This document shows positions 1 to 50,660 of a stretch of 50,660 nucleotides of DNA, piece after piece. The notes under the pieces are model-generated. The model was not told the DNA's origin, did not search any database, and saw nothing but the letters and a program-made list of their open reading frames with translations. Origin of the DNA: a virus. The position numbers were made by a program, and so were the translations under genes. Numbering within the stretch: position 1 is the stretch's first letter; each line of letters opens with the position of its first letter. Where the stretch lies: IMG/VR virus record IMGVR_UViG_3300017917_003580, positions 1 to 50,660 of that record; one strand, 5' to 3'.

Positions 1-439
1 TATGAACTTTTAAAAAGGATGGGCGCGCGGTGCTCCAAGACATAATAATATCTAACCAGTTATATGTCCCTATTGATGAACTCGTCCCAAATTGAAAAGT
101 GGTTACAGCACCACTATTTTGATTTATTGTTACTAATACTGTTTTATAATTTTGTCCATATTCATCTTGTAATATTGGTGAGGTTAAAGACGAATATGTG
201 TATGATTTTGTTTGTATTGCTGTTGATGAAACCACTGTGTTTGGTGAACCATCACCCCAATTTATGGTTATATTAAAAGTTCCAAAAAATTGTATTGTTA
301 AATTATTTTTTCTATTTTCATAAACTGCGTAAACTCCATAAAATTTGGTATCTAACGCAGATATTGAAGGAATTTCAACCCATCCTCCGGGACGGTTCCA
401 TGTGTTTGGGTTCGGTGCTGTTATATATATATCACTCAT
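1..439 (-). CDS. Appendage protein with PKD-like segment, C-terminus cut by window edge
   Basis: An open frame of 146 codons runs from an ATG at 437-439 leftwards off the window without a stop. The ATG overlaps the stop of the preceding gene as ATGA, so it continues the same transcription unit. The visible protein is rich in Ser, Thr, Asn and aromatic residues and has no cysteine. Residues 57-65 read NITINWGDG, followed by a Thr/Ser-rich strand pattern. WGDG is the hallmark of PKD and related beta-sandwich domains found in bacterial surface proteins and phage fibres. Seen: the open frame, the overlap and the motif. Inferred: a receptor-binding or decorative tail-fibre protein, because two fibre-like genes precede it. 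The total length and C-terminal domain are unknown. Confidence 0.75.
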   Translation of the reverse strand, partial: MSDIYITAPNPNTWNRPGGWVEIPSISALDTKFYGVYAVYENRKNNLTIQFFGTFNITINWGDGSPNTVVSSTAIQTKSYTYSSLTSPILQDEYGQNYKTVLVTINQNSGAVTTFQFGTSSSIGTYNWLDIIMSWSTARPSFLKVH

Positions 440-921
440 ATTCTTACACTATTTAATATAACTAAACTTGATGTTAATGGTATAACGGTTAATGAATCAA
501 ATTTGTTTATCGTTGCACCTAATATATAATTTGATGATGAAACTGAACCTGATGGCACATATGATAATGTGATTGATCCCGATGGGTCTGATTCAACTGA
601 ATTTACTTTAAAAACATATGGGGCTTTATATGTATATGATGTAATAGTTTCAAAGTTTATACTAATTATAAATGGTGAATATATTGTACTATCTGTATAA
701 ATTGAACCGGTTACAATTAACGATCCCGTTATTTCTGCCGATCCGGTAAATGGGAATGCAGATACAGCGCCGGCTAGGTATGATGCTGTTGCAGCAAATG
801 ATGCTGATGTTGCTGTGCCTTGTAATGAACCGGTTATACCTGCTGTTACTTCAAGTGAGCCGGTAATGTTTGATGATCCTTCTGAGAAGAATCCGTTTTT
901 TATGCGAAATTCGTTTGCCAT
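436..921 (-). CDS. Small tail-fibre-like structural protein
   Basis: This 161-residue protein begins MANEFRIKNGFFSEGSSNI and carries repeated ITGSL / TGSLQGTATSASFAATASY units in its first 75 residues. The same Gly-Ser-Leu and TASY units occur in the large fibre just upstream. Such units resemble short beta-structured shaft repeats of phage appendages, and the C-terminal half is beta-rich without a recognised domain. The start is supported by a purine stretch (GGGAAAAG) a few bases before the ATG. A candidate late promoter lies at 950-957. The gene ends in an ATGA overlap with the next one. Inferred role: part of the distal fibre or a fibre-attachment protein. No enzymatic motif is seen. Confidence 0.7.
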   Translation of the reverse strand: MANEFRIKNGFFSEGSSNITGSLEVTAGITGSLQGTATSASFAATASYLAGAVSAFPFTGSAEITGSLIVTGSIYTDSTIYSPFIISINFETITSYTYKAPYVFKVNSVESDPSGSITLSYVPSGSVSSSNYILGATINKFDSLTVIPLTSSLVILNSVRI

Positions 922-949
922 TGCTTTTCCCTATCCAAGCTGGTTTATA

Positions 950-957
950 ATAAATAT
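950..957 (-). promoter_or_regulatory. ATATTTAT-type candidate late promoter before the small fibre gene
   Basis: The minus strand reads ATATTTATTATAAACC. The element overlaps the stop codon of the large fibre gene and lies 28 bases before the ATG at 921. It matches the consensus ATATTTAT-N(1-4)-TAAA seen at many other gene starts in this window. Confidence 0.5.
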
Positions 958-3917
958 CAGATTGATCTAATTATTGCTTTGATACTCCAATCATCCGTAG
1001 TAGCGCTAGCATCAAATGTAATGTTGCTAGTGTCATTTGTTACTGTGAGTGTTACGCCACTTGTATCTCCTAGATCCGTAGTTGTAGTGTCTGTAAAGTT
1101 AACTAGCGTATCATCCCATACTGCCATGATTTGTCCGGTACGTGCATTTGAGCCACTTCTTATTACGTATTCAAACCAAGCTCCTCCATTTGGTTGTACT
1201 GGTATTGAGTATGCAGTAGCGGGCGTTGTGCCAAATGATGAGCTTAATGATGTTAAAGTTGCACTAACTACATTATGTATTCCGATGCTTCCTGTTACTT
1301 GTACGGTATTCCCATATGCAACTAGCAAATTGCTTGGTGTTCCGCTATCACCATTACCTATAACAAATGAAGATGATACTTGAACCGGTGCATTGTATTG
1401 ACCTACAACGGTTTGGTAATATCCATGAGCCGTTGTGCCCAAGCCTTCAGCGTGAGAGTAGTTCCCTAATGTTGTAGTACTTTGGCCTTCGGCGTGTGAA
1501 ACACTACCAATTGTATAGTCTCCATATGTTAAAAATGGATTTCCAACAAGTCCTACGTACAGACCAACTTGCGGATCATAGGTAGAATCAACCAATGTTA
1601 TTTCAGTTTCACCACTTCCGCTATAAATGATACTGGCAACTTCGTGAATTAGTACGGTTGATTGAACACCATCCTCGACGAGTAGTTGCGATCCAGGTGG
1701 CGCTATACTAGTTAAATCCCCGTAATAGCTAGGAAATACAATTTTTCCTGCAGCAACGTTTGCATACCAAGCTTGGTGGCCGGCATATGTACTTTGTCCT
1801 TCGGCGTGTGAATAAGCAGCAATTGTAATTGCGTTGCTGCCTTCGGCGTGTGAATATGCTCCATATGTAGTTGCACTACTTCCTTCAGCGTGCGAATACG
1901 CACCATATGTTATGCTACTTCCTTCGGCGTGCGAATACTCACCCCATGTTCTGGAACCTTGTCCTTCGGCGTGCGAACCATCGCCTACTGCAATGTTAAT
2001 ATTACCCTCTACGTGTGCTCCGAAACCGCCGGCGATATTTAAAATATCACCACTTTGATCTAAAATTCCTGCCGGGTTAATAGTTGTACTAGTGTCATTT
2101 AATAGTTGAAATATTGTATTTGTTCCATTAAAAAAGCTACCAGTAACTATACTATAGTATATTGAATTACCTACAGTAGATATATCTGCATAATAAAATC
2201 GTGTACCATCAACATATGTACCGGTTAAGTCTCCGTAACTAGCACTTAGTTCAACTACACCCAATGTGATACTACAACTATATGCAGCGGATCCGGCAGT
2301 GTTAGTATTACCTTCTGCATGGGAAAATTGACCAACTGCAACTGTAGCTGATCCTTCGGCGTGTGAATAATCTCCTATAGCTTTTGAAGTATCACCTTCC
2401 GCATGCGACCAAAGGCCAGTTGCAGTAACCACTTTACCGTTAGTTAATGAATTATATGTTTTGTCAAATACGAATTCACTAGATGCATCAAAATTCCCGG
2501 AATTTCCTTTAAATTGTATCCAACCGGTTGATCCTGCAGGTAATGTTGAGTTTAGAGCATGAGATGCAGTTACTGCAAATGATGCAGTACCTTGCAAAGA
2601 TGATGTTATGCTTGTTGCAATTAAACTACCTGTTAAATTTACCGTTGCAGATGGTGTATTATCAATTACAACATTAAATGTTTGATGTGTGCGAACTATT
2701 GCAGCAGAACCAGTGCTAGAAACAAATGTTATTAATCCACTACGACCTAATCCAGATAATGGTATTATAGTATTTGATTCGAGTGCATGAGATGATGTAG
2801 TAGCAGTTAATGCTGTAAGTGCATGAGATGCCGTAGTGGCTGTTGATGCTGTAATTGCAAAACTTGCTGTTCCAAATAATGATCCAGTGATGCTTCCTTG
2901 TACGCGTAATGAACCTGTTATTTCAACATCACTTTGACGTGATATAGGATTCGAACCAGTCCATTTTGATGAAACGATTCCTGTTAATTGTGAGCCATCT
3001 CCTCGAAATGATCCCGTAAATGAACCAGTAATTGCAGATGCATTTAATGATCCTGTTAAACTATATGAGCCAGATAGCTGATTTGAATTAATCCATATGC
3101 CTGTCGCATTGCTTCCGCTTCTAACTAAAAGTTGTCCTGCGGCTAATGATGCCGTTGATATGCGTACGTTATGTAATTCATCAATTTCATATCCATTATC
3201 AACTTTAACAAAAATCTTACCTTGGTTGTTATGTGCATATACTACATAACCCATTATTACGGTATGATTTGGTGCTTCTGGTTTTATTTTCGTTAATATG
3301 CCAGGCGTAAACGGAGATAAATATAATACATCACCATCTGTCCAAGTTTCTCCTTGCAATGTTCCTGTCGTATTTATTGCCCTAACTAATCCGCTAGTAG
3401 TAATAAAACCTTCTTCATTGTTTGTAATGTTTTCTGTTACTATACCTAACGTGTCAACTGAATTAGCATCATTATTTGCTTGTGCTAAAACAATGGCTAA
3501 TCTTTGACCTTGTGCACCACCTTCGTCAACTCTACGTATACGCACAACGCGATATTGACTTTCTAGTAAATCTGCACCAGTTTTGTTTACAACACGAGCT
3601 ACTTGCTCTTGTCCAATTTGTAGTGTAACATTACCACCCTTTAAACCTAGATCCAATGTTCCATCCGTATCATTCCACACTAAACGGCTAGCAGCATTTG
3701 AACCGGAAAAATATATTGAATGAGTGTTGTCAGGAATGTATATAGATCCGGTTATAATTACATTCTGTTGCAGTGGCGTAACATATGATGCCGTATGTGA
3801 AAATGATGCGGTTATTGATTGTGAAGAAGATATAGCATATGATGCCGTTACTGCGGCGCTAGCTGTAATTGGATATAATGAACCTGATTGTAATTGTCCG
3901 GGTTTAAACTGTCTCAT
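957..3917 (-). CDS. Large tail fibre/adhesin with YadA-head-like SHAEG repeats
   Basis: I place the start at the ATG at 3917 (MRQFKPGQ, 986 residues). It overlaps the previous stop as TAATG and has AAAGGGAG at proper spacing, whereas the ATG nine bases earlier sits directly against that ribosome site. The N-terminal third has TASYA / ITGSLxGT shaft repeats. Next comes a domain of about 150 residues ending in IFVKVDNGYEIDELHNV, a module I recognise from many phage fibres. The second half carries ten SHAEG motifs and one HVEG, about 14-16 residues apart where consecutive. This is the pattern of the YadA/Hia trimeric adhesin head beta-roll. A beta-rich C-terminal domain follows. Inferred role: trimeric receptor-binding fibre on the virion. 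It lies after the neck and tail completion genes. Confidence 0.8.
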   Translation of the reverse strand: MRQFKPGQLQSGSLYPITASAAVTASYAISSSQSITASFSHTASYVTPLQQNVIITGSIYIPDNTHSIYFSGSNAASRLVWNDTDGTLDLGLKGGNVTLQIGQEQVARVVNKTGADLLESQYRVVRIRRVDEGGAQGQRLAIVLAQANNDANSVDTLGIVTENITNNEEGFITTSGLVRAINTTGTLQGETWTDGDVLYLSPFTPGILTKIKPEAPNHTVIMGYVVYAHNNQGKIFVKVDNGYEIDELHNVRISTASLAAGQLLVRSGSNATGIWINSNQLSGSYSLTGSLNASAITGSFTGSFRGDGSQLTGIVSSKWTGSNPISRQSDVEITGSLRVQGSITGSLFGTASFAITASTATTASHALTALTATTSSHALESNTIIPLSGLGRSGLITFVSSTGSAAIVRTHQTFNVVIDNTPSATVNLTGSLIATSITSSLQGTASFAVTASHALNSTLPAGSTGWIQFKGNSGNFDASSEFVFDKTYNSLTNGKVVTATGLWSHAEGDTSKAIGDYSHAEGSATVAVGQFSHAEGNTNTAGSAAYSCSITLGVVELSASYGDLTGTYVDGTRFYYADISTVGNSIYYSIVTGSFFNGTNTIFQLLNDTSTTINPAGILDQSGDILNIAGGFGAHVEGNINIAVGDGSHAEGQGSRTWGEYSHAEGSSITYGAYSHAEGSSATTYGAYSHAEGSNAITIAAYSHAEGQSTYAGHQAWYANVAAGKIVFPSYYGDLTSIAPPGSQLLVEDGVQSTVLIHEVASIIYSGSGETEITLVDSTYDPQVGLYVGLVGNPFLTYGDYTIGSVSHAEGQSTTTLGNYSHAEGLGTTAHGYYQTVVGQYNAPVQVSSSFVIGNGDSGTPSNLLVAYGNTVQVTGSIGIHNVVSATLTSLSSSFGTTPATAYSIPVQPNGGAWFEYVIRSGSNARTGQIMAVWDDTLVNFTDTTTTDLGDTSGVTLTVTNDTSNITFDASATTDDWSIKAIIRSI
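1444..2412 (-). repeat. SHAEG-encoding degenerate tandem repeat region
   Basis: On the plus strand the sequence CCTTCGGCGTGTGAAT and close variants recurs ten times in irregularly spaced clusters. Each copy encodes SHAEG on the minus strand. Conservation is at codon level, with third-position changes, so this is a protein repeat rather than a DNA array. Two longer inserts at about 1530-1790 and 2010-2310 break the array. Confidence 0.8.
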
Positions 3918-5143
3918 TATTGCCATCTCCCTTTGATAATTACAACATCGGAAGAATCTATTGTATATCCTAATAATGTAGTATTGAAAACTATGGTTTG
4001 CGTTGCAACGTCACTAGGTGTCCATGTATATGTAGCTTTATCTACGTATTGTCCATTAATGAATACGTCAAATTCATTTACTGTAGCTACCGTTAAATTG
4101 TTTGGATTAATTGCTGCTAGTGCATTAACTGTTACTGTTGTATTATTAACACGAGTTCCTTGTTTTTCTGTCAGATTAATTAAATATGACATTATACTAG
4201 CATTGATAGTTGTTGATGTTCCACCACCGGAAACTACAATACTACCGCCCGCAAACACATTACTGCTTTGTTGTAGTACTTGTTGAGGTACGGTTGTTGT
4301 ATTAAATATATTCAAATCGCCAATATCTACTATGTTATCAAATGATACTTTTTTAATCGAATACATTTTTTTAACTGTATCTAATCGTGTTTGTTGTGCG
4401 GCTAGTAATGTACCCATCACTGTTAATGGAATAGTTGCTCTAACTAAACGATCTTCACCTGTTGTATTAACCGTTTCAGTACTAATACTACCCATTGATG
4501 TAACATATTTATTGCCTTCATTACCCCAAGCAAATCTGCTATACGGAAATATTTGATCTATTAAATCATTTAATTGGGTAGTAAAATCACACCACAACAT
4601 CATGTCATATTCTATAGTTACATAACGAGGTATATCAATTATGTATATTTTCTGCGAATTTGCAGGCTGTTGTAATGGTATTGGAAATAATTCATCTTCA
4701 TAGCGATTACGTTCGTTATAACGTTGTCTATGAATAATTTGATTATCAGAATTAGGCCAATTGACATCTAATTTTCTATGAGAATCTCTTTCTTGTACAG
4801 AATTTCTTTTTAAGATAATTAATGGAGATTGCAACATTCCCTTTTCATCTCTTAAATATCCTAAACGTTGTACATTATCCCATTTTTCTCCTGCTGCAAA
4901 AATTACCGGTACATTAATTAATTCTTGATTTGCTGTTATTTGAGGTTGTATTTCATTATCAATATACCATTTAATTGCATAATCAATATCATACAATGTA
5001 CGTTGGTTCGAACGTATTACATCATCATCCCGACGAGTTTGCATGCTTCGATCTAATATACGATCATGATATAAACTTTCCACACGTTGCGGATTAGGTT
5101 TATTGGTTTTACGATCGATATTTTGTCTGTTTAATCTAGGCAT
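3917..5143 (-). CDS. gp15: Tail completion / sheath terminator protein, gp15-like
   Basis: The 408-residue protein resembles T4 gp15, which caps the tail tube and sheath and joins the tail to the neck. The shared pattern is a segment INVPVIFAAGEKW, then IPRYVTIEYDMMLWCDF and IDQIFPYSRFAWG, then a beta segment with RATIPLTVMG. These parallel the gp15 stretches VPITYASKEHF, a YELSIFTRYEDD-type strand, QILPYF, and the final WSLTFEV strand. T4 gp15 is about 270 residues, so the C-terminal 130 residues are an extension; it is Thr/Val-rich and ends in GRWQ. The stop/start junctions on both sides are TAATG. Gene order gp13, gp14, gp15 supports the call. Family assignment is by pattern only. Confidence 0.7.
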   Translation of the reverse strand: MPRLNRQNIDRKTNKPNPQRVESLYHDRILDRSMQTRRDDDVIRSNQRTLYDIDYAIKWYIDNEIQPQITANQELINVPVIFAAGEKWDNVQRLGYLRDEKGMLQSPLIILKRNSVQERDSHRKLDVNWPNSDNQIIHRQRYNERNRYEDELFPIPLQQPANSQKIYIIDIPRYVTIEYDMMLWCDFTTQLNDLIDQIFPYSRFAWGNEGNKYVTSMGSISTETVNTTGEDRLVRATIPLTVMGTLLAAQQTRLDTVKKMYSIKKVSFDNIVDIGDLNIFNTTTVPQQVLQQSSNVFAGGSIVVSGGGTSTTINASIMSYLINLTEKQGTRVNNTTVTVNALAAINPNNLTVATVNEFDVFINGQYVDKATYTWTPSDVATQTIVFNTTLLGYTIDSSDVVIIKGRWQ

Positions 5144-5664
5144 TACATTCCTTTATATGTTGGTGAAATATTATTTCCACCTCTTCTAATATCTTTGATA
5201 CCTTGTGGCGTTTGACGTGTTGCGTGTGCATCACATACAATAGAAACACTATAACCGTGACTTGAACCATTCGGCCATGTTTCTGGATTTTTACCAGCAA
5301 AGTATTGGTTTGCATCTACGTTATCAATTTCAAAATATTCATTATCCCAAAAGATAATATCGCCTGGTTGTGGATATAATCCAACGCGTTCTAATAAATC
5401 TCTAGATATTGCAAATTTACTTGTACGGGTATATGTATGTCCGTAGTCATCCATTGCACTAGATTTATCATCTTTAGTTATAATACACGGAATTAATACA
5501 GAATCATAATATGTTTTACGCTCCGATTCTCCATATAGATTTGCTGCACTTTGTTCAATTTGCAATTTAAAAAATTCTATTTCAGTATCGATGATTGCAT
5601 TAATTAATTCAGCATTAATAGAAGCTAAAAAACGAGCATCACGCATTCCACCAAACAGTGCCAT
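5143..5664 (-). CDS. gp14: Neck / head completion protein, gp14-like
   Basis: The protein has 173 residues. The segment PQPGDIIFWDNEYFEIDNVD followed by an F-x-x-G-type loop resembles the core of T4 gp14-type neck proteins, where the chain reads as a PGD(I/L)I(F/Y) strand, a (Y/F)FEI strand and a short loop. The N-terminus is helical with several Asn/Glu/Ile heptads. A near-perfect Shine-Dalgarno AGGAGGT lies seven bases before the ATG, the strongest ribosome site I found in the window. The gene sits between gp13-like and gp15-like genes, which fits the T4 order 13-14-15. Inferred role: a neck ring that seals the packaged head and receives the tail. Confidence 0.65.
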   Translation of the reverse strand: MALFGGMRDARFLASINAELINAIIDTEIEFFKLQIEQSAANLYGESERKTYYDSVLIPCIITKDDKSSAMDDYGHTYTRTSKFAISRDLLERVGLYPQPGDIIFWDNEYFEIDNVDANQYFAGKNPETWPNGSSHGYSVSIVCDAHATRQTPQGIKDIRRGGNNISPTYKGM

Positions 5665-5674
5665 AATTTACCTC

Positions 5675-6907
5675 CTATCCAACATAAATACGTAAAGGAG
5701 CTTTTGCTAACAATTCCATCATTTGTGTTGCTTCTGCATTTTGACGTGTTAACATTTGCTCTTTTGTTAGTTTTTCTAAAAATTCTCGCAATTGCGTTAT
5801 TAATTCACCTTTTTCTGTTTGACCTTGTGATACTAAATCAGAGCCGTTAAGTGTTACTTCACCATTAGGTATAGGTACTGAAGAATATTTATTACGTACA
5901 TATCCTAACATTTCTTTTACAAGTGCGGTACCATATCTTAATATCCAACTACGCCCCATATCATTAATACTCCCGTAGGTTTGATATGTATATGGTATAT
6001 TTGATGCGTCACTTACAACGCCGTTTAAAAGTGCGGTATTACCAAATAAAAATGCTCCAGCAGCTTTTTCTTCTTCAAACATGAATTCAAACCATACTTG
6101 ACCATAATATGGTACTCCTACTTGACCTGGAGTTCCTGGTACTGGATATAAACGTATATCATCTCCATGGATATCAAATGAAAAATGTGATTTACGTATT
6201 TGATCATTAAATTCAATTGCTTGAATACGAAGTAAATCTGCATGTATAGGCATCATCATGAAATTGACTGACGGAGAGAAACCTCCAAAATCAAATGCAT
6301 CTAATAAACCTTGAGAACCTAAACCAGTACCAACAAATGGATCAAAATATCTAACTATTGCTGGAGGCGGAACATGAATTACTCGGCGAATTTCAATTGA
6401 ACTCGAATTTGATAACGCTTTTCCTACAGCAGCAAATGATGAAGAAACTGCTTCTCTGATACTATATGTTTGTTTTCCATTAATAATATCAATTGAAGCC
6501 GAATACCATTTCGTATATCCTCCCGATTCAGCTTCTTGTCCATATGCTTTACTTAATTTTACAATGTAATTAAGTGATGTTCCTACTTGTTTTCCGGTGA
6601 AACTTCCGTTACCTAAAAATGCGGATCCGGTTTGAATACCCAATGTGCTAATCAAATTATTAACAATGTTTGTTTGATTTACTTGATTTGAATATTCTAT
6701 TACTGCTGCTTCAAATGCTGTATAAAAATTTACATCTTCTAATTCCACATCCATTATTGGATAACCAACCGTACGTGCTGCATAGATTGCAAATTTATCT
6801 GCATGATCTTGAAATACCGGATCAGTATCAAAATATCCAAATGGAGTTGAGCCAGTTGTAAATGATGAACTGCCGGGCCATATTGGTCTATTTTCTGAAT
6901 AATCCAT
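5675..6907 (-). CDS. gp13: Neck protein, gp13-like, with long extension
   Basis: The 410-residue protein has an N-terminal domain at about residues 38-80 with ARTVGYPIMDVELEDVNFY and an EYSNQ helix. This matches the T4 gp13 opening pattern RRLGAPIINVELTPDQIYD...ALELYGEYH. T4 gp13 has about 310 residues, so this version is longer, with an added Ser/Gly-rich N-terminus and a long central region. The protein should form the upper neck ring bound to the portal. RBS AAGGAAAT precedes the ATG. A candidate late promoter at 6924-6931 lies 16 bases upstream, so this gene may start a neck and fibre transcript. Confidence 0.75.
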   Translation of the reverse strand: MDYSENRPIWPGSSSFTTGSTPFGYFDTDPVFQDHADKFAIYAARTVGYPIMDVELEDVNFYTAFEAAVIEYSNQVNQTNIVNNLISTLGIQTGSAFLGNGSFTGKQVGTSLNYIVKLSKAYGQEAESGGYTKWYSASIDIINGKQTYSIREAVSSSFAAVGKALSNSSSIEIRRVIHVPPPAIVRYFDPFVGTGLGSQGLLDAFDFGGFSPSVNFMMMPIHADLLRIQAIEFNDQIRKSHFSFDIHGDDIRLYPVPGTPGQVGVPYYGQVWFEFMFEEEKAAGAFLFGNTALLNGVVSDASNIPYTYQTYGSINDMGRSWILRYGTALVKEMLGYVRNKYSSVPIPNGEVTLNGSDLVSQGQTEKGELITQLREFLEKLTKEQMLTRQNAEATQMMELLAKAPLRIYVG

Positions 6908-6923
6908 GGTATTTCCTTTTTAT

Positions 6924-6931
6924 ATAAATAT
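6924..6931 (-). promoter_or_regulatory. ATATTTAT-type candidate late promoter before gp13
   Basis: The minus strand reads GATATTTATATAAAAAGGAAA just before the gp13 ATG and overlaps the stop of phoH. It includes the palindrome TTTATATAAA. Confidence 0.5.
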
Positions 6932-7596
6932 CAATACGATTCATTTAAGAGTCGCAAAATCTCTGTTAACGCTTCATGTCTATGATTATCTTTTAAAATA
7001 ATTTCGTTTACAAATCGCGATTCTTTGATTTTAGGAACTTCGTGAATTGCAGAATCATTTTTAAATTTTAAATCTACTTGATGTTTATCACCTGTTAATA
7101 TCATTATACTATCTTTTCCTAGACGAGACAATACCATTTGTAATTGTTGTTTAGTTAAGTTTTGAAATTCATCTACAATACAAATTGAATTATCAAAAGT
7201 ACGTCCTCTAAAATGAGATAATGAAACTAATTCAATGTTTTCTTCTTTCTCCATTTTATCTAATATTTCTGGTTTATTATAAACTTTACGCATATTAGAT
7301 CTAATCGGAACTAACCATGGATCCATTTTTTCTGCTAATGAACCAGGAAGAAACCCATTATCTTCATTTGATACCGTTGGACGAGTTATAATAATTTTAT
7401 TTACTCGACGCTTAAAAAACATATCCAATGCAATTTGAACTGCTAACAATGTTTTGCCCGAACCTGCTTGTCCTAATAAAAAATTAAATGGCGTTTCAAT
7501 TATTTTTGCTTTTGCTGTTTTTTGTTCTTCTGATAATGTAATTGAATACTTGATATCATTCTTCGGTGGAGTTTTCTCCTTGTTTGGGGTAGCCAT
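6931..7596 (-). CDS. phoH: PhoH-like ATPase
   Basis: The 221-residue protein is a compact PhoH family P-loop ATPase. Walker A is GQAGSGKT at 42-49, Walker B is ICIVDEFQN at 138-146, and the family segment IITRPTVSNEDNGFLPG lies at 69-85. A sensor-like LTGDKHQVD at 167-175 follows. PhoH-like proteins are common in marine and freshwater myoviruses. Biochemical work on cellular homologues points to RNA helicase or ribonuclease-associated activity, but the phage role is unsettled. It lies between capsid and neck genes, so it is probably transcribed late with them. The length is normal for phage PhoH and no key residue is missing. Confidence 0.92.
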   Translation of the reverse strand: MATPNKEKTPPKNDIKYSITLSEEQKTAKAKIIETPFNFLLGQAGSGKTLLAVQIALDMFFKRRVNKIIITRPTVSNEDNGFLPGSLAEKMDPWLVPIRSNMRKVYNKPEILDKMEKEENIELVSLSHFRGRTFDNSICIVDEFQNLTKQQLQMVLSRLGKDSIMILTGDKHQVDLKFKNDSAIHEVPKIKESRFVNEIILKDNHRHEALTEILRLLNESY

Positions 7597-7609
7597 AACT
7601 GTCCTTGAT

Positions 7610-7885
7610 TTAATGTAATTTTGTAAGTGTTGTTTCTTGCAGAGTCATGTCTTTAAGAGTTTCAATTTTACCTAAACACATTTTTCTAACTGCATGAAAT
7701 GATTCTCTAGGAGCATAAGGTGTCATAATTTTCAGTGTTATACGTTCTTTGTCAGGACCTAGGTCTTGTTCGATATGCACCATTAATACTAAACGAACTG
7801 CACGTATTCTATCCAATACATCAATTAATCGACCATCATACCGAATAATCGCTTCCATGGAATATTTGTTTCTTTCTACTGCCAT
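7610..7885 (-). CDS. Conserved-looking small protein of unknown function
   Basis: The protein has 91 residues with a mixed helix/strand pattern: a leader with MEAIIRYDGRLIDVLDRIRA, a central strand RLVLMVHIEQDLG, and a basic C-terminal half. I do not recognise a family. It is the first gene after the gp23 terminator and has its own ATATTTAT element at 7896-7903, directly ahead of PhoH. RBS AAAAGAT is weak. The repeated Asp/Arg pairs and the strand ITLKIMTPYAP suggest a small folded cytoplasmic protein; nothing indicates a membrane or secreted product. Confidence 0.65.
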   Translation of the reverse strand: MAVERNKYSMEAIIRYDGRLIDVLDRIRAVRLVLMVHIEQDLGPDKERITLKIMTPYAPRESFHAVRKMCLGKIETLKDMTLQETTLTKLH

Positions 7886-7895
7886 ATCTTTTAAA

Positions 7896-7903
7896 ATAAA
7901 TAT
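7896..7903 (-). promoter_or_regulatory. ATATTTAT-type candidate late promoter after the gp23 terminator
   Basis: The minus strand reads ATATTTATTTTAAAAGATATG; the ATG of the 91-residue protein follows 10 bases after the element. It lies just past the strong gp23 terminator, where a new start would be needed. Confidence 0.55.
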
Positions 7904-7912
7904 TTGTACAGT

Positions 7913-7941
7913 AAAAAAGGGATGACCGAAGCCACCCCTTT
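7913..7941 (-). terminator. Rho-independent terminator of gp23 with UUCG tetraloop
   Basis: The minus-strand RNA folds into an 11-bp stem (AAAGGGGTGGC against GTCATCCCTTT, two G-U pairs) closed by the exceptionally stable C(UUCG)G tetraloop. A run of six T follows. The stem arms are at 7931-7941 and 7916-7926. It lies about 48 bases past the gp23 stop. Confidence 0.9.
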
Positions 7942-7988
7942 CCTTTAATTAGTTAAGTCTTTAAATCAATTAAAAATTTAATTAACTA

Positions 7989-9662
7989 TTAAAGAGTTTC
8001 TAATCCTCTTACGTATACTTTACCGTAGAACTCAGGACGAACTACTTTCTTCGCGTAACGTGTCATAACACCTTTACGTGGAGTGAAGTTAACTGGATCG
8101 TATACAAGTGGAGTCATGATCAACGGAATATAAGGGCTAAATACAGCACCTGTTTCAAGGAATTGACTTCCTCTGAATCCCATTAGGATAATGTTCTCTT
8201 TCATGTATGGGTTTTTGTATACTGTGTATCGGTTATTGATTGCACCAATTTTTTGAACACCCGCAGCAAATTCCATTTTAGTTCCATCTGTATCAGCAGC
8301 GAATCCTGGGATAGACTCAAGGATAGTTGCAACTGCAGGAGATGTTACTAAGAAGTTAGCACCACCGCGTAATGTTTTTTGGTGAATTTTATTAGATACT
8401 TTTTGAAGTTTTGTACCTAAAGTTTGGAACCATCCACCTTGAGTGTTGTAGAATCCGGTATTATCAGTTACACCGTTTCTTACAAAGTTAGATCCATTCC
8501 ATACTTCATTGTTAATTGCTGACCAATACTCAGTTGTAGGAGCTGCAGAAATCAACATATCAAGGATCTCAAGATCAATTTCCATTGATACATATTCAGA
8601 AAGCATTGAAGTTAATTCAGCTTCAGCATCAATTGAGTGGTAAGCGTTAAGATCTTGAGCGAACTCAGGTGTCCAAACTGCTTTCAATTTACGTGTTTTA
8701 GCAACGATAGGCTCTGATTGAAGTTCTAAGTTCAATTCTGGGATATCAATATCTGTACCTTGGTTAATACCAGATGCACCTGATCCTTTGAATGGATTAT
8801 TATCTTCAAAATCACCACGAGCGTAATCTAATGGTTGTTTGCTATACTGAACTGTATAATCAGATGTACCATTTAATGAACCTGTTGTAGAAACAACGAA
8901 TTCAATTCTACCTTGTGCAGCATTATATTTTGTAAATGCTGGAACGTTCATTGCAGCTGTCAAGTTAGATCCTGAAGTTAAGATAAATGATCTTACCGCA
9001 GTATAATCTGGATTAACTAAAGATGCTGTTGATACATACACCAATGTATAATTAGCTAAGTTGTTTGTAAATGATGAATCAAAGTTTACAGATGCAGATG
9101 CAGCCGCCGGAGTTAATGATGTCATTGATGAAGTAGTAGCAGTAGCTGTATTACTAGAAGTATCATTAATTGAATATCCAAAACGACCTGCTCCGTAAAG
9201 ACCTCCCGTTGGATCACCAGATGTATTAGTTACACCAAATAATGAATCATCAGACTCAGGTGAAGCAAATGGATGACCAGAAGTTGATACTGGATCAGCT
9301 TGATCTGCTGTGAAACCTGGTTGAGCTGTACCATATTTAAAATCTAAGTAAAATACTAGACCTGATGGCAAGTTCATTGGTTGTACTGATACGAATTCTT
9401 TTGCAGCAAATTCAGCAAAGATACGACGTACCAATGGAAGTGCTACACCAGCCCACTCTTCAGATCCTTCTGCTGTACCTGTTTGTGAAGCTTCTTTTAC
9501 TAATTGTCTTGCTTGGTTTTCAAGCAATTGAGCCATACCTGCTCTTTCTGTCTCATTTCTAAGACCTTCTAAAAGTCCCGTTCTTTCCCACTTTGCAACT
9601 GTTGCTACTGATGCAGCACGTTGAGAAGCGTCTGGACTTTGTAATAATGAATTTAAACTCAT
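7989..9662 (-). CDS. gp23: Major capsid protein gp23
   Basis: The 557-residue protein is a T4-type major capsid protein. The N-terminal 57 residues form a helical propeptide with LLE at 30-32 and 46-48 and LVKE|A at 54-58. The last is the likely analogue of the T4 gp21 cut site (FLTE|A). The mature chain opens with a GVALPLVRRIFAEF segment and VQPMNLPSGLVFYLD, typical of gp23. The C-terminus is VVRPEFYGKVYVRGLETL. T4 gp23 has 521 residues, so there is a moderate insertion, here a Ser/Thr/Asp-rich region at about 120-230. AAGGAG precedes the ATG. It follows gp22 directly and ends in a strong terminator, fitting very high late expression. Confidence 0.95.
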   Translation of the reverse strand: MSLNSLLQSPDASQRAASVATVAKWERTGLLEGLRNETERAGMAQLLENQARQLVKEASQTGTAEGSEEWAGVALPLVRRIFAEFAAKEFVSVQPMNLPSGLVFYLDFKYGTAQPGFTADQADPVSTSGHPFASPESDDSLFGVTNTSGDPTGGLYGAGRFGYSINDTSSNTATATTSSMTSLTPAAASASVNFDSSFTNNLANYTLVYVSTASLVNPDYTAVRSFILTSGSNLTAAMNVPAFTKYNAAQGRIEFVVSTTGSLNGTSDYTVQYSKQPLDYARGDFEDNNPFKGSGASGINQGTDIDIPELNLELQSEPIVAKTRKLKAVWTPEFAQDLNAYHSIDAEAELTSMLSEYVSMEIDLEILDMLISAAPTTEYWSAINNEVWNGSNFVRNGVTDNTGFYNTQGGWFQTLGTKLQKVSNKIHQKTLRGGANFLVTSPAVATILESIPGFAADTDGTKMEFAAGVQKIGAINNRYTVYKNPYMKENIILMGFRGSQFLETGAVFSPYIPLIMTPLVYDPVNFTPRKGVMTRYAKKVVRPEFYGKVYVRGLETL

Positions 9663-9694
9663 CGTTTTTCTCCTTTGTTTTTGTTTTTTTTAAA

Positions 9695-10705
9695 TTAAAT
9701 TAATCCTGCCAATTTCTTCCAACGGTTTGCCATTTCGAAACCTTCTGAAAGAATTTGTGTTGTTTGTTGTGATGGTGCAGTGGTTCTCGTAGGACGAGAT
9801 GCTGCTGATTCTTTTACCATCTTTCTTTTTTGTGTTGGTTTGTTAAAGCTTTCTGCCAATGTAGCAAATACTAATTTTGCTTCTCTTGCTGAAACTGCTC
9901 TATCAAAATTTTCAATAACTTTCATTTTTTGACCTTCGTTCAAGTCAAAGTTACGGAACAACTTGTTTGTGTAAAGAAGTTTTGCATTAAGAAGATTAAC
10001 TTCATTAATAACTGATTGCAAATGTTTTACCGTACGATATGCTTCTGCTATTTCAGCTTTCAATTCTTGATTTTCATCATGCATTGCTTCCATTGTTGAA
10101 TTTGTTGCAGATGGAATAACTTTTACAGGTTCATCTTCTTCTTCTGCTAAAATTGCTTCAATGATAGATTCGATATTCAAATCCGCATCTTCTCCTTCGT
10201 TAGCATACTCACCTTCGTTAGCATATTTACCTTCGCCTACTGGTTTTAGATTCGGAGCAGATCCCATTGGATTTTCTTCTTCGTTACCCATTTCTAATTC
10301 AGCTAAGATTTCTTCAAGATTAAGATCATCTTCTTCTGTAGCTTCTGCTTCGCCAGCTGCAAATTCATCTTCTCCAGCTTCCATTTCTTCTGCTGCACCA
10401 ACATTTCCTGTTAAGTCATATTCGCCGTCATCGTTGAAATCTAACCCAACATTTACTGAATCTGGTATACTACCATCCATTCCTGCTTCTGCATCATCGT
10501 TCATTCCGACTTCTGCGTCTACACCCATTTCTGCATCCATGTCCATTTCTTCATCATCAATTTCTTTCATTAATTCAGTTTGAAGAATTGTTTCTAATCT
10601 TGGAGCGAATGCTTCTTGTAGTGCAAGTTTTGCGTTTGCTAATGCTGTTTCTTTAACTGCTTTAGCATCTGCGATTGCTTGTTTTAGCAAATCTGATTTT
10701 GCCAT
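9695..10705 (-). CDS. gp22: Prohead scaffold (core) protein gp22-like
   Basis: The 336-residue protein is strongly acidic and helical. It has long runs of Glu/Asp/Ala/Met between residues 45 and 190, then a coiled coil (about 205-245), a basic patch (KPTQKRKMVKES) and a Ser/Thr/Gln linker. It ends ANRWKKLAGLI. Acidic scaffold, coiled coil and position directly before gp23 are the features of T4 gp22, the core around which the shell assembles and which gp21 then degrades. Several (L/I)xE sites are present, such as ILAE and IIEA. RBS AAGGAG is seven bases before the ATG. Sequence similarity to T4 gp22 is low, so the call rests on composition and synteny. Confidence 0.8.
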   Translation of the reverse strand: MAKSDLLKQAIADAKAVKETALANAKLALQEAFAPRLETILQTELMKEIDDEEMDMDAEMGVDAEVGMNDDAEAGMDGSIPDSVNVGLDFNDDGEYDLTGNVGAAEEMEAGEDEFAAGEAEATEEDDLNLEEILAELEMGNEEENPMGSAPNLKPVGEGKYANEGEYANEGEDADLNIESIIEAILAEEEDEPVKVIPSATNSTMEAMHDENQELKAEIAEAYRTVKHLQSVINEVNLLNAKLLYTNKLFRNFDLNEGQKMKVIENFDRAVSAREAKLVFATLAESFNKPTQKRKMVKESAASRPTRTTAPSQQTTQILSEGFEMANRWKKLAGLI

Positions 10706-10737
10706 ACTAGTTCTCCTTAAATTTTGTTTTTTGGAAA

Positions 10738-10803
10738 TAAGATTATTTGTAAATCTTAATAAGAATAAAAATATTATTAACGCTATATAAAGATAGAATA
10801 GCG
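10738..10803 (-). promoter_or_regulatory. Structured leader upstream of gp22-gp23
   Basis: Two hairpins lie in the 188-base gap before gp22. One has a 7-bp stem, TAAGATT (10738-10744) with AATCTTA (10752-10758). The other pairs CGCTAT (10781-10786) with ATAGCG (10798-10803). Neither has a T run, so they are not terminators; a 5' leader that stabilises or processes the capsid mRNA is possible. The rest of the gap holds the bS21 terminator and an ATATTTAT element. Confidence 0.45.
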
Positions 10804-10813
10804 TATTCTACAA

Positions 10814-10821
10814 ATAAATAT
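10814..10821 (-). promoter_or_regulatory. ATATTTAT-type candidate promoter for gp22-gp23
   Basis: The minus strand reads TTATATTTATTTGTAGAATA. The element lies between the bS21 terminator and the two leader hairpins, 108 bases before the gp22 ATG. That is much farther than the 10-33 bases seen elsewhere, and the TAAA half is missing. Confidence 0.4.
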
Positions 10822-10842
10822 AAGCAAAAACTAAAAACCAGT

Positions 10843-10873
10843 AAAAAAGCCCTAACTTTTTAGGCTAGGGCTT
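10843..10873 (-). terminator. Rho-independent terminator after bS21
   Basis: The minus-strand stem AAGCCCTA/TAGGGCTT (plus-strand arms 10866-10873 and 10847-10854) has an 11-base loop and is followed by a run of T. It separates bS21 from the gp22-gp23 unit, so the scaffold and capsid genes need their own promoter or read-through. Confidence 0.85.
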
Positions 10874-10893
10874 AAAATTCAATAAAAATTTAA

Positions 10894-11139
10894 TTAATCT
10901 CTATGTAAATCTTTAATTTTTTGAATATACTTTGCGTCAATCAATTGTTTTCTGCGTTTAACACTAGGTTTAATAAAAGTTTTATTGTCTTTAATTTTTT
11001 CTAAAACTCCTGCAGATTTTACTTTTCTTTTAAAAATTTTCATTGCGTGTGCAAAATCTTCTCGTGTTGTTCCTACTACATTTACCGCCGTAGCGTGGCC
11101 AGGTACAATTGCTTTGTGTTGTTTCTGTTTTTTACTCAT
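10894..11139 (-). CDS. rpsU: Ribosomal protein bS21 homologue
   Basis: The 81-residue basic protein matches small-subunit protein bS21. It has DFAHAMKIFKRKVKSAGVL at 28-46 (the bS21 FKRxxxxAGVL helix), then FIKPSVKRRKQLIDAKYIQK at 55-74. KPSVxxR plus AxYIQ is the Bacteroidota version as I remember it, unlike the Lys/Arg-rich tail of E. coli. Tyr71 corresponds to the residue reported to help cover the anti-Shine-Dalgarno in Flavobacterium ribosomes. A 22-residue N-terminal extension is unusual. The protein would join the 30S subunit beside the 16S 3' end and influence initiation. The gene lies inside the prohead operon and has its own terminator. Phage-encoded bS21 is known from other large phages. 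The functional role here is inferred. Confidence 0.9.
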   Translation of the reverse strand: MSKKQKQHKAIVPGHATAVNVVGTTREDFAHAMKIFKRKVKSAGVLEKIKDNKTFIKPSVKRRKQLIDAKYIQKIKDLHRD

Positions 11140-11158
11140 ATAATTGTTTTTAAATTTT

Positions 11159-11584
11159 TCACATAGGACGTTTTGGTGCAGCTGGTGGTAATTCTCGAGA
11201 AGGATTAGCTTCTCCTCTTACTTTAAATTTAAATGCTGCTAATTCTAATCGCTGTGCAAAATATCCTTGAATGCGTTGTGCATCCTTTTCTGGATCTTCT
11301 CCTAATCTAAAATAGAAATAACCATTCTTACCACTCTTTGAGATCGTACGTTTAATTATAGTAAAACCTTTCTTCTCAGCCCATTGTTTAATATCATCGG
11401 AAACTGATTGAGCTTGAGACGGATCTTTGATTGCATACATAACACCGCCTTGATATTCATCGATACCATTAATTAATTTAGCTTCATCTACGATTTCTTC
11501 ATCAATGGCTTTACCAACAGTATCCATTTTAGATTCTGTTAACCCAAAAAAATCTCGATACAATTTTTTAAACGTATTCATCAT
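11159..11584 (-). CDS. Candidate head-core protein with capsid-targeting-type leader
   Basis: The protein has 141 residues. It opens MMNTFKKLYRDFFGLTES, an amphipathic helix ending in LTE|S, which fits a gp21 cleavage site. An acidic helix follows, and then a folded domain with IIKRTISKSGKNGYFYFRLG. The C-terminus is Pro-rich. I do not recognise a family. The gene lies between gp21 and gp22 with a good RBS (AAAGG). In T4 the equivalent interval holds small internal core proteins such as gp67 and gp68, so an internal head protein is the best guess. Seen: leader and position. Inferred: cleavage and packaging. Confidence 0.65.
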   Translation of the reverse strand: MMNTFKKLYRDFFGLTESKMDTVGKAIDEEIVDEAKLINGIDEYQGGVMYAIKDPSQAQSVSDDIKQWAEKKGFTIIKRTISKSGKNGYFYFRLGEDPEKDAQRIQGYFAQRLELAAFKFKVRGEANPSRELPPAAPKRPM

Positions 11585-11624
11585 ACTTACCTTTAATATA
11601 AAAAATTAAATTATGATATCCAAA

Positions 11625-12032
11625 TTAACGAACATCATAATATTTTCGCAATCCTTCGCGAATGTCTTCACACGCTGATTCCATTCTACGTTCATAAATC
11701 ATTACTTCGTTAGCACTTTTTTGCATTTCAGCCAAAGCTTTATTTACATATTCTAAATGTCGTTTTGCTGCAACTTTTTCTACTAGATCATCATCTGATT
11801 CTTGAATCATTCTTCCTGCAGTTTCGACCATCGAAGTCATTCGTTCTACTGCTTCTTTTAATTGTGCACCACGAGATCGCATTGATTCTGCTATTTCTGA
11901 AAATCTATTTAATCCTTCAGCAAATGCTCGTTTTTCTTCTACCGATAAAGGGGCGGGTTGTTCTGCGAATACTGTTCGTTTATCTGCTTGTTCATACAAT
12001 AAATCACGTAATGTTTGTAATTTGCTTTTCAT
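11625..12032 (-). CDS. Helical, coiled-coil prohead-associated protein
   Basis: This 135-residue protein is almost entirely alpha-helical, with heptads such as LNRFSEIAESMRSRGAQLKE and repeated Glu/Met/Arg stretches and no cysteine apart from one near the C-terminus. It begins MKSKLQTLRDLLYEQ, which ends in LYE|Q, a plausible gp21 cut site. The start follows the gp21 stop by three bases with AGGAT as a weak ribosome site. No family is recognised. Its position between protease and scaffold suggests a minor core component; a chaperone for scaffold assembly is an alternative. Confidence 0.6.
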   Translation of the reverse strand: MKSKLQTLRDLLYEQADKRTVFAEQPAPLSVEEKRAFAEGLNRFSEIAESMRSRGAQLKEAVERMTSMVETAGRMIQESDDDLVEKVAAKRHLEYVNKALAEMQKSANEVMIYERRMESACEDIREGLRKYYDVR

Positions 12033-12035
12033 ATT

Positions 12036-12665
12036 TTATATCCTACATTTACCATCTTCACATAATATTGACGTAATAATACTATTTACGCCGGCATATT
12101 TGTTTGTTGTTATATTTTTATTAACAGATTCATTCATGCTCGTAGGCCTCATAAAAGCACCATGAGTTGATGGATTTGAAACAAAATCCCAACAAATCAA
12201 TTCAAAATCTTCTTGTACTTCTACTACACCTTCACTGCGCAATTCTTTAACCGAACCCATTCCTCTACTAGAAATACCTAAAGTAATACCTGCTTTAAAA
12301 AGTGATTTTAAAATATTTCCCGATGGTGTTTCTAATATTTGTACAGCTCCACATAAATCATCGCCTTTCCACCAAATTTTCAAAACATTGTGCGAAACAT
12401 TGTTCAAGTTAACTACTGATGATTCTGGATGATCTAATTCTCCTAATGCTCTATGTTGATCAATATATTCGGTTTGATATCGTTTACATTCTCTTTCTAG
12501 GATATGTTTTGGATAGACTCTACCGTTTTGGTTCTTTGCTCCAGCTCGTTGCAATACACCTTGTACGACAAACCCACCCGGTACGCCATATGCTGCACCG
12601 GATTGTTCGGTCAGCGTTCCAACAGGTTTAAATGGTATATATTCTACGATTAACTGCTTTGACAT
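12036..12665 (-). CDS. gp21: Prohead core protease gp21
   Basis: The 209-residue protein is a T4 gp21-type serine protease that matures the prohead. It has GRVYPKHILERECKRY at 48-63, the catalytic His in ELDHPESS (His79), the nucleophile Ser in GISSRGMGSV (Ser132 or Ser133), and CWDFVSNPSTHGAF at 158-171. These are in the usual order and spacing for the family, which shares its fold with herpesvirus assemblins. T4 gp21 has 212 residues, so the length is normal. RBS AGGAGA precedes the ATG. Substrates in this window would be gp22, gp23 and the proteins with (L/I)xE leaders. Confidence 0.93.
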   Translation of the reverse strand: MSKQLIVEYIPFKPVGTLTEQSGAAYGVPGGFVVQGVLQRAGAKNQNGRVYPKHILERECKRYQTEYIDQHRALGELDHPESSVVNLNNVSHNVLKIWWKGDDLCGAVQILETPSGNILKSLFKAGITLGISSRGMGSVKELRSEGVVEVQEDFELICWDFVSNPSTHGAFMRPTSMNESVNKNITTNKYAGVNSIITSILCEDGKCRI

Positions 12666-12666
12666 A

Positions 12667-13389
12667 TTATTCTCCTAATGCTCTTACTCGTTCTGAAATT
12701 TTTATTAATCGTTCTGATATTTTAGATAATGCTTTTTGGGTAGATGGCCCGTATGCAGATGATGTTACCCCGGCTTCTTCTTTAAGTTTAGAATTATATC
12801 CTACCAATGTTTCAATTTCTCGAAGTTTTTGTGCAATTTCTTGAATAGTTCGTTTAACTTTACTAGAAGGTTTATCATCTCCTTTTTTAAAGTTACGATA
12901 TGATTCTATAAGTTGTTCGTATTTTTCATCCATTGCTTCATATACATTTTTATCTGTTTTATTTTTTATCCCAGACCAGTCATATTCAACACGAGCTTTT
13001 TCTGAAACATGTGCCGGACGATCTGAATATTTTTTATATGATTTTAGCATTGGTTCTGTTGGGTACTTAAATTTTGCATGTTGCCATTTTGCGTCATCAT
13101 CAGCAAATGGAAATTTATCTACATACTCTTCTTCATCGGATTCAGGTTTTTGATACTTACCATATTGATATGTTGGTGGAGTATTTACTGATTCTTTAAC
13201 TCGTTTCATTCCTAATACTTCAACAGTATCATCATCAGCAGGAGAAAATGCATTTGGCGTTAAATATGCACCAGCACCTGCAGATGTCGATGCTTCTTCT
13301 AATTCATCATTTGCAATATCATCAACGATTTCATCAGTTTTATCGATAGCTTCAAATGCTTCTTCTATTTGTTGTAAGAATGTTTTCAT
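12667..13389 (-). CDS. Putative head-internal protein with IEE leader
   Basis: The 240-residue protein starts MKTFLQQIEEAFEAI, closely resembling the T4 capsid-targeting sequence of the internal proteins and Alt (MKTYQEFIAEA). The likely cut is IEE|A. An acidic stretch, a Ser/Gly/Ala-rich TSAGAGAYLTPNAFS segment, a Lys/Tyr/Asp-rich middle and two C-terminal helices follow. The gene overlaps its upstream neighbour as ATGA and is followed by gp21 after one base. Function is unknown. Its position between portal and protease matches the T4 gp67/gp68 core-protein interval. Inferred: a core or packaged protein cleaved by gp21. Confidence 0.65.
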   Translation of the reverse strand: MKTFLQQIEEAFEAIDKTDEIVDDIANDELEEASTSAGAGAYLTPNAFSPADDDTVEVLGMKRVKESVNTPPTYQYGKYQKPESDEEEYVDKFPFADDDAKWQHAKFKYPTEPMLKSYKKYSDRPAHVSEKARVEYDWSGIKNKTDKNVYEAMDEKYEQLIESYRNFKKGDDKPSSKVKRTIQEIAQKLREIETLVGYNSKLKEEAGVTSSAYGPSTQKALSKISERLIKISERVRALGE

Positions 13390-14240
13390 TTGTGTATCTC
13401 ATTTAATTCATCAACTAAATCCATATATCTCATTAAATTTAATACATGAGATTCTTTAATCTTTTTAATAGTCTCTACATTGCAAAGCATTTCCGAAAGT
13501 TTTTCAACTTTAATTTTTACAACTTTATCATCAATACGTTTTGCATGTTCTGATAATCGTTTTTTAATTGTTGGAATAATACGTTGAACATATTCTTTTA
13601 ATGCTTCGGTATCATTAACGTGCGTAATATACTTGTTTAATAGTTGTTTTTGTGATTCTGATAATACTTCAGAATACGTACTATTAAATTTATCTACAAG
13701 CAATTTATATGTTAATAAACGTACATTTTTATCTTGTTTAGCAAAAGATTCTAATACTGGATCTCGCTGTTCAACTAATTTAGGCTTCGGTAATGCATGT
13801 TCTAACAAAACGTTTTTACATGCTATTATTTGTTTTGGATTTTCTGCTTCTTCATATTCAAATAACATATAAATAGAAGCTAATTCTTTATAATTATTAA
13901 TATGAATTTTTGACATATTTTCAAATACAAAGTTTTCAGAAATTTCTTTAACTAAATTATACTTTTGTCGTTTTAACGTATTATGATTAAGTTTTTTATG
14001 AGCTTCTTTAACCGTACGCATAAAATCTAATGCACGTGCTTCTGACTTATGAGATTCTTTAATCAATGCATTGTATAATTGTAATTCTTTTGATAATTCT
14101 GTATTTCTTCCGAAATATTTTTTTATTATATCAATCGTAATAGATTTATCTGAAGTTAGTGTTTCTGAAGTTAGTTTTCGTACTAACATTTCAAAAAGAA
14201 TGCCGGTATTTTTGTATTTTGAATGTTTTAATTTTTTCAT
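13386..14240 (-). CDS. Basic helical protein of unknown function between portal and protease
   Basis: This 284-residue protein is Lys-rich and almost wholly helical. It opens with KHSKYKNTGILFEMLVRKLT, a start I associate with an uncharacterised protein found beside the portal in marine T4-like phages. I see no catalytic motif, signal or membrane segment. Genes on both sides are head-assembly genes and the stop overlaps the next start, so co-expression with them is expected. It could be a prohead initiator or core component. A nucleic-acid-binding role is the alternative, given the charge. Confidence 0.65.
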   Translation of the reverse strand: MKKLKHSKYKNTGILFEMLVRKLTSETLTSDKSITIDIIKKYFGRNTELSKELQLYNALIKESHKSEARALDFMRTVKEAHKKLNHNTLKRQKYNLVKEISENFVFENMSKIHINNYKELASIYMLFEYEEAENPKQIIACKNVLLEHALPKPKLVEQRDPVLESFAKQDKNVRLLTYKLLVDKFNSTYSEVLSESQKQLLNKYITHVNDTEALKEYVQRIIPTIKKRLSEHAKRIDDKVVKIKVEKLSEMLCNVETIKKIKESHVLNLMRYMDLVDELNEIHK

Positions 14241-14260
14241 ACCAATACGATACTTTTAAA

Positions 14261-14268
14261 ATAAATAT
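14261..14268 (-). promoter_or_regulatory. ATATTTAT-type candidate late promoter
   Basis: The minus strand reads ATATTTATTTTAAAAGTATC, 20 bases before the ATG at 14240 and just inside the 3' side of the portal gene junction. Confidence 0.5.
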
Positions 14269-14269
14269 G

Positions 14270-16105
14270 TTATAAAATATTATTCTCATCTAATAAAGTT
14301 CCAGCATCTGTATCTGTATCTTTATTTTTTGTTATAGATTCTGATATAATGGAATATGATTTTCCGTATTTAGAATTTTTTAAAGTTTTTAATATACTTT
14401 CATGAGCTAAATCTAATCTACGTTCTCGACGCGGATCTGGTAAAAATGCAGACTTTTGATTTTCAACATCGAAGCTTTGATCCATTTCTTTTTTACCCGT
14501 AGGATCCCATCCAAATGCATTTTTGTGTTGTCCAAATTTAATTCCTTCTTTTGGACGGCCACCTTTGTCTTTATCTTCTACATCATCAGAACTCATATGC
14601 ATTGACGCTAAATCATGTGGAGTTCCATATGATACTCCTGTTACTGCAGGATCATTTCCTTCTTGTTCAAGTTGGTTTTGACGGAAACGTAATTTTAAAT
14701 CTTCAATAACATTGGTACGTTCTTGCAACCATTGATCTTCTGACATATTGAAAATGTATTCATATATGTATTTATCTGAAACAAGTTTTGAATCTTTCAT
14801 TGCAGTTGCTAATGTCATTTTTTCAGTCATTAATGCAACTTTTTGTTGATCATAAATAATTGACGGAGCTGTTAATTCTAATTCAAAACCAATTAAATCT
14901 TCATTATCATATCCTTGAGCATATAAATGTATGATTGCAATTTTATATAATTCGGATACAACTATTTTTTGAATACGTTCAATTGTTCTAGCAAAACGTA
15001 TATCCATTGACGCTAATGTAGTTTTGCCTTCAACTGCTTCTGCATATCCTAAAAATGGTTTAGGAATTTTAAGAGCAGCCATCATTTTATCTTTAACATA
15101 ATTGATATCATCAATACCTGTAAAAGTCATACCTGGTAATGTATCTATTGATGTTTGTGATTGTCCTCCACGCACTGGTAAATAATAATCTTCCAACATG
15201 TTGTTAAGATTAAACTTTAAATTGTAATTACCAGTATTTTGATCTACGTGTGGAATTTTTTTCATTTTGTTGATAACTTGTTCCATGAATGTATCAACTT
15301 CATTTGGTGGAATATTACCAATATCAATTTTAAAAATACGTTTTTCTGGTGCACGCATTATTCTGTGAATAAGCATTGCATCTTCTAACATTGTAAGTTT
15401 TTGAAATTCTTTACGAGCACCTTCTAACATTGATTTACCATATGGCAAAAAGTTGGAATCTGATAACATTCTAAAATGTGCTACTTCAAAAACATCATAC
15501 ATTAAATTAGGACTAGAAGCATGGCGAAATTTAATTTTATAATCTCCTGTTTCATCATCAAATTCTTCCCAACGTTCTACTTCATAACTAGAAAATGGAC
15601 GAGCATTAATGACTCCTAATTCTTCTGCTATATCTAATTTTAAAAAGAAATCTCCGTATTTAGCCATATTTCTAATCCATGGCCAAAGATTAAATTCTAT
15701 ATTTAATACATCATAAAATAAATTATAAAGTATTTTTTGAAGTTGCGTTTTATTAGTTTTAATAGTTAATACATCTCCAAATTGATCAGCTAATGTTGAT
15801 TCATCTGAATATATATCAAGTGCGGCACTTATGATAGGATCTTTATCCATCATTTCGTAATCAGTGTATAACTGCATACGATTTTGATGCATATAATAAT
15901 TTGAATCATACCCGCCCATTCCACCTACACGGTGACGATTTGTACCATGTAAACGTGTATATCTATCAGCAACTTTTGTTTGATTTAAATTTCCAATTGA
16001 TTGCAACCGGTTTGAATCAACAACTTTAATTTGGTCTTTTCCGTATGCACGTACAATAACGTTAGTAGAAAATAAATTCTGTAATCGTTTTCTTAATGAT
16101 GCCAT
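14270..16105 (-). CDS. gp20: Portal vertex protein gp20
   Basis: The 611-residue protein is a T4-type portal. It has YTDYEMMDKDPIISAALDIY at 76-95, NLWPWIRNMAKYGDFFLKLD at about 138-157, VAHFRMLSDSNFLPYGKSML in the wing, and a crown/stem region with MEQVINKMKKIPHVD and LPGMTFTGIDDINY. A DMDIRFARTIERIQK-like helix follows. T4 gp20 has 524 residues; the surplus is a hydrophilic C-terminal tail rich in Lys, Asp and Ser. It forms the dodecameric ring through which DNA is packaged and to which terminase and neck bind. No strong ribosome site is visible, only an A-rich run before the ATG. A candidate late promoter sits 15 bases upstream. Confidence 0.95.
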   Translation of the reverse strand: MASLRKRLQNLFSTNVIVRAYGKDQIKVVDSNRLQSIGNLNQTKVADRYTRLHGTNRHRVGGMGGYDSNYYMHQNRMQLYTDYEMMDKDPIISAALDIYSDESTLADQFGDVLTIKTNKTQLQKILYNLFYDVLNIEFNLWPWIRNMAKYGDFFLKLDIAEELGVINARPFSSYEVERWEEFDDETGDYKIKFRHASSPNLMYDVFEVAHFRMLSDSNFLPYGKSMLEGARKEFQKLTMLEDAMLIHRIMRAPEKRIFKIDIGNIPPNEVDTFMEQVINKMKKIPHVDQNTGNYNLKFNLNNMLEDYYLPVRGGQSQTSIDTLPGMTFTGIDDINYVKDKMMAALKIPKPFLGYAEAVEGKTTLASMDIRFARTIERIQKIVVSELYKIAIIHLYAQGYDNEDLIGFELELTAPSIIYDQQKVALMTEKMTLATAMKDSKLVSDKYIYEYIFNMSEDQWLQERTNVIEDLKLRFRQNQLEQEGNDPAVTGVSYGTPHDLASMHMSSDDVEDKDKGGRPKEGIKFGQHKNAFGWDPTGKKEMDQSFDVENQKSAFLPDPRRERRLDLAHESILKTLKNSKYGKSYSIISESITKNKDTDTDAGTLLDENNIL

Positions 16106-16119
16106 ATATTTTTTTTATT

Positions 16120-16127
16120 ATAAATAT
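16120..16127 (-). promoter_or_regulatory. ATATTTAT-type candidate late promoter before gp20
   Basis: The minus strand reads ATATTTATAATAAAAAAAAT directly ahead of the portal ATG. If it is a promoter, the leader would be only a few bases long. Confidence 0.5.
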
Positions 16128-16152
16128 AACTATGTTTAGAACCAAGTAGATT

Positions 16153-17730
16153 TTATAACAACCAGGTTAGATTTTCATCATCCGCGCCATTATTCCAAGA
16201 CCAACCTGTATCTTGACGTCGTTGATTGTTAGTATAAATAACTGGTTCTGTTTTTTTGAAATGTGATAGTGCGCGTTTATTAAGTTCAATACCGTGTTGT
16301 CGAAGTTTAAGAGATGTATCTCTCAACCAAAGTCCAATACAGAATGCCATAACTAAATCATCATTATAACCATTTTGTGATTGAGCTTTACCATTTAGCC
16401 AAACAAAAACAAATAATTCTTGAATCAGCCGTTTTGATCTAATAATTGGTGTTCGTTCTCGCATATACATTTCAAGAGCCGAAATCATTAATGGACGCGT
16501 ACGTGATGTTGTTGAAACTCCCGGTACCATTTGTGATTTGTCTTTCGTATCATAACCTTTTTTAAGTTGTACGTCTATATCAACATACCCATCATCTTTA
16601 TATGTATAAAATAAATTTTCATAATTACGATCCAATGCAGGTTGAATTGCAGCCCAACCTATGTTTGCATTTTCAATTGCTAGTAACGCATTGTTCCATT
16701 CAGTTGCAACCGATACAAGCATATTACCAAAATCTTTCGGAGGAAGTTTTCCTTTGTATTCTGCAACTTGTGATACATTTTCAACATCAATAACATGAAA
16801 TGTCGACCAGTCGCCGCCATCACCCCTAGCAACGTCAGCTACTACTACATAATTTTTTTCATAGTTAGGATATTCCCAAATCCAATATGCATTATCATAT
16901 CCTCTTCGTTCTATAGGATCAGAACATTTTTGTTCATATTCTAGCAATACAGCACCATCTACTACAGTATGTCCTGATGAAATAAAGTCACAATCACATT
17001 CTTGTGCTGCACCTCTTTCGCCTAGAAGTTGAGTTTGTTGATCTCGCCAATTTTGATCTCGTTCCGGGTGTACGGTCCAATGCAATTTGATTGTATGAAA
17101 CCCGTTTATCTCTTGTTCGGCTTCTGACCATACTGAATGAAACCAATTACCTACCCCATTAGGTGTAGATAAAACAATTGCACCTCCACCCGTTGATAAT
17201 GTAGCTTGCGATGCTATCCATATTTCTTCAATGTTTCTAATGAATGCAGCTTCATCTATAATTAGCAATGATAATGCTTCAGAACGTGCACCGGTGGTTG
17301 CAGATGATACTGCTTTGATTTGCGAACCGTTTTTAAATTTAAGAGAAAGTTTATTATCGGCTTCAATATTTCCTTTCAACCAACTAGGCAAATTGTCATG
17401 CATTACTCGCACTTTCGTTACTAAGTTTTTTGCTACTTCTTGAGTTGTTGCAATAACAAGTACGTTAAAATCTTGTTTGAATAACATGCTCCATAGAGCA
17501 AATCCTGCCGAAAGAGTTGATATACCTAACTGACGTGACTTAAGGATTACATTGTATCTATTATCTCGTAATTCTGTTAATGATGATTCCTGAAATGGAA
17601 ATAAATTAAATTTTATCTTTCCTTTTTTAGGATGTTGAATATAACAATATTGTCTCATAAAAAACACAGGATCTTTAGCACACATCGCGTACTGTTGTTG
17701 AATAACCTGTTTTATGTTTGGTTGAGACAT
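16153..17730 (-). CDS. gp17: Terminase large subunit gp17
   Basis: The 525-residue packaging motor has an N-terminal ATPase and a C-terminal RNase H-fold nuclease. The Walker A-like SRQLGIST is at 65-72, and Walker B LLIIDEAAF is at 155-163 with the catalytic Glu. The coupling motif region is IVLSTPNG at 185-192. Nuclease acids are Asp299 in ADVARGDGGD, Glu353 in AIENANIG, and Asp457/458 in YNDDLVMAF. T4 gp17 has 610 residues; the shorter length is within the usual range for marine relatives. The gene is preceded by two small membrane proteins and a candidate small terminase, and followed by the portal, which is T4-like order without the tail sheath and tube genes in between. Confidence 0.96.
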   Translation of the reverse strand: MSQPNIKQVIQQQYAMCAKDPVFFMRQYCYIQHPKKGKIKFNLFPFQESSLTELRDNRYNVILKSRQLGISTLSAGFALWSMLFKQDFNVLVIATTQEVAKNLVTKVRVMHDNLPSWLKGNIEADNKLSLKFKNGSQIKAVSSATTGARSEALSLLIIDEAAFIRNIEEIWIASQATLSTGGGAIVLSTPNGVGNWFHSVWSEAEQEINGFHTIKLHWTVHPERDQNWRDQQTQLLGERGAAQECDCDFISSGHTVVDGAVLLEYEQKCSDPIERRGYDNAYWIWEYPNYEKNYVVVADVARGDGGDWSTFHVIDVENVSQVAEYKGKLPPKDFGNMLVSVATEWNNALLAIENANIGWAAIQPALDRNYENLFYTYKDDGYVDIDVQLKKGYDTKDKSQMVPGVSTTSRTRPLMISALEMYMRERTPIIRSKRLIQELFVFVWLNGKAQSQNGYNDDLVMAFCIGLWLRDTSLKLRQHGIELNKRALSHFKKTEPVIYTNNQRRQDTGWSWNNGADDENLTWLL

Positions 17731-17731
17731 A

Positions 17732-18112
17732 TTATTTTAATATTTCATTGATTAATATTCCAGACCCTAATGTAGTAAAAACACCTAATCCAAACCATAT
17801 GTTTTTATTATCATACCATTTAGGTTGTAAACGTTTTTCGCGTTCTACATATAAATCAATATTTTTTTGAAGCAATTCAACCTGTTGTTTTTGTAATGAA
17901 ATTTGTACAGAATCTAAATACATAACTGACTGTTGCTTTTTTATTATAAGTTGTTGTTTTGAAATAATATCTATATTTATTTCATCAACTTCCCAAAGTG
18001 AATCTAACGTATTTGAAATATCATTTAATTCTTGTTCTGTGAAACATGTATCTGGTACAGATTGTGAAAATACGTATAACGGAAATAATAATATAACTAG
18101 TATTTTTTTCAT
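17732..18112 (-). CDS. Signal-peptide and coiled-coil protein, candidate lysis (spanin-like) component
   Basis: The 126-residue protein has a signal peptide, MKKILVILLFPLYVFSQS, of a type common in Bacteroidota. A helical region with Gln/Lys/Leu heptads (about 45-95) follows, and then a C-terminal hydrophobic segment at 104-121. One Cys at residue 23 does not sit in a lipobox. The gene overlaps the upstream membrane-protein gene as ATGA and abuts the terminase. A two-gene unit of small membrane and coiled-coil proteins suggests holin or spanin functions that disrupt the envelope at lysis. No sequence family is recognised, so this is a contextual guess. A virion assembly factor is possible. 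Confidence 0.55.
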   Translation of the reverse strand: MKKILVILLFPLYVFSQSVPDTCFTEQELNDISNTLDSLWEVDEINIDIISKQQLIIKKQQSVMYLDSVQISLQKQQVELLQKNIDLYVEREKRLQPKWYDNKNIWFGLGVFTTLGSGILINEILK

Positions 18113-18444
18113 TTCTTTTTTCTTTTATTAGTTTTATTTAAAATATTTTCTTTAGCTTGTTTTGCCGTTTTATTAGTAGTTGTAGTAGTTGTTTGTTTTT
18201 TGTCTTTTAAATTTTTAACATCTGAAACCAATTGTGCAATGTCTTGTTTAACTTGATTTTTTTGATCTTCAATTGCATCAACTTTGCCTGTAATTATATC
18301 TACTTGTTGATTATTACCATCAATCTTTTTTGCTGATTTGACTTGTTGTTTATCATCATGTTTCTTTTTTGCTGCAACAGCAATTCCAAATAATGCTAAT
18401 ATAGCGCCTACTATAATAGCCCAATATTTTTTAATTGTTTTCAT
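18109..18444 (-). CDS. Single-pass membrane protein with coiled coil, candidate lysis partner
   Basis: I choose the ATG at 18444 (MKTIKKYW, 111 residues). GGAG lies seven bases upstream, while the ATG four codons earlier overlaps that site. Residues 8-28 (WAIIVGAILALFGIAVAAKKK) form one transmembrane helix, N-terminus in. They are followed by a Gln/Asp/Val-rich coiled coil and a Thr run, and the tail is highly basic (KTNKRKKK). This layout resembles inner-membrane spanins, or small holin accessory proteins. It overlaps both neighbours, so it is translated together with the signal-peptide protein downstream. No peptidoglycan hydrolase is visible in the window. Confidence 0.55.
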   Translation of the reverse strand: MKTIKKYWAIIVGAILALFGIAVAAKKKHDDKQQVKSAKKIDGNNQQVDIITGKVDAIEDQKNQVKQDIAQLVSDVKNLKDKKQTTTTTTNKTAKQAKENILNKTNKRKKK

Positions 18445-19081
18445 TGTTTTCTCCATTTAATCGGTTTAAAAATCTTTCTTTAAATTGTTCAAAGCTTTTT
18501 TCTATTTTTTCTTCAAATTCTTCTGGTGTCATTTGTGCGGCCCACGTTTCAATTTCACCATCGCTATTTACAACAAATTTTGATGCTTCAGTATATGTTT
18601 GTTTAAGCATAGCAACATCTTTTTCTGCTTGACGTAACCATGCTTCGGCATTTTGACGTATTCGCTGTTTTTCATATTCTTCATATGTGCCAGCTTTTCT
18701 CATCTCATGTTCCCAATCAATGGTACAATCTAAACACATTCCATTAAGTTTACGCATTTTTTCATCTGCTGGTTTCGGAGATAAACACGTACATGTATCT
18801 TTTCTACAATTTGGAAATTTACGTAATTCATCACGTATTTCTTGAAATACTTCTGTATTTTTTGTTTTACGAACTCGAAAGCCATCTTTTTGTTCAATGA
18901 CCCACGTCATTCCTGATGCATCAGTTTCTTCCCATACGTCTCCAACTTCATGGCGTTCTGATTTGCGAGCTTGTGCTTCAGCATCAGAAAACCCCACTGT
19001 CTTTTTACTTTGAAACTTATGCGTGCCATCAATCATTTGTTGAATGGCTTTGATATTTTGTAACTTGTTTGATTTTGACAT
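18431..19081 (-). CDS. Cys-rich protein upstream of terminase, candidate small terminase
   Basis: The 216-residue protein starts MSKSNKLQNIKAIQQMIDG and contains a putative metal site: Cys92, Cys97, Cys99, then Cys116-x2-Cys119. Its middle is VGDVWEETDASGMTWVIEQ, a strand pattern. The C-terminal 90 residues are helical with many Glu/Lys. I recognise the general N-terminal pattern from uncharacterised proteins next to terminase genes in aquatic T4-like phages, but not a named family. T4 gp16 is about 164 residues and sits immediately before gp17. The position here, two small genes before gp17, makes a small terminase plausible. A DNA-binding packaging factor or late regulator is also possible. 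Confidence 0.55.
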   Translation of the reverse strand: MSKSNKLQNIKAIQQMIDGTHKFQSKKTVGFSDAEAQARKSERHEVGDVWEETDASGMTWVIEQKDGFRVRKTKNTEVFQEIRDELRKFPNCRKDTCTCLSPKPADEKMRKLNGMCLDCTIDWEHEMRKAGTYEEYEKQRIRQNAEAWLRQAEKDVAMLKQTYTEASKFVVNSDGEIETWAAQMTPEEFEEKIEKSFEQFKERFLNRLNGENNENN

Positions 19082-19088
19082 ATATTAT

Positions 19089-19919
19089 TTATTTTGATTG
19101 CGATAACTTATCTAAATTTTTATTAGATGTAATTTTTAACATTTTCCAAACATTTGCTTTATCTTCAACTTCTGTTTTATTTAGTGAAAGATTAATTACT
19201 TTAATAATAGCTTTGAGTTTTGCAATATTTCCTTCTTGTTTTTTAAGATATTGTACAAATCGATCAATATCCATTGCTTCTTTAGTTTCGGGTGATACCT
19301 CGGCTTCAGCTTCAGCATTAGAATCGGTAGTCGTAGTTCCAGTTGTTGATGTTGGCGTTGTAGTTCCTGCAGGTGTTGTGCTAGAACTCGCATCAGAGGT
19401 TGTTCTGGTATCAGGCGATGTTGCAGTAGCTGGTGCTCCTCCTGCTGCGGTAATTGCTGCAGCATCTGCTTTAGCCTCTGGTGTTTCTTCTTCTGGTTTT
19501 TCTTCTACAGTATCTGTTTGTTCTAAAATAACTTTAACTATTTTTCTACGAACATATTCTCGAACTAAACGCTCACGTTGTTCTCTAGTTAAATTTTCTA
19601 TTTTATCTTTAAGAACATCGGCAGTTTCTTTTTCTTCTTTATCTTGACGTTTTTTAAATACTTTTGCAGCATGTTTTGCATCATACTCACCATCTTCTAA
19701 ATCTTTATATAAACGATCATCAGCATTGTATTTTACATCATATTTTCCGTCATCTACTACTTCTTTATCAGTTTTACGTAAAACATTGTTTTGTTTTTGT
19801 TTTGTAGAATATGGATTCAATGCACCAGTTTTATCATCTGTTGTATAATCTTTTAAATCTTTTCTTGATTTATACTTTGTATTTTCTGGTTTTTTGTATT
19901 TGCTTTTGTGTTTTTCCAT
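19089..19919 (-). CDS. Highly charged protein with Ala/Thr-rich linker, unknown function
   Basis: The 276-residue protein has three parts. A very basic, Lys/Asp/Tyr-rich N-terminal region of 95 residues includes two similar DGKYDVKYNADD / DGEYDAKHAAKV units. A helix EQRERLVREYVRRKIVKVIL follows. A low-complexity linker of about 75 residues is made of Ala, Thr, Ser, Pro and Glu, and a C-terminal helical domain (about 215-276) completes it. The linker lacks secondary structure and probably tethers two domains. No family is recognised. It is in a late cluster and has an ATATTTAT element 26 bases upstream. A structural or scaffold-like role is possible. Confidence 0.55.
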   Translation of the reverse strand: MEKHKSKYKKPENTKYKSRKDLKDYTTDDKTGALNPYSTKQKQNNVLRKTDKEVVDDGKYDVKYNADDRLYKDLEDGEYDAKHAAKVFKKRQDKEEKETADVLKDKIENLTREQRERLVREYVRRKIVKVILEQTDTVEEKPEEETPEAKADAAAITAAGGAPATATSPDTRTTSDASSSTTPAGTTTPTSTTGTTTTDSNAEAEAEVSPETKEAMDIDRFVQYLKKQEGNIAKLKAIIKVINLSLNKTEVEDKANVWKMLKITSNKNLDKLSQSK

Positions 19920-19946
19920 TTTTAGCCTTATTTGCTTTTATTTAAA

Positions 19947-19954
19947 ATAAATAT
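19947..19954 (-). promoter_or_regulatory. ATATTTAT-type candidate late promoter
   Basis: The minus strand reads ATATTTATTTTAAATAAAAG, downstream of the HNH gene stop and 28 bases before the ATG at 19919. Confidence 0.5.
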
Positions 19955-19958
19955 ATTA

Positions 19959-20537
19959 TTAAATAATATTACAGCTTTTTTGTAAATTTTCTTGTGCAGT
20001 AATAATTTGTAAATTACTAATATGTGCTATTTGTTCGGCTGGGATATTATTTGTATACCCATATATGATTGGAATAATATGATCAACGTGATATGTAAAC
20101 TTGCCGCGTTTTTGATAATTTTCTAATGTATGTAATGGTTGTTTTTCAGTTAACGATCTTACTTGCATATAATATGATTTTTTCTCCGGTAACGATTCTA
20201 ACCATTGTTCATAATTCATATTAAATCGTACTTCGATCATATATCTTCTGTGATTTTCTAATCTAATTTTATTCCATTTTGCTTTTGGACAAAATAATTT
20301 ATTATCTTTGATAAATTTACGAAATGTTGTGCTAGTAATTTTATTTGATAGCTTACAATATTGTTCAATACCTAATGTGTTATCTTTAAAATTTTTATTT
20401 ATAAAATCATCATATAAATTCATGTAATCAATAAATGAAAATTTTTTATATATAAACTGTTTTTTTCTACCTTTCAACGATATTGAAATATTTTGTTTAT
20501 GAGTTTCTGATAAATTAAATCCTGCTGATCTCGACAT
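19959..20537 (-). CDS. Free-standing HNH homing endonuclease
   Basis: The 192-residue protein has a NUMOD3-like DNA-binding motif near its N-terminus (FNLSETHKQNISISLKGRK, residues 7-25) and an HNH nuclease at its C-terminus. The nuclease shows YHVDHIIPIIYG (His150, Asp152, His153), then HISNLQIITAQENLQKS with His172, Asn175 and Asn183. These proteins cut a specific site and spread their own gene by recombination; they do not serve virion assembly. The gene is a discrete unit with short gaps on both sides, consistent with insertion between two late genes. No intron boundaries or disrupted flanking frame are seen. Confidence 0.88.
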   Translation of the reverse strand: MSRSAGFNLSETHKQNISISLKGRKKQFIYKKFSFIDYMNLYDDFINKNFKDNTLGIEQYCKLSNKITSTTFRKFIKDNKLFCPKAKWNKIRLENHRRYMIEVRFNMNYEQWLESLPEKKSYYMQVRSLTEKQPLHTLENYQKRGKFTYHVDHIIPIIYGYTNNIPAEQIAHISNLQIITAQENLQKSCNII

Positions 20538-20548
20538 CCTATTTTCTT

Positions 20549-20562
20549 ATAAATATAAATAT
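20549..20562 (-). promoter_or_regulatory. Tandem ATATTTAT elements before the HNH gene
   Basis: The minus strand reads GATATTTATATTTATAAGAA, with two overlapping copies six bases apart (20555-20562 and 20549-20556). The second ends 11 bases before the ATG at 20537, and the first overlaps the TGA of the nucleotidyltransferase-ligase gene. Confidence 0.5.
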
Positions 20563-22586
20563 CACCGTGCGTACTTTAATACCCCTAGTATCTGATTAAC
20601 GGGAGCAAATGCGCCTGTTAACTTGTATGTATTGCCACCATATACAAATACTACACCCTCCGATGGTACAATTGCTTCAAATCCTCCTAACCGCTGTATA
20701 CGCTTTAATTCATGTTCTAATTTTTTAATAGTATTTATATCTTGAGTCGTTTCTAATTCCCTAATTAAATCTGCTAAGTCTTTTTTAAGTTCTTGCATCG
20801 ATTTTGATGGATTTGCTGCTAAGAAATTTTCTGCATTACGTAATACTACAGCGCCTAATCTTAAAAATATGCTTTCAAACGGTTCCATGTTTTGTTTGTA
20901 ATACGTTTTAAAATCTTTTTTATCAAATTCAGTTACCCATGCAGAAAATTCCGGATTTGTAATTTGTTTTTTAAGTGCTGCAATATTTGCAGATTTATCA
21001 AAGAATGCCCAACGATTAATTAATGCTGTTAAAATTGAATCTGAAATATCATAACCCAATGCTTGTGCTTTTTCTCGTATTACATCTCCCCACCACGCTT
21101 TATGATAATCAGAAACTAAATCCGTATCTTTTAATCCATAACGATCGCGTAATTGATCTACTTCATTAAAAAATGCAGCTTGTTGATCTTCAAAATCTGA
21201 TAATCTACCGATTTTAATTTTTTGCGGTGGAATAAATGAAAATGTTTTTTGTAAATGTGCATTTGCATCTTGTATGATGCTTTGCAATGCGCCGCCTCCG
21301 GTTAAATCTGTTTGTACAACGTTACCTGCTTCATCATATTCAACTAAATTATGGAACTGTAATACTGCAACATCGTACGAAATTACGTTTTTAGTTGCAG
21401 GATAAATAATTTCCATGTTAGCAAATACTCGTCCGTTTTTAAAAATACCGTTTAAAACATTTGCATCTACTCGATTGAATGCTTCTGCTAAATCTTCTGC
21501 TGCATTTCCGAATGCATCTGATATAGGTCCGCGTCCTCCAAACTTATCTTGAATTTCTTGTACAGTCATCGGATTAATTACAGTACCTTTATTTCTAGCA
21601 AAACCAATTTGTCCATTTTTATATGTTACTTGAATATTTTGACCATCGGTTTTTTCTGTTACTGCAGCTTCTATATCTAAACGTCCACCTAATGCACGTG
21701 CAATTATTTCTTTAACATCTCCAAATGAAAGTGCATAGTCATCATACGGATGTGCCATATGTCCTGCAGCGCCACCTTCTTTAATCATTTGAATTGCTTC
21801 AGTTAGTGGAACTCCAACTACGGTTTTTTCAAATTCTTTAAAATCATATACAAATGGACGTCCAAAACTATTATGTAGAAACTTTTTAAGTTTTGCAATT
21901 TTTTGTTTGTGTTTTTCTGCTGTTTTTGGATCCATATATCCTTCAACTACATTTTTAACATCTTCTTGCAAAACATGTTGCCACCATTTTTTTGAAAATA
22001 ATGTTTCTTGTACACCCTTTAATATTTGCCATACATTTTTAATTTCAGAATCATTTTGTGCTGGATATGCTTGTTTAAACGCATCATAATCGCCATTTGC
22101 TAATGCAGCACGTACTGTAGTTGCTGAAATGGGTTGTCCGTTTTTATCAGTCAGTGGATCAATATCTAAATTTAATTCCATTGCATCTACTCCTGCAGGA
22201 ATTTTACGTCCTTTTTTATCTCCAATTGTTTTGTATTTATCTACGTTAGGAACAAAATCTTTTGCACGTACGTAATCATCTCCTTTCGTTGATGCTGCCA
22301 TGGCAAAACGACCTGTTGCATCTTGCGGTAATGCAAATAGATATTCATATGCAGCCATGATAGGAGAATTGAATTCTGTTGGTTGTATTTCAATGTTTGG
22401 ATTTCGATTAATTAAATTGAATATTTCAATTGTTTTTTCTCTAGTAATTCCATCACGGTCTTTAGGTCCAATTAAAAGTATTACCTTATCAGTATCAGGG
22501 TGTTGTGCATAACGTTCTGCAAGTGCTAAATGTGCTCCCGTTAATGGTTTAAATCCTCCAGGAAATAACGTTGTTATTTTGTTCAT
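20562..22586 (-). CDS. Nucleotidyltransferase fused to an RNA/DNA-ligase-like domain
   Basis: The 674-residue protein joins two nucleotide-transfer modules. Residues 1-165 form a cytidylyltransferase/NMNAT-like Rossmann domain with FPGGFKPLTGAHLALAE (HxGH-type motif in the form TGAH) and ISATTVRAAL at 153-162. Residues about 270-674 carry covalent nucleotidyltransferase (ligase/capping enzyme) motifs. Motif I is EKTDG at 311-315 (Lys312 nucleophile), a motif III-like FANMEIIYP is at 388-396, motif IV SEGVVF at 642-647 and motif V YKLTG at 654-658. A helical insert of about 190 residues separates motifs III and IV. The known families make or transfer nucleotides; the substrate here is unknown. 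Plausible roles are RNA or DNA end repair, capping, or NAD-linked chemistry. Its neighbours are late genes. Confidence 0.75.
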   Translation of the reverse strand: MNKITTLFPGGFKPLTGAHLALAERYAQHPDTDKVILLIGPKDRDGITREKTIEIFNLINRNPNIEIQPTEFNSPIMAAYEYLFALPQDATGRFAMAASTKGDDYVRAKDFVPNVDKYKTIGDKKGRKIPAGVDAMELNLDIDPLTDKNGQPISATTVRAALANGDYDAFKQAYPAQNDSEIKNVWQILKGVQETLFSKKWWQHVLQEDVKNVVEGYMDPKTAEKHKQKIAKLKKFLHNSFGRPFVYDFKEFEKTVVGVPLTEAIQMIKEGGAAGHMAHPYDDYALSFGDVKEIIARALGGRLDIEAAVTEKTDGQNIQVTYKNGQIGFARNKGTVINPMTVQEIQDKFGGRGPISDAFGNAAEDLAEAFNRVDANVLNGIFKNGRVFANMEIIYPATKNVISYDVAVLQFHNLVEYDEAGNVVQTDLTGGGALQSIIQDANAHLQKTFSFIPPQKIKIGRLSDFEDQQAAFFNEVDQLRDRYGLKDTDLVSDYHKAWWGDVIREKAQALGYDISDSILTALINRWAFFDKSANIAALKKQITNPEFSAWVTEFDKKDFKTYYKQNMEPFESIFLRLGAVVLRNAENFLAANPSKSMQELKKDLADLIRELETTQDINTIKKLEHELKRIQRLGGFEAIVPSEGVVFVYGGNTYKLTGAFAPVNQILGVLKYAR

Positions 22587-22602
22587 TTGTATTTCTTTTT
22601 AT

Positions 22603-22610
22603 ATAAATAT
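22603..22610 (-). promoter_or_regulatory. ATATTTAT-type candidate late promoter before the nucleotidyltransferase-ligase
   Basis: The minus strand reads ATATTTATATAAAAAGAAAT, 16 bases before the ATG at 22586, and its first base overlaps the upstream stop codon. Confidence 0.5.
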
Positions 22611-25327
22611 TATGATTCTATAATTGGTGTTGTCGGCGAAGTTATTGTACTCCCTACCGATCTACTAGTACGCCAAACGAAATTTTTCATTTTAAGTGTA
22701 CCAGTGGGAGCTGTTGATAATGTGTATACAACTAAATAAATTTGTACATACATTCCTTGACGATTAGCAAAATTTGTTTTTCCTGTTCCACCGACGACTG
22801 TTTCTTTTGTTTCTGCTCCTGATTCGATTGTATTAGATGCTACTGAATTTCCTAGTGTTTGTAATCCCCCTAACTCGGCAACATCTTGAAATGTGCCGTA
22901 ATAACTACTACCTACCGTAGGACCTAAACTAGCCGATGCAATAAATGTTTGAAATCTAATAGTTACAGGATCAGTAAGACTATCATTATCTATTTCATAT
23001 GTATATGAAACTTGACATCTAGTTTCCCCTGGTAAAATAAATGTTTGAAATACCGAAGCTGTCTGTGCGGTAGCTAAACTAGTTATTGATGCTAAGTTAA
23101 ATGTAACTTCAGATTGATCAAAATATACAATCCGTCCTACATTAACCCCATCAACAAATTCTGAATTCGAATCAAATAATGTATTACCATTATTAATTGC
23201 TATAAATGAAGATGCAGTTACATCGCCGTCAGCTGTTAAATAAAATCCACTTGATGAAATTTCTAAATTACCATTGCTTCCGGAAATATATTGAGAATTA
23301 GGATCGCCAAAGAAAAATGTTTCAGTATGTACATCTAATTCCGATGGATTAGTTGCATATCTAAAATAATTATTTGCATCGCCGTATAATTCTAAACCAA
23401 CGCCACTATATGGAACTCCACCTTTAGTTCCTTGCGAACCTGATAATGCTGATCCGGACCAAATTAAAAAACCAGGAAATCCGGCATCAAATCCTTCATA
23501 TCCTAATGATCTAACAAAACCAGTATCTTTATATCCACTGATTGCAACACCTGATTCTAATGAATCTGCAACATACAGTGAACCGGTAAGCATTGAATAA
23601 TCGCCATCAATGTATCTATTACCACCTTGCCAAGATTTATCATACAAATAAGATATTTGTTTGCTAATAACACCATCCACATTGTAATATTCTACTTTAA
23701 AAGATATTTGATTGTTTGCTTTATGTGGTGTATTGATAAGTGATCTAATTCTAGTATAATTAGGAGAATATCCTGCATCATTATCTGTAGTTGTACGAAC
23801 ATCTGCAATTTGCCAGGTACCTGATTCTACTACAAATAACAAGGCACCAGTTCCATCATAATTGCTTTCAAAATTAAATACTACGTCATCAAAACGCTGT
23901 GAATCTGAAGTTACTTCTAACTCTCCGATGCGTTTACCTAATATTCTTGGTAGTTCTTGATTAAAATAGTCTGTTGGATCAAATGCTACAGCACTTCCAG
24001 AAATATATACTGATATTCGAGGATTAACACCTGTTGTATCTCGCGTTCCTAATGCATCTATAGAAACTTTATATGATGATGTTGCAATAAATACTCCATT
24101 ATATGCAGATTTATTTTGCACTACTAAAACAGCATTTTGTGCAGAAATATCCGTTACACTTGTAATGTTCATTGCATTATTTAAAGATGCAGTTGACCAA
24201 GTAAGTGTTGGAGCTGTTCCGGTGTTTTTACCCGTATATGTAAATCCTTCCCAATACGTATCGATAATGCTTTGAGATGTAAATGCACCTATACTCTGAT
24301 CAGGAAATAAAGATGCTGTGCTAGTTACGAATATTTCTGTTTCTTCAAGTTCAACATCATTAACTAATTCCCAAGTACCAACCGTACCTTTATTGTTTGT
24401 ATAAACTTTTATTCGAGATACATCGCCAGTTGCGGGTTCTAATCCTTTAATTTGTAGAAGAGCAAATGATTGTGAATTTTCTGTTGCAACATACGTAGGT
24501 GTTTGTTCATATGTTAATGAAAATGAAGAAGCAGCAAATTCCGCGTATACGTGAGGAAAAATGCTTTGGCTACTATAAACCGTATATTCTTCATCTAATA
24601 GAATCGTAGTGTCAGATAATACTTTTTTTATTGTACTTACGTAAGGAGAGGAAACCACCGGATAATTAGGAGTAGGAGAAGGATTTTGTGGAGTAGCAAC
24701 AGTTATTGTTCCCGTTTTCATATCTCCGGTGAATTTACCTCCTACAAGTTCAATTGCAGGTGCACCATTAAGTGTAAATAATCGTACTGTTCCAGTTGAA
24801 TATGTTGGAAACTGTTGACTACCAGAATATATTCGATCTAATTGTACGCCTACTTGTTCTGATACCATCACTTCTGGTAATTTAGAAAATATGATTTCGG
24901 ATACGTTTGATACATTTGGATTAACAGGTACCGTTCTTTTCCATTTAACATTTGGACGACCTTGCCATTCTTGTGGTACGGATTGACCTTGTATAGTTTG
25001 TGCTTCAGCTAAAAGTGTTATGCTACAATCGCCAGGAGATGTTTCTGAATAAATATAAATTGCAATTACACGAGACTTATCTTCATCAATGTAATCTACA
25101 ACTTCGGAATAAATTGGATCACCATTATAATCTAATACTTCGATATTTAATACTCCGCCTACACGTAAATTAGTAGGATGACCTCGAAGTTTAAATAGAT
25201 TTTTACCAGCTGTTAAACGTGTAGGAAATTCAGTTATTTGAAAATAGTCCGGTGAGGTTAATGATGTATCTTCAAAATAAACCGGAATGAATTCTAAACC
25301 TTTATATACTGCTTCTTTGCGTTTCAT
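22610..25327 (-). CDS. Large virion structural protein, tail-fibre/appendage type
   Basis: I choose the ATG at 25327 (MKRKEAVYKGLEF, 905 residues); the ten codons ahead of it would need a TTG start. The N-terminal 130 residues are beta-rich, with RGHPTNLRVGGVLNIEVLDY and a DYIDEDKSRVIAIYIY segment. The middle is Ser/Thr/Gly-rich with many short strands. Around residues 660-720 there is a fibre-like stretch (NGNLEISSSGFYLTADGD, then SFIAINNGN) typical of phage appendage proteins. The C-terminus contains GSSYYGTFQDVAELGGLQ. No enzymatic residues are seen. It follows the gp47-gp46 gene but has its own candidate late promoter at 25347-25354. Role inferred: long tail fibre segment or whisker. Confidence 0.65.
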   Translation of the reverse strand: MKRKEAVYKGLEFIPVYFEDTSLTSPDYFQITEFPTRLTAGKNLFKLRGHPTNLRVGGVLNIEVLDYNGDPIYSEVVDYIDEDKSRVIAIYIYSETSPGDCSITLLAEAQTIQGQSVPQEWQGRPNVKWKRTVPVNPNVSNVSEIIFSKLPEVMVSEQVGVQLDRIYSGSQQFPTYSTGTVRLFTLNGAPAIELVGGKFTGDMKTGTITVATPQNPSPTPNYPVVSSPYVSTIKKVLSDTTILLDEEYTVYSSQSIFPHVYAEFAASSFSLTYEQTPTYVATENSQSFALLQIKGLEPATGDVSRIKVYTNNKGTVGTWELVNDVELEETEIFVTSTASLFPDQSIGAFTSQSIIDTYWEGFTYTGKNTGTAPTLTWSTASLNNAMNITSVTDISAQNAVLVVQNKSAYNGVFIATSSYKVSIDALGTRDTTGVNPRISVYISGSAVAFDPTDYFNQELPRILGKRIGELEVTSDSQRFDDVVFNFESNYDGTGALLFVVESGTWQIADVRTTTDNDAGYSPNYTRIRSLINTPHKANNQISFKVEYYNVDGVISKQISYLYDKSWQGGNRYIDGDYSMLTGSLYVADSLESGVAISGYKDTGFVRSLGYEGFDAGFPGFLIWSGSALSGSQGTKGGVPYSGVGLELYGDANNYFRYATNPSELDVHTETFFFGDPNSQYISGSNGNLEISSSGFYLTADGDVTASSFIAINNGNTLFDSNSEFVDGVNVGRIVYFDQSEVTFNLASITSLATAQTASVFQTFILPGETRCQVSYTYEIDNDSLTDPVTIRFQTFIASASLGPTVGSSYYGTFQDVAELGGLQTLGNSVASNTIESGAETKETVVGGTGKTNFANRQGMYVQIYLVVYTLSTAPTGTLKMKNFVWRTSRSVGSTITSPTTPIIES

Positions 25328-25346
25328 TGAATTTGATATCTTTATT

Positions 25347-25354
25347 ATAAATAT
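25347..25354 (-). promoter_or_regulatory. ATATTTAT-type candidate late promoter
   Basis: The minus strand reads GATATTTATAATAAAGATAT, overlapping the TGA of the gp47-gp46 fusion and 19 bases before the ATG at 25327. It separates a DNA-metabolism gene from a late structural gene. Confidence 0.5.
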
Positions 25355-28300
25355 CAAACATGATTGATCTTGCTAAATCCTTGTGTCTTGTTTACTTCAA
25401 TTAAATTGTCAACCATATCTCGCATAGAATCAACATGTGATATGATGATTGAAAAATCAAACTTAGTACGGAAATATTCAAACAAATTAACTACGGAAGA
25501 AATATGTTCTGAATCTAAACTTCCCCAACCTTCATCAATAGCAATGAAATTAGGACGTGGTAATGCTGAAACATTGATAAGTGCTATACGAATTGCTAAG
25601 CTAGATATAAAACGTTCCATTCCACTAGTTAATTCTAATGGCCAATAATTATCTTCGTCATATATGATATAACCATTAATATTTTTACCATCCGTATTCA
25701 TTACCATGTTAAATTCAACAATTTGATTGAGTACATTGTTTATTTCAGCTTCTATTTTAGGAAGAGCTTTTGTAATTAATTCGTATGGAATACCATCTCT
25801 TTTAACTGATTCTAAATAATAACCATATGCCTTGTATTCTGTTTCAAGTTGTTGATAACGTTCTAGTTGTTGCATTGCCGTAGCTTTTTGTGTTTTTGCT
25901 ACTTCAATTGCACCATAATTATTTTTTATTTCAGATTGAATTGTTTTGATTTGTTCTGATATTGTAGAAATTTTTTCTTTACATTCATTGATTTGGGTAT
26001 CAATTGTTTTGTTGTGTTTGATTGCCGTTTCATTGTGAAGAAATGATTGTTGACGTTCAATTACAGTTTCTAATTCCGATTCGCGGGTTTGTAATTCACT
26101 TTCTAAAATTTGAAGTTGCAATTCGTTTCGTTCTGATTTTGTTTGTTCATGTGCAACAGTATTTTTTAACTTAGACATTTTTTCTGCTGTATCAAATACT
26201 GGACTTAAATTTTCTAATTGTGTATTTAATTCTTCAATTTCATTTTGTGTTACCTTTAATACATTTCGATCATTATCAATTGTATTTTGGGCTTCGATTG
26301 CATTTTGAACGAATACGTTAGATGTACAGTATTTGCATTGCGGATCATATTGATGTGTTTCAAGATGATTGATTTTTTCTTGTTTTGCATTTACTATCTC
26401 CTGTTGTTTTCTTTGTATTTGTGTAAGTGTATTAACTTGAGTTTGTATTTTAGCATATTGCTTTGTTTGTGTGTCTATTTCTTCAACATTGAATTCAGCT
26501 AACGATTTTTTATGTGCATGTATATCTGCTAATAACTGTTCTAAATCTTGTTCTGCAGTTTCAATATCCGTTTGGATTGATTCGATATGTTCAATTAAAT
26601 CTTGTTCTTGTTGTTTTAATTCTTCATAATTTGGACCATCATATGTAGTCGGTAGTTTAGTTTCAATTAATTCAACAATACGTTCTTGCAATACGTTACG
26701 TTGATCTTGTAACGAGTCTTCTTCATTTTCTAATGCAGTAATTGTATCTTGGTTTGCAGATATAACATTGTCAGAATTAATAATAATTTCAGCAAAATCT
26801 GTTTTTTTATAATCTTTTAAACGACCTGCAGTTTCTTTAATTTCATCTGCCGCAAGTTGATAAAGTTGTTCAAATACCGTAATATCTAAAAACTGTGAAA
26901 GTAAGTCTTTGCGTTCTTTCTGAGACTTTTCAATAAAGTTATTGTTGTCTGCTTGAAGTGAAAATGCCGTTAAGATAAAATCATCATATGTGCCTAAATA
27001 ACGACGAATGTTTTTGTTTGTATCACTTCGTTCTTCGCCATTCAAATTTTCTGCATCAGTATAAAAATCAACATCAACTTTTACGTGTGTTTCTTTCTTT
27101 TTATTTTGAGTACCTCTACGTTCAATTGTATATGTAACGCCATTCATTTCAAATTTAAAAACACCTCGGAACCAAGTTTTTTTATTATTTAAAACTTCAT
27201 TTGCTTTTCCGGTTTTACTACATTTATCAAAAATAGTATAAGTTATTGCATCTAGCAAAGATGACTTACCAGACGTATTTGCCGCAAATAAACCACATAC
27301 ATCTGACAGGTTTTCGAAATTTAACACATTGCCTTCACCATATGAAAACATGTTATCAAATTCAAATGAAATGGGATGCCATGTTGTATGCCGTATAGAT
27401 TCTACTGCAGGAAGTTTTGAATTAATTGTTCTATTAATATGACGTATTGCATCTGTCTCTTCTGGAGTTGCTTGAGGAAAGTGTGTATCAATATAGTCAG
27501 TTAATAATGTATTTTGATATTCAACATCTCGTACATTTCCTATTGCTAAATTAGAAGATGTATTTGCAGAACCATGTTCAATTGTACGTTGAATTGTTAT
27601 GTCTTGTACATTGTACTTTTTACGTATTGTTGCAATAAGCTTCTTCATACCTGCCGCACTAGTACCATTGAATTTGATTCTAACACGTGGTTTATTAGGC
27701 ATTCGGTGCGGATGTGATACAATGGTATCGCCTTGAGTTTCTAATGTAACATAACCATAGTCATTTTCTATTTGCACAAAATCTGCTGTCTTTTTTTGCA
27801 AGTCCCAAACAAGTATTCCATGATCTAATGCTTCTCCATGATTCTGTTGAATCAAACTTCCTGGATATGCAATTGTACAAGCATCATCTAAAAACTGGGC
27901 CGGTTTATGAATATCACCTAACAATGTAATGTCATGCCCTGCAAATAATTCTGTAGTTACATGTTCGTTTGAAATTTGATAACCAATATCCGTTTTAGCA
28001 GTATTAACAGCACCATGATGAAGTGCAATTTTATATGAAGCAGTAAAATCTTTTGCTCGAATATAATCTGCAGGTGTTTTGTCGACTGCCATATGATTCC
28101 ATGTTACACCTCCTAATTCAAATAGTCCATTGTCTTTTATGAAATGAATATTAGGATTACGAATAACATCTAGTACGGGACTAACAGCATCAATACGATG
28201 CATATTGTTTAGATTCATATCATGGTTACCTAAAATAACAATTGTAGGTATTTTAAATCCATTAAAGAAATCAACTAGCATCTGAACTAGTTCTGGCGAC

Positions 28301-28500
28301 ATATCTAATTTGCTATGCACGATATCACCAGTAACAACTGCTATGCTATTACTAGTTGCAGTTTTATTAATGTATTCAAATAGATTTTCAAATACTTGAC
28401 GGTATTCTCCGTGTCTTTTTAATGTTCTAATATGTATATCTGAAACATGATAAATTTTATCTATTTTATCTATTCCAATATCAATTCGTTTTATGTCCAT
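25354..28500 (-). CDS. gp47-gp46: Single-chain Mre11-Rad50 recombination nuclease (gp47-gp46 fusion)
   Basis: The 1048-residue protein carries both halves of the recombination nuclease complex that are separate genes 47 and 46 in T4. Residues 1-360 are Mre11/SbcD-like: DIHI (Asp21, His23), GDIVH at 58-62, GNHD at 91-94, HH at 161-162 and GDIHKP at 195-200 supply the metal ligands. Residues 375-1048 are Rad50/SbcC-like: P-loop LFAANTSGKSS (Lys412), a long coiled coil with zinc hook CKYC at 722-725, signature LTSGMER at 957-963, Walker B FIAIDEG with SLDSEH after it, and the H-loop SH at 1021-1022. No stop or frameshift lies between them. The complex resects DNA ends for recombination-dependent replication. 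The gene overlaps the primase by ten bases. Confidence 0.95.
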   Translation of the reverse strand: MDIKRIDIGIDKIDKIYHVSDIHIRTLKRHGEYRQVFENLFEYINKTATSNSIAVVTGDIVHSKLDMSPELVQMLVDFFNGFKIPTIVILGNHDMNLNNMHRIDAVSPVLDVIRNPNIHFIKDNGLFELGGVTWNHMAVDKTPADYIRAKDFTASYKIALHHGAVNTAKTDIGYQISNEHVTTELFAGHDITLLGDIHKPAQFLDDACTIAYPGSLIQQNHGEALDHGILVWDLQKKTADFVQIENDYGYVTLETQGDTIVSHPHRMPNKPRVRIKFNGTSAAGMKKLIATIRKKYNVQDITIQRTIEHGSANTSSNLAIGNVRDVEYQNTLLTDYIDTHFPQATPEETDAIRHINRTINSKLPAVESIRHTTWHPISFEFDNMFSYGEGNVLNFENLSDVCGLFAANTSGKSSLLDAITYTIFDKCSKTGKANEVLNNKKTWFRGVFKFEMNGVTYTIERRGTQNKKKETHVKVDVDFYTDAENLNGEERSDTNKNIRRYLGTYDDFILTAFSLQADNNNFIEKSQKERKDLLSQFLDITVFEQLYQLAADEIKETAGRLKDYKKTDFAEIIINSDNVISANQDTITALENEEDSLQDQRNVLQERIVELIETKLPTTYDGPNYEELKQQEQDLIEHIESIQTDIETAEQDLEQLLADIHAHKKSLAEFNVEEIDTQTKQYAKIQTQVNTLTQIQRKQQEIVNAKQEKINHLETHQYDPQCKYCTSNVFVQNAIEAQNTIDNDRNVLKVTQNEIEELNTQLENLSPVFDTAEKMSKLKNTVAHEQTKSERNELQLQILESELQTRESELETVIERQQSFLHNETAIKHNKTIDTQINECKEKISTISEQIKTIQSEIKNNYGAIEVAKTQKATAMQQLERYQQLETEYKAYGYYLESVKRDGIPYELITKALPKIEAEINNVLNQIVEFNMVMNTDGKNINGYIIYDEDNYWPLELTSGMERFISSLAIRIALINVSALPRPNFIAIDEGWGSLDSEHISSVVNLFEYFRTKFDFSIIISHVDSMRDMVDNLIEVNKTQGFSKINHV

Positions 28501-29435
28501 AACAATCCCATTTTGAGCTCCATGATGCGCTCAAACGTTAAAATATCTGTATTCTCTATTATTTCTGTAATTCTTTGAAATCCTAATTCTGAAGCATCTT
28601 CACTTTGCAATTCAACGAAATGAACATTAAGGCCCTCAGCCATAAATTTTTCAGCAATCGATAATGCATTTTTTAAAGCATCCGCATCTAAACATATGTA
28701 TATATCTTTAACTCGTTCTTCAATGATTTTCTTTTGCAAAGCACCTTGAATTATTTTTCCAAAAAGTGGTATTGCATTACGTTTAACTGCAATTGCATCA
28801 AATGCTCCTTCACAAAGTACAATTGGCTGTGACCAATTTACGAACATTTCGAATCCAATAATGTCTTTTGAAATTTTTGGATTTTTATGTTTGAATTTAT
28901 CTGACTTATAAAATGCTCTACTTACAAAGTAATTTAATTGACCGTCTCGATCGTAACTAGGAATAATTATTTTTCCTGAATATTCTCCAGATTCGCAATA
29001 TCCAATTCGATACTTTAAAATATCAAAAACCGTAACACCCCTATTAATTAAGTAATACATTGCATTTCGATAATCTGGTGTATTTTTCTTAATCCAAAGT
29101 GGTGCATATTCTGCTGGCAATTGTATTGTTTGATTAATTTTTGTTTCTTTAACTGAAACACGATATTTGCTAGATTCAATTATGCGATTAAGTTGTTCGT
29201 GTCGTTCTTTAGGTAAATTTAATTGTTTAAATAAAGAAGAAATACTTTTACCTTTCTTATCAGATATCCAACAATGCCAAGTATAATTTCCAGAAGCATC
29301 GGGAGTTAATCGAATTTCTAATTTTGGTTTATAGTGTGAAGTAAATGGAGAAAAGAATGATATATTACCACCAGATGTTGGCTTTCCTTTACCTAATACT
29401 GATTCTAATAATTGAAGTAATTTTAGATTCTCCAT
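28491..29435 (-). CDS. gp61: DNA primase, gp61-like, with reduced zinc motif
   Basis: The 314-residue protein is a DnaG-type primase with a TOPRIM catalytic core: the Glu of VLCEGAFDA (Glu209) and the DxD of ICLDADA (Asp250, Asp252). RNA primers from this enzyme start lagging-strand synthesis with the gp41 helicase. The N-terminal zinc-ribbon is degraded. Where relatives have CPFC-x2-H-x-KPKLEI and a CWxC pair, this protein has FSPFTSHYKPKLEI and CWIS, leaving one His and one Cys in place. The length is like T4 gp61 (342). It overlaps the gp47-gp46 gene, forming a two-gene replication/recombination unit fed from the repeat-bearing gap at 29436-29625. Confidence 0.88.
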   Translation of the reverse strand: MENLKLLQLLESVLGKGKPTSGGNISFFSPFTSHYKPKLEIRLTPDASGNYTWHCWISDKKGKSISSLFKQLNLPKERHEQLNRIIESSKYRVSVKETKINQTIQLPAEYAPLWIKKNTPDYRNAMYYLINRGVTVFDILKYRIGYCESGEYSGKIIIPSYDRDGQLNYFVSRAFYKSDKFKHKNPKISKDIIGFEMFVNWSQPIVLCEGAFDAIAVKRNAIPLFGKIIQGALQKKIIEERVKDIYICLDADALKNALSIAEKFMAEGLNVHFVELQSEDASELGFQRITEIIENTDILTFERIMELKMGLLWT

Positions 29436-29502
29436 ACTATTAATATATGAATATTCTGTAAGGAATCCAATTAAATAATATTAATATATGTTTGATACAT
29501 AC

Positions 29503-29583
29503 ATTTCATTCCTGATCAAACGATTTCATTACATTAAATTTCATTAACATTACATTCAATCTATTAATTAAATAAATTTCATT
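29503..29583. repeat. Four ATTTCATT repeats in the 190-base gap before the primase
   Basis: Exact ATTTCATT (AATGAAAT on the minus strand) occurs at 29503-29510, 29523-29530, 29538-29545 and 29576-29583. The flanks are partly shared (AATTTCATTAA). Starting points are 20, 15 and 38 bases apart. The gap 29436-29625 has no gene and no ATATTTAT element. It could hold a middle or early promoter with activator boxes, or an origin. An 8-mer repeated four times in very AT-rich DNA is suggestive only. Confidence 0.5.
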
Positions 29584-29625
29584 AATTATTCATGAATATA
29601 TTAAAAATATTTTAAAAATCAAACC

Positions 29626-30108
29626 TTATCCAAAGAAACGTTTTGTATTTATCGGCATTTCACCCGATTTAAGGCATTCTTCAAGCCATTCTGCAGGAAT
29701 ATCCTTTTTTGCAACATGACGTATACCTAATTTTAAAGCATATTCTCCATATGTAGTTTTACTTGTTTTTGATAAACGTTGATTAGGATTTTGAAATACC
29801 ATTCGAATGTCTATTCCAGGATTTGATGCTAGAACATGTTTCATTTTTGTACGATCTGCTGTAGTCCACCGTCCTTTTGTTTCAACAAACATTAATTGGC
29901 CATTACGTTTAGTAAATACGAAGTCAGGTGTATATTTAGCTTTACGCTCAGGTACTATATAATTTATGGTTTCTGTTTCGTATTTCAAATCATATGGAGT
30001 AGATTTTATCGTTTCTGCAACAACATGTTCTAATCCAGATTTATAACCATGTTTAAGTGCTGCTGCTCGTTTAGAGTTTCCGGAAGAGTGAAAATGATTT
30101 TTTCGCAT
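29626..30108 (-). CDS. T7-type endonuclease I (Holliday junction resolvase)
   Basis: The 160-residue protein is a close match in pattern to phage T7 gp3. It has KSGLEHVVAE (Glu27), KYETETINYIVP with Glu44/46, KYTPDFVF (Asp62), and MFVETKGRW (Glu76, Lys78), then MVFQNPNQRLSKTSKTTYGEYA and DIPAEWLEE. The Glu/Glu/Asp/Glu-Lys set is the catalytic core of this restriction-like nuclease, which dimerises to cut four-way junctions and mismatches. T7 gp3 has 149 residues, so the length is normal. T4 itself uses the unrelated endonuclease VII (gp49) for this job. It lies directly upstream of the primase and Mre11-Rad50 genes, consistent with a DNA-processing group. Confidence 0.93.
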   Translation of the reverse strand: MRKNHFHSSGNSKRAAALKHGYKSGLEHVVAETIKSTPYDLKYETETINYIVPERKAKYTPDFVFTKRNGQLMFVETKGRWTTADRTKMKHVLASNPGIDIRMVFQNPNQRLSKTSKTTYGEYALKLGIRHVAKKDIPAEWLEECLKSGEMPINTKRFFG

Positions 30109-30126
30109 AACTTATTTATTATTTTT

Positions 30127-31614
30127 TTAATTCTTAGTAAAAACTCCATCAACAAATTCACCATATGGTTTTGCATAATCGCCATCTTTAGTTACCACTC
30201 CATCTTTAGGTGTTTCAGGTGTTGTTGGATTAAATGTGCCTTTAAAAATATACTCAATTATTTTGCCAGATTCCGAAGCATATCTAGTCCAGTCACCTTC
30301 ATACCATTTACCATTAACTATTTCTCCAACATATGATTCAAATTTACTCGGAACAGTCTCTGATTGCCATTTTCTATTAATAGTTCCTTTTACAGGAACC
30401 AATTGGCCATTTTGATTTGTAACATATCCTTCGAAGTATATATTAGGAGATTTATATTCTCCATAACCTTTTGCAAAACCTTTAATCATTTGTCCTCTCC
30501 ACTCACCATCGCCGATTTTTCTATATCCAGTACCGGTAATAAATTGTCCCTTTTCATTCCAAACACCTTCCCACGTATTACCAGCTTCATCTGTTGCAAC
30601 GCCATCTATAGGTTGTTGTGTTTCTAAATTCCATTTCCCAGTAAACATGATTTTACCTGTCGGACTATCTACAGTTTCATATTCTTTATCTGTTTGATCA
30701 ACCATGGTAGTCCTGGCAGCAACAGCAGCTGCATCAGTACTAGCTGATTGTTCTGCATCTGATTGTGCTGACAATGCTGCAGCTTGTTTTGAATCAGTAC
30801 CATCCCATTTTTCGGCAGCAACTAATTCTTTATCTGCTAAACCCGACAATCTCAATCTAGGTTGTTTTGTTGCTTTTGGCGATAATATTTTACTCAAAGA
30901 TGCCCAATCTGGCCAATCTTGCAAAAATAATTCCATGCTTTCAATTGCATTATTGATATCATCGATGCGATTCATATCTCCGTTTGGTTGTGGAGTATTT
31001 TTCATTTCGCGGGCAATCGGTAATAATTGTTTATAATCAGCTTGTAAATCTTCTAAATCTCCAATTACAATCATTGGAGCTTGACCGAAATCTGCTGGAG
31101 ATATAAAAGAAAAATCTAGTACGCCTGACCTGGGGGTTTCAAATGCAGTGCCTTTAGCCGAAGGATATTTCCATGCATTTGTAGCAATATAATTTATAAA
31201 TTTATTATCAATTATATCTTTGATATTATCTATAGGAAAAGCCAAACCATTGATTGCATCATTTATTTCGTTTCCGCGGCGTTTTTCTGATCTCGTAACG
31301 CGTGAATCTTTACCTAACACAATAAAATATGCCCCGGTATTATAAGGAGCAATCCCTATGGTTGGTTTTACATCGACTGCAAAGTTTAAAAATTTTGCAA
31401 TATCAGTAACTATACCTTGATCTAATTCCCCTGGTAATTTTTCTCCTTTTGCTATAACAGTAAATCCTTTTAGTGATTTTGGAGCCGCTCCGGCAACTTT
31501 CGACGCAAATCTAGGAGACCACGTACCATCATACTTCCAATCACTAATTGCTTCATTTAAACGTTGTTTACGTTCAAATAATGATTTTCTTATGATATTT
31601 TCTAATATGTTCAT
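30127..31614 (-). CDS. MORN-repeat protein with capsid-targeting-type leader
   Basis: The 495-residue protein has three regions. The leader MNILENIIRKSLFERKQRLN ends in LNE|A and fits a gp21 cut. A domain at about 27-260 is of unknown family, with FTVIAKGEKLPGELDQGIV and IIDNKFINYIA segments. After a Gln/Ala/Ser linker (about 275-305), the C-terminal third contains MORN-like repeats such as GEWRGQMIKGFAKGYGEYK and SYVGEIVNGKWYEGDW. MORN repeats usually bind membranes or lipids, or hold protein partners. Membrane-proximal or packaged action is inferred. No catalytic residues are evident. It belongs to a set of three accessory genes with the SH3-like and kinase-like proteins upstream. Confidence 0.65.
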   Translation of the reverse strand: MNILENIIRKSLFERKQRLNEAISDWKYDGTWSPRFASKVAGAAPKSLKGFTVIAKGEKLPGELDQGIVTDIAKFLNFAVDVKPTIGIAPYNTGAYFIVLGKDSRVTRSEKRRGNEINDAINGLAFPIDNIKDIIDNKFINYIATNAWKYPSAKGTAFETPRSGVLDFSFISPADFGQAPMIVIGDLEDLQADYKQLLPIAREMKNTPQPNGDMNRIDDINNAIESMELFLQDWPDWASLSKILSPKATKQPRLRLSGLADKELVAAEKWDGTDSKQAAALSAQSDAEQSASTDAAAVAARTTMVDQTDKEYETVDSPTGKIMFTGKWNLETQQPIDGVATDEAGNTWEGVWNEKGQFITGTGYRKIGDGEWRGQMIKGFAKGYGEYKSPNIYFEGYVTNQNGQLVPVKGTINRKWQSETVPSKFESYVGEIVNGKWYEGDWTRYASESGKIIEYIFKGTFNPTTPETPKDGVVTKDGDYAKPYGEFVDGVFTKN

Positions 31615-31628
31615 AATGTATTGTTTTA

Positions 31629-32075
31629 TTAAATAAGATCAACTGCTCGACTATCAACCCAACCTTCTTTACCAGATTCAGTATCTCGTACTTTAAGATA
31701 AGAATATAAAACATTCGTTTTATCCCCTGGTGCATGATACATTTGTATGTATGATACAACTAATTGCCAATCTGGTAATTTAGATCCAACTTTTACATTT
31801 TTATAATATGATTGTACATTATGCCAAAAACCGATAGTACCTAAATCTAAATTGCCAGTTAAACTATCATAATCTGGTTCTCCAACGCGTATTCGGCTAC
31901 CATCAGGAGTAAATTCTTCACCAGTATTAAAATTTTTACCCATACATACTGTTGGTATATTTCCATCATACATATATTTTAATAGTTCTCTAACTACAAG
32001 TTGTTTGCCTTTAAAATCTGCTGTTCTATTATCAAATCCACTAATAAATCCTGCACTATTTCTTTTTATTGCCAT
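31629..32075 (-). CDS. Small protein with C-terminal SH3-like domain
   Basis: I choose the ATG at 32075 (MAIKRNSAGF, 148 residues) because AGAAGGAAAG lies just before it; the longer frame starts inside the promoter element. The last 40 residues (TNVLYSYLKVRDTESGKEGW, then VDSRAVDL) have the layout of a bacterial SH3 domain, which often binds cell-wall peptides or targets hydrolases. The middle has IGFWHNVQSYYKNVKVGSK, which is not from a recognised enzyme family, and no glycosidase or amidase motif is seen. It lies between the kinase-like gene and the MORN gene. A role in cell-wall contact is possible but unproven. Confidence 0.5.
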   Translation of the reverse strand: MAIKRNSAGFISGFDNRTADFKGKQLVVRELLKYMYDGNIPTVCMGKNFNTGEEFTPDGSRIRVGEPDYDSLTGNLDLGTIGFWHNVQSYYKNVKVGSKLPDWQLVVSYIQMYHAPGDKTNVLYSYLKVRDTESGKEGWVDSRAVDLI

Positions 32076-32096
32076 TACTTTCCTTCTATTTTTTAT

Positions 32097-32104
32097 ATAA
32101 ATAT
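32097..32104 (-). promoter_or_regulatory. ATATTTAT-type candidate late promoter before the SH3-like gene
   Basis: The minus strand reads AAATATTTATATAAAAAATA, immediately after the kinase-like gene's stop and 21 bases before the ATG at 32075. Confidence 0.5.
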
Positions 32105-32650
32105 TTACCAATCAACTAATACCATTTTACCATTCCATATCATCATGTTATCAGAACTAAAATCTAAATCTAAATCAAATTCGTCAATCCCGGTCTTTTG
32201 TACATCGCGTTGCAAAGCACGTAAATAATTAACTAGTTTAACGTCTGTATCACGTGCACCATCGGCATCTAAAAACTCAAATATAGAAACTTCACCACCT
32301 TCAGATCTAGCAAATTCTCCATATCGTTTCATGAATTGATCTACGGTTTGTTTTATGGAATTCGGTAATGGTTCGGCATTTGCCATGATAAACATATGTT
32401 CTCGATCATTTACATAATATACCGGAATAAACGTAGTAAATTCATTCCAACGTCCTGCAATGACACGTGCTACTTCATATTCATCTCGTTCTGTAGTAAC
32501 TTTGAAAACTTTGTCTTCGCCATCAATTTCATATACTCGAGCATTATCGCCACTACCTATAAATCGAAACTGTTTGTTTTTAATTTTATCAAGCAAACGA
32601 TTAATATCATTTTCGGATAATTCTCGTAAAAGTTGTTTTAATCGTATCAT
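32105..32650 (-). CDS. Minimal protein-kinase-fold protein with capsid-targeting-type leader
   Basis: The 181-residue protein starts MIRLKQLLRELSENDINRLL, an amphipathic leader with possible gp21 cuts LRE|L or LSE|N. A kinase-like fold follows: glycine loop IGSGDNARVY at 31-40, Lys50 in KVFKVT, a Glu-rich helix (about 54-64), a hinge MFIMANAEPLP, and a catalytic-loop-like DFSSDN (Asp163, Asn168, the D-x4-N spacing of HRDLKPEN). The metal-binding Asp180 is in LVDW. The chain stops right after that Asp, so the activation segment and C-terminal helices are absent, as in some small kinases. The substrate is unknown. T4 packages its Alt ADP-ribosyltransferase with a similar leader, so injection with the DNA is a reasonable hypothesis. 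Confidence 0.7.
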   Translation of the reverse strand: MIRLKQLLRELSENDINRLLDKIKNKQFRFIGSGDNARVYEIDGEDKVFKVTTERDEYEVARVIAGRWNEFTTFIPVYYVNDREHMFIMANAEPLPNSIKQTVDQFMKRYGEFARSEGGEVSIFEFLDADGARDTDVKLVNYLRALQRDVQKTGIDEFDLDLDFSSDNMMIWNGKMVLVDW

Positions 32651-34263
32651 GATATATTCCTATCTAAATCTACTCTAATTAAAAAATTCATATCTACATC
32701 TGGGCGTTTGCGAATAGGTTGTGCTAATTTACCAATTGCTAAAAGTTGTCCTGCATTATCATACAATCCAATTGTAGTTATATAAGGTGCGAATGCACTA
32801 CCAGTTGCAAATGTTTTAAATGTAATATCATCATCTCCTGTTAAAGAAAGATTTGATGAAACATTGAAATCTCCCGAATTAATTTTTGCAGTTACCCCCA
32901 TTTCGTAAATAGTTTTAGTACTACGATATGATGCAGTATATGGTATATTTATTATGTTATCGTAACGATAATCTGGACTAGATATAACTGCAATTCCTTG
33001 TTTTGCAAATACATTACCTACATGGTTTGTTTGTAATAACGTGCCACCCTCTGAACGATCTGCTAAATATCCAATTTCTGTTGCAGTTAATGCTCGATTA
33101 AAAATACGAATTTCATCTATCCTACCAGTCATATTTGCATCAGTTTCCCATCCTCCGATATATAACGGATCTTTATTATCAATCCTAGCTGATGCAGTAA
33201 AAGGCGAATTTGTATCAATTAACAAGTTGTCTGTAATAGATATATCTTGTACGCCATCTATCCAAATTTCCATGTTACTACCGCTTTTTTGACATACTAC
33301 ATGTAAATGATTTTGTGCATCTATTTCAATTGTAGATGTTAATTGGGACTTAAATGTAGTACTACCAGCAATTGTAAATACTAAATAACTAGATGTATCT
33401 ACTTCAATTTTAAAAGGATATTGAGGAGTTAATGAACTAGATGCTTTTGCTATAATTAAATTATTGGCACTACCTGTATTTGATGCATAAATAAAAAATG
33501 AAATTGCATAATCATGATTTCTATCATAGAGACCATCTAATGTAGATTTAATATATCCGTTTCCATTAAACTGTGCCGCATATCCGATTGGACTTTGAAT
33601 TCCAGTAGTTGTAGTAACGCCTGGTACATATGTAATATTTGCAGATTCATATGGAATTCTAGATGTATCAAAATATTCATTAAAACCTTCATACCATTTA
33701 ACTTGTGATACGTTCGAACTAGTAGGATATGAAGCATCATATATATTTCCGTAACGATCTGATCTAAAATCAAATGAAAATGCATACGAACCAGTACCAT
33801 ATGAAGCCGTACCATAATATGAAATAACATTCCCGGCAACATTAAAAGATGCCGGTTTAATTCCTTCGCCAACTCGTACTTGTGGAAATGAAAGTATTGA
33901 TGCTGATTGATATAAAAATTTTCTTGTACGAGATAAATCGGTTGGCCCATATGTTTTCATGGGTTCTGATTTATTCTTATAAAATAAATGATTAATAGAA
34001 AAATATGTTATAGTTTGTAACGTTCCGTCAATATTTGAAGCATCATTATATGTTAACGTTGTTCCTAGCGCCGGTAAAGTATTAACATTTGAATAAATAG
34101 CTTGTAATGGCAATGCACTAGAAGTATCACTACCAGATATAACTGTCCACGATTTATATGTTTGAAACGGTGTTATTTTTACATCAGATGCATCGATCCG
34201 TTTAAAGACTGTTGGATAAACACCTGTATATATATCTTGTTCTTGTATTTTTGATTCTGCCAT
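32647..34263 (-). CDS. Baseplate/tail appendage protein with LamG-like lectin domain
   Basis: The 538-residue protein has an N-terminal beta-rich region. A concanavalin/LamG-like domain lies at about 225-410: AAQFNGNGYIKSTL, YAISFFIYA, HLHVVCQKSG, MEIWIDGVQ, LYIGGWE, GRIDEIRIFNRALTATEI. LamG domains bind sugars or proteins. Its last 50 residues (APYITTIGLYDNAGQLLAIG...LIRVDL) share a module with the next gene upstream. The start lies past a terminator whose loop holds a promoter-like element. Role inferred: receptor or baseplate peripheral protein. The start overlaps nothing upstream; the stop overlaps the kinase-like gene's start. Confidence 0.75.
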   Translation of the reverse strand: MAESKIQEQDIYTGVYPTVFKRIDASDVKITPFQTYKSWTVISGSDTSSALPLQAIYSNVNTLPALGTTLTYNDASNIDGTLQTITYFSINHLFYKNKSEPMKTYGPTDLSRTRKFLYQSASILSFPQVRVGEGIKPASFNVAGNVISYYGTASYGTGSYAFSFDFRSDRYGNIYDASYPTSSNVSQVKWYEGFNEYFDTSRIPYESANITYVPGVTTTTGIQSPIGYAAQFNGNGYIKSTLDGLYDRNHDYAISFFIYASNTGSANNLIIAKASSSLTPQYPFKIEVDTSSYLVFTIAGSTTFKSQLTSTIEIDAQNHLHVVCQKSGSNMEIWIDGVQDISITDNLLIDTNSPFTASARIDNKDPLYIGGWETDANMTGRIDEIRIFNRALTATEIGYLADRSEGGTLLQTNHVGNVFAKQGIAVISSPDYRYDNIINIPYTASYRSTKTIYEMGVTAKINSGDFNVSSNLSLTGDDDITFKTFATGSAFAPYITTIGLYDNAGQLLAIGKLAQPIRKRPDVDMNFLIRVDLDRNIS

Positions 34264-34269
34264 GATAGT

Positions 34270-34300
34270 AAAAACCCGTTATACATATAAATATAACGGG
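34270..34300 (-). terminator. Hairpin terminator with promoter-like motif in its loop
   Basis: The minus strand reads CCCGTTATA, then an eight-base loop, then TATAACGGG and five T. The arms are 34292-34300 and 34275-34283, a 9-bp perfect stem. The ATATTTAT element (34287-34294) overlaps the inner stem and loop. It lies 7 bases before the next ATG at 34263, so the same 31 bases can end one transcript and start the next. Confidence 0.85.
34287..34294 (-). promoter_or_regulatory. ATATTTAT-type element inside a terminator loop
   Basis: The minus strand reads TATATTTATATGTATAACGG, 24 bases before the ATG at 34263. It fits the consensus first half; the TAAA half is missing because the hairpin constrains the sequence. 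Confidence 0.4.
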
Positions 34301-34319
34301 CTCAAATTACTGATGATTA

Positions 34320-35624
34320 TTAGTAATCTAATTTAACTCTAATCAATGCTTCTCGTTGGAATGATTTCAATAATGGTTTAGAAAGTTTTGCAACTGCTAA
34401 TAATTCTTGTGAATCATTATATAAACCAACTGTTGTGATATATGTTTTAGGATCTCCAATAAATGTTGACTGTGCTATTTGTCCAACACTTCCTGTAACA
34501 TATGAAGGATTATTAGAAAAATTATATTCTGCATTTTTTACCCTTACAAAATAATGTGTACTTGTTACTTTTTCTGAATTACGTGCTAAGAAACCATATG
34601 GATCTGAAGTTGATAGATTTGTTACTAATGCAGATCCAGAAACTGAATGGAAAAGTGCAAAATGATTATTCCCTTCTGAACTAGAGCCTGTATTAGTTTG
34701 GAAATTTAATTGTTGATCTAACATCTTACCATCCAATATCAAAGTACCATAATCCGGATAAGCTAATCCATAATATACAGGCGCCGATGGATTAAATACA
34801 CCTCCATTTATCGATCCTGATACAATATTATAAATTTTACCAGAATCGCCAACTGTTGCTGATGAAATAGATGAATCATCGATAAGTGTAATTACTGATG
34901 AACCTGTTACAGAAACACTACCTGTTGCATTTGTAGGACGCGAGCTAGATATTGTTAATAACGGTAATTCCCAATTGCCGGCATCTAAACGTTCTTTTAA
35001 TCTGTTACGTTTAAAATTAACAACATAAATATAATCAGTACTTCCAGAACCAGCTGTTGTAAAACGAGTATCAGTCGGAGAAAGTAAAAGTTGACGGTAT
35101 TGAGAATAAATTGCTTTACTAGGAGAATCATTAAGTTGACCTTGTGAATCAGACCCACTACCTAATGCATGGCCGAATGCTAATGAAAATTGAACTGCAG
35201 AACCGGTTTCTGTAGTAGCTTTATGATATACGTCAACATAATAACGACGTTGTGATGTAGTTTGAGTTGAAGATGTAAAATAAGTTTCTAAACTTGCTAC
35301 ATTATCAGACCATAACCCAGCAGTAACAACTTCTGTTTGATTTGAAATAATATCATTAGCAACATCAAATTTTGTATATGTTCTACCATTACGAGCTAAT
35401 ATCTGCGTTTGTTGTCGTTCTGCAACAATTTGATTAGCAAGTTGTTGAGCTAATTGTTGTACTTGTGCTGTGATCGGACCTATCGACGGCGGAGTAGGAG
35501 TAGGTGGTAAAAGATTAGCCAATTGTTCTGTCGCCACAGATGTTTGGGTTATTCCTGTACTTCGTCCGGTTCTTTGGCCTTGTTGACCATGTCGTGGTTG
35601 TTGTTTTAATTTCGTATAATTCAT
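34320..35624 (-). CDS. Virion structural protein sharing a C-terminal module with its neighbour
   Basis: The 434-residue protein has a Gln-rich helical N-terminal region (about 40-75: LAQQLANQIVAERQQTQIL) that could trimerise. A beta-rich domain with LSFAFGHALGSGSD-type and YIYVVNFKRNRLKERLDAG segments follows. Its final 45 residues (KTYITTVGLYNDSQELLAVA...ALIRVKLDY) resemble the end of the LamG protein next door. RNRLKERLD...PLLTI is a pattern I associate with uncharacterised tail proteins of aquatic T4-like phages. The start follows an A-rich GGTTAAAAAAATG; the stop lies 20 bases before the terminator. Inferred role: baseplate or tail appendage. Confidence 0.65.
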   Translation of the reverse strand: MNYTKLKQQPRHGQQGQRTGRSTGITQTSVATEQLANLLPPTPTPPSIGPITAQVQQLAQQLANQIVAERQQTQILARNGRTYTKFDVANDIISNQTEVVTAGLWSDNVASLETYFTSSTQTTSQRRYYVDVYHKATTETGSAVQFSLAFGHALGSGSDSQGQLNDSPSKAIYSQYRQLLLSPTDTRFTTAGSGSTDYIYVVNFKRNRLKERLDAGNWELPLLTISSSRPTNATGSVSVTGSSVITLIDDSSISSATVGDSGKIYNIVSGSINGGVFNPSAPVYYGLAYPDYGTLILDGKMLDQQLNFQTNTGSSSEGNNHFALFHSVSGSALVTNLSTSDPYGFLARNSEKVTSTHYFVRVKNAEYNFSNNPSYVTGSVGQIAQSTFIGDPKTYITTVGLYNDSQELLAVAKLSKPLLKSFQREALIRVKLDY

Positions 35625-35636
35625 TTTTTTAACCTA

Positions 35637-36287
35637 TTATATAGTTGCTGTAGTTGCTTTTTTAACAGTTACATTAATAGTTACACTACCACCTGTTTCA
35701 TTACCAATTACTGTAATTGTTGCGGTTTTGTCTTCAATCATTTGTGTTTTAGCAACAATACGGAATTCAAATCCTGCTACTGCTACACTTTGTGCATCTT
35801 CATTATCTCCAATAAAACGTGGTGTTGTTGGAAGTGTTGAATTTTGCAATGCTCGAGTAACTTGAATATCACAAACAGTGGAATCTGATAAAATTGCAGT
35901 ATAACCTAAATTAGCATTTCCACCTTGGAAATTACTTGTATTAGGAGCAATAACGGAACTATCTCCCGGAGCAGCTAATGTAATTGCGGTATTACCTACC
36001 GTAACTACCGGTATATTGGTTGATTGTTTTGGTAATGTAATTAATTTGTATTTTAATGCTTGAGTTTCATCTGGAATTGCTTCTGTGATAGGCATATTTT
36101 CGATGATAGTACCATAATAATCTGTTCCTAATGGATGATCTGGATTCCATAATGAATAATCAATTTCATCATCACCTAATGCAAATTGTGTAATTTGAAA
36201 TGCATTACCACCTTTTGCAAGTAATTCTCGACCTTTTAATGTTAGAATTGCGTCGATCGTAACGCTAGAATTATCTAAGTATCCCAT
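35637..36287 (-). CDS. Tail/baseplate-associated protein, unknown family
   Basis: The 216-residue protein opens with MGYLDNSSVTIDAILTLKGR, then ELLAKGGNAFQITQFALGDDEIDY. This N-terminal region resembles a widespread but uncharacterised tail protein of aquatic T4-like phages. The C-terminal half is beta-rich with an Ig-like strand pattern ending TITVIGNETGGSVTINVTVK. No enzymatic motif or membrane segment is present. It lies between two large structural genes; the candidate late promoter at 36309-36316 is 22 bases before the ATG. AAGG precedes the ATG. Inferred role: connector or peripheral baseplate protein. Confidence 0.6.
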   Translation of the reverse strand: MGYLDNSSVTIDAILTLKGRELLAKGGNAFQITQFALGDDEIDYSLWNPDHPLGTDYYGTIIENMPITEAIPDETQALKYKLITLPKQSTNIPVVTVGNTAITLAAPGDSSVIAPNTSNFQGGNANLGYTAILSDSTVCDIQVTRALQNSTLPTTPRFIGDNEDAQSVAVAGFEFRIVAKTQMIEDKTATITVIGNETGGSVTINVTVKKATTATI

Positions 36288-36308
36288 AATGTTTTAACCT
36301 TATTTTAT

Positions 36309-36316
36309 ATAAATAT
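36309..36316 (-). promoter_or_regulatory. ATATTTAT-type candidate late promoter
   Basis: The minus strand reads ATATTTATATAAAATAAGGT, 21 bases before the ATG at 36287. Confidence 0.5.
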
Positions 36317-36330
36317 ACGCGTTATAAAAA

Positions 36331-39300
36331 TTATACCAATACAAAACTTCCTTGTTCGCCATTGTTTTGATATATTAATTGATTTGGATTTGCTGTTCTC
36401 CATTCAACAACCGGTCCGCCATCTGTTGTTTGGGTTGATGCAATATTAAATCCTGGAGATGTGAGTTTTGCACCTGAATATCTTTGATTATCAATACCTG
36501 TTGGTAAATAATCACTAAACTGCGAAGCTGTATAACTAGCCGTAGTATTTAGTATTATTTTATATTTAGTAAATTCAGATTTTGTACTACCTGTTATTGC
36601 GGGACATAAACCTTCACTACGCCAATATGGTGTTGATGCAGTAATATATATACTACCAGATCTAATTAAATATTCATATGAATAAGTAGTGCTATCATAT
36701 TTTTTAGCTTGAGATGCCGTTAAATACATTTGCCATTGATCATCATCTTGCGCGGATATAGTTAATACATTTCCATCTATTGAACCTAAGTATTGCAAAT
36801 AATCACCAGATGCTGTAGGATGGGTCTCTTCAATTAATGCATAATATGTAGAATCAAAACGTTTTATTTGCGGAAGTATTGTATCTTTGCTACGTTCTAA
36901 AACATTCGGTTGAATTAAAATACCTGTAAGTTTATCAACACGAGCTGGAAGTAGTTGCTCCAATTGTTTAAAAAAAGATAAATCAAACAATGTAAAGATT
37001 TTAATATAAGCATTAATGTCATTTTTATCAGCATATTTTTTCCAATATCCTTGTGCTGCTTGAATCAATCTAGGATATGATTTTTCTTCTGTTTCCCCTG
37101 GATCGCCAATATATTGATCTAAATCAGTAAAGCCTAATTGTGCAATGATATCTTCATCAATCATTGTTTGTGGAGAAAAATATACTCCTAATTTTTTACT
37201 GTCTAATGGCGCTTTATCAAATTGACTACGTTCGGCTCTAGTTTTAACATCTAATGTACCTACTAAATCATTTGATTCAATACGTATTTTATTATCATCA
37301 AATGTTCCGGCACCTAATGATATTGCATCATAATAATATGTTTCTTCATATGAGTCATATGGTGTCGTTAACGTCCATCCCGTAAATGATGCAGATATGT
37401 TAGATGATGCAGGTTGAACTCCTGGTAAACTTCCTGTTAATGAATGATTTATTTTTTGTGTTAATGGCAATCTAAATACTAATTCATTATATGCATCTAC
37501 ATTACCATCATATGCACCTGGTGCTTTCACGTGATTATTAAATGCAGAATCATTTAAACTAGATGTCCACAAACGAAGTTCTTGTAATTGACCTACGAAT
37601 CTACTGCCACCAATTGTTCCACCTAACGTTAACGTCCCAGAAGAAGCAAAAGATGCTGTTGTTGAAGCAGAAACTGCCGCAACAATTTTTCCATATTTAG
37701 ATTTTTTAGTTATTAGATCTAAATTAGTTCCATTTGTTTGTAATATCGTTGTTAACCATTCATCATTATAAATTTCAATTGCAGCAGAACTAGTACCATT
37801 AATTTGCATAGTACCTTTATTACCGCTAGTAAAATCAATTGTTACTGTGTTTGAGCCTACTGTAAACAAATTCATTGTATTAGGGATAAATGGATTTGCT
37901 ACAATATCATCTGTTCGGAAACGCAGTTCAACTGCACCTATAGGCTGATTATAATTTACTGTTACAGTACCAGCTGCACTACTACTTAAATCTAACGCAT
38001 AATCAAAATTTAATTTTTCATATACTGGTGCTCTTTCTAATCTAGGTCCGCCATATTCATTAATTGATATCATTGATTGCGGAATTCCATAACATGATAA
38101 TAATGCCTGAACGCTTCTCTTCGTACCTTTAGATTTTAGAAGTAATGGTAAATTATTTACAATTCTTCTCCAAATTGAGTATGTTCTATCTTTAGCAGAC
38201 ATCGATGTGCCATTAATAGAATTTGATCCAGTTTGTGGAGTTCCTGTTTCCGTAGTTCCTAATACATATGACCACAATTCTTCTTGTTGATTGCCATCTA
38301 TCAAATTCCAACCAAACTGTTTTGCTACAGAATATAGTAATTCATTCGGCATTCCTAATTTAGGATTTTCTTCACGAGAATGAATCTTTGACATATGATT
38401 AACATAACTATAAACTATATCATAATGATGTCCTAACATATTAACAAATGTTATTAAACCATTATTTGCTTCATCTAATCTAATATATTCTGGTATAGCT
38501 TTAATTAAAGAATTATAATTCAACGAATCATATAATGAAGCTGAATAAAATAAATTATTATACCAAGATGTAAATTGACTACTAGAAATTGGATATAATG
38601 AATATGGATATGTTGATGTTGATTTAGGACTCGGCGTAATATAACTGCCAGTTAATGAAATGATATTCGCAGATTCGTTTGGTATAGGATGCGTATATAA
38701 AACGGATTGAGATTCATAATATAAATACTTTTCAAAACCATCAAATCCGCTTATTAATGTAGTTTTCAGATTGTTATAATCTAATGCATTCGTTGTAGCA
38801 ACTGATCCGGAGATTTGAGATACTATTAAACTTTGAGATGTATAATATTCTAAAAGTTGTAATTTGTATTTATAATTAATTAAACGTTCTGTGGCAGAAC
38901 TATAAAATATAAAATTATTAAAATCAGAGTAATCAATATTTAACTGCATTCCAGATAAACTACCGGAAAAATAATTATCTACAATTTGTTGAGATGTTTG
39001 TGTAGACGAACCTAATAGTTCAGTCCAAGTTTTAAAACCTGTTTCTGATGAAATATTAATTGTAGAATTAGCTTCCCAATTTGGATTAGCTAACTGATTA
39101 AATTGACGTTGAGATATTGTAGGAACAATTGAAACACGATCTATATATGTGTCTTTTTGTTCTTCTACAACCCAACATTTAAAATTTATATCAATATCTG
39201 CAGATAATGGTTCTGCTAATTTAACGTAAAGATATTCACCAATTACGACACTGTTAACAAATAATACGCAGTTATTTCTACTAAAATTTAATAGATAATT

Positions 39301-39831
39301 TTTATAAAATCTATCGGTAGTTTGTTTAACGTTTTGTATGTATGAAGTAATTTGTGTTAAAAACTCTGGATCATCAGCATCAATTGCTCGAAGTCTAATT
39401 TCCGTACGGTCTGGAGAAATTTCATCAATACGTAAATGTTGTAAATCATAACTACCAATTAAATTCTTAAAGAAATTAATAGCAATTCGAAATGTACCAG
39501 CAGTTAATTTTAAACGTTCAAATTCTTTATATAAATCAATAGCTAACGGCTGAGTTTCGAATTGAATTACCGCATTCGTTTGTTTATTTCGATATTCCGG
39601 AATTTTTGTTTTAAGTTGAATGCGATGATTACCAGTAATCCATGTATCGCCTGCATATACATGCATTTCAACACGTTTATCTTCCGTTTGTTTATTTATA
39701 TCAGTGTTAAAATAAATTACTTCTTCTGCATCAAAACTTGCAAATTCTGTTTTACTGCGAGATAAACGTTCTGCAGATATAGAACCAGATGCTATTTGAA
39801 TTTGTTCGATATTTTTGTATTGTGTTAACAT
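36331..39831 (-). CDS. Very large baseplate/tail structural protein
   Basis: At 1166 residues this is the largest gene in the window. The N-terminal 230 residues are beta-rich (EVIYFNTDINKQTEDKRVEM). A long Tyr/Ser/Asn-rich region holds the helix EYIRLDEANNGLITFVNMLG. At about 650-770 there is a LamG-like sandwich ending in VGQLQELRLWTSSLND. The C-terminal part includes LGFTDLDQYIGDPGETEEKS and FDLSFFKQLEQLLPARVD, which looks like a conserved folded module. T4 gp7, a wedge protein, has 1032 residues and follows gp6 as this gene roughly does, so a gp7-like wedge or fibre-attachment role is plausible. I could not recognise a gp7 motif. Confidence 0.65.
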   Translation of the reverse strand: MLTQYKNIEQIQIASGSISAERLSRSKTEFASFDAEEVIYFNTDINKQTEDKRVEMHVYAGDTWITGNHRIQLKTKIPEYRNKQTNAVIQFETQPLAIDLYKEFERLKLTAGTFRIAINFFKNLIGSYDLQHLRIDEISPDRTEIRLRAIDADDPEFLTQITSYIQNVKQTTDRFYKNYLLNFSRNNCVLFVNSVVIGEYLYVKLAEPLSADIDINFKCWVVEEQKDTYIDRVSIVPTISQRQFNQLANPNWEANSTINISSETGFKTWTELLGSSTQTSQQIVDNYFSGSLSGMQLNIDYSDFNNFIFYSSATERLINYKYKLQLLEYYTSQSLIVSQISGSVATTNALDYNNLKTTLISGFDGFEKYLYYESQSVLYTHPIPNESANIISLTGSYITPSPKSTSTYPYSLYPISSSQFTSWYNNLFYSASLYDSLNYNSLIKAIPEYIRLDEANNGLITFVNMLGHHYDIVYSYVNHMSKIHSREENPKLGMPNELLYSVAKQFGWNLIDGNQQEELWSYVLGTTETGTPQTGSNSINGTSMSAKDRTYSIWRRIVNNLPLLLKSKGTKRSVQALLSCYGIPQSMISINEYGGPRLERAPVYEKLNFDYALDLSSSAAGTVTVNYNQPIGAVELRFRTDDIVANPFIPNTMNLFTVGSNTVTIDFTSGNKGTMQINGTSSAAIEIYNDEWLTTILQTNGTNLDLITKKSKYGKIVAAVSASTTASFASSGTLTLGGTIGGSRFVGQLQELRLWTSSLNDSAFNNHVKAPGAYDGNVDAYNELVFRLPLTQKINHSLTGSLPGVQPASSNISASFTGWTLTTPYDSYEETYYYDAISLGAGTFDDNKIRIESNDLVGTLDVKTRAERSQFDKAPLDSKKLGVYFSPQTMIDEDIIAQLGFTDLDQYIGDPGETEEKSYPRLIQAAQGYWKKYADKNDINAYIKIFTLFDLSFFKQLEQLLPARVDKLTGILIQPNVLERSKDTILPQIKRFDSTYYALIEETHPTASGDYLQYLGSIDGNVLTISAQDDDQWQMYLTASQAKKYDSTTYSYEYLIRSGSIYITASTPYWRSEGLCPAITGSTKSEFTKYKIILNTTASYTASQFSDYLPTGIDNQRYSGAKLTSPGFNIASTQTTDGGPVVEWRTANPNQLIYQNNGEQGSFVLV

Positions 39832-39845
39832 TAATTTTTTAACTT

Positions 39846-40862
39846 TTATGTAAATATAAATTCATCTGATCCCGGGATTTTTTTACCAATCTCAGTTACA
39901 ATTTCATTAAATGAAGCATCAAATGTAACAGAACTTAAAGTTACTTCTTCGCCACCCCCTTGTATATTATATACGCCAGATTTGTTGTCAATTCCAAATA
40001 ATGGCGGAGATGATGGTATATCAACTGCTTCAATTTTCCAATAAGCTTTATCATTCAATGAATACGCCGGATTGCCAGAAACAACATTTACAACGAAATA
40101 ATCGTCTTCAACTAAATCATCAGCATTTAATATGAATTCCATTCCTAAGATAGGATATGCACTTGTTTGTGTTGATATTGTATTTATTTGTGGTACAGGA
40201 AATGATGCCGGTCTATAAGATTTGATATTATCTCGATTAAGTCGTAATACAAACCCCGTAGTTAGCGATGTATTATCTCCAACGTATTGTGTTTGAATAG
40301 TAAATTTTAAAGTTTTATTTTGTTGTCGTAATGAATCAATTACATCTTTTGTTAATGTATATGCATTAAATCTAGGCTGATTATCTCCCGTAAACGGAAG
40401 TTCTCTAAATCCTTTTGATACAAAACCTGTATTATAAAACCATGTACTATCATATGATGTATTAATACGATCCCATGGTGTTGGCTGATTCTTATCATCA
40501 ACGCCAACTGGCAGTTTTAATTCAGTATTAACGTTGCTAATTGTATCTAATTCTGGTATTGTTAAATCAACATCAACTTCTGTATCATCAATAACACGTA
40601 CTGTTGCAGGAAATTTAAAATATTGAAATTGTGTATCTAAAACTTTTAAAACTGAATTAAGATTTATACGAGTTGCAATCGGTTCAATTATAAGAAGCGG
40701 ATTTGTTGTTGAATCCTCCTGTAATTGTATGTTTCCGGCTTCATCTCTCGGAACAATGTTCGTATCATTAGATGTTACAGTTAGGTTACCTTGGTATTTT
40801 GCTACCAGTTGAAGTTGAATTGGATCTCGTAATTTAGGGTTTAATCGTATTGGTGTTGACAT
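39846..40862 (-). CDS. Virion protein of unknown family after the DNRLRE-like protein
   Basis: The 338-residue protein begins MSTPIRLNPKLRDPIQLQLV and is mostly beta-structured, with two long Asp/Asn/Thr-rich segments. Phrases such as FYNTGFVSKGFRELPFTGDN and YFVVNVVSGNPAYSLNDKAY fit a phage structural protein, but I do not recognise a named family. Its start overlaps the preceding stop as TAATG, so it is translationally coupled to it. No cysteine, signal or membrane segment is seen. Position between gp6 and the largest baseplate protein suggests a wedge component. Confidence 0.6.
   Translation of the reverse strand: MSTPIRLNPKLRDPIQLQLVAKYQGNLTVTSNDTNIVPRDEAGNIQLQEDSTTNPLLIIEPIATRINLNSVLKVLDTQFQYFKFPATVRVIDDTEVDVDLTIPELDTISNVNTELKLPVGVDDKNQPTPWDRINTSYDSTWFYNTGFVSKGFRELPFTGDNQPRFNAYTLTKDVIDSLRQQNKTLKFTIQTQYVGDNTSLTTGFVLRLNRDNIKSYRPASFPVPQINTISTQTSAYPILGMEFILNADDLVEDDYFVVNVVSGNPAYSLNDKAYWKIEAVDIPSSPPLFGIDNKSGVYNIQGGGEEVTLSSVTFDASFNEIVTEIGKKIPGSDEFIFT
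39850..39857 (-). promoter_or_regulatory. Variant ATATTTAC element before the large baseplate gene
   Basis: The minus strand reads ATATTTACATAAAAGTTAAA, within the last codons of the upstream gene and 19 bases before the ATG at 39831. It has one mismatch to the consensus. Confidence 0.35.
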
Positions 40863-41995
40863 TATCTAACTACTTTAAAATATACATCGTCATCTACATA
40901 CTGTTCTGTAAATCCATCTTTGATTTTGAATTGTAAACGATAATATCGTTCCGGCATAAATCCGTTCATATCAATATAAATGTAATTACTAGTATTATCA
41001 CAACTTACTTTAGTATAAATATCATCATACGGAATTATGGTTTCATCTGTAGCTGCATCTAATATTGTATAAAATGTATTCGCCGGCAATCGTTTAACAG
41101 TCTGCGTTGGAAACAAATTTGTAGGCGATTTTTGAGGATATTTGTCTCGTGCATAAACACGTAATTTAATAATTTCAGTATCTCGATACTCTGATTTTAA
41201 TTTAGTAAATACGGTATATGATTCTAAATCAACTGCCGATAATGATGATGAATACGTAGTATCATTCCAATACATTGTTAGTTTAGGAACATATATTGTA
41301 TGAGTTTCTTTACTAAAAAAGTCAATATAACCAGTTACTGCATTATTTAATTCATCTGCATCTGAAAATTTAAGAATAAATCCATTATTATCAATCGATT
41401 GACTGTTACTGCCGCTAATCCATTTTAAAACTAAATTAGAAACATCTAATGTTAAATCAGTTGTTTGATATGAATATGCATATGAACTAGAAAATGAAGT
41501 GCTACCGGTACTATATAACCAACTGCCACCTGCACCTGAACCTGAAACTCGTATGCCGGAGGTTCCCAAATCAATTTGTTGTGAACTAGATATCCATAAA
41601 GATCCAGACTGTGAATCTAGAGACCAAGAAGTATATGGAGTTGCCCATTGCACTCCATTTGAAACTATAGGATTAGATGATAAATAACCTGTACCATTAA
41701 TCCATGGTTGTGCTAACATTTTAGCTTCTAATGTATATTCTGCCGGTAAATTCTTCGCTGTACTAGTATAAAGTTGTAATATAAATTTACATGTATTTAC
41801 ATTAAGTGAATATTTAGAAACTACATCCGTAATTTCTGACATATCAAATTTAACTAAAGCTCTAGATTTCTGTAACGTTTCTCCATCCGTACTTAAACGT
41901 TTTCCTATTTCTAAAATTTCATCTAGTCCGGTATTAGTTGTTTCTAAGCTTTCATATACAGTAGCATCTGATTCAGCGTAAAATATTCTAAACAT
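40862..41995 (-). CDS. Structural protein with DNRLRE-like carbohydrate-binding fold
   Basis: The 377-residue protein has an N-terminal half with the pattern of DNRLRE-type beta-sandwich domains. It has a leading Asp/Glu-rich strand, SRALVKFDMSEI, the long hydrophobic strand CKFILQLYTS, WINGTGYLSSNP, then LTLDVSNLVLKWISG and NNGFILKFSD. Such domains bind glycans or scaffold surface proteins. The C-terminal half contains IIKLRVYARDKYP and is probably a second beta domain. It follows gp6 and shares its transcript; a candidate late promoter lies at 42010-42017. Domain recognition by eye; role inferred as host-surface or baseplate decoration. Confidence 0.6.
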   Translation of the reverse strand: MFRIFYAESDATVYESLETTNTGLDEILEIGKRLSTDGETLQKSRALVKFDMSEITDVVSKYSLNVNTCKFILQLYTSTAKNLPAEYTLEAKMLAQPWINGTGYLSSNPIVSNGVQWATPYTSWSLDSQSGSLWISSSQQIDLGTSGIRVSGSGAGGSWLYSTGSTSFSSSYAYSYQTTDLTLDVSNLVLKWISGSNSQSIDNNGFILKFSDADELNNAVTGYIDFFSKETHTIYVPKLTMYWNDTTYSSSLSAVDLESYTVFTKLKSEYRDTEIIKLRVYARDKYPQKSPTNLFPTQTVKRLPANTFYTILDAATDETIIPYDDIYTKVSCDNTSNYIYIDMNGFMPERYYRLQFKIKDGFTEQYVDDDVYFKVVR

Positions 41996-42009
41996 AATAT
42001 ACTTTTAGT

Positions 42010-42017
42010 ATAAATAT
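42010..42017 (-). promoter_or_regulatory. ATATTTAT-type candidate late promoter
   Basis: The minus strand reads GAATATTTATACTAAAAGTA, 15 bases before the ATG at 41995. Confidence 0.5.
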
Positions 42018-42024
42018 TCAAAAC

Positions 42025-43905
42025 TTAATAACTTACTACTCGTCCGCGGATATCTTTATTAGGAAACTTAATTTCAAAAATACTAGGATCTAGTGATGGA
42101 TAAATAACACCATTACGTGTTGCAGATTGAAGATCATAAATATTACCAGAATATCCAAAATCAGTATCATATAGATTTAAAAACTTAACTCCTACGACAC
42201 TTTGAACACCCTTTACATTGGCCAATGTTGTTGTTATGTCAGATTTAATTACCGGTTGATTAATTTGCCATTTTGATATATCAAAATAAGATCGTAATGC
42301 ATCTACACATTTTAATAAAATTTCATTACTATTATAATTAGGTAATACGGAAATTTCAAAATCAACTCCAATATTGATAATAAAAGCATCTTTGATATTT
42401 ACTGCATCTGTTAATATGCGATAATATCCTAAATATGTTTTTAAATTTTCTTTAATTGCTTGATTAAGTTGAGTTAATTGTTTAGATTCATTATATCCTA
42501 AAACATACATATTCATTGCTAACGGATTAGCAATTCGATTTTGTTCATATGACTCTTGTGATATTTGATCATCTGGTACAATATATGCTTTTGCAACACT
42601 ACCAAATTTTGCTGGCATTGAATAAGCACGTATAATATAATCTTCTCTAGTAACTAAACGATTTTGCGTTGCAAACGCAGCAAGTGCATTATTTTTAATA
42701 TCTGTACTATTCTCAGCTGATTTAGCTCCAGATGCTGGTTCAGCATTATTTACTGCAACAGTTGTTTTTATAAAATTAACTAATGCACCAGAAGCAGTTG
42801 AATTAATATCATCATCAAATTCAATGAAATCAATATTTGTCATAACGCCTGCAGGAACATTATCAGAAATGCCATTTCCTACTGTATATGTTATGGTTAA
42901 TGTAGTATCTGAAGGTGCTTGTCCGTATGTACGAGTATATAAAAAATTAGCAGGGTCGATATCAACATCTACTGCTCTTCGAAATCCAGCTAAACCATTG
43001 CCTACATTATCTGGATTTGGAACAATTTCTTCATCATTATTATCTGATATTCCTGCCCCAAATTGTAATTCTAAACGATTATCACTACGTAATCTAGTAA
43101 TAAATCTTTTTGCAGTTTTACGTAGTTTTAATAAACTAGGAGCAGAACTTCTATAAGGTGACAGTTCTGGATCATTTTCTAATAAATTAGGAACAGATTC
43201 GAATATCGTATCTTGTGCTAAATATGGAACTTCATACCAATTATCTCCATCCGATTCTTCAACAGAAATAATTTCAATGATATTGTTTTCTGGTAATACA
43301 ATTTTGTCATAAGGTTTTGCAGAACCAAATGTATAAGAATTCGTACGAATCGTTCCAGATACTGCTCGTATTTGTTTTTTTAAAAGATAATATACTGGTA
43401 ATTTTGTTGTATCATTAGTTTCATATATAGTTACTTCTGTTGGATCTATAGATGAAGAAAATGTAAAATCAATAGAATCTAATGTTCTAAATACAGCAGA
43501 CCCATTATTTTGAGAAATACGCATCCCAGGTTTAATACTTAACGCATAATTATAATCTGGTTGAACATTAATCCCGGTACCGATTGCTGGAACTAATTGG
43601 AATACATCTAACGTAACGTATGCCGGAACAACGTTGTTTGCTTTATAACCTAACGTTTTTGCAATATCAAATATATTTTGTCGTTCCTGAGCTTGTTCTA
43701 GTAATGATTCTCTTAAATTAGTATCAGCATAATAACTTAACACGTCTCCTACATATGCAGCCATTTCTATAAACATGGATCCGGGTGATGATTCATTAAA
43801 ATCCGTATATGTATCTGGAAAATATCTTTTTGTAAATTCAATTAAGTTTGCTCGAAATTGATTAAAATCTTTTCCTAGATATGATATATCTTTTTTTGTT
43901 TCCAT
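42025..43905 (-). CDS. gp6: Baseplate wedge protein gp6-like
   Basis: The 626-residue protein begins METKKDISYLGKDFNQFRAN. Its signature lies at about residues 35-95: FNESSPGSMFIEMAAYVGDV, then YYADTNLRESLLEQAQERQN and IAKTLGYKANNVVPA. This is the conserved N-terminal dimerisation region of gp6/gpJ-type wedge proteins. Later, RLVTREDYIIRAYSMPAKFG and a helix with NQAIKENLKTYLGYYRILTD also match gp6 relatives. T4 gp6 has 660 residues. It forms the inner ring of the baseplate and drives wedge joining. The gene follows gp25 with a one-base gap, as in many myoviruses. Confidence 0.9.
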   Translation of the reverse strand: METKKDISYLGKDFNQFRANLIEFTKRYFPDTYTDFNESSPGSMFIEMAAYVGDVLSYYADTNLRESLLEQAQERQNIFDIAKTLGYKANNVVPAYVTLDVFQLVPAIGTGINVQPDYNYALSIKPGMRISQNNGSAVFRTLDSIDFTFSSSIDPTEVTIYETNDTTKLPVYYLLKKQIRAVSGTIRTNSYTFGSAKPYDKIVLPENNIIEIISVEESDGDNWYEVPYLAQDTIFESVPNLLENDPELSPYRSSAPSLLKLRKTAKRFITRLRSDNRLELQFGAGISDNNDEEIVPNPDNVGNGLAGFRRAVDVDIDPANFLYTRTYGQAPSDTTLTITYTVGNGISDNVPAGVMTNIDFIEFDDDINSTASGALVNFIKTTVAVNNAEPASGAKSAENSTDIKNNALAAFATQNRLVTREDYIIRAYSMPAKFGSVAKAYIVPDDQISQESYEQNRIANPLAMNMYVLGYNESKQLTQLNQAIKENLKTYLGYYRILTDAVNIKDAFIINIGVDFEISVLPNYNSNEILLKCVDALRSYFDISKWQINQPVIKSDITTTLANVKGVQSVVGVKFLNLYDTDFGYSGNIYDLQSATRNGVIYPSLDPSIFEIKFPNKDIRGRVVSY

Positions 43906-43906
43906 G

Positions 43907-44347
43907 TTATATTACCTGTAAATTATTTTGATTATCTAATGTAATTGTAATAGTTTCTGTTTCCAATGTTACTATAGAAACTGTTATCGAAATACGAATT
44001 TGATAATCTAATGAAGGATCATCTTCAGCTGTTGTAATATCAATACTTTCAATATCAATATCTGGTAACCAGAAGTTTATAGGCCCAGTAATGATATCTA
44101 TAATATCTTCTTTAAGATTTGATAAATTTGGTTCAAATATAATATCTAATAAATTTGTTCCAAATGTTGGTAATTGATAACGTTCTCCTTTGCGAGTAAG
44201 TATCAATGTTTTTAATCTAGCTAATGCTTGTTCAGATGTAGTATAAATAGATTGGAAAACAGCAGGGCCAGTAAATGGAAATCCAATACCTAATGGTGTT
44301 TCATTAGGCGTAAACATTTCATTGGTACCAATTACTTTATATGCCAT
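43907..44347 (-). CDS. gp25: Baseplate wedge protein gp25-like
   Basis: The 146-residue protein belongs to the gp25/lysozyme-like family that links the sheath to the baseplate. It has GIGFPFTGPAVFQSIYTT, then the helix ALARLKTLILTRKGERYQLP with Gly-Glu-Arg at 54-56, and the following FGTNLLDIIFEP at 62-73. This EPR-core pattern (GER...FG..L...(I/L)FE) is typical of gp25. T4 gp25 has 132 residues. Its start overlaps the preceding stop as TAATG. Despite the family's old name, gp25 is structural and has no lysozyme activity. Confidence 0.9.
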   Translation of the reverse strand: MAYKVIGTNEMFTPNETPLGIGFPFTGPAVFQSIYTTSEQALARLKTLILTRKGERYQLPTFGTNLLDIIFEPNLSNLKEDIIDIITGPINFWLPDIDIESIDITTAEDDPSLDYQIRISITVSIVTLETETITITLDNQNNLQVI

Positions 44348-44829
44348 TATTTACCTTTCTTTTTATCAATTGCTTTCATTAAAGCAGAATAATCGCGATT
44401 CATTGCTTTTGCAACAATTGGATCAACTTCAAAAGTTTTGCCCGTTTCCGGATCATTCATTATAGCTGGTGCTATAGATTGTTGGCCCGTACGCATCATT
44501 CCAAATCCTTGAGCATCTTGCGATGTAAAACTTAAATCTCGATAATTTTCATTCATCATTTCGGAAAAACTAGAAACCGATGGACTACCTTCTTTCATTG
44601 AAGGAGTTTCATTTAAAATATCCGCAAAACCAGTACGTTGAAATTGTACTTTATTTTTTGATTGGGGTGTTGCTGGTTTGCCTGTTGCACGAGATACCGG
44701 AGCTTGAGATGTAGATGTCATCTCATTAATAGTAGATTGTAACCCTTCGCGAAGTATTTCAGTTAATTCTTCTTTAATAACATCACGTACGGCTATTTTT
44801 AGTGCTTTTATTAATGTTTTTGAATCCAT
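44347..44829 (-). CDS. Unknown helical protein upstream of gp25
   Basis: The 160-residue protein has an amphipathic N-terminal helix (MDSKTLIKALKIAVRDVIKE) and a Ser/Thr/Pro/Gln-rich middle that is probably unstructured. Two short similar segments follow, FADILNETPSM and FSEMMNENYRD, and the C-terminus is Lys-rich (IDKKKGK). No family is recognised. Position and coupling to gp25 suggest a baseplate or tail assembly factor. It is not gp53 by any motif I can see. A candidate late promoter lies at 44845-44852. Confidence 0.5.
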   Translation of the reverse strand: MDSKTLIKALKIAVRDVIKEELTEILREGLQSTINEMTSTSQAPVSRATGKPATPQSKNKVQFQRTGFADILNETPSMKEGSPSVSSFSEMMNENYRDLSFTSQDAQGFGMMRTGQQSIAPAIMNDPETGKTFEVDPIVAKAMNRDYSALMKAIDKKKGK

Positions 44830-44844
44830 ATGATAACTTTATTA

Positions 44845-44852
44845 ATAAATAT
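44845..44852 (-). promoter_or_regulatory. ATATTTAT-type candidate late promoter
   Basis: The minus strand reads ATATTTATTAATAAAGTTAT, 16 bases before the ATG at 44829. Confidence 0.5.
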
Positions 44853-44870
44853 GAATAAATGTAAATTTGA

Positions 44871-45689
44871 TTAGATTTCTATGCCAGACCCCCACCCAGA
44901 TTCAGTCTTAGGTCCATATATTATTTGATTTTGGGTATCTACATAATAATCATCAATATCGCCTATATCAATAGTAGGAGGTTGTGAGTTTGATAATACT
45001 TTGCTAGGTGCTTCTTTAAGATTTTGTAGGATATTTAGTTGTTGTTCTATTAAATCTTGAATAAGTTGAATTCGTTTTTGAATATCATCATCAGATACGT
45101 TTAATTCCGTATAAAATCGAGTAGGAGCAATAGCATCATAATCAATATTACCACTTATTAAATTTAATTCTGTTGCAATATCTGAAGTTACTGCTAATGA
45201 TTCCGTATTACAAATTGAAGATAATTTATCAACACCGACTGCTATAATATTATTAATAGCATCTAATCGTGAATTAATAGAATCAATTAATCCTCGTAAT
45301 GAACTAGTAGAAGATTTAGAATTTGTTCCTAAATTATCAAATGTATTGATTAGTTCAGTTACGGGGCCTGACGGTACACCGGGAACTGCAGGTATAGCCA
45401 ATTGAATAGTTTTTAATGTTCGAGCAATTGTTGATACTGTTGTTATAACCGGTACGATTGAATTAATAGAATTTAGTCCTTGTTTAATCGCGTTAATTTG
45501 TTGCAATATTTTTTGTAAATCTGTTTTTAATTGTTTTACTGTAGGATCAGCACACTTTATTTTTGAATTAAGTTGCATAATTCTATTTGTAAAATCTGAT
45601 GCAAATTTTGAAAGTTGTTCTGTTTGTTTCATTAACAACGGAATTATTCGTTGTATCAAATTTGCCGGTATAGTTGCTCCAATTGCCAT
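44871..45689 (-). CDS. Helical tail-associated protein of unknown family
   Basis: The 272-residue protein is almost wholly helical for its first 230 residues, with Gln/Asn/Ser/Ile heptads (INAIKQGLNSINSIVPVITT). It then ends in a short beta tail YYVDTQNQIIYGPKTESGWG. That ending (YxDTxxxxxYGPKTxxGWG) recurs in phage fibre and baseplate proteins, where it closes a small beta fold. Its TAATG-type overlap follows the gp5-like spike gene, so it could be a hub or trimeric connector. No enzyme motif is seen. Confidence 0.55.
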   Translation of the reverse strand: MAIGATIPANLIQRIIPLLMKQTEQLSKFASDFTNRIMQLNSKIKCADPTVKQLKTDLQKILQQINAIKQGLNSINSIVPVITTVSTIARTLKTIQLAIPAVPGVPSGPVTELINTFDNLGTNSKSSTSSLRGLIDSINSRLDAINNIIAVGVDKLSSICNTESLAVTSDIATELNLISGNIDYDAIAPTRFYTELNVSDDDIQKRIQLIQDLIEQQLNILQNLKEAPSKVLSNSQPPTIDIGDIDDYYVDTQNQIIYGPKTESGWGSGIEI

Positions 45690-46726
45690 TATGCTTTATA
45701 TTTATCAACCATTATGTTGTAATTTTTTATTTGTTTTAATAATGTTCCTGCATCTTGCAAATTTTTATATACAGGTGTTGCAATCTTGCCTCCTGCATCT
45801 ACAAAACCTATTTGTATAGTATCAATTATTTTTTGTAAAAGTTCAACAACTGCCTCAGTATGCAGCATTGGTTCTTTATCAGTAGATGAACCTAAATATA
45901 TTTTAGGCGAATTTATTTCAATTCCTGTTTGCGAATCTAAAATTACATGATCTGATTTAGCTTTTAAAGTAATTCTATCAGCCGCGGCTATGATTTGCGG
46001 ATAATCAAATTCAGATTCGGATATTCCTTGATACAACGTATTATTTAATTTAAACGATGGTATACGTTGCCGGCTAGTTAAATATATCGATGCTGGGTCT
46101 TCTTGTATATTTTCAACTACAAACTGCTTGTTAGGTAAATTCTTTTGACCATTCGAAATAATAAGAATCGGATCTCCAGATTCATTTCCTTTCCATGTAT
46201 TATCTTTTGTATAATCACCATTTGTTGAAATTGTACTACCGAAACGTATACTGTTTCCCCAACGCCCTTCAATTAATAAATCACCTTCATATGGTTGTAA
46301 AGGACTAATTTGTTTTGATTTAAACGTTTTCCCGGCAGCACGTTTGTCAATATCACTCGCAGATAATCCTTCTGCTAAACCCGGTAATCGATTTTCATTA
46401 ATTGCAGTTTTCAATCCAACTACTGGTAAATAATACCATGATTCGCCCCACCCCCTTGTATCAGAATTTTCATCAAAGTTAGATTGTTGATTGGTAGATC
46501 TAAACAATAAAACATGTTCTCCAACTAGAGGTATTTGTTTTATATTTGCATTTGCCGGTAGTGCTAATAATGGCTGATTACTATAATAATCTGTATAAGT
46601 ACGTACGGCAATTGCAAAAAGTGTATTTACATTAGTATCTGGTTGCGATGAATCAACATACCGATATGTATAATCATATGGTAAAACTTCGCCAATATGA
46701 AACTTTAACTTAGATGTTTCAATCAT
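45689..46726 (-). CDS. gp5: Baseplate spike / hub protein, gp5-like without lysozyme domain
   Basis: The 345-residue protein has an OB-fold-like N-terminal part with IPLVGEHVLLFRSTNQ and WYYLPVVGLKTA. A segment LLIEGRWGNSIRFGSTI, GDPILIISNGQ follows, and then a repetitive strand series IIAAADRITLKAKSDHVILD, GIEINSPKIYLGS. The series is the repeating pattern of the gp5/VgrG needle beta-helix. In T4, gp5 has a central lysozyme domain; here the glycosidase motif is absent and the whole chain is 345 residues against 575. Role inferred: membrane-piercing spike at the baseplate centre. A gp27-like hub partner is not identified here. Confidence 0.75.
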   Translation of the reverse strand: MIETSKLKFHIGEVLPYDYTYRYVDSSQPDTNVNTLFAIAVRTYTDYYSNQPLLALPANANIKQIPLVGEHVLLFRSTNQQSNFDENSDTRGWGESWYYLPVVGLKTAINENRLPGLAEGLSASDIDKRAAGKTFKSKQISPLQPYEGDLLIEGRWGNSIRFGSTISTNGDYTKDNTWKGNESGDPILIISNGQKNLPNKQFVVENIQEDPASIYLTSRQRIPSFKLNNTLYQGISESEFDYPQIIAAADRITLKAKSDHVILDSQTGIEINSPKIYLGSSTDKEPMLHTEAVVELLQKIIDTIQIGFVDAGGKIATPVYKNLQDAGTLLKQIKNYNIMVDKYKA

Positions 46727-47159
46727 TGATACCCTTCAATTTATCTTTTGCTTGATCTATTTTTGATTGTAATACTTGTTCTTGCGTATCCATTTTACAC
46801 AAATCTTCTATTTCATCAGTTAATTCTGTTTCTAATGTAGATTCTGCAATACGTATCAATTGCATCTTTTCTTCATCTGATAACAATGAATCAGCACCGG
46901 CAATTGTTTGCTTAGTTGAAATATATCGTTGAACGATTGCAGTTAATTTTACAAGATGATCATCATTTTTAACTGCTACATCTAAATATTCTTTGATTAA
47001 AGGTACAATGATTGTAGCATCAGATGCATTACGTATTAATGGTTGCAGCTGTGCAATTAATTGTGAAATTTGACGATCTTTCTTTTTGCTGTTATGGTAG
47101 ACATCAGACATTAAGTCTGCAAAAGTAGTGCCTTTGAATAGTTCTTCGTTTTTATCCAT
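46719..47159 (-). CDS. Helical baseplate-region protein, unknown family
   Basis: The 146-residue protein is all-helical, with KKDRQISQLIAQLQPLIRNA, IVPLIKEYLDVAVKNDDHLV and ESTLETELTDEIEDL. I associate its N-terminal FKGTTFADLMSDVYHNSKKK and the following helices with a conserved uncharacterised gene upstream of gp5 in aquatic T4-like phages. Two late residues (Cys136 and one Met cluster) have no obvious role. It overlaps the spike gene by eight bases. An assembly chaperone for the spike is one possible role. Confidence 0.6.
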   Translation of the reverse strand: MDKNEELFKGTTFADLMSDVYHNSKKKDRQISQLIAQLQPLIRNASDATIIVPLIKEYLDVAVKNDDHLVKLTAIVQRYISTKQTIAGADSLLSDEEKMQLIRIAESTLETELTDEIEDLCKMDTQEQVLQSKIDQAKDKLKGIND

Positions 47160-47179
47160 TTTAATAACATTTATATAAT

Positions 47180-47187
47180 ATAAATAT
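47180..47187 (-). promoter_or_regulatory. ATATTTAT-type candidate late promoter after gp55
   Basis: The minus strand reads ATATTTATATTATATAAATG, just past the gp55 stop and 21 bases before the ATG at 47159. It would start the whole baseplate block. Confidence 0.5.
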
Positions 47188-47888
47188 TAAAACGGCAATT
47201 TTATGAAGTCTGTTTGTTCGTATTCTTTAAATTTGGTTTCGTAAATTTGTTTGAGTGTTTTAATAACTCTCGTAATATTCGTAGTTTCGAGACCCGTACG
47301 TTCTCTAATAAAAATATACAAAGCTTTTTTATTAAAGTCTTCTATATTTTCTCGAGTTTCAAAAATATGAAGAATTGAATCAGCAACATGAATATCTGTA
47401 GAATTATTAAAAATATAATTTAAGTTATCATAACAATATGCAATATACGCATCCATAAAGTAACGCAAAGTTTCTCGCATTTCATCATTATGAATTTCAG
47501 TCATTATGTTACGCTGTTCATCTATATCTAGTGTTTGAGTATTTTGTTTTAATTTTGCATAGCCTTTTTGATTCTCTGCAATAAGATAATTAAATGAAGT
47601 TCTAGTATAATATGAATAAGCTTTTCCAGCATTCGGATTAAATTTATCTAATCGAGCAGTTAAAAATGTAACTAAATCGGTTTGCAAATCATGAAATGAA
47701 GAATCAATATAATCGGGTTTCATTTTATTGATTAGATTTTCAGCTAATTTCATAAATGCTGGATAGATAAATCTTCTATAAATTTTTTCTCTGCGTACTG
47801 TGCTGTCTGTTCTATTATATCCAATAATAGCAAGTTCTGTTATTTTTGTAAAATAAACATTACTTTTCTTCTTCGCTCTCTTCGCCAT
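47187..47888 (-). CDS. gp55: Late transcription sigma factor gp55-like
   Basis: I take the ATG at 47888 (MAKRAKKKSN, 233 residues) rather than the TTG one codon earlier. The protein matches T4-like gp55: VYFTKITELAIIGY, RRFIYPAFMKLAENLI, a long acidic helix, and the core DKFNPNAGKAYSYYTRTSFN at 81-100, which corresponds to sigma region 2 (-10 binding and melting). The C-terminal half is helical and includes a weakly conserved sliding-clamp-binding-like tail. T4 gp55 has 185 residues. The protein directs RNA polymerase to late promoters. The gene overlaps an upstream membrane-protein gene and precedes the baseplate block. Family call is firm; exact DNA specificity is inferred from nearby motifs. 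Confidence 0.85.
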   Translation of the reverse strand: MAKRAKKKSNVYFTKITELAIIGYNRTDSTVRREKIYRRFIYPAFMKLAENLINKMKPDYIDSSFHDLQTDLVTFLTARLDKFNPNAGKAYSYYTRTSFNYLIAENQKGYAKLKQNTQTLDIDEQRNIMTEIHNDEMRETLRYFMDAYIAYCYDNLNYIFNNSTDIHVADSILHIFETRENIEDFNKKALYIFIRERTGLETTNITRVIKTLKQIYETKFKEYEQTDFIKLPF

Positions 47889-48162
47889 CAAATTCCGATT
47901 TAAGATTTGTAATTACTTCTTTTAATAAAGAAAACGTTGTTCCTGCTTCATCATCTTTTTCAAATGCACCAATGCGGTCAATTTCTTGCATCTTTGTATA
48001 AGCTTCTAAAATTTTAGAATACATGTAAGAATTTGTTAATTCAACTGAAGCATGATATTCATCGCTATCTGCTAATAGACCGGCTAATATATATGCTCGA
48101 TAACCAAAGTATCCAGCGACAGCTAAAAATACTAATGAAGTAATAGATAAAAATATTGTCAT
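47860..48162 (-). CDS. Small membrane protein upstream of gp55
   Basis: The 100-residue protein has one transmembrane segment (MTIFLSITSLVFLAVAGYFG plus the next residues) and an acidic cytoplasmic tail ending GEESEEEK. Around residues 45-75 it has SYMYSKILEAYTKMQEIDRIGAFEKDD, a helix I remember from a conserved small protein in cyanophage-like T4 relatives. Function unknown. It overlaps gp55 by 29 bases and the HD-domain gene by one base, so the three are co-translated. Lysis timing or membrane anchoring is possible; nothing in the sequence decides. Confidence 0.65.
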   Translation of the reverse strand: MTIFLSITSLVFLAVAGYFGYRAYILAGLLADSDEYHASVELTNSYMYSKILEAYTKMQEIDRIGAFEKDDEAGTTFSLLKEVITNLKSEFDGEESEEEK

Positions 48163-48932
48163 TATTGAAATGCTTTAAATATATCATTTAATGATTGTTG
48201 TACATCTGGATTATTTTCTGCTAAGTTTTTTAATCCGTTACTTTTTTGTGTTTTGCTTTTTTCTGCAACTGGTTTAGGAGAAGCCGTTTTTCCATTTCTC
48301 CAACGCTCATATTCAATTTGAGCTGCCATATGATCTGCATGATGCAAAACAATAGGTAGATTTGTTTTTAATTTGGCTTGTGCTGATCTAGCAATGTAAT
48401 ATGGTTTATTTGCATCATCATACATTCCATCATGAATTTTGATTGCTTGATATTCGTTCCAAGACATTTTAACATTATATTCTTGTAGCAACCAAATTGA
48501 AAGATCCGGTACCATGGTAAATGGAATGTTTTCATTATGACGGTACATCTTGTTTTGGTTCTTGCGATGCCAATCCGATGTTTCAACTTGATACACTTCA
48601 TTACCTTCGCCTGGAAATCCTACTTTACCTAAATCATGATGCATTGCAGCAAACATTAATTCTTCCATGGTATAGCCAGACATATCTGCACCTGATGATT
48701 GCCATGTTGCATACAAGTTTCTAGTACATTCCATTACTCGGAGTACGTGATCTACATAACCTCCGGCAAATGCATTGTGAAAATGAGCAATGGATGATGC
48801 TGGCATCATAACAATGCGATCTTCTAAATCATCGTACATTGCATGAAGTTTGCCATTGCGTGTAGGAAAGTACGTGTCAATTTCTTTACGAAATCTTTCC
48901 CAATTTGATTTTATTGTTTCTGCTTCTAACAT
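48162..48932 (-). CDS. HD-domain metal-dependent phosphohydrolase
   Basis: The 256-residue protein shows the HD superfamily ligand order: His62 in DHVLRV, the His99-Asp100 pair in AAMHHDLGKVG, His167/Asp168 in IKIHDGMYDD, and LHHADHMA with Asp200 near the C-terminal end. These metal-binding enzymes cleave phosphate esters, including nucleotides and cyclic nucleotides. A Lys/Ser-rich tail follows. Similar phage proteins are common in T4-like aquatic phages, where nucleotide clearance or signalling interference has been suggested; no activity is shown here. It overlaps the following membrane-protein gene by one base. Confidence 0.82.
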   Translation of the reverse strand: MLEAETIKSNWERFRKEIDTYFPTRNGKLHAMYDDLEDRIVMMPASSIAHFHNAFAGGYVDHVLRVMECTRNLYATWQSSGADMSGYTMEELMFAAMHHDLGKVGFPGEGNEVYQVETSDWHRKNQNKMYRHNENIPFTMVPDLSIWLLQEYNVKMSWNEYQAIKIHDGMYDDANKPYYIARSAQAKLKTNLPIVLHHADHMAAQIEYERWRNGKTASPKPVAEKSKTQKSNGLKNLAENNPDVQQSLNDIFKAFQ

Positions 48933-48956
48933 AACTTTTTTATTTAATATATGTAA

Positions 48957-49118
48957 TTATTTTCTTAGTTCCAATGTTTGCCCATTTACTAATTTAGATG
49001 TGCAAGTAGAACAAGTAATAGCAGTAGCCTTTTCATCTACTCTTTCACATATATAAGTGCAATATTTACATTGCATTTTTTTGAAGCCTTTCGGCATATA
49101 ACTCTTTGTAACTTTCAT
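48957..49118 (-). CDS. Small zinc-ribbon protein
   Basis: A 53-codon frame from ATG 49118 to TAA 48957 encodes MKVTKSYMPKGFKKMQCKYC followed by TYIC...ITCSTCTSKLVNGQTLELRK. The cysteines at 17, 20, 36 and 39 form two CxxC knuckles, a zinc ribbon. A fifth Cys is at 24. The ATG follows directly on the TAA of the preceding gene. Zinc ribbons of this size bind nucleic acid or RNA polymerase in other phages. Function is unknown here. Confidence 0.7.
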   Translation of the reverse strand: MKVTKSYMPKGFKKMQCKYCTYICERVDEKATAITCSTCTSKLVNGQTLELRK

Positions 49119-49298
49119 TTATTCTCGGTCAACGTAATATTTTGCTGAATCTAATTTTTTAATTGCATTTGCTAAATTGTTAAGTGCAGATGATTTGTCA
49201 ATCTTGCCTTCTTGCAACATTTTTCCTGTATTACGAATAATCTCTCTTGCATCTTCGATGTCATCAGTAACTTTTGCTTTGTAACGGTATTGTGCCAT
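49119..49298 (-). CDS. Small helical protein of unknown function
   Basis: A 59-codon frame from ATG 49298 to TAA 49119 encodes MAQYRYKAKVTDDIEDAREI, a helix, then GKIDKSSALNNLANAIKKLD and a terminal YYVDRE. It is a two-helix hairpin, Lys/Asp/Ala-rich. AAAGG precedes the ATG. It abuts the zinc-ribbon gene. The gap from 48933 to 49343 holds only these two genes and one ATATTTAT element. Confidence 0.65.
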   Translation of the reverse strand: MAQYRYKAKVTDDIEDAREIIRNTGKMLQEGKIDKSSALNNLANAIKKLDSAKYYVDRE

Positions 49299-49331
49299 TG
49301 TAAACCTTTATTTATTATTAAATTATTTATT

Positions 49332-49339
49332 ATAAATAT
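49332..49339 (-). promoter_or_regulatory. ATATTTAT-type candidate late promoter
   Basis: The minus strand reads AATATTTATAATAAATAATT, 34 bases before the ATG at 49298, between uvdE and the small helical gene. Confidence 0.45.
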
Positions 49340-49343
49340 TATA

Positions 49344-50369
49344 CTATAAAATTATAGCATTATTTTCTTGACAACATGTAACTCCAATTTGCAATAAAGC
49401 ATGCTCCTTGGCCTTAGCCTCAACCTCAATGTCTAAAGATGAAACACCGTATGTATTAGGTAGCTGTGTAATAAAGTCGGCATGAGCTTGCTCTTTGATC
49501 TTGGTAAACTCCTTGTATTGTTTGTGGAAGGTAGGCCATTGTGCAATATTTTCTAATGAAATACCATGGTGGTCAAACATACGTTCAATAAGAATCTGAT
49601 TCTCGCGTCGACGTGACTCGGAGTAATGTGTGCATTGCGTAGCATCGTTAACAGCCCAAGTGTCACGAGCCATAAAGAATGCTTCTTGTTCGCTGATGTC
49701 ACCTGTATTGAAAGTGTGATGCCAATAGTCAAACGTAATAGGAATACGTGTTGGAACATGCAAATACTCATACAACTCACGCACCGAATACATGGAAGCC
49801 TTGTCATCATTCTCGACAACTAAACGTGCACGACATGAGTCAGATAAACGCCGATAGTTAAACAACCACCGTGCAACAGTACCGGGCTTGTCATTGTATG
49901 TAGCACCGATGTGAATATTGATAAGATTGTCAAAGGATGGTGCAAAGCCCATAAGGTCAAACAATTCAGAATGTCGTTCTAAACTAACAATGGAGTTATC
50001 AACAACCACATCATCAGGACTACCTAGGATATGAAATGGACCAGGATGCGTTGTAAGACGATGACCATGCTGTTTTGCATAGTCACCTGCTGCACGAAGA
50101 TGCTGCGTAATCTCATCAATGCCGGGCAAGTCATGCAACTCATAATGATTCCAACGTGGAAATAATTCTGAACCAATACGGAATAGACGTATACCATGTT
50201 GCTCGTTCCATTGCAGAATAGTTAATAAATCACGAGCATTGGCAAGTGCAATGTCAGAAGCCAATTGTAAACCACCAAGACGGAACTTGCGGTCAATCAT
50301 TGCACGACCGGTACGGATGCCGGCGTTAGAAAGCTGTGTATTGATACAGCAATAACCAAAACGTATCAT
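49344..50369 (-). CDS. uvdE: UV damage endonuclease UvdE-like
   Basis: The 341-residue protein is a UvdE-type TIM-barrel nuclease that nicks 5' of UV photoproducts. Metal and active-site motifs are in order: THPGPFHIL (His108), NIHIGATYND (His153), VENDDK (Glu186), FDYWHH (Asp214, His217), THYSES (His247), and an acidic DIEVEAKAKEHAL near the end. The G+C content and codon choice (CGT/CGC Arg, GTC/GCA mixture) look higher in G+C than the neighbours, suggesting recent acquisition. T4 uses DenV for pyrimidine dimers, a different family. No late motif is visible before the ATG, and the upstream gap with TATAAT-like sequence may hold an early promoter. Confidence 0.9.
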   Translation of the reverse strand: MIRFGYCCINTQLSNAGIRTGRAMIDRKFRLGGLQLASDIALANARDLLTILQWNEQHGIRLFRIGSELFPRWNHYELHDLPGIDEITQHLRAAGDYAKQHGHRLTTHPGPFHILGSPDDVVVDNSIVSLERHSELFDLMGFAPSFDNLINIHIGATYNDKPGTVARWLFNYRRLSDSCRARLVVENDDKASMYSVRELYEYLHVPTRIPITFDYWHHTFNTGDISEQEAFFMARDTWAVNDATQCTHYSESRRRENQILIERMFDHHGISLENIAQWPTFHKQYKEFTKIKEQAHADFITQLPNTYGVSSLDIEVEAKAKEHALLQIGVTCCQENNAIIL

Positions 50370-50434
50370 AGGATTTTTTTATATTATATGAAATTATTTG
50401 CACGTTTCAAAATTACTTTATTTTTTTTTTGCAT

Positions 50435-50442
50435 ATATTTAT
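50435..50442 (+). promoter_or_regulatory. ATATTTAT element on the plus strand
   Basis: The plus strand reads ATATTTATATGAAAGTAACC, 26 bases before the plus-strand ATG at 50469. The element follows the orientation of its gene, not the genome strand. Confidence 0.55.
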
Positions 50443-50468
50443 ATGAAAGTAACCGTAAAGGACCAAAT

Positions 50469-50660
50469 ATGATAAAATTAAAACAATTATTAACAGAACA
50501 AGATATATCAGAATATTCAAATATTACAAATGCAATACAAGCTGCATTAGACAATTATACAACAACATCATTATCAATAACCGGGGAAGGCAATTTATGG
50601 AGTCCTAAAATTACCACAGCAGCTGTTTCATCCGGAGGGGGTGGTAATTTTCACCTGTAA
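50469..50660 (+). CDS. Short plus-strand protein with capsid-targeting-type leader
   Basis: The 63-residue protein starts MIKLKQLLTEQDISEYSNI, nearly the same first eight residues as the kinase-like protein (MIRLKQLL), and ends LTE|Q, a possible gp21 cut. The ATG at 50469 is preferred to the ATG at 50388 because AAAGGA lies just ahead of it and an ATATTTAT element sits upstream. The frame ends at the last base of the window after SSGGGGNFHL. Dropping one base from the five-G run near 50636 would keep the frame open through SSGGVVIFTC to the edge, so the true protein may be longer. Function unknown. Confidence 0.55.
   Translation: MIKLKQLLTEQDISEYSNITNAIQAALDNYTTTSLSITGEGNLWSPKITTAAVSSGGGGNFHL

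What the first reader, a model, noticed from the sequence alone, without database searches (positions are those of the whole stretch)
20562..22586. Nucleotidyltransferase fused to a covalent ligase-type domain
One chain carries a Rossmann nucleotidyltransferase (GGFKPLTGAH, ISATTVR) and all five ligase/capping motifs with Lys312 as nucleophile, separated by a large helical insert before motif IV. The two chemistries could act in sequence: make a dinucleotide or activated nucleotide, then transfer it to an RNA, DNA or protein. NAD-like capping or end repair of broken tRNA or DNA ends are candidates. I know similar proteins only as unannotated members of aquatic T4-like genomes.
Basis: partly seen in the sequence, partly recalled or inferred. 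Interest (0 to 1): 0.75.

Follow-up and report, generated by a model that had tools for sequence, protein, structure and literature searches.

The report
Phage nucleotidyltransferase fused to RNA-ligase-type enzyme
A gene in the head-building cluster of an aquatic T4-like phage makes one protein with two enzyme halves, one that resembles NAD-making enzymes and one with the fold and catalytic residues of RNA ligases; it belongs to a large unannotated phage family, some of whose relatives look as if they are packed into the virus particle and delivered to the next host.

Summary
ORF 20562-22586 (-), 674 aa, holds a HIGH-superfamily nucleotidyltransferase (PPAT/NadD/NadM fold, Z 12-13) and a ligase-type domain (residues ~266-674). 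Lys312, Arg331, Glu392, Glu643 and Lys655 are invariant in all 221 complete relatives. A ~210-residue helical insert precedes motif IV, as stated.

The gene is locked into the head cluster: terminase lies downstream on the same strand in 196 of 224 relatives. The same pairing recurs fused in reverse order (S-PM2) and as neighbouring genes (cyanophage DUF6267 plus 'cytidyltransferase').

Some relatives carry N-termini like T4 capsid-targeting peptides; one cyanophage nucleotidyltransferase of this kind was found in virions by mass spectrometry. The window's own protein lacks that peptide.

Best reading: a late, head-module enzyme that seals RNA ends and makes NAD+, probably virion-delivered in part of the family. 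'Make then transfer' is untested.

The parts
20562..22586 (-). Whole ORF, 674 aa: HIGH nucleotidyltransferase fused to ligase-type domain
   Evidence: alignments
22002..22586 (-). N-terminal HIGH-superfamily nucleotidyltransferase domain, residues 1-195
   Evidence: predicted structure (pLDDT mostly 80-90); PPAT Z 13.1, NadD 12.3, NadM 11.9; NadM-like profile matches in relatives
22530..22559 (-). GGFKPLTGAH motif (HIGH-type nucleotide-binding motif), residues 10-19
   Evidence: invariant or nearly so in 26 relatives
22110..22130 (-). ISATTVR motif (ISxTxxR of NMN and other HIGH nucleotidyltransferases), residues 153-159
21792..22001 (-). Linker with a conserved helical stretch (residues 196-265), poorly predicted
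   Evidence: conservation; low pLDDT
20565..21791 (-). C-terminal ligase-type (covalent lysine nucleotidyltransferase) domain, residues 266-674
   Evidence: model pLDDT 90, pTM 0.87; RNA ligases top fold matches
21750..21761 (-). H276-x-x-H279 of the GHMxHPxD motif in front of motif I, of unknown role
   Evidence: H276, H279, P280 221/221
21651..21653 (-). Motif I Lys312, predicted adenylylated nucleophile (EKTDGQN)
   Evidence: 221/221; 158/158 by a separate count
21594..21596 (-). Arg331 (FARNKG, motif Ia position)
   Evidence: 221/221
21411..21413 (-). Motif III Glu392 (MEIIYPATKNVISYD)
   Evidence: 221/221
20673..21299 (-). Helical insert between motif IIIa and motif IV, residues 430-638
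   Evidence: secondary structure of the model
20658..20660 (-). Motif IV Glu643 (PSEGVVF)
   Evidence: 221/221
20622..20624 (-). Motif V Lys655 (YKLTG)
   Evidence: 221/221
22610..25357 (-). Gene directly upstream, 915 aa, no family match, conserved neighbour
   Evidence: found in 105 family loci
18431..19081 (-). Cys-rich 216-aa protein, conserved downstream neighbour
   Evidence: found in 213 family loci
16153..17730 (-). Large terminase subunit of the same-strand head cluster
   Evidence: PHROGs; downstream on the same strand in 196 of 224 family ORFs
14270..16105 (-). Portal protein
   Evidence: PHROGs
12036..12665 (-). Prohead (head maturation) protease, T4 gp21 type
   Evidence: PHROGs phrog_207 1.4e-54
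7989..9662 (-). Major head protein
   Evidence: PHROGs

Best explanation
The protein is a two-enzyme fusion made with the head proteins. Shown by sequence and predicted structure: an N-terminal HIGH nucleotidyltransferase and a C-terminal covalent nucleotidyltransferase of the RNA-ligase fold, with an intact catalytic set and no OB domain. Inferred: the C-terminal half takes AMP from ATP onto Lys312, passes it to a 5'-phosphate end and seals it to a 3'-OH, most likely on RNA; the N-terminal half joins AMP to NMN (or a related phosphate) to make NAD+ or a similar dinucleotide. Inferred, with evidence from relatives only: the product is made late, and in part of the family is packed into the head and injected, so that broken tRNA and NAD+ depletion can be repaired at once in a host whose defences have stopped translation.
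For: Fold: RNA ligases lead the list (Naegleria Rnl Z 8.9, Trl1 8.8, T4 Rnl1 8.4, Rnl2 8.1), DNA ligases Z 6.7 or less. Catalytic residues 221/221. PF09414 hits in 22 of 49 members. The chain stops shortly after motif V. Nucleotidyltransferase: NadM-type profiles best in relatives (L158 1.4e-8, L083 2.3e-6), fold Z 11.9-13.1. Linkage: NTase-ligase fusion (window), ligase-like DUF6267 followed by NTase in S-PM2 and in phrog_455, neighbouring genes in S-PRM1, P-SSM4 and S-CAM3. Head cluster: terminase downstream in 196 of 224, portal in 141. Virion signs: stand-alone relatives start MKIYNTFEHFLTE, MGFYNYSQFVSE, MKTKILNFNQFITE, close to T4 IPII/IPIII MKTYQEFIAEA, a peptide shown to direct capsid packaging and to be cut after [LI]xE (PMC9026906); N-terminal extensions carry [LIVF]xE in 18 of 19 against a shuffled mean of 11.5, maximum 17 in 1000 shuffles. 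S-CREM2 gp154, a nucleotidyltransferase of the related phrog_395, starts MKNFSSFLTEA and was detected in virions (PMC10665884 Table 3).
Against: No activity was measured. The window's own protein and its closest clade start straight at the nucleotidyltransferase and lack the targeting peptide. The mass-spectrometry support is 3 peptides for a separate protein, the authors warn of carry-over, and the ligase-like partner in that phage (gp87) is not in their list. The E of the LxE-GG boundary is replaced by M or C in 26 of 221. Motif V has K-L-T, not the K-x-K of Rnl2. Canonical RNA-repair partners are scarce: no KptA in five large relatives, one weak PNK phosphatase. No NadV-type NAPRTase in the same five, so an NMN supply would have to come from the host.
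Confidence: 0.45

Rival explanations
1. It is a DNA-sealing enzyme of the packaging or replication machinery: the ligase-type half closes nicks or ends in the DNA before or during packaging.
For: Locked to terminase and portal genes; none of five large relatives encodes a recognisable ATP- or NAD+-dependent DNA ligase of its own.
Against: RNA ligases outrank DNA ligases in the fold comparison; no OB domain after motif V; phages can rely on host ligase; the nucleotidyltransferase half is unexplained.
Confidence: 0.2
2. The two halves act in series. One form: the ligase half uses NAD+ and releases NMN, and the fused NMN adenylyltransferase turns NMN back into NAD+, so NMN works as a recycled carrier. 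Another form: the N-terminal half makes a dinucleotide that is put on an RNA or protein.
For: The activities are paired in three genetic arrangements, NadM-like profiles, no NadV in five relatives.
Against: No recognised NAD+-binding Ia domain; the fold neighbours are ATP-dependent ligases; stand-alone ligase-type relatives exist without a fused nucleotidyltransferase, though a neighbouring gene has one.
Confidence: 0.13
3. A virion polyprotein whose enzyme halves act independently once cut apart or injected; the ligase-type half could modify a host protein or RNA and not seal ends.
For: Relatives of 1274-1945 aa put further regions, including an HEMVHRK metallopeptidase-like motif, between the two halves; a gp21-type protease is encoded nearby.
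Against: The full ligase catalytic set is invariant, as expected for true ligases; no proteolysis data.
Confidence: 0.12
4. Ordinary NAD+ salvage enzyme with an inactive ligase-type domain kept as a binding module.
For: In huge phages a neighbouring gene carries a ligase-like region with the motif-I lysine lost or the motif altered (ENLDGS in L082, EKIQAS in L152), fused to a nucleotidyltransferase.
Against: In this family every catalytic residue is invariant in 221 of 221.
Confidence: 0.07

Closest known systems
T4 RNA ligase 1 and 2 and the PF09414/PF09511 RNA ligases
   Same: Fold, motif I lysine, motifs III, IV and V in order, no C-terminal OB domain; EIIYP-type motif III like the Rnl1-type ligase of phage Mel-JY01
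   Different: Below the Pfam cut-off; ~210-residue helical insert before motif IV, GHMxHPxD motif, KLT instead of KxK in motif V, fused nucleotidyltransferase
NadM / NadD / PPAT nucleotidyltransferases
   Same: HIGH-superfamily fold and motifs
   Different: TGAH in place of HxGH; substrate not determined; no Nudix or kinase partner as in phage NadM and NadR
Cyanophage DUF6267 (PF19782, T4-GC 71) next to 'cytidyltransferase' (T4-GC 190)
   Same: Ligase-like motif series (KWDGAP, PEGFV, LKLVDR) with an HLEHxED motif in front, and genetic link to a HIGH nucleotidyltransferase, fused in S-PM2
   Different: Profile comparison with the window's domain not significant; link rests on motif order and a BFVD fold match of the S-PM2 protein (E 5.9e-5); opposite domain order; near replication genes, not terminase
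T4 internal proteins and Alt
   Same: N-terminal peptide of some relatives resembles the IPII/IPIII targeting peptide
   Different: Not present in the window's protein; packaging untested
Phage polyvalent proteins (PMC5512222)
   Same: Multi-domain architecture in the longest relatives
   Different: This domain pair is not described in the passages found there; the extra regions have no Pfam match

Membership tests
Covalent lysine nucleotidyltransferase (ligase/capping) superfamily | Motif I KxDG with invariant lysine | tested here: met
   221/221
Covalent lysine nucleotidyltransferase (ligase/capping) superfamily | Motifs III, IV and V (Glu, Glu-Gly, Lys) in order | tested here: met
   E392, E643-G644, K655 221/221
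Covalent lysine nucleotidyltransferase (ligase/capping) superfamily | Ligase fold | tested here: met
   VIA Z up to 8.9 is only moderate, but the top 33 rows are all ligases
ATP-dependent RNA ligases (Pfam RNA_ligase) | Profile match over the curated cut-off | tested here: not met
   window 15.2 bits against 27; best member E 0.0032
ATP-dependent RNA ligases (Pfam RNA_ligase) | No OB domain after motif V | tested here: met
   chain ends 19 residues after Lys655, as a helix
ATP-dependent RNA ligases (Pfam RNA_ligase) | Seals RNA ends with ATP | not testable with these tools
   needs an assay
DNA ligase | C-terminal OB domain with motif VI | tested here: not met
   no residues left for it
NMN adenylyltransferase | HIGH-superfamily fold with ISxTxxR | tested here: met
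NMN adenylyltransferase | Profile match over the curated cut-off | tested here: not met
   window 17.9 bits against 112 (TIGR00482); relative L158 34 bits against 397
NMN adenylyltransferase | Uses NMN | not testable with these tools
   PPAT and NadD/NadM folds are near ties
DUF6267 (PF19782) | Profile match | tested here: not met
   not among the hits of the window protein at E 1 nor among the 25 commonest families of 49 members; hhalign no better than column-permuted controls
T4-type capsid-targeted internal proteins | N-terminal targeting peptide ending in [LI]xE | tested here: not met
   window protein starts MNKITTLFPGGF; met only in relatives

The most novel reading that the evidence does not exclude
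A family of phage polyproteins that combine NAD+ synthesis and RNA end sealing, are built with the head, packed into it and injected, so that the phage arrives with a preformed kit against defences that destroy NAD+ and cut tRNA before any phage gene is translated.
Probability: 0.25. Interest if true: 0.85.

Novelty: new variant of a known kind. Interest (0 to 1): 0.62.

Why it matters
It proposes a function for a very common aquatic phage gene that no library annotates, adds an unrecognised branch to the RNA-ligase fold, and shows that this chemistry and a NAD-type nucleotidyltransferase have been brought together more than once. It makes directly testable whether T4-like phages deliver NAD+ and RNA repair enzymes inside the virion.

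Tried and rejected
Chance motifs: rejected by invariance in 221 relatives and by the fold. Full-length structure prediction from close relatives gave a poor ligase half (low pLDDT); a diverse alignment of the domain alone solved it. Sequence search of PDB with the domain profile gave only ribosomal protein S6 matches judged spurious. Sequence homology to DUF6267 and to T4 Rnl2 by hhalign: not significant, so the DUF6267 link is stated as fold and motif resemblance only. Classic NadV-NadM salvage: no NadV in five large relatives. A targeting peptide in the window protein itself: looked for and not found. Proteolysis at the LxE-GG boundary: considered, but 26 of 221 relatives have M or C there, so not claimed. 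A count of targeting-like N-termini in one large relative of the window clade found only 2 in 198 ORFs, so the signal is not general in that clade. A weak match of NAD+ ligase PF01653 to the Mel-JY01 protein (E 0.004) was judged noise. The virion proteome table of PMC3037559 is in its supplement, which could not be read here.

Full report
Observation. The ORF is at 20562-22586 on the minus strand and encodes 674 aa. It lies in a 50.7-kb virus record that reads as a T4-like head and tail region: major head protein 7989-9662, prohead protease 12036-12665, portal 14270-16105, terminase 16153-17730, PhoH, primase and baseplate genes. No tRNA gene was found in the window.

N-terminal half. Residues 1-195 fold confidently and match HIGH-superfamily nucleotidyltransferases: PPAT Z 13.1, NadD 12.3, NadM 11.9. 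These are too close to choose a substrate. By sequence, relatives lean to NadM-type NMN adenylyltransferases (L158 E 1.4e-8, L083 2.3e-6). None of the matches reaches a curated equivalog cut-off.

C-terminal half. A model from 49 diverse relatives has mean pLDDT 90 and pTM 0.87. Foldseek's PDB list begins with T4 Rnl1, archaeal and thermophilic RNA ligases and T4 Rnl2 (E 0.004 to 0.02, so individually modest). VIA-align ranks Naegleria RNA ligase 8.9, fungal Trl1 8.8, T4 Rnl1 8.4, T4 Rnl2 8.1, and DNA ligases at 6.7 and below. Z values near 8 can occur by chance, but the first 33 rows are all ligases. The catalytic residues K312, D314, G315, R331, E392, E643, G644 and K655 are identical in 221 of 221 complete domains, as are H276, H279 and P280 of a GHMxHPxD motif in front of motif I. 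Pfam RNA_ligase is hit by 22 of 49 members; the window member and the best E-value (0.0032) stay well short of the cut-off of 27 bits. The insert before motif IV covers residues 430-638 and is helical; it was not searched for on its own. The chain ends 19 residues after Lys655, leaving no room for the OB domain that DNA ligases and capping enzymes carry (established knowledge).

Family. Architectures: nucleotidyltransferase plus ligase-type domain (window, Mel-JY01); with a ParB-like domain in front (L083, Pfam ParB_N 0.00044); with long unannotated regions between the halves in proteins of 1274 to 1945 aa, including an HExxH motif in some; and stand-alone ligase-type proteins (L082, L152, L155, L156).

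Context. Of 224 family ORFs (some contigs fetched twice), 196 have terminase downstream on the same strand, 141 the portal, and nearly all a Cys-rich 216-aa protein; 105 have the window's 915-aa protein. Stand-alone members are the exception and sit next to a gene that joins a ligase-like region, with the motif-I lysine lost or the motif altered in some (L082, L152), to a HIGH nucleotidyltransferase.

Recurrent pairing. In S-PM2 the 'cytitidyltransferase' contains the end of a DUF6267 protein (PEGFVAI, VKIVDRLEF) fused in front of a HIGH nucleotidyltransferase. In S-PRM1, P-SSM4 and S-CAM3 the two are neighbouring genes. DUF6267 (PF19782) is the Pfam name of that partner, present in about 470 phage records; phrog_455 spans both parts. 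DUF6267 shows the motif series KWDGAP, PEGFV, LKLVD after an HLEHxED motif. Profile comparison with the window's domain is not significant; the S-PM2 protein does appear in the BFVD fold search at E 5.9e-5. I therefore treat DUF6267 as a probable distant relative, not as the same family.

Virion link. T4 internal proteins II and III start MKTYQEFIAEA; this peptide targets proteins into the head and is cut after [LI]xE (PMC9026906). Stand-alone family members start MKIYNTFEHFLTE, MGFYNYSQFVSE, MKTKILNFNQFITE and MKFLKSYEEFLNE; L047 and L101, with the window's architecture, start MKSILQEFKQHL(T/A)E; a DUF6267 protein of phage Melnitz starts MLTLINFSKYITE. Of 19 N-terminal extensions before the nucleotidyltransferase, 18 have [LIVF]xE against a shuffled mean of 11.5; the sequences are related, so this is not 19 independent events. 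S-CREM2 gp154, a separate nucleotidyltransferase of phrog_395, starts MKNFSSFLTEA and was found in virions with 3 peptides (PMC10665884 Table 3); its authors note possible carry-over, and the DUF6267 protein of that phage is not in the table. The window's own protein has no such peptide.

Mechanism. Shown: the two folds (predicted), the complete catalytic set, the head-cluster location. Supported by relatives: NMN-type specificity of the first half, virion delivery in part of the family. Inferred: RNA as the substrate, ATP as the donor, and the use of both halves against NAD+ depletion and RNA breakage. Large relatives lack NadV, KptA and recognisable DNA ligases; Mel-JY01 and one large contig also carry a conventional RNA ligase, so this one is not simply a substitute.

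Verdict. A real, conserved and unannotated phage enzyme family; a new variant of the RNA-ligase fold joined to a HIGH nucleotidyltransferase. Interest 0.62.

Noticed in passing
25354-28500 (-): One 1048-aa ORF joins a Mre11/SbcD-type phosphoesterase (PF00149, 2.6e-11) to an SbcC/Rad50-type ATPase, the two subunits that T4 makes as separate gp47 and gp46.
   Followed up: partly
19959-20537 (-): A 192-aa protein with an HNH-like VDHIIPI stretch sits between the finding and its usual downstream neighbour (276-aa gene); among relatives only L214 has it, also right after the ligase-type gene. It looks like a mobile endonuclease insertion.
   Followed up: partly
L082:6259-8220, L152:7221-9068, L155:5594-7333: Huge-phage genes that join a ligase-like region, with the catalytic lysine replaced or the motif altered (ENLDGS, EKIQAS, EKLNGT), to a HIGH nucleotidyltransferase, next to a stand-alone active-looking ligase-type gene.
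   Followed up: partly
L273:3646-4848, L274:2860-3786: Cyanophage DUF6267 (PF19782, T4-GC 71), listed as unknown function, carries a ligase-like motif series and neighbours the cytidyltransferase gene.
   Followed up: partly
L084:3128-5851: Flavobacterium phage immuto protein of 907 aa joins a polymerase-beta-like nucleotidyltransferase region, a HIGH nucleotidyltransferase and an HEMIHHM metallopeptidase-like motif.
   Followed up: no
L361:2213-2926: S-CREM2 gp156, detected in virions (PMC10665884), has the look of a polymerase-beta nucleotidyltransferase (TGGNANYNYTPYSDIDLHL).
   Followed up: no
L145:3388-7212: A region TIYHYTDKKGLAGILKS resembles ADP-ribosyltransferase-type domains inside a 1274-aa relative; no Pfam match.
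   Followed up: no

Follow-up and report, generated by a model that had tools for sequence, protein, structure and literature searches.

The window (the whole stretch of viral DNA that was analysed) carries what we consider, at a probability of roughly 0.88, to be the gene of a large tailed phage for an authentic one-chain Mre11-Rad50 (SbcDC), the phage counterpart of the Mimivirus R555-type fusion; we propose an end-processing mechanism for it. Mre11-Rad50 is a universal nuclease for the repair of DNA breaks. The protein is encoded on the minus strand at positions 25354-28500 by an open reading frame (ORF) of 1048 codons that starts with ATG and contains no internal stop. Its Mre11-like domain is N-terminal and its Rad50-like domain C-terminal, which corresponds to the architecture described by Yoshida et al. 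2011. By sequence and structure prediction, the chain has a full nuclease followed by a helix-loop-helix and a linker of 11 residues, then an ABC ATPase head, likewise complete, with coiled coil and zinc hook, located as follows:

25354-28500, minus strand: fused Mre11-Rad50 (SbcD-SbcC) ORF, 1048 aa (ORF, motifs, Pfam, PHROG)
27796-28500, minus strand: Mre11 phosphodiesterase domain, residues 1-235 (PF00149, profile match to SbcD/Mre11 structures, conservation)
27907-27918, minus strand: motif V GDIH, with Asp196 for the canonical His in 62/62 aligned relatives (profile alignment)
27586-27795, minus strand: putative Mre11 capping-type domain, residues 236-305 (AlphaFold2 secondary structure, assigned by analogy with Mre11)
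27418-27525, minus strand: two helices in the place of the Rad50-binding helix-loop-helix of Mre11, residues 326-361 (AlphaFold2, dN/dS)
27385-27417, minus strand: 11-residue linker between Mre11 and Rad50, residues 362-372 (AlphaFold2; length compatible with PMC3175470)
27259-27285, minus strand: Walker A/P-loop AANTSGKSS, residues 406-414 (motif and alignment)
26806-27384, minus strand: Rad50 N-terminal ATPase lobe, residues 373-565, with Q-loop Q516 (AAA_23, alignment, AlphaFold2)
25804-26877, minus strand: antiparallel coiled coil, residues 542-899 (helical in AlphaFold2; fastest-evolving region)
26326-26337, minus strand: zinc hook CKYC, residues 722-725 (C722 and C725 invariant, n=62)
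25357-25803, minus strand: Rad50 C-terminal lobe, residues 900-1048 (phmmer to Rad50 structures, AlphaFold2)
25615-25632, minus strand: ABC signature LTSGME, residues 957-962 (S959, G960 and E962 invariant)
25513-25548, minus strand: Walker B and D-loop FIAIDEGWGSLD, residues 985-996 (motif and alignment)

Both halves were recognised by profile searches. The Mre11 half matched Pfam Metallophos (PF00149, calcineurin-type phosphoesterase) over residues 15-200 (E 2.6e-11), and the motifs DIH (21-23), GDIVH (58-62), GNHD (91-94), HHG (161-163) and GDIH (195-198) all lie within residues 1-235. The Rad50 half matched Pfam AAA_23 over residues 382-654 (E 2.2e-10) and PHROG 77 (SbcC-like) over residues 369-1046 (E 2.7e-57). 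When phmmer was run against the PDB, Rad50 and SbcC structures were matched, as was SbcD for the N-terminus of the fusion, while the family profile matched E. coli SbcC (E 4.7e-33) and T. maritima SbcD/Mre11 (about 2e-15). The Rad50/SbcC feature set is complete, with Walker A, Q-loop, coiled coil with CxxC hook, signature Ser, Walker B, D-loop and His switch. An earlier note on this DNA had described a single 1048-residue reading frame with ABC motifs and a CxxC hook; the frame was borne out, with no stop inside and with Pfam and PHROG domains in both halves, and the motifs are indeed present (AANTSGKSS at 406-414, CKYC at 722-725, LTSGMER at 957-963, and IDEGWGSLD).

Genomic context and proposed mechanism

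The fusion is the last in the gene order resolvase, primase, fusion, and its start lies inside the end of the primase gene:

28491-29435, minus strand: DnaG-type primase (PHROG 47, E 5e-27), overlapping the fusion start by 10 nt
29626-30108, minus strand: T7 endonuclease I-type Holliday junction resolvase (PF05367, E 4.7e-33; PHROG 945)

A primase also lies upstream of the fusion in the related loci L085, L086 and L083 and in Microcystis phage Mel-JY01, and L085 has a resolvase-like ORF too. The cassettes of L085 (Nitrosopelagicus MAG) and L086 (Chloroflexi MAG) are phage-like, and these are probably viral contigs that were binned into cellular MAGs. The window carries the tailed-phage set of head, portal, terminase and baseplate genes. 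Of 12 long contigs from relatives, 8 carry RecA, a count that comes from the relatives, the window being a 50.7 kb fragment. On the same 12 contigs, which as viral contigs are fragments, there is one fused ORF, and neither SbcC nor SbcD turned up as a separate full-length protein. Further minus-strand ORFs of the window include one of 915 aa (22610-25357) that overlaps the fusion end by 4 nt and had no match in Pfam, PHROGs or NCBIfam, one of 674 aa (20562-22586) with a weak nucleotidyltransferase (NMN adenylyltransferase-like) N-terminus and a weak RNA ligase match, and a UV-damage endonuclease UvsE/UvdE (49344-50369; TIGR00629, E 4e-56, over the cut-off; PF03851).

By analogy with gp46/47 of T4, the most likely role of the fusion is end processing for recombination-dependent replication. 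We consider it unlikely that its main role is host-DNA degradation or counter-defence instead of replication: T4 gp46/47 are annotated as needed for recombination and host-DNA degradation, but the neighbouring primase and resolvase, and RecA in relatives, argue for a part in recombination and replication. The one role does not rule out the other.

An AlphaFold2 model based on a 62-sequence alignment reached a mean pLDDT of 83.5 and a pTM of 0.45, at which the mutual placement of the domains is not reliable. The model comprises the nuclease core, the capping region, a low-confidence loop (307-318), two helices (326-340 and 346-361), the 11-residue linker (362-372) and a first Rad50 strand from residue 373. 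Fusion had previously been judged compatible with the Mre11-Rad50 complex, and 9-12 linker residues were calculated to bridge the two proteins in the T. maritima complex (PMC3175470); the modelled linker and helices fit this expectation. Foldseek matched Mre11-Rad50 and SbcCD heads in the PDB. In a viral library, full-length matches were obtained with Tupanvirus, Harvfovirus, Catovirus, Tetraselmis virus and phages pT24 and PTm1, the fusions of the first three being the top full-length structural matches.

In the proposed end-processing mechanism, two chains would pair by ATP-mediated contact of their Rad50 heads and by contact of their Mre11 domains, so that a single gene product builds the usual M2R2 head. 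Opening of the clamp by ATP hydrolysis would give the nuclease access to DNA ends or hairpins, and the resulting 3' strands would be passed to the phage RecA for recombination-dependent replication, as with T4 gp46/gp47. The fusion would fix a 1:1 stoichiometry and pin the helix-loop-helix beside the base of the Rad50 coiled coil. The earlier note had the fusion couple the ATPase to the nuclease in cis, but in a dimer the nuclease of one chain could pair with the ATPase of the other. Predicted activities of the fusion are ATP hydrolysis, ATP-dependent dimerisation and Mn2+-dependent exo-/endonuclease activity.

Conservation of the nuclease and ATPase motifs

Conservation was counted over an alignment of 62 diverse relatives. 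Invariant in 62/62 were D21, D59, N92, H93, H162, D196 and H198 in the Mre11 half, and N408, G411, K412, C722, C725, S959, G960, E962, D989, E990 and H1022 in the Rad50 half; residue 413 was Ser or Thr throughout, and GK[ST] of Walker A is intact. The earlier claim that every metal ligand is in place held for the canonical ligands D21, H23, D59, N92, H162 and H198 but not for motif V, which in the profile alignment reads LGDIH (Asp196) here versus LGHIH in solved Mre11/SbcD structures. Because Asp occurs in all 62 aligned relatives, the alignment marks Asp196 as a conserved substitution and not a loss. The separate SbcD proteins of phages and E. coli that were checked have GHxH in motif V. Residue 23 is His in 55 of the 62 relatives, the other 7 having Gln, and, given Asp196 and this Gln, metal preference or activity might differ. 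The motif-I change from His to Gln (DIQ or DFQ) was seen in one clade (L086, L161, L167, L170, L176, L180, L183) and in phage pT24 (L250, 5971-9903).

The P-loop Ala and the LTSGMER signature, which had been singled out as oddities, are both present but clade-typical, with Ala at position 406 in 58/62 (Gly in 4/62) and Met at position 961 in 59/62. In SPO1 gp21.9, which is a phage SbcC without the fusion, the P-loop begins with Asp. The idea of the P-loop Ala as a special adaptation is weakened, as the residue is clade-wide and SPO1 SbcC also varies there.

The P-loop Gly-to-Ala and motif-V His-to-Asp changes, together with the motif-I Gln of some relatives, could be taken to indicate an SMC-like DNA tether or structural protein in which the nuclease or the ATPase is weakened. 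This appears quite improbable, since K412, S413 (as Ser/Thr), S959, D989, E990 and H1022 are conserved over the 62 sequences, as are the nuclease residues D21, D59, N92, H93, H162 and H198, and since the SPO1 SbcC likewise dispenses with the first P-loop Gly. Moreover, Asp is a competent metal ligand. The same motif-V His-to-Asp replacement is found in Mimivirus R555 (PMC3175470).

Relatives of the fusion and its phylogenetic placement

Scanning IMG/VR with the fusion protein returned 335 stretches, every one of them a relative; the top 80 of the 335 had 71-91% identity and were single ORFs except for contig-end truncations and one in-frame stop (L020). Wider scans yielded at least 583 relatives and revealed two further clades: the second centres on a contig assigned to a Chloroflexi MAG, and the third, which is more remote, on the huge phage LR756501. 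A search of relatives for the same fusion had been suggested earlier, and it was found as a single ORF of at least 1000 codons in 223 fetched loci, a few contigs being represented twice in this count. A plasmid search gave partial, weak matches only. Measured against nine relatives, dN/dS was 0.03-0.11 over the junction (helix-loop-helix and linker), about as strict as in the ATPase lobes, vs 0.18-0.49 in the coiled coil; the junction is under strong purifying selection.

Because more than 200 relatives have the single ORF and the junction is under such selection, these sequence comparisons exclude an assembly artefact for the fusion; T4, SPO1 and E. coli do have the halves as separate genes, but with hundreds of relatives and the cultured phage Mel-JY01 carrying the same single ORF across a conserved junction and linker, there is next to no chance that an artefact or a lost stop codon joined separate genes 47 and 46 in the window contig. 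A frameshift or stop between the halves is likewise very unlikely because more than 200 relatives are intact, and these relatives support the original proposal of a natural single-chain Mre11-Rad50 (SbcDC) with its halves held 1:1. An internal start that would make free Rad50 as well was rejected: codon 384 is the single in-frame ATG in the vicinity of the junction, and it has no Shine-Dalgarno sequence and falls within the Rad50 domain.

The implied novelty of the fusion was not supported, as such proteins have been known since 2011, when they were described in Mimivirus, a Bacillus phage, plasmids, bacteria and eukaryotes (Yoshida, Claverie and Ogata 2011, PMC3175470), Bacillus phage 0305phi8-36 providing the published phage fusion. 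Phage-like homologues were abundant in aquatic metagenomes and viral fractions, and metagenomic homologues adjoined SPO1-type primases and T7-type gp3 endonucleases (PMC3175470), neighbours like those in the window. The fusion is authentic, and aquatic phages carry it very commonly.

With Mimivirus R555 and giant-virus fusions the window protein shares the N-to-C order, the helix-loop-helix with short linker and the Rad50 head with coiled coil, and with R555 also the rarity of a motif-V Asp (PMC3175470), but it is encoded on a tailed-phage contig and has 1048 vs 1351 aa; identity to the Tupanvirus fusion is about 23%. The nearest cultured relative, Mel-JY01, infects Microcystis and has a full-length fusion (WWT39521.1), though its identity is 40% and its annotation says no more than 'AAA domain containing protein'. 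Tenacibaculum phage pT24 (BAV39141.1, 1310 aa) and huge phage LR756501 (about 1199 aa) likewise carry fusions with GDIH and a TSGME signature, but these have the canonical Gly at the first P-loop position and form a deep separate branch. Cobetia phage Carin-5 (XPT09346.1; L254, 2613-5600) encodes a one-chain Mre11-Rad50 of 995 aa near a primase, which, unlike the window protein, has canonical GHIH, GANGAGKS and LSGGQ and is annotated only as SbcC-like. The same domains are divided between two genes in T4 (gp46/gp47), SPO1 (gp21.9/gp21.3) and E. coli (SbcC/SbcD); in SPO1 a primase adjoins SbcC, as here, whereas the SbcD proteins of SPO1 and E. coli have GHxH.

In a Rad50-head tree, the window-type fusions stood apart from T4, SPO1, phage G and E. 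coli, and pT24 and the huge-phage clade formed a deep branch. The Carin-5 fusion fell among unfused SbcC proteins on a long branch, and probably represents a separate fusion event. Because of this tree position and the canonical motifs, the data tentatively suggest, given the long branches, that phages fused the Mre11 and Rad50 genes more than once; repeated fusion had been proposed earlier (PMC3175470).

Fragmentation of the fused gene in relatives

The window gene itself is the unbroken form. In loci L083 (5938-10163) and L159 (2-4025), the fusion protein is broken inside Mre11, and other re-split loci include L269, L272 and L281 (plus strand) and L273, L288, L289 and L290 (minus strand). 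Searching IMG/VR for a DNA pattern encoding GDIHK followed by YLxxGW yielded 35 contigs; in 27 of these (some near-duplicates) the fusion is broken directly after the motif V GDIHK, and the re-split contigs span three divergent clades. The N piece closes with a conserved tail that is part of its coding sequence (YEE[IL]E[VI]DE....YL..GW, e.g. YEEIEVDESDVDEYLKNGWQIK) and the C piece, which comprises Mre11-C and Rad50, starts with a conserved basic head (KKIKL.RKKP, e.g. MSKKIKLFRKKP). On the AlphaFold2 model of the window protein, the break site maps to the loop between strands 191-195 and 210-212.

The gap between the pieces holds a homing-endonuclease-like gene, a decaying remnant or nothing. 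Many loci have an ORF of 248-305 codons for an endonuclease that is Vsr-like or TnsA-like, while 68, 99 and 25 residues of a decayed one are left in L281, L272 and L269 (E 6e-36, 3e-29 and 2e-6), and in L289 and L273 the second ORF begins about 2 and 15 nt past the first stop. The split loci nearest to the window have kept their nuclease and ATPase motifs, and in them the 40 codons past the break are under purifying selection (dN/dS 0.15); the N-piece tail gave a dN/dS of 0.39 over seven loci with few codons.

We somewhat favour the reading that the fused chain has repeatedly been re-fragmented inside the nuclease after GDIHK, with the pieces probably reassembling non-covalently via tail and head into a working Mre11. 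An intron was rejected for L083 and L159 (no Rfam intron match) and for L289 and L273 (insertion far too short, tail conserved as protein), and a split intein was rejected for the tails, in which no Cys/Ser start or HN end was seen. Separately, L273 (11720-13312, minus strand) and also L294 carry a LAGLIDADG intein after or at Mre11 motif III GNHD/C, the L273 gene being split after motif V as well.

Crona et al. reportedly showed in 2011 that mobile-element tails reassemble Aeh1 NrdA. The Aeh1 NrdA tails have no visible match to the Mre11 tails, and the likeness is architectural only. Phage genes split by homing endonucleases with function retained include Aeh1 NrdA and gene 43 of phage 25 (PMC2988022); a literature text search found no report of a homing-endonuclease split of Mre11 or SbcD. 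The probable re-splitting of relatives by selfish endonuclease genes is more surprising than the fusion itself.

For the abundant aquatic 'R555-like' fusion genes of 2011, these findings firmly establish the genome setting in a phage, with primase and resolvase as neighbours and RecA in relatives, and supply hundreds of intact fusion sequences. With about 1050 residues in one chain and a fixed stoichiometry, such an Mre11-Rad50 would make a handy model for structure and mechanism, and the re-split relatives are a natural experiment in how a conserved nuclease may survive the invasion of selfish genes beside its active-site motif.
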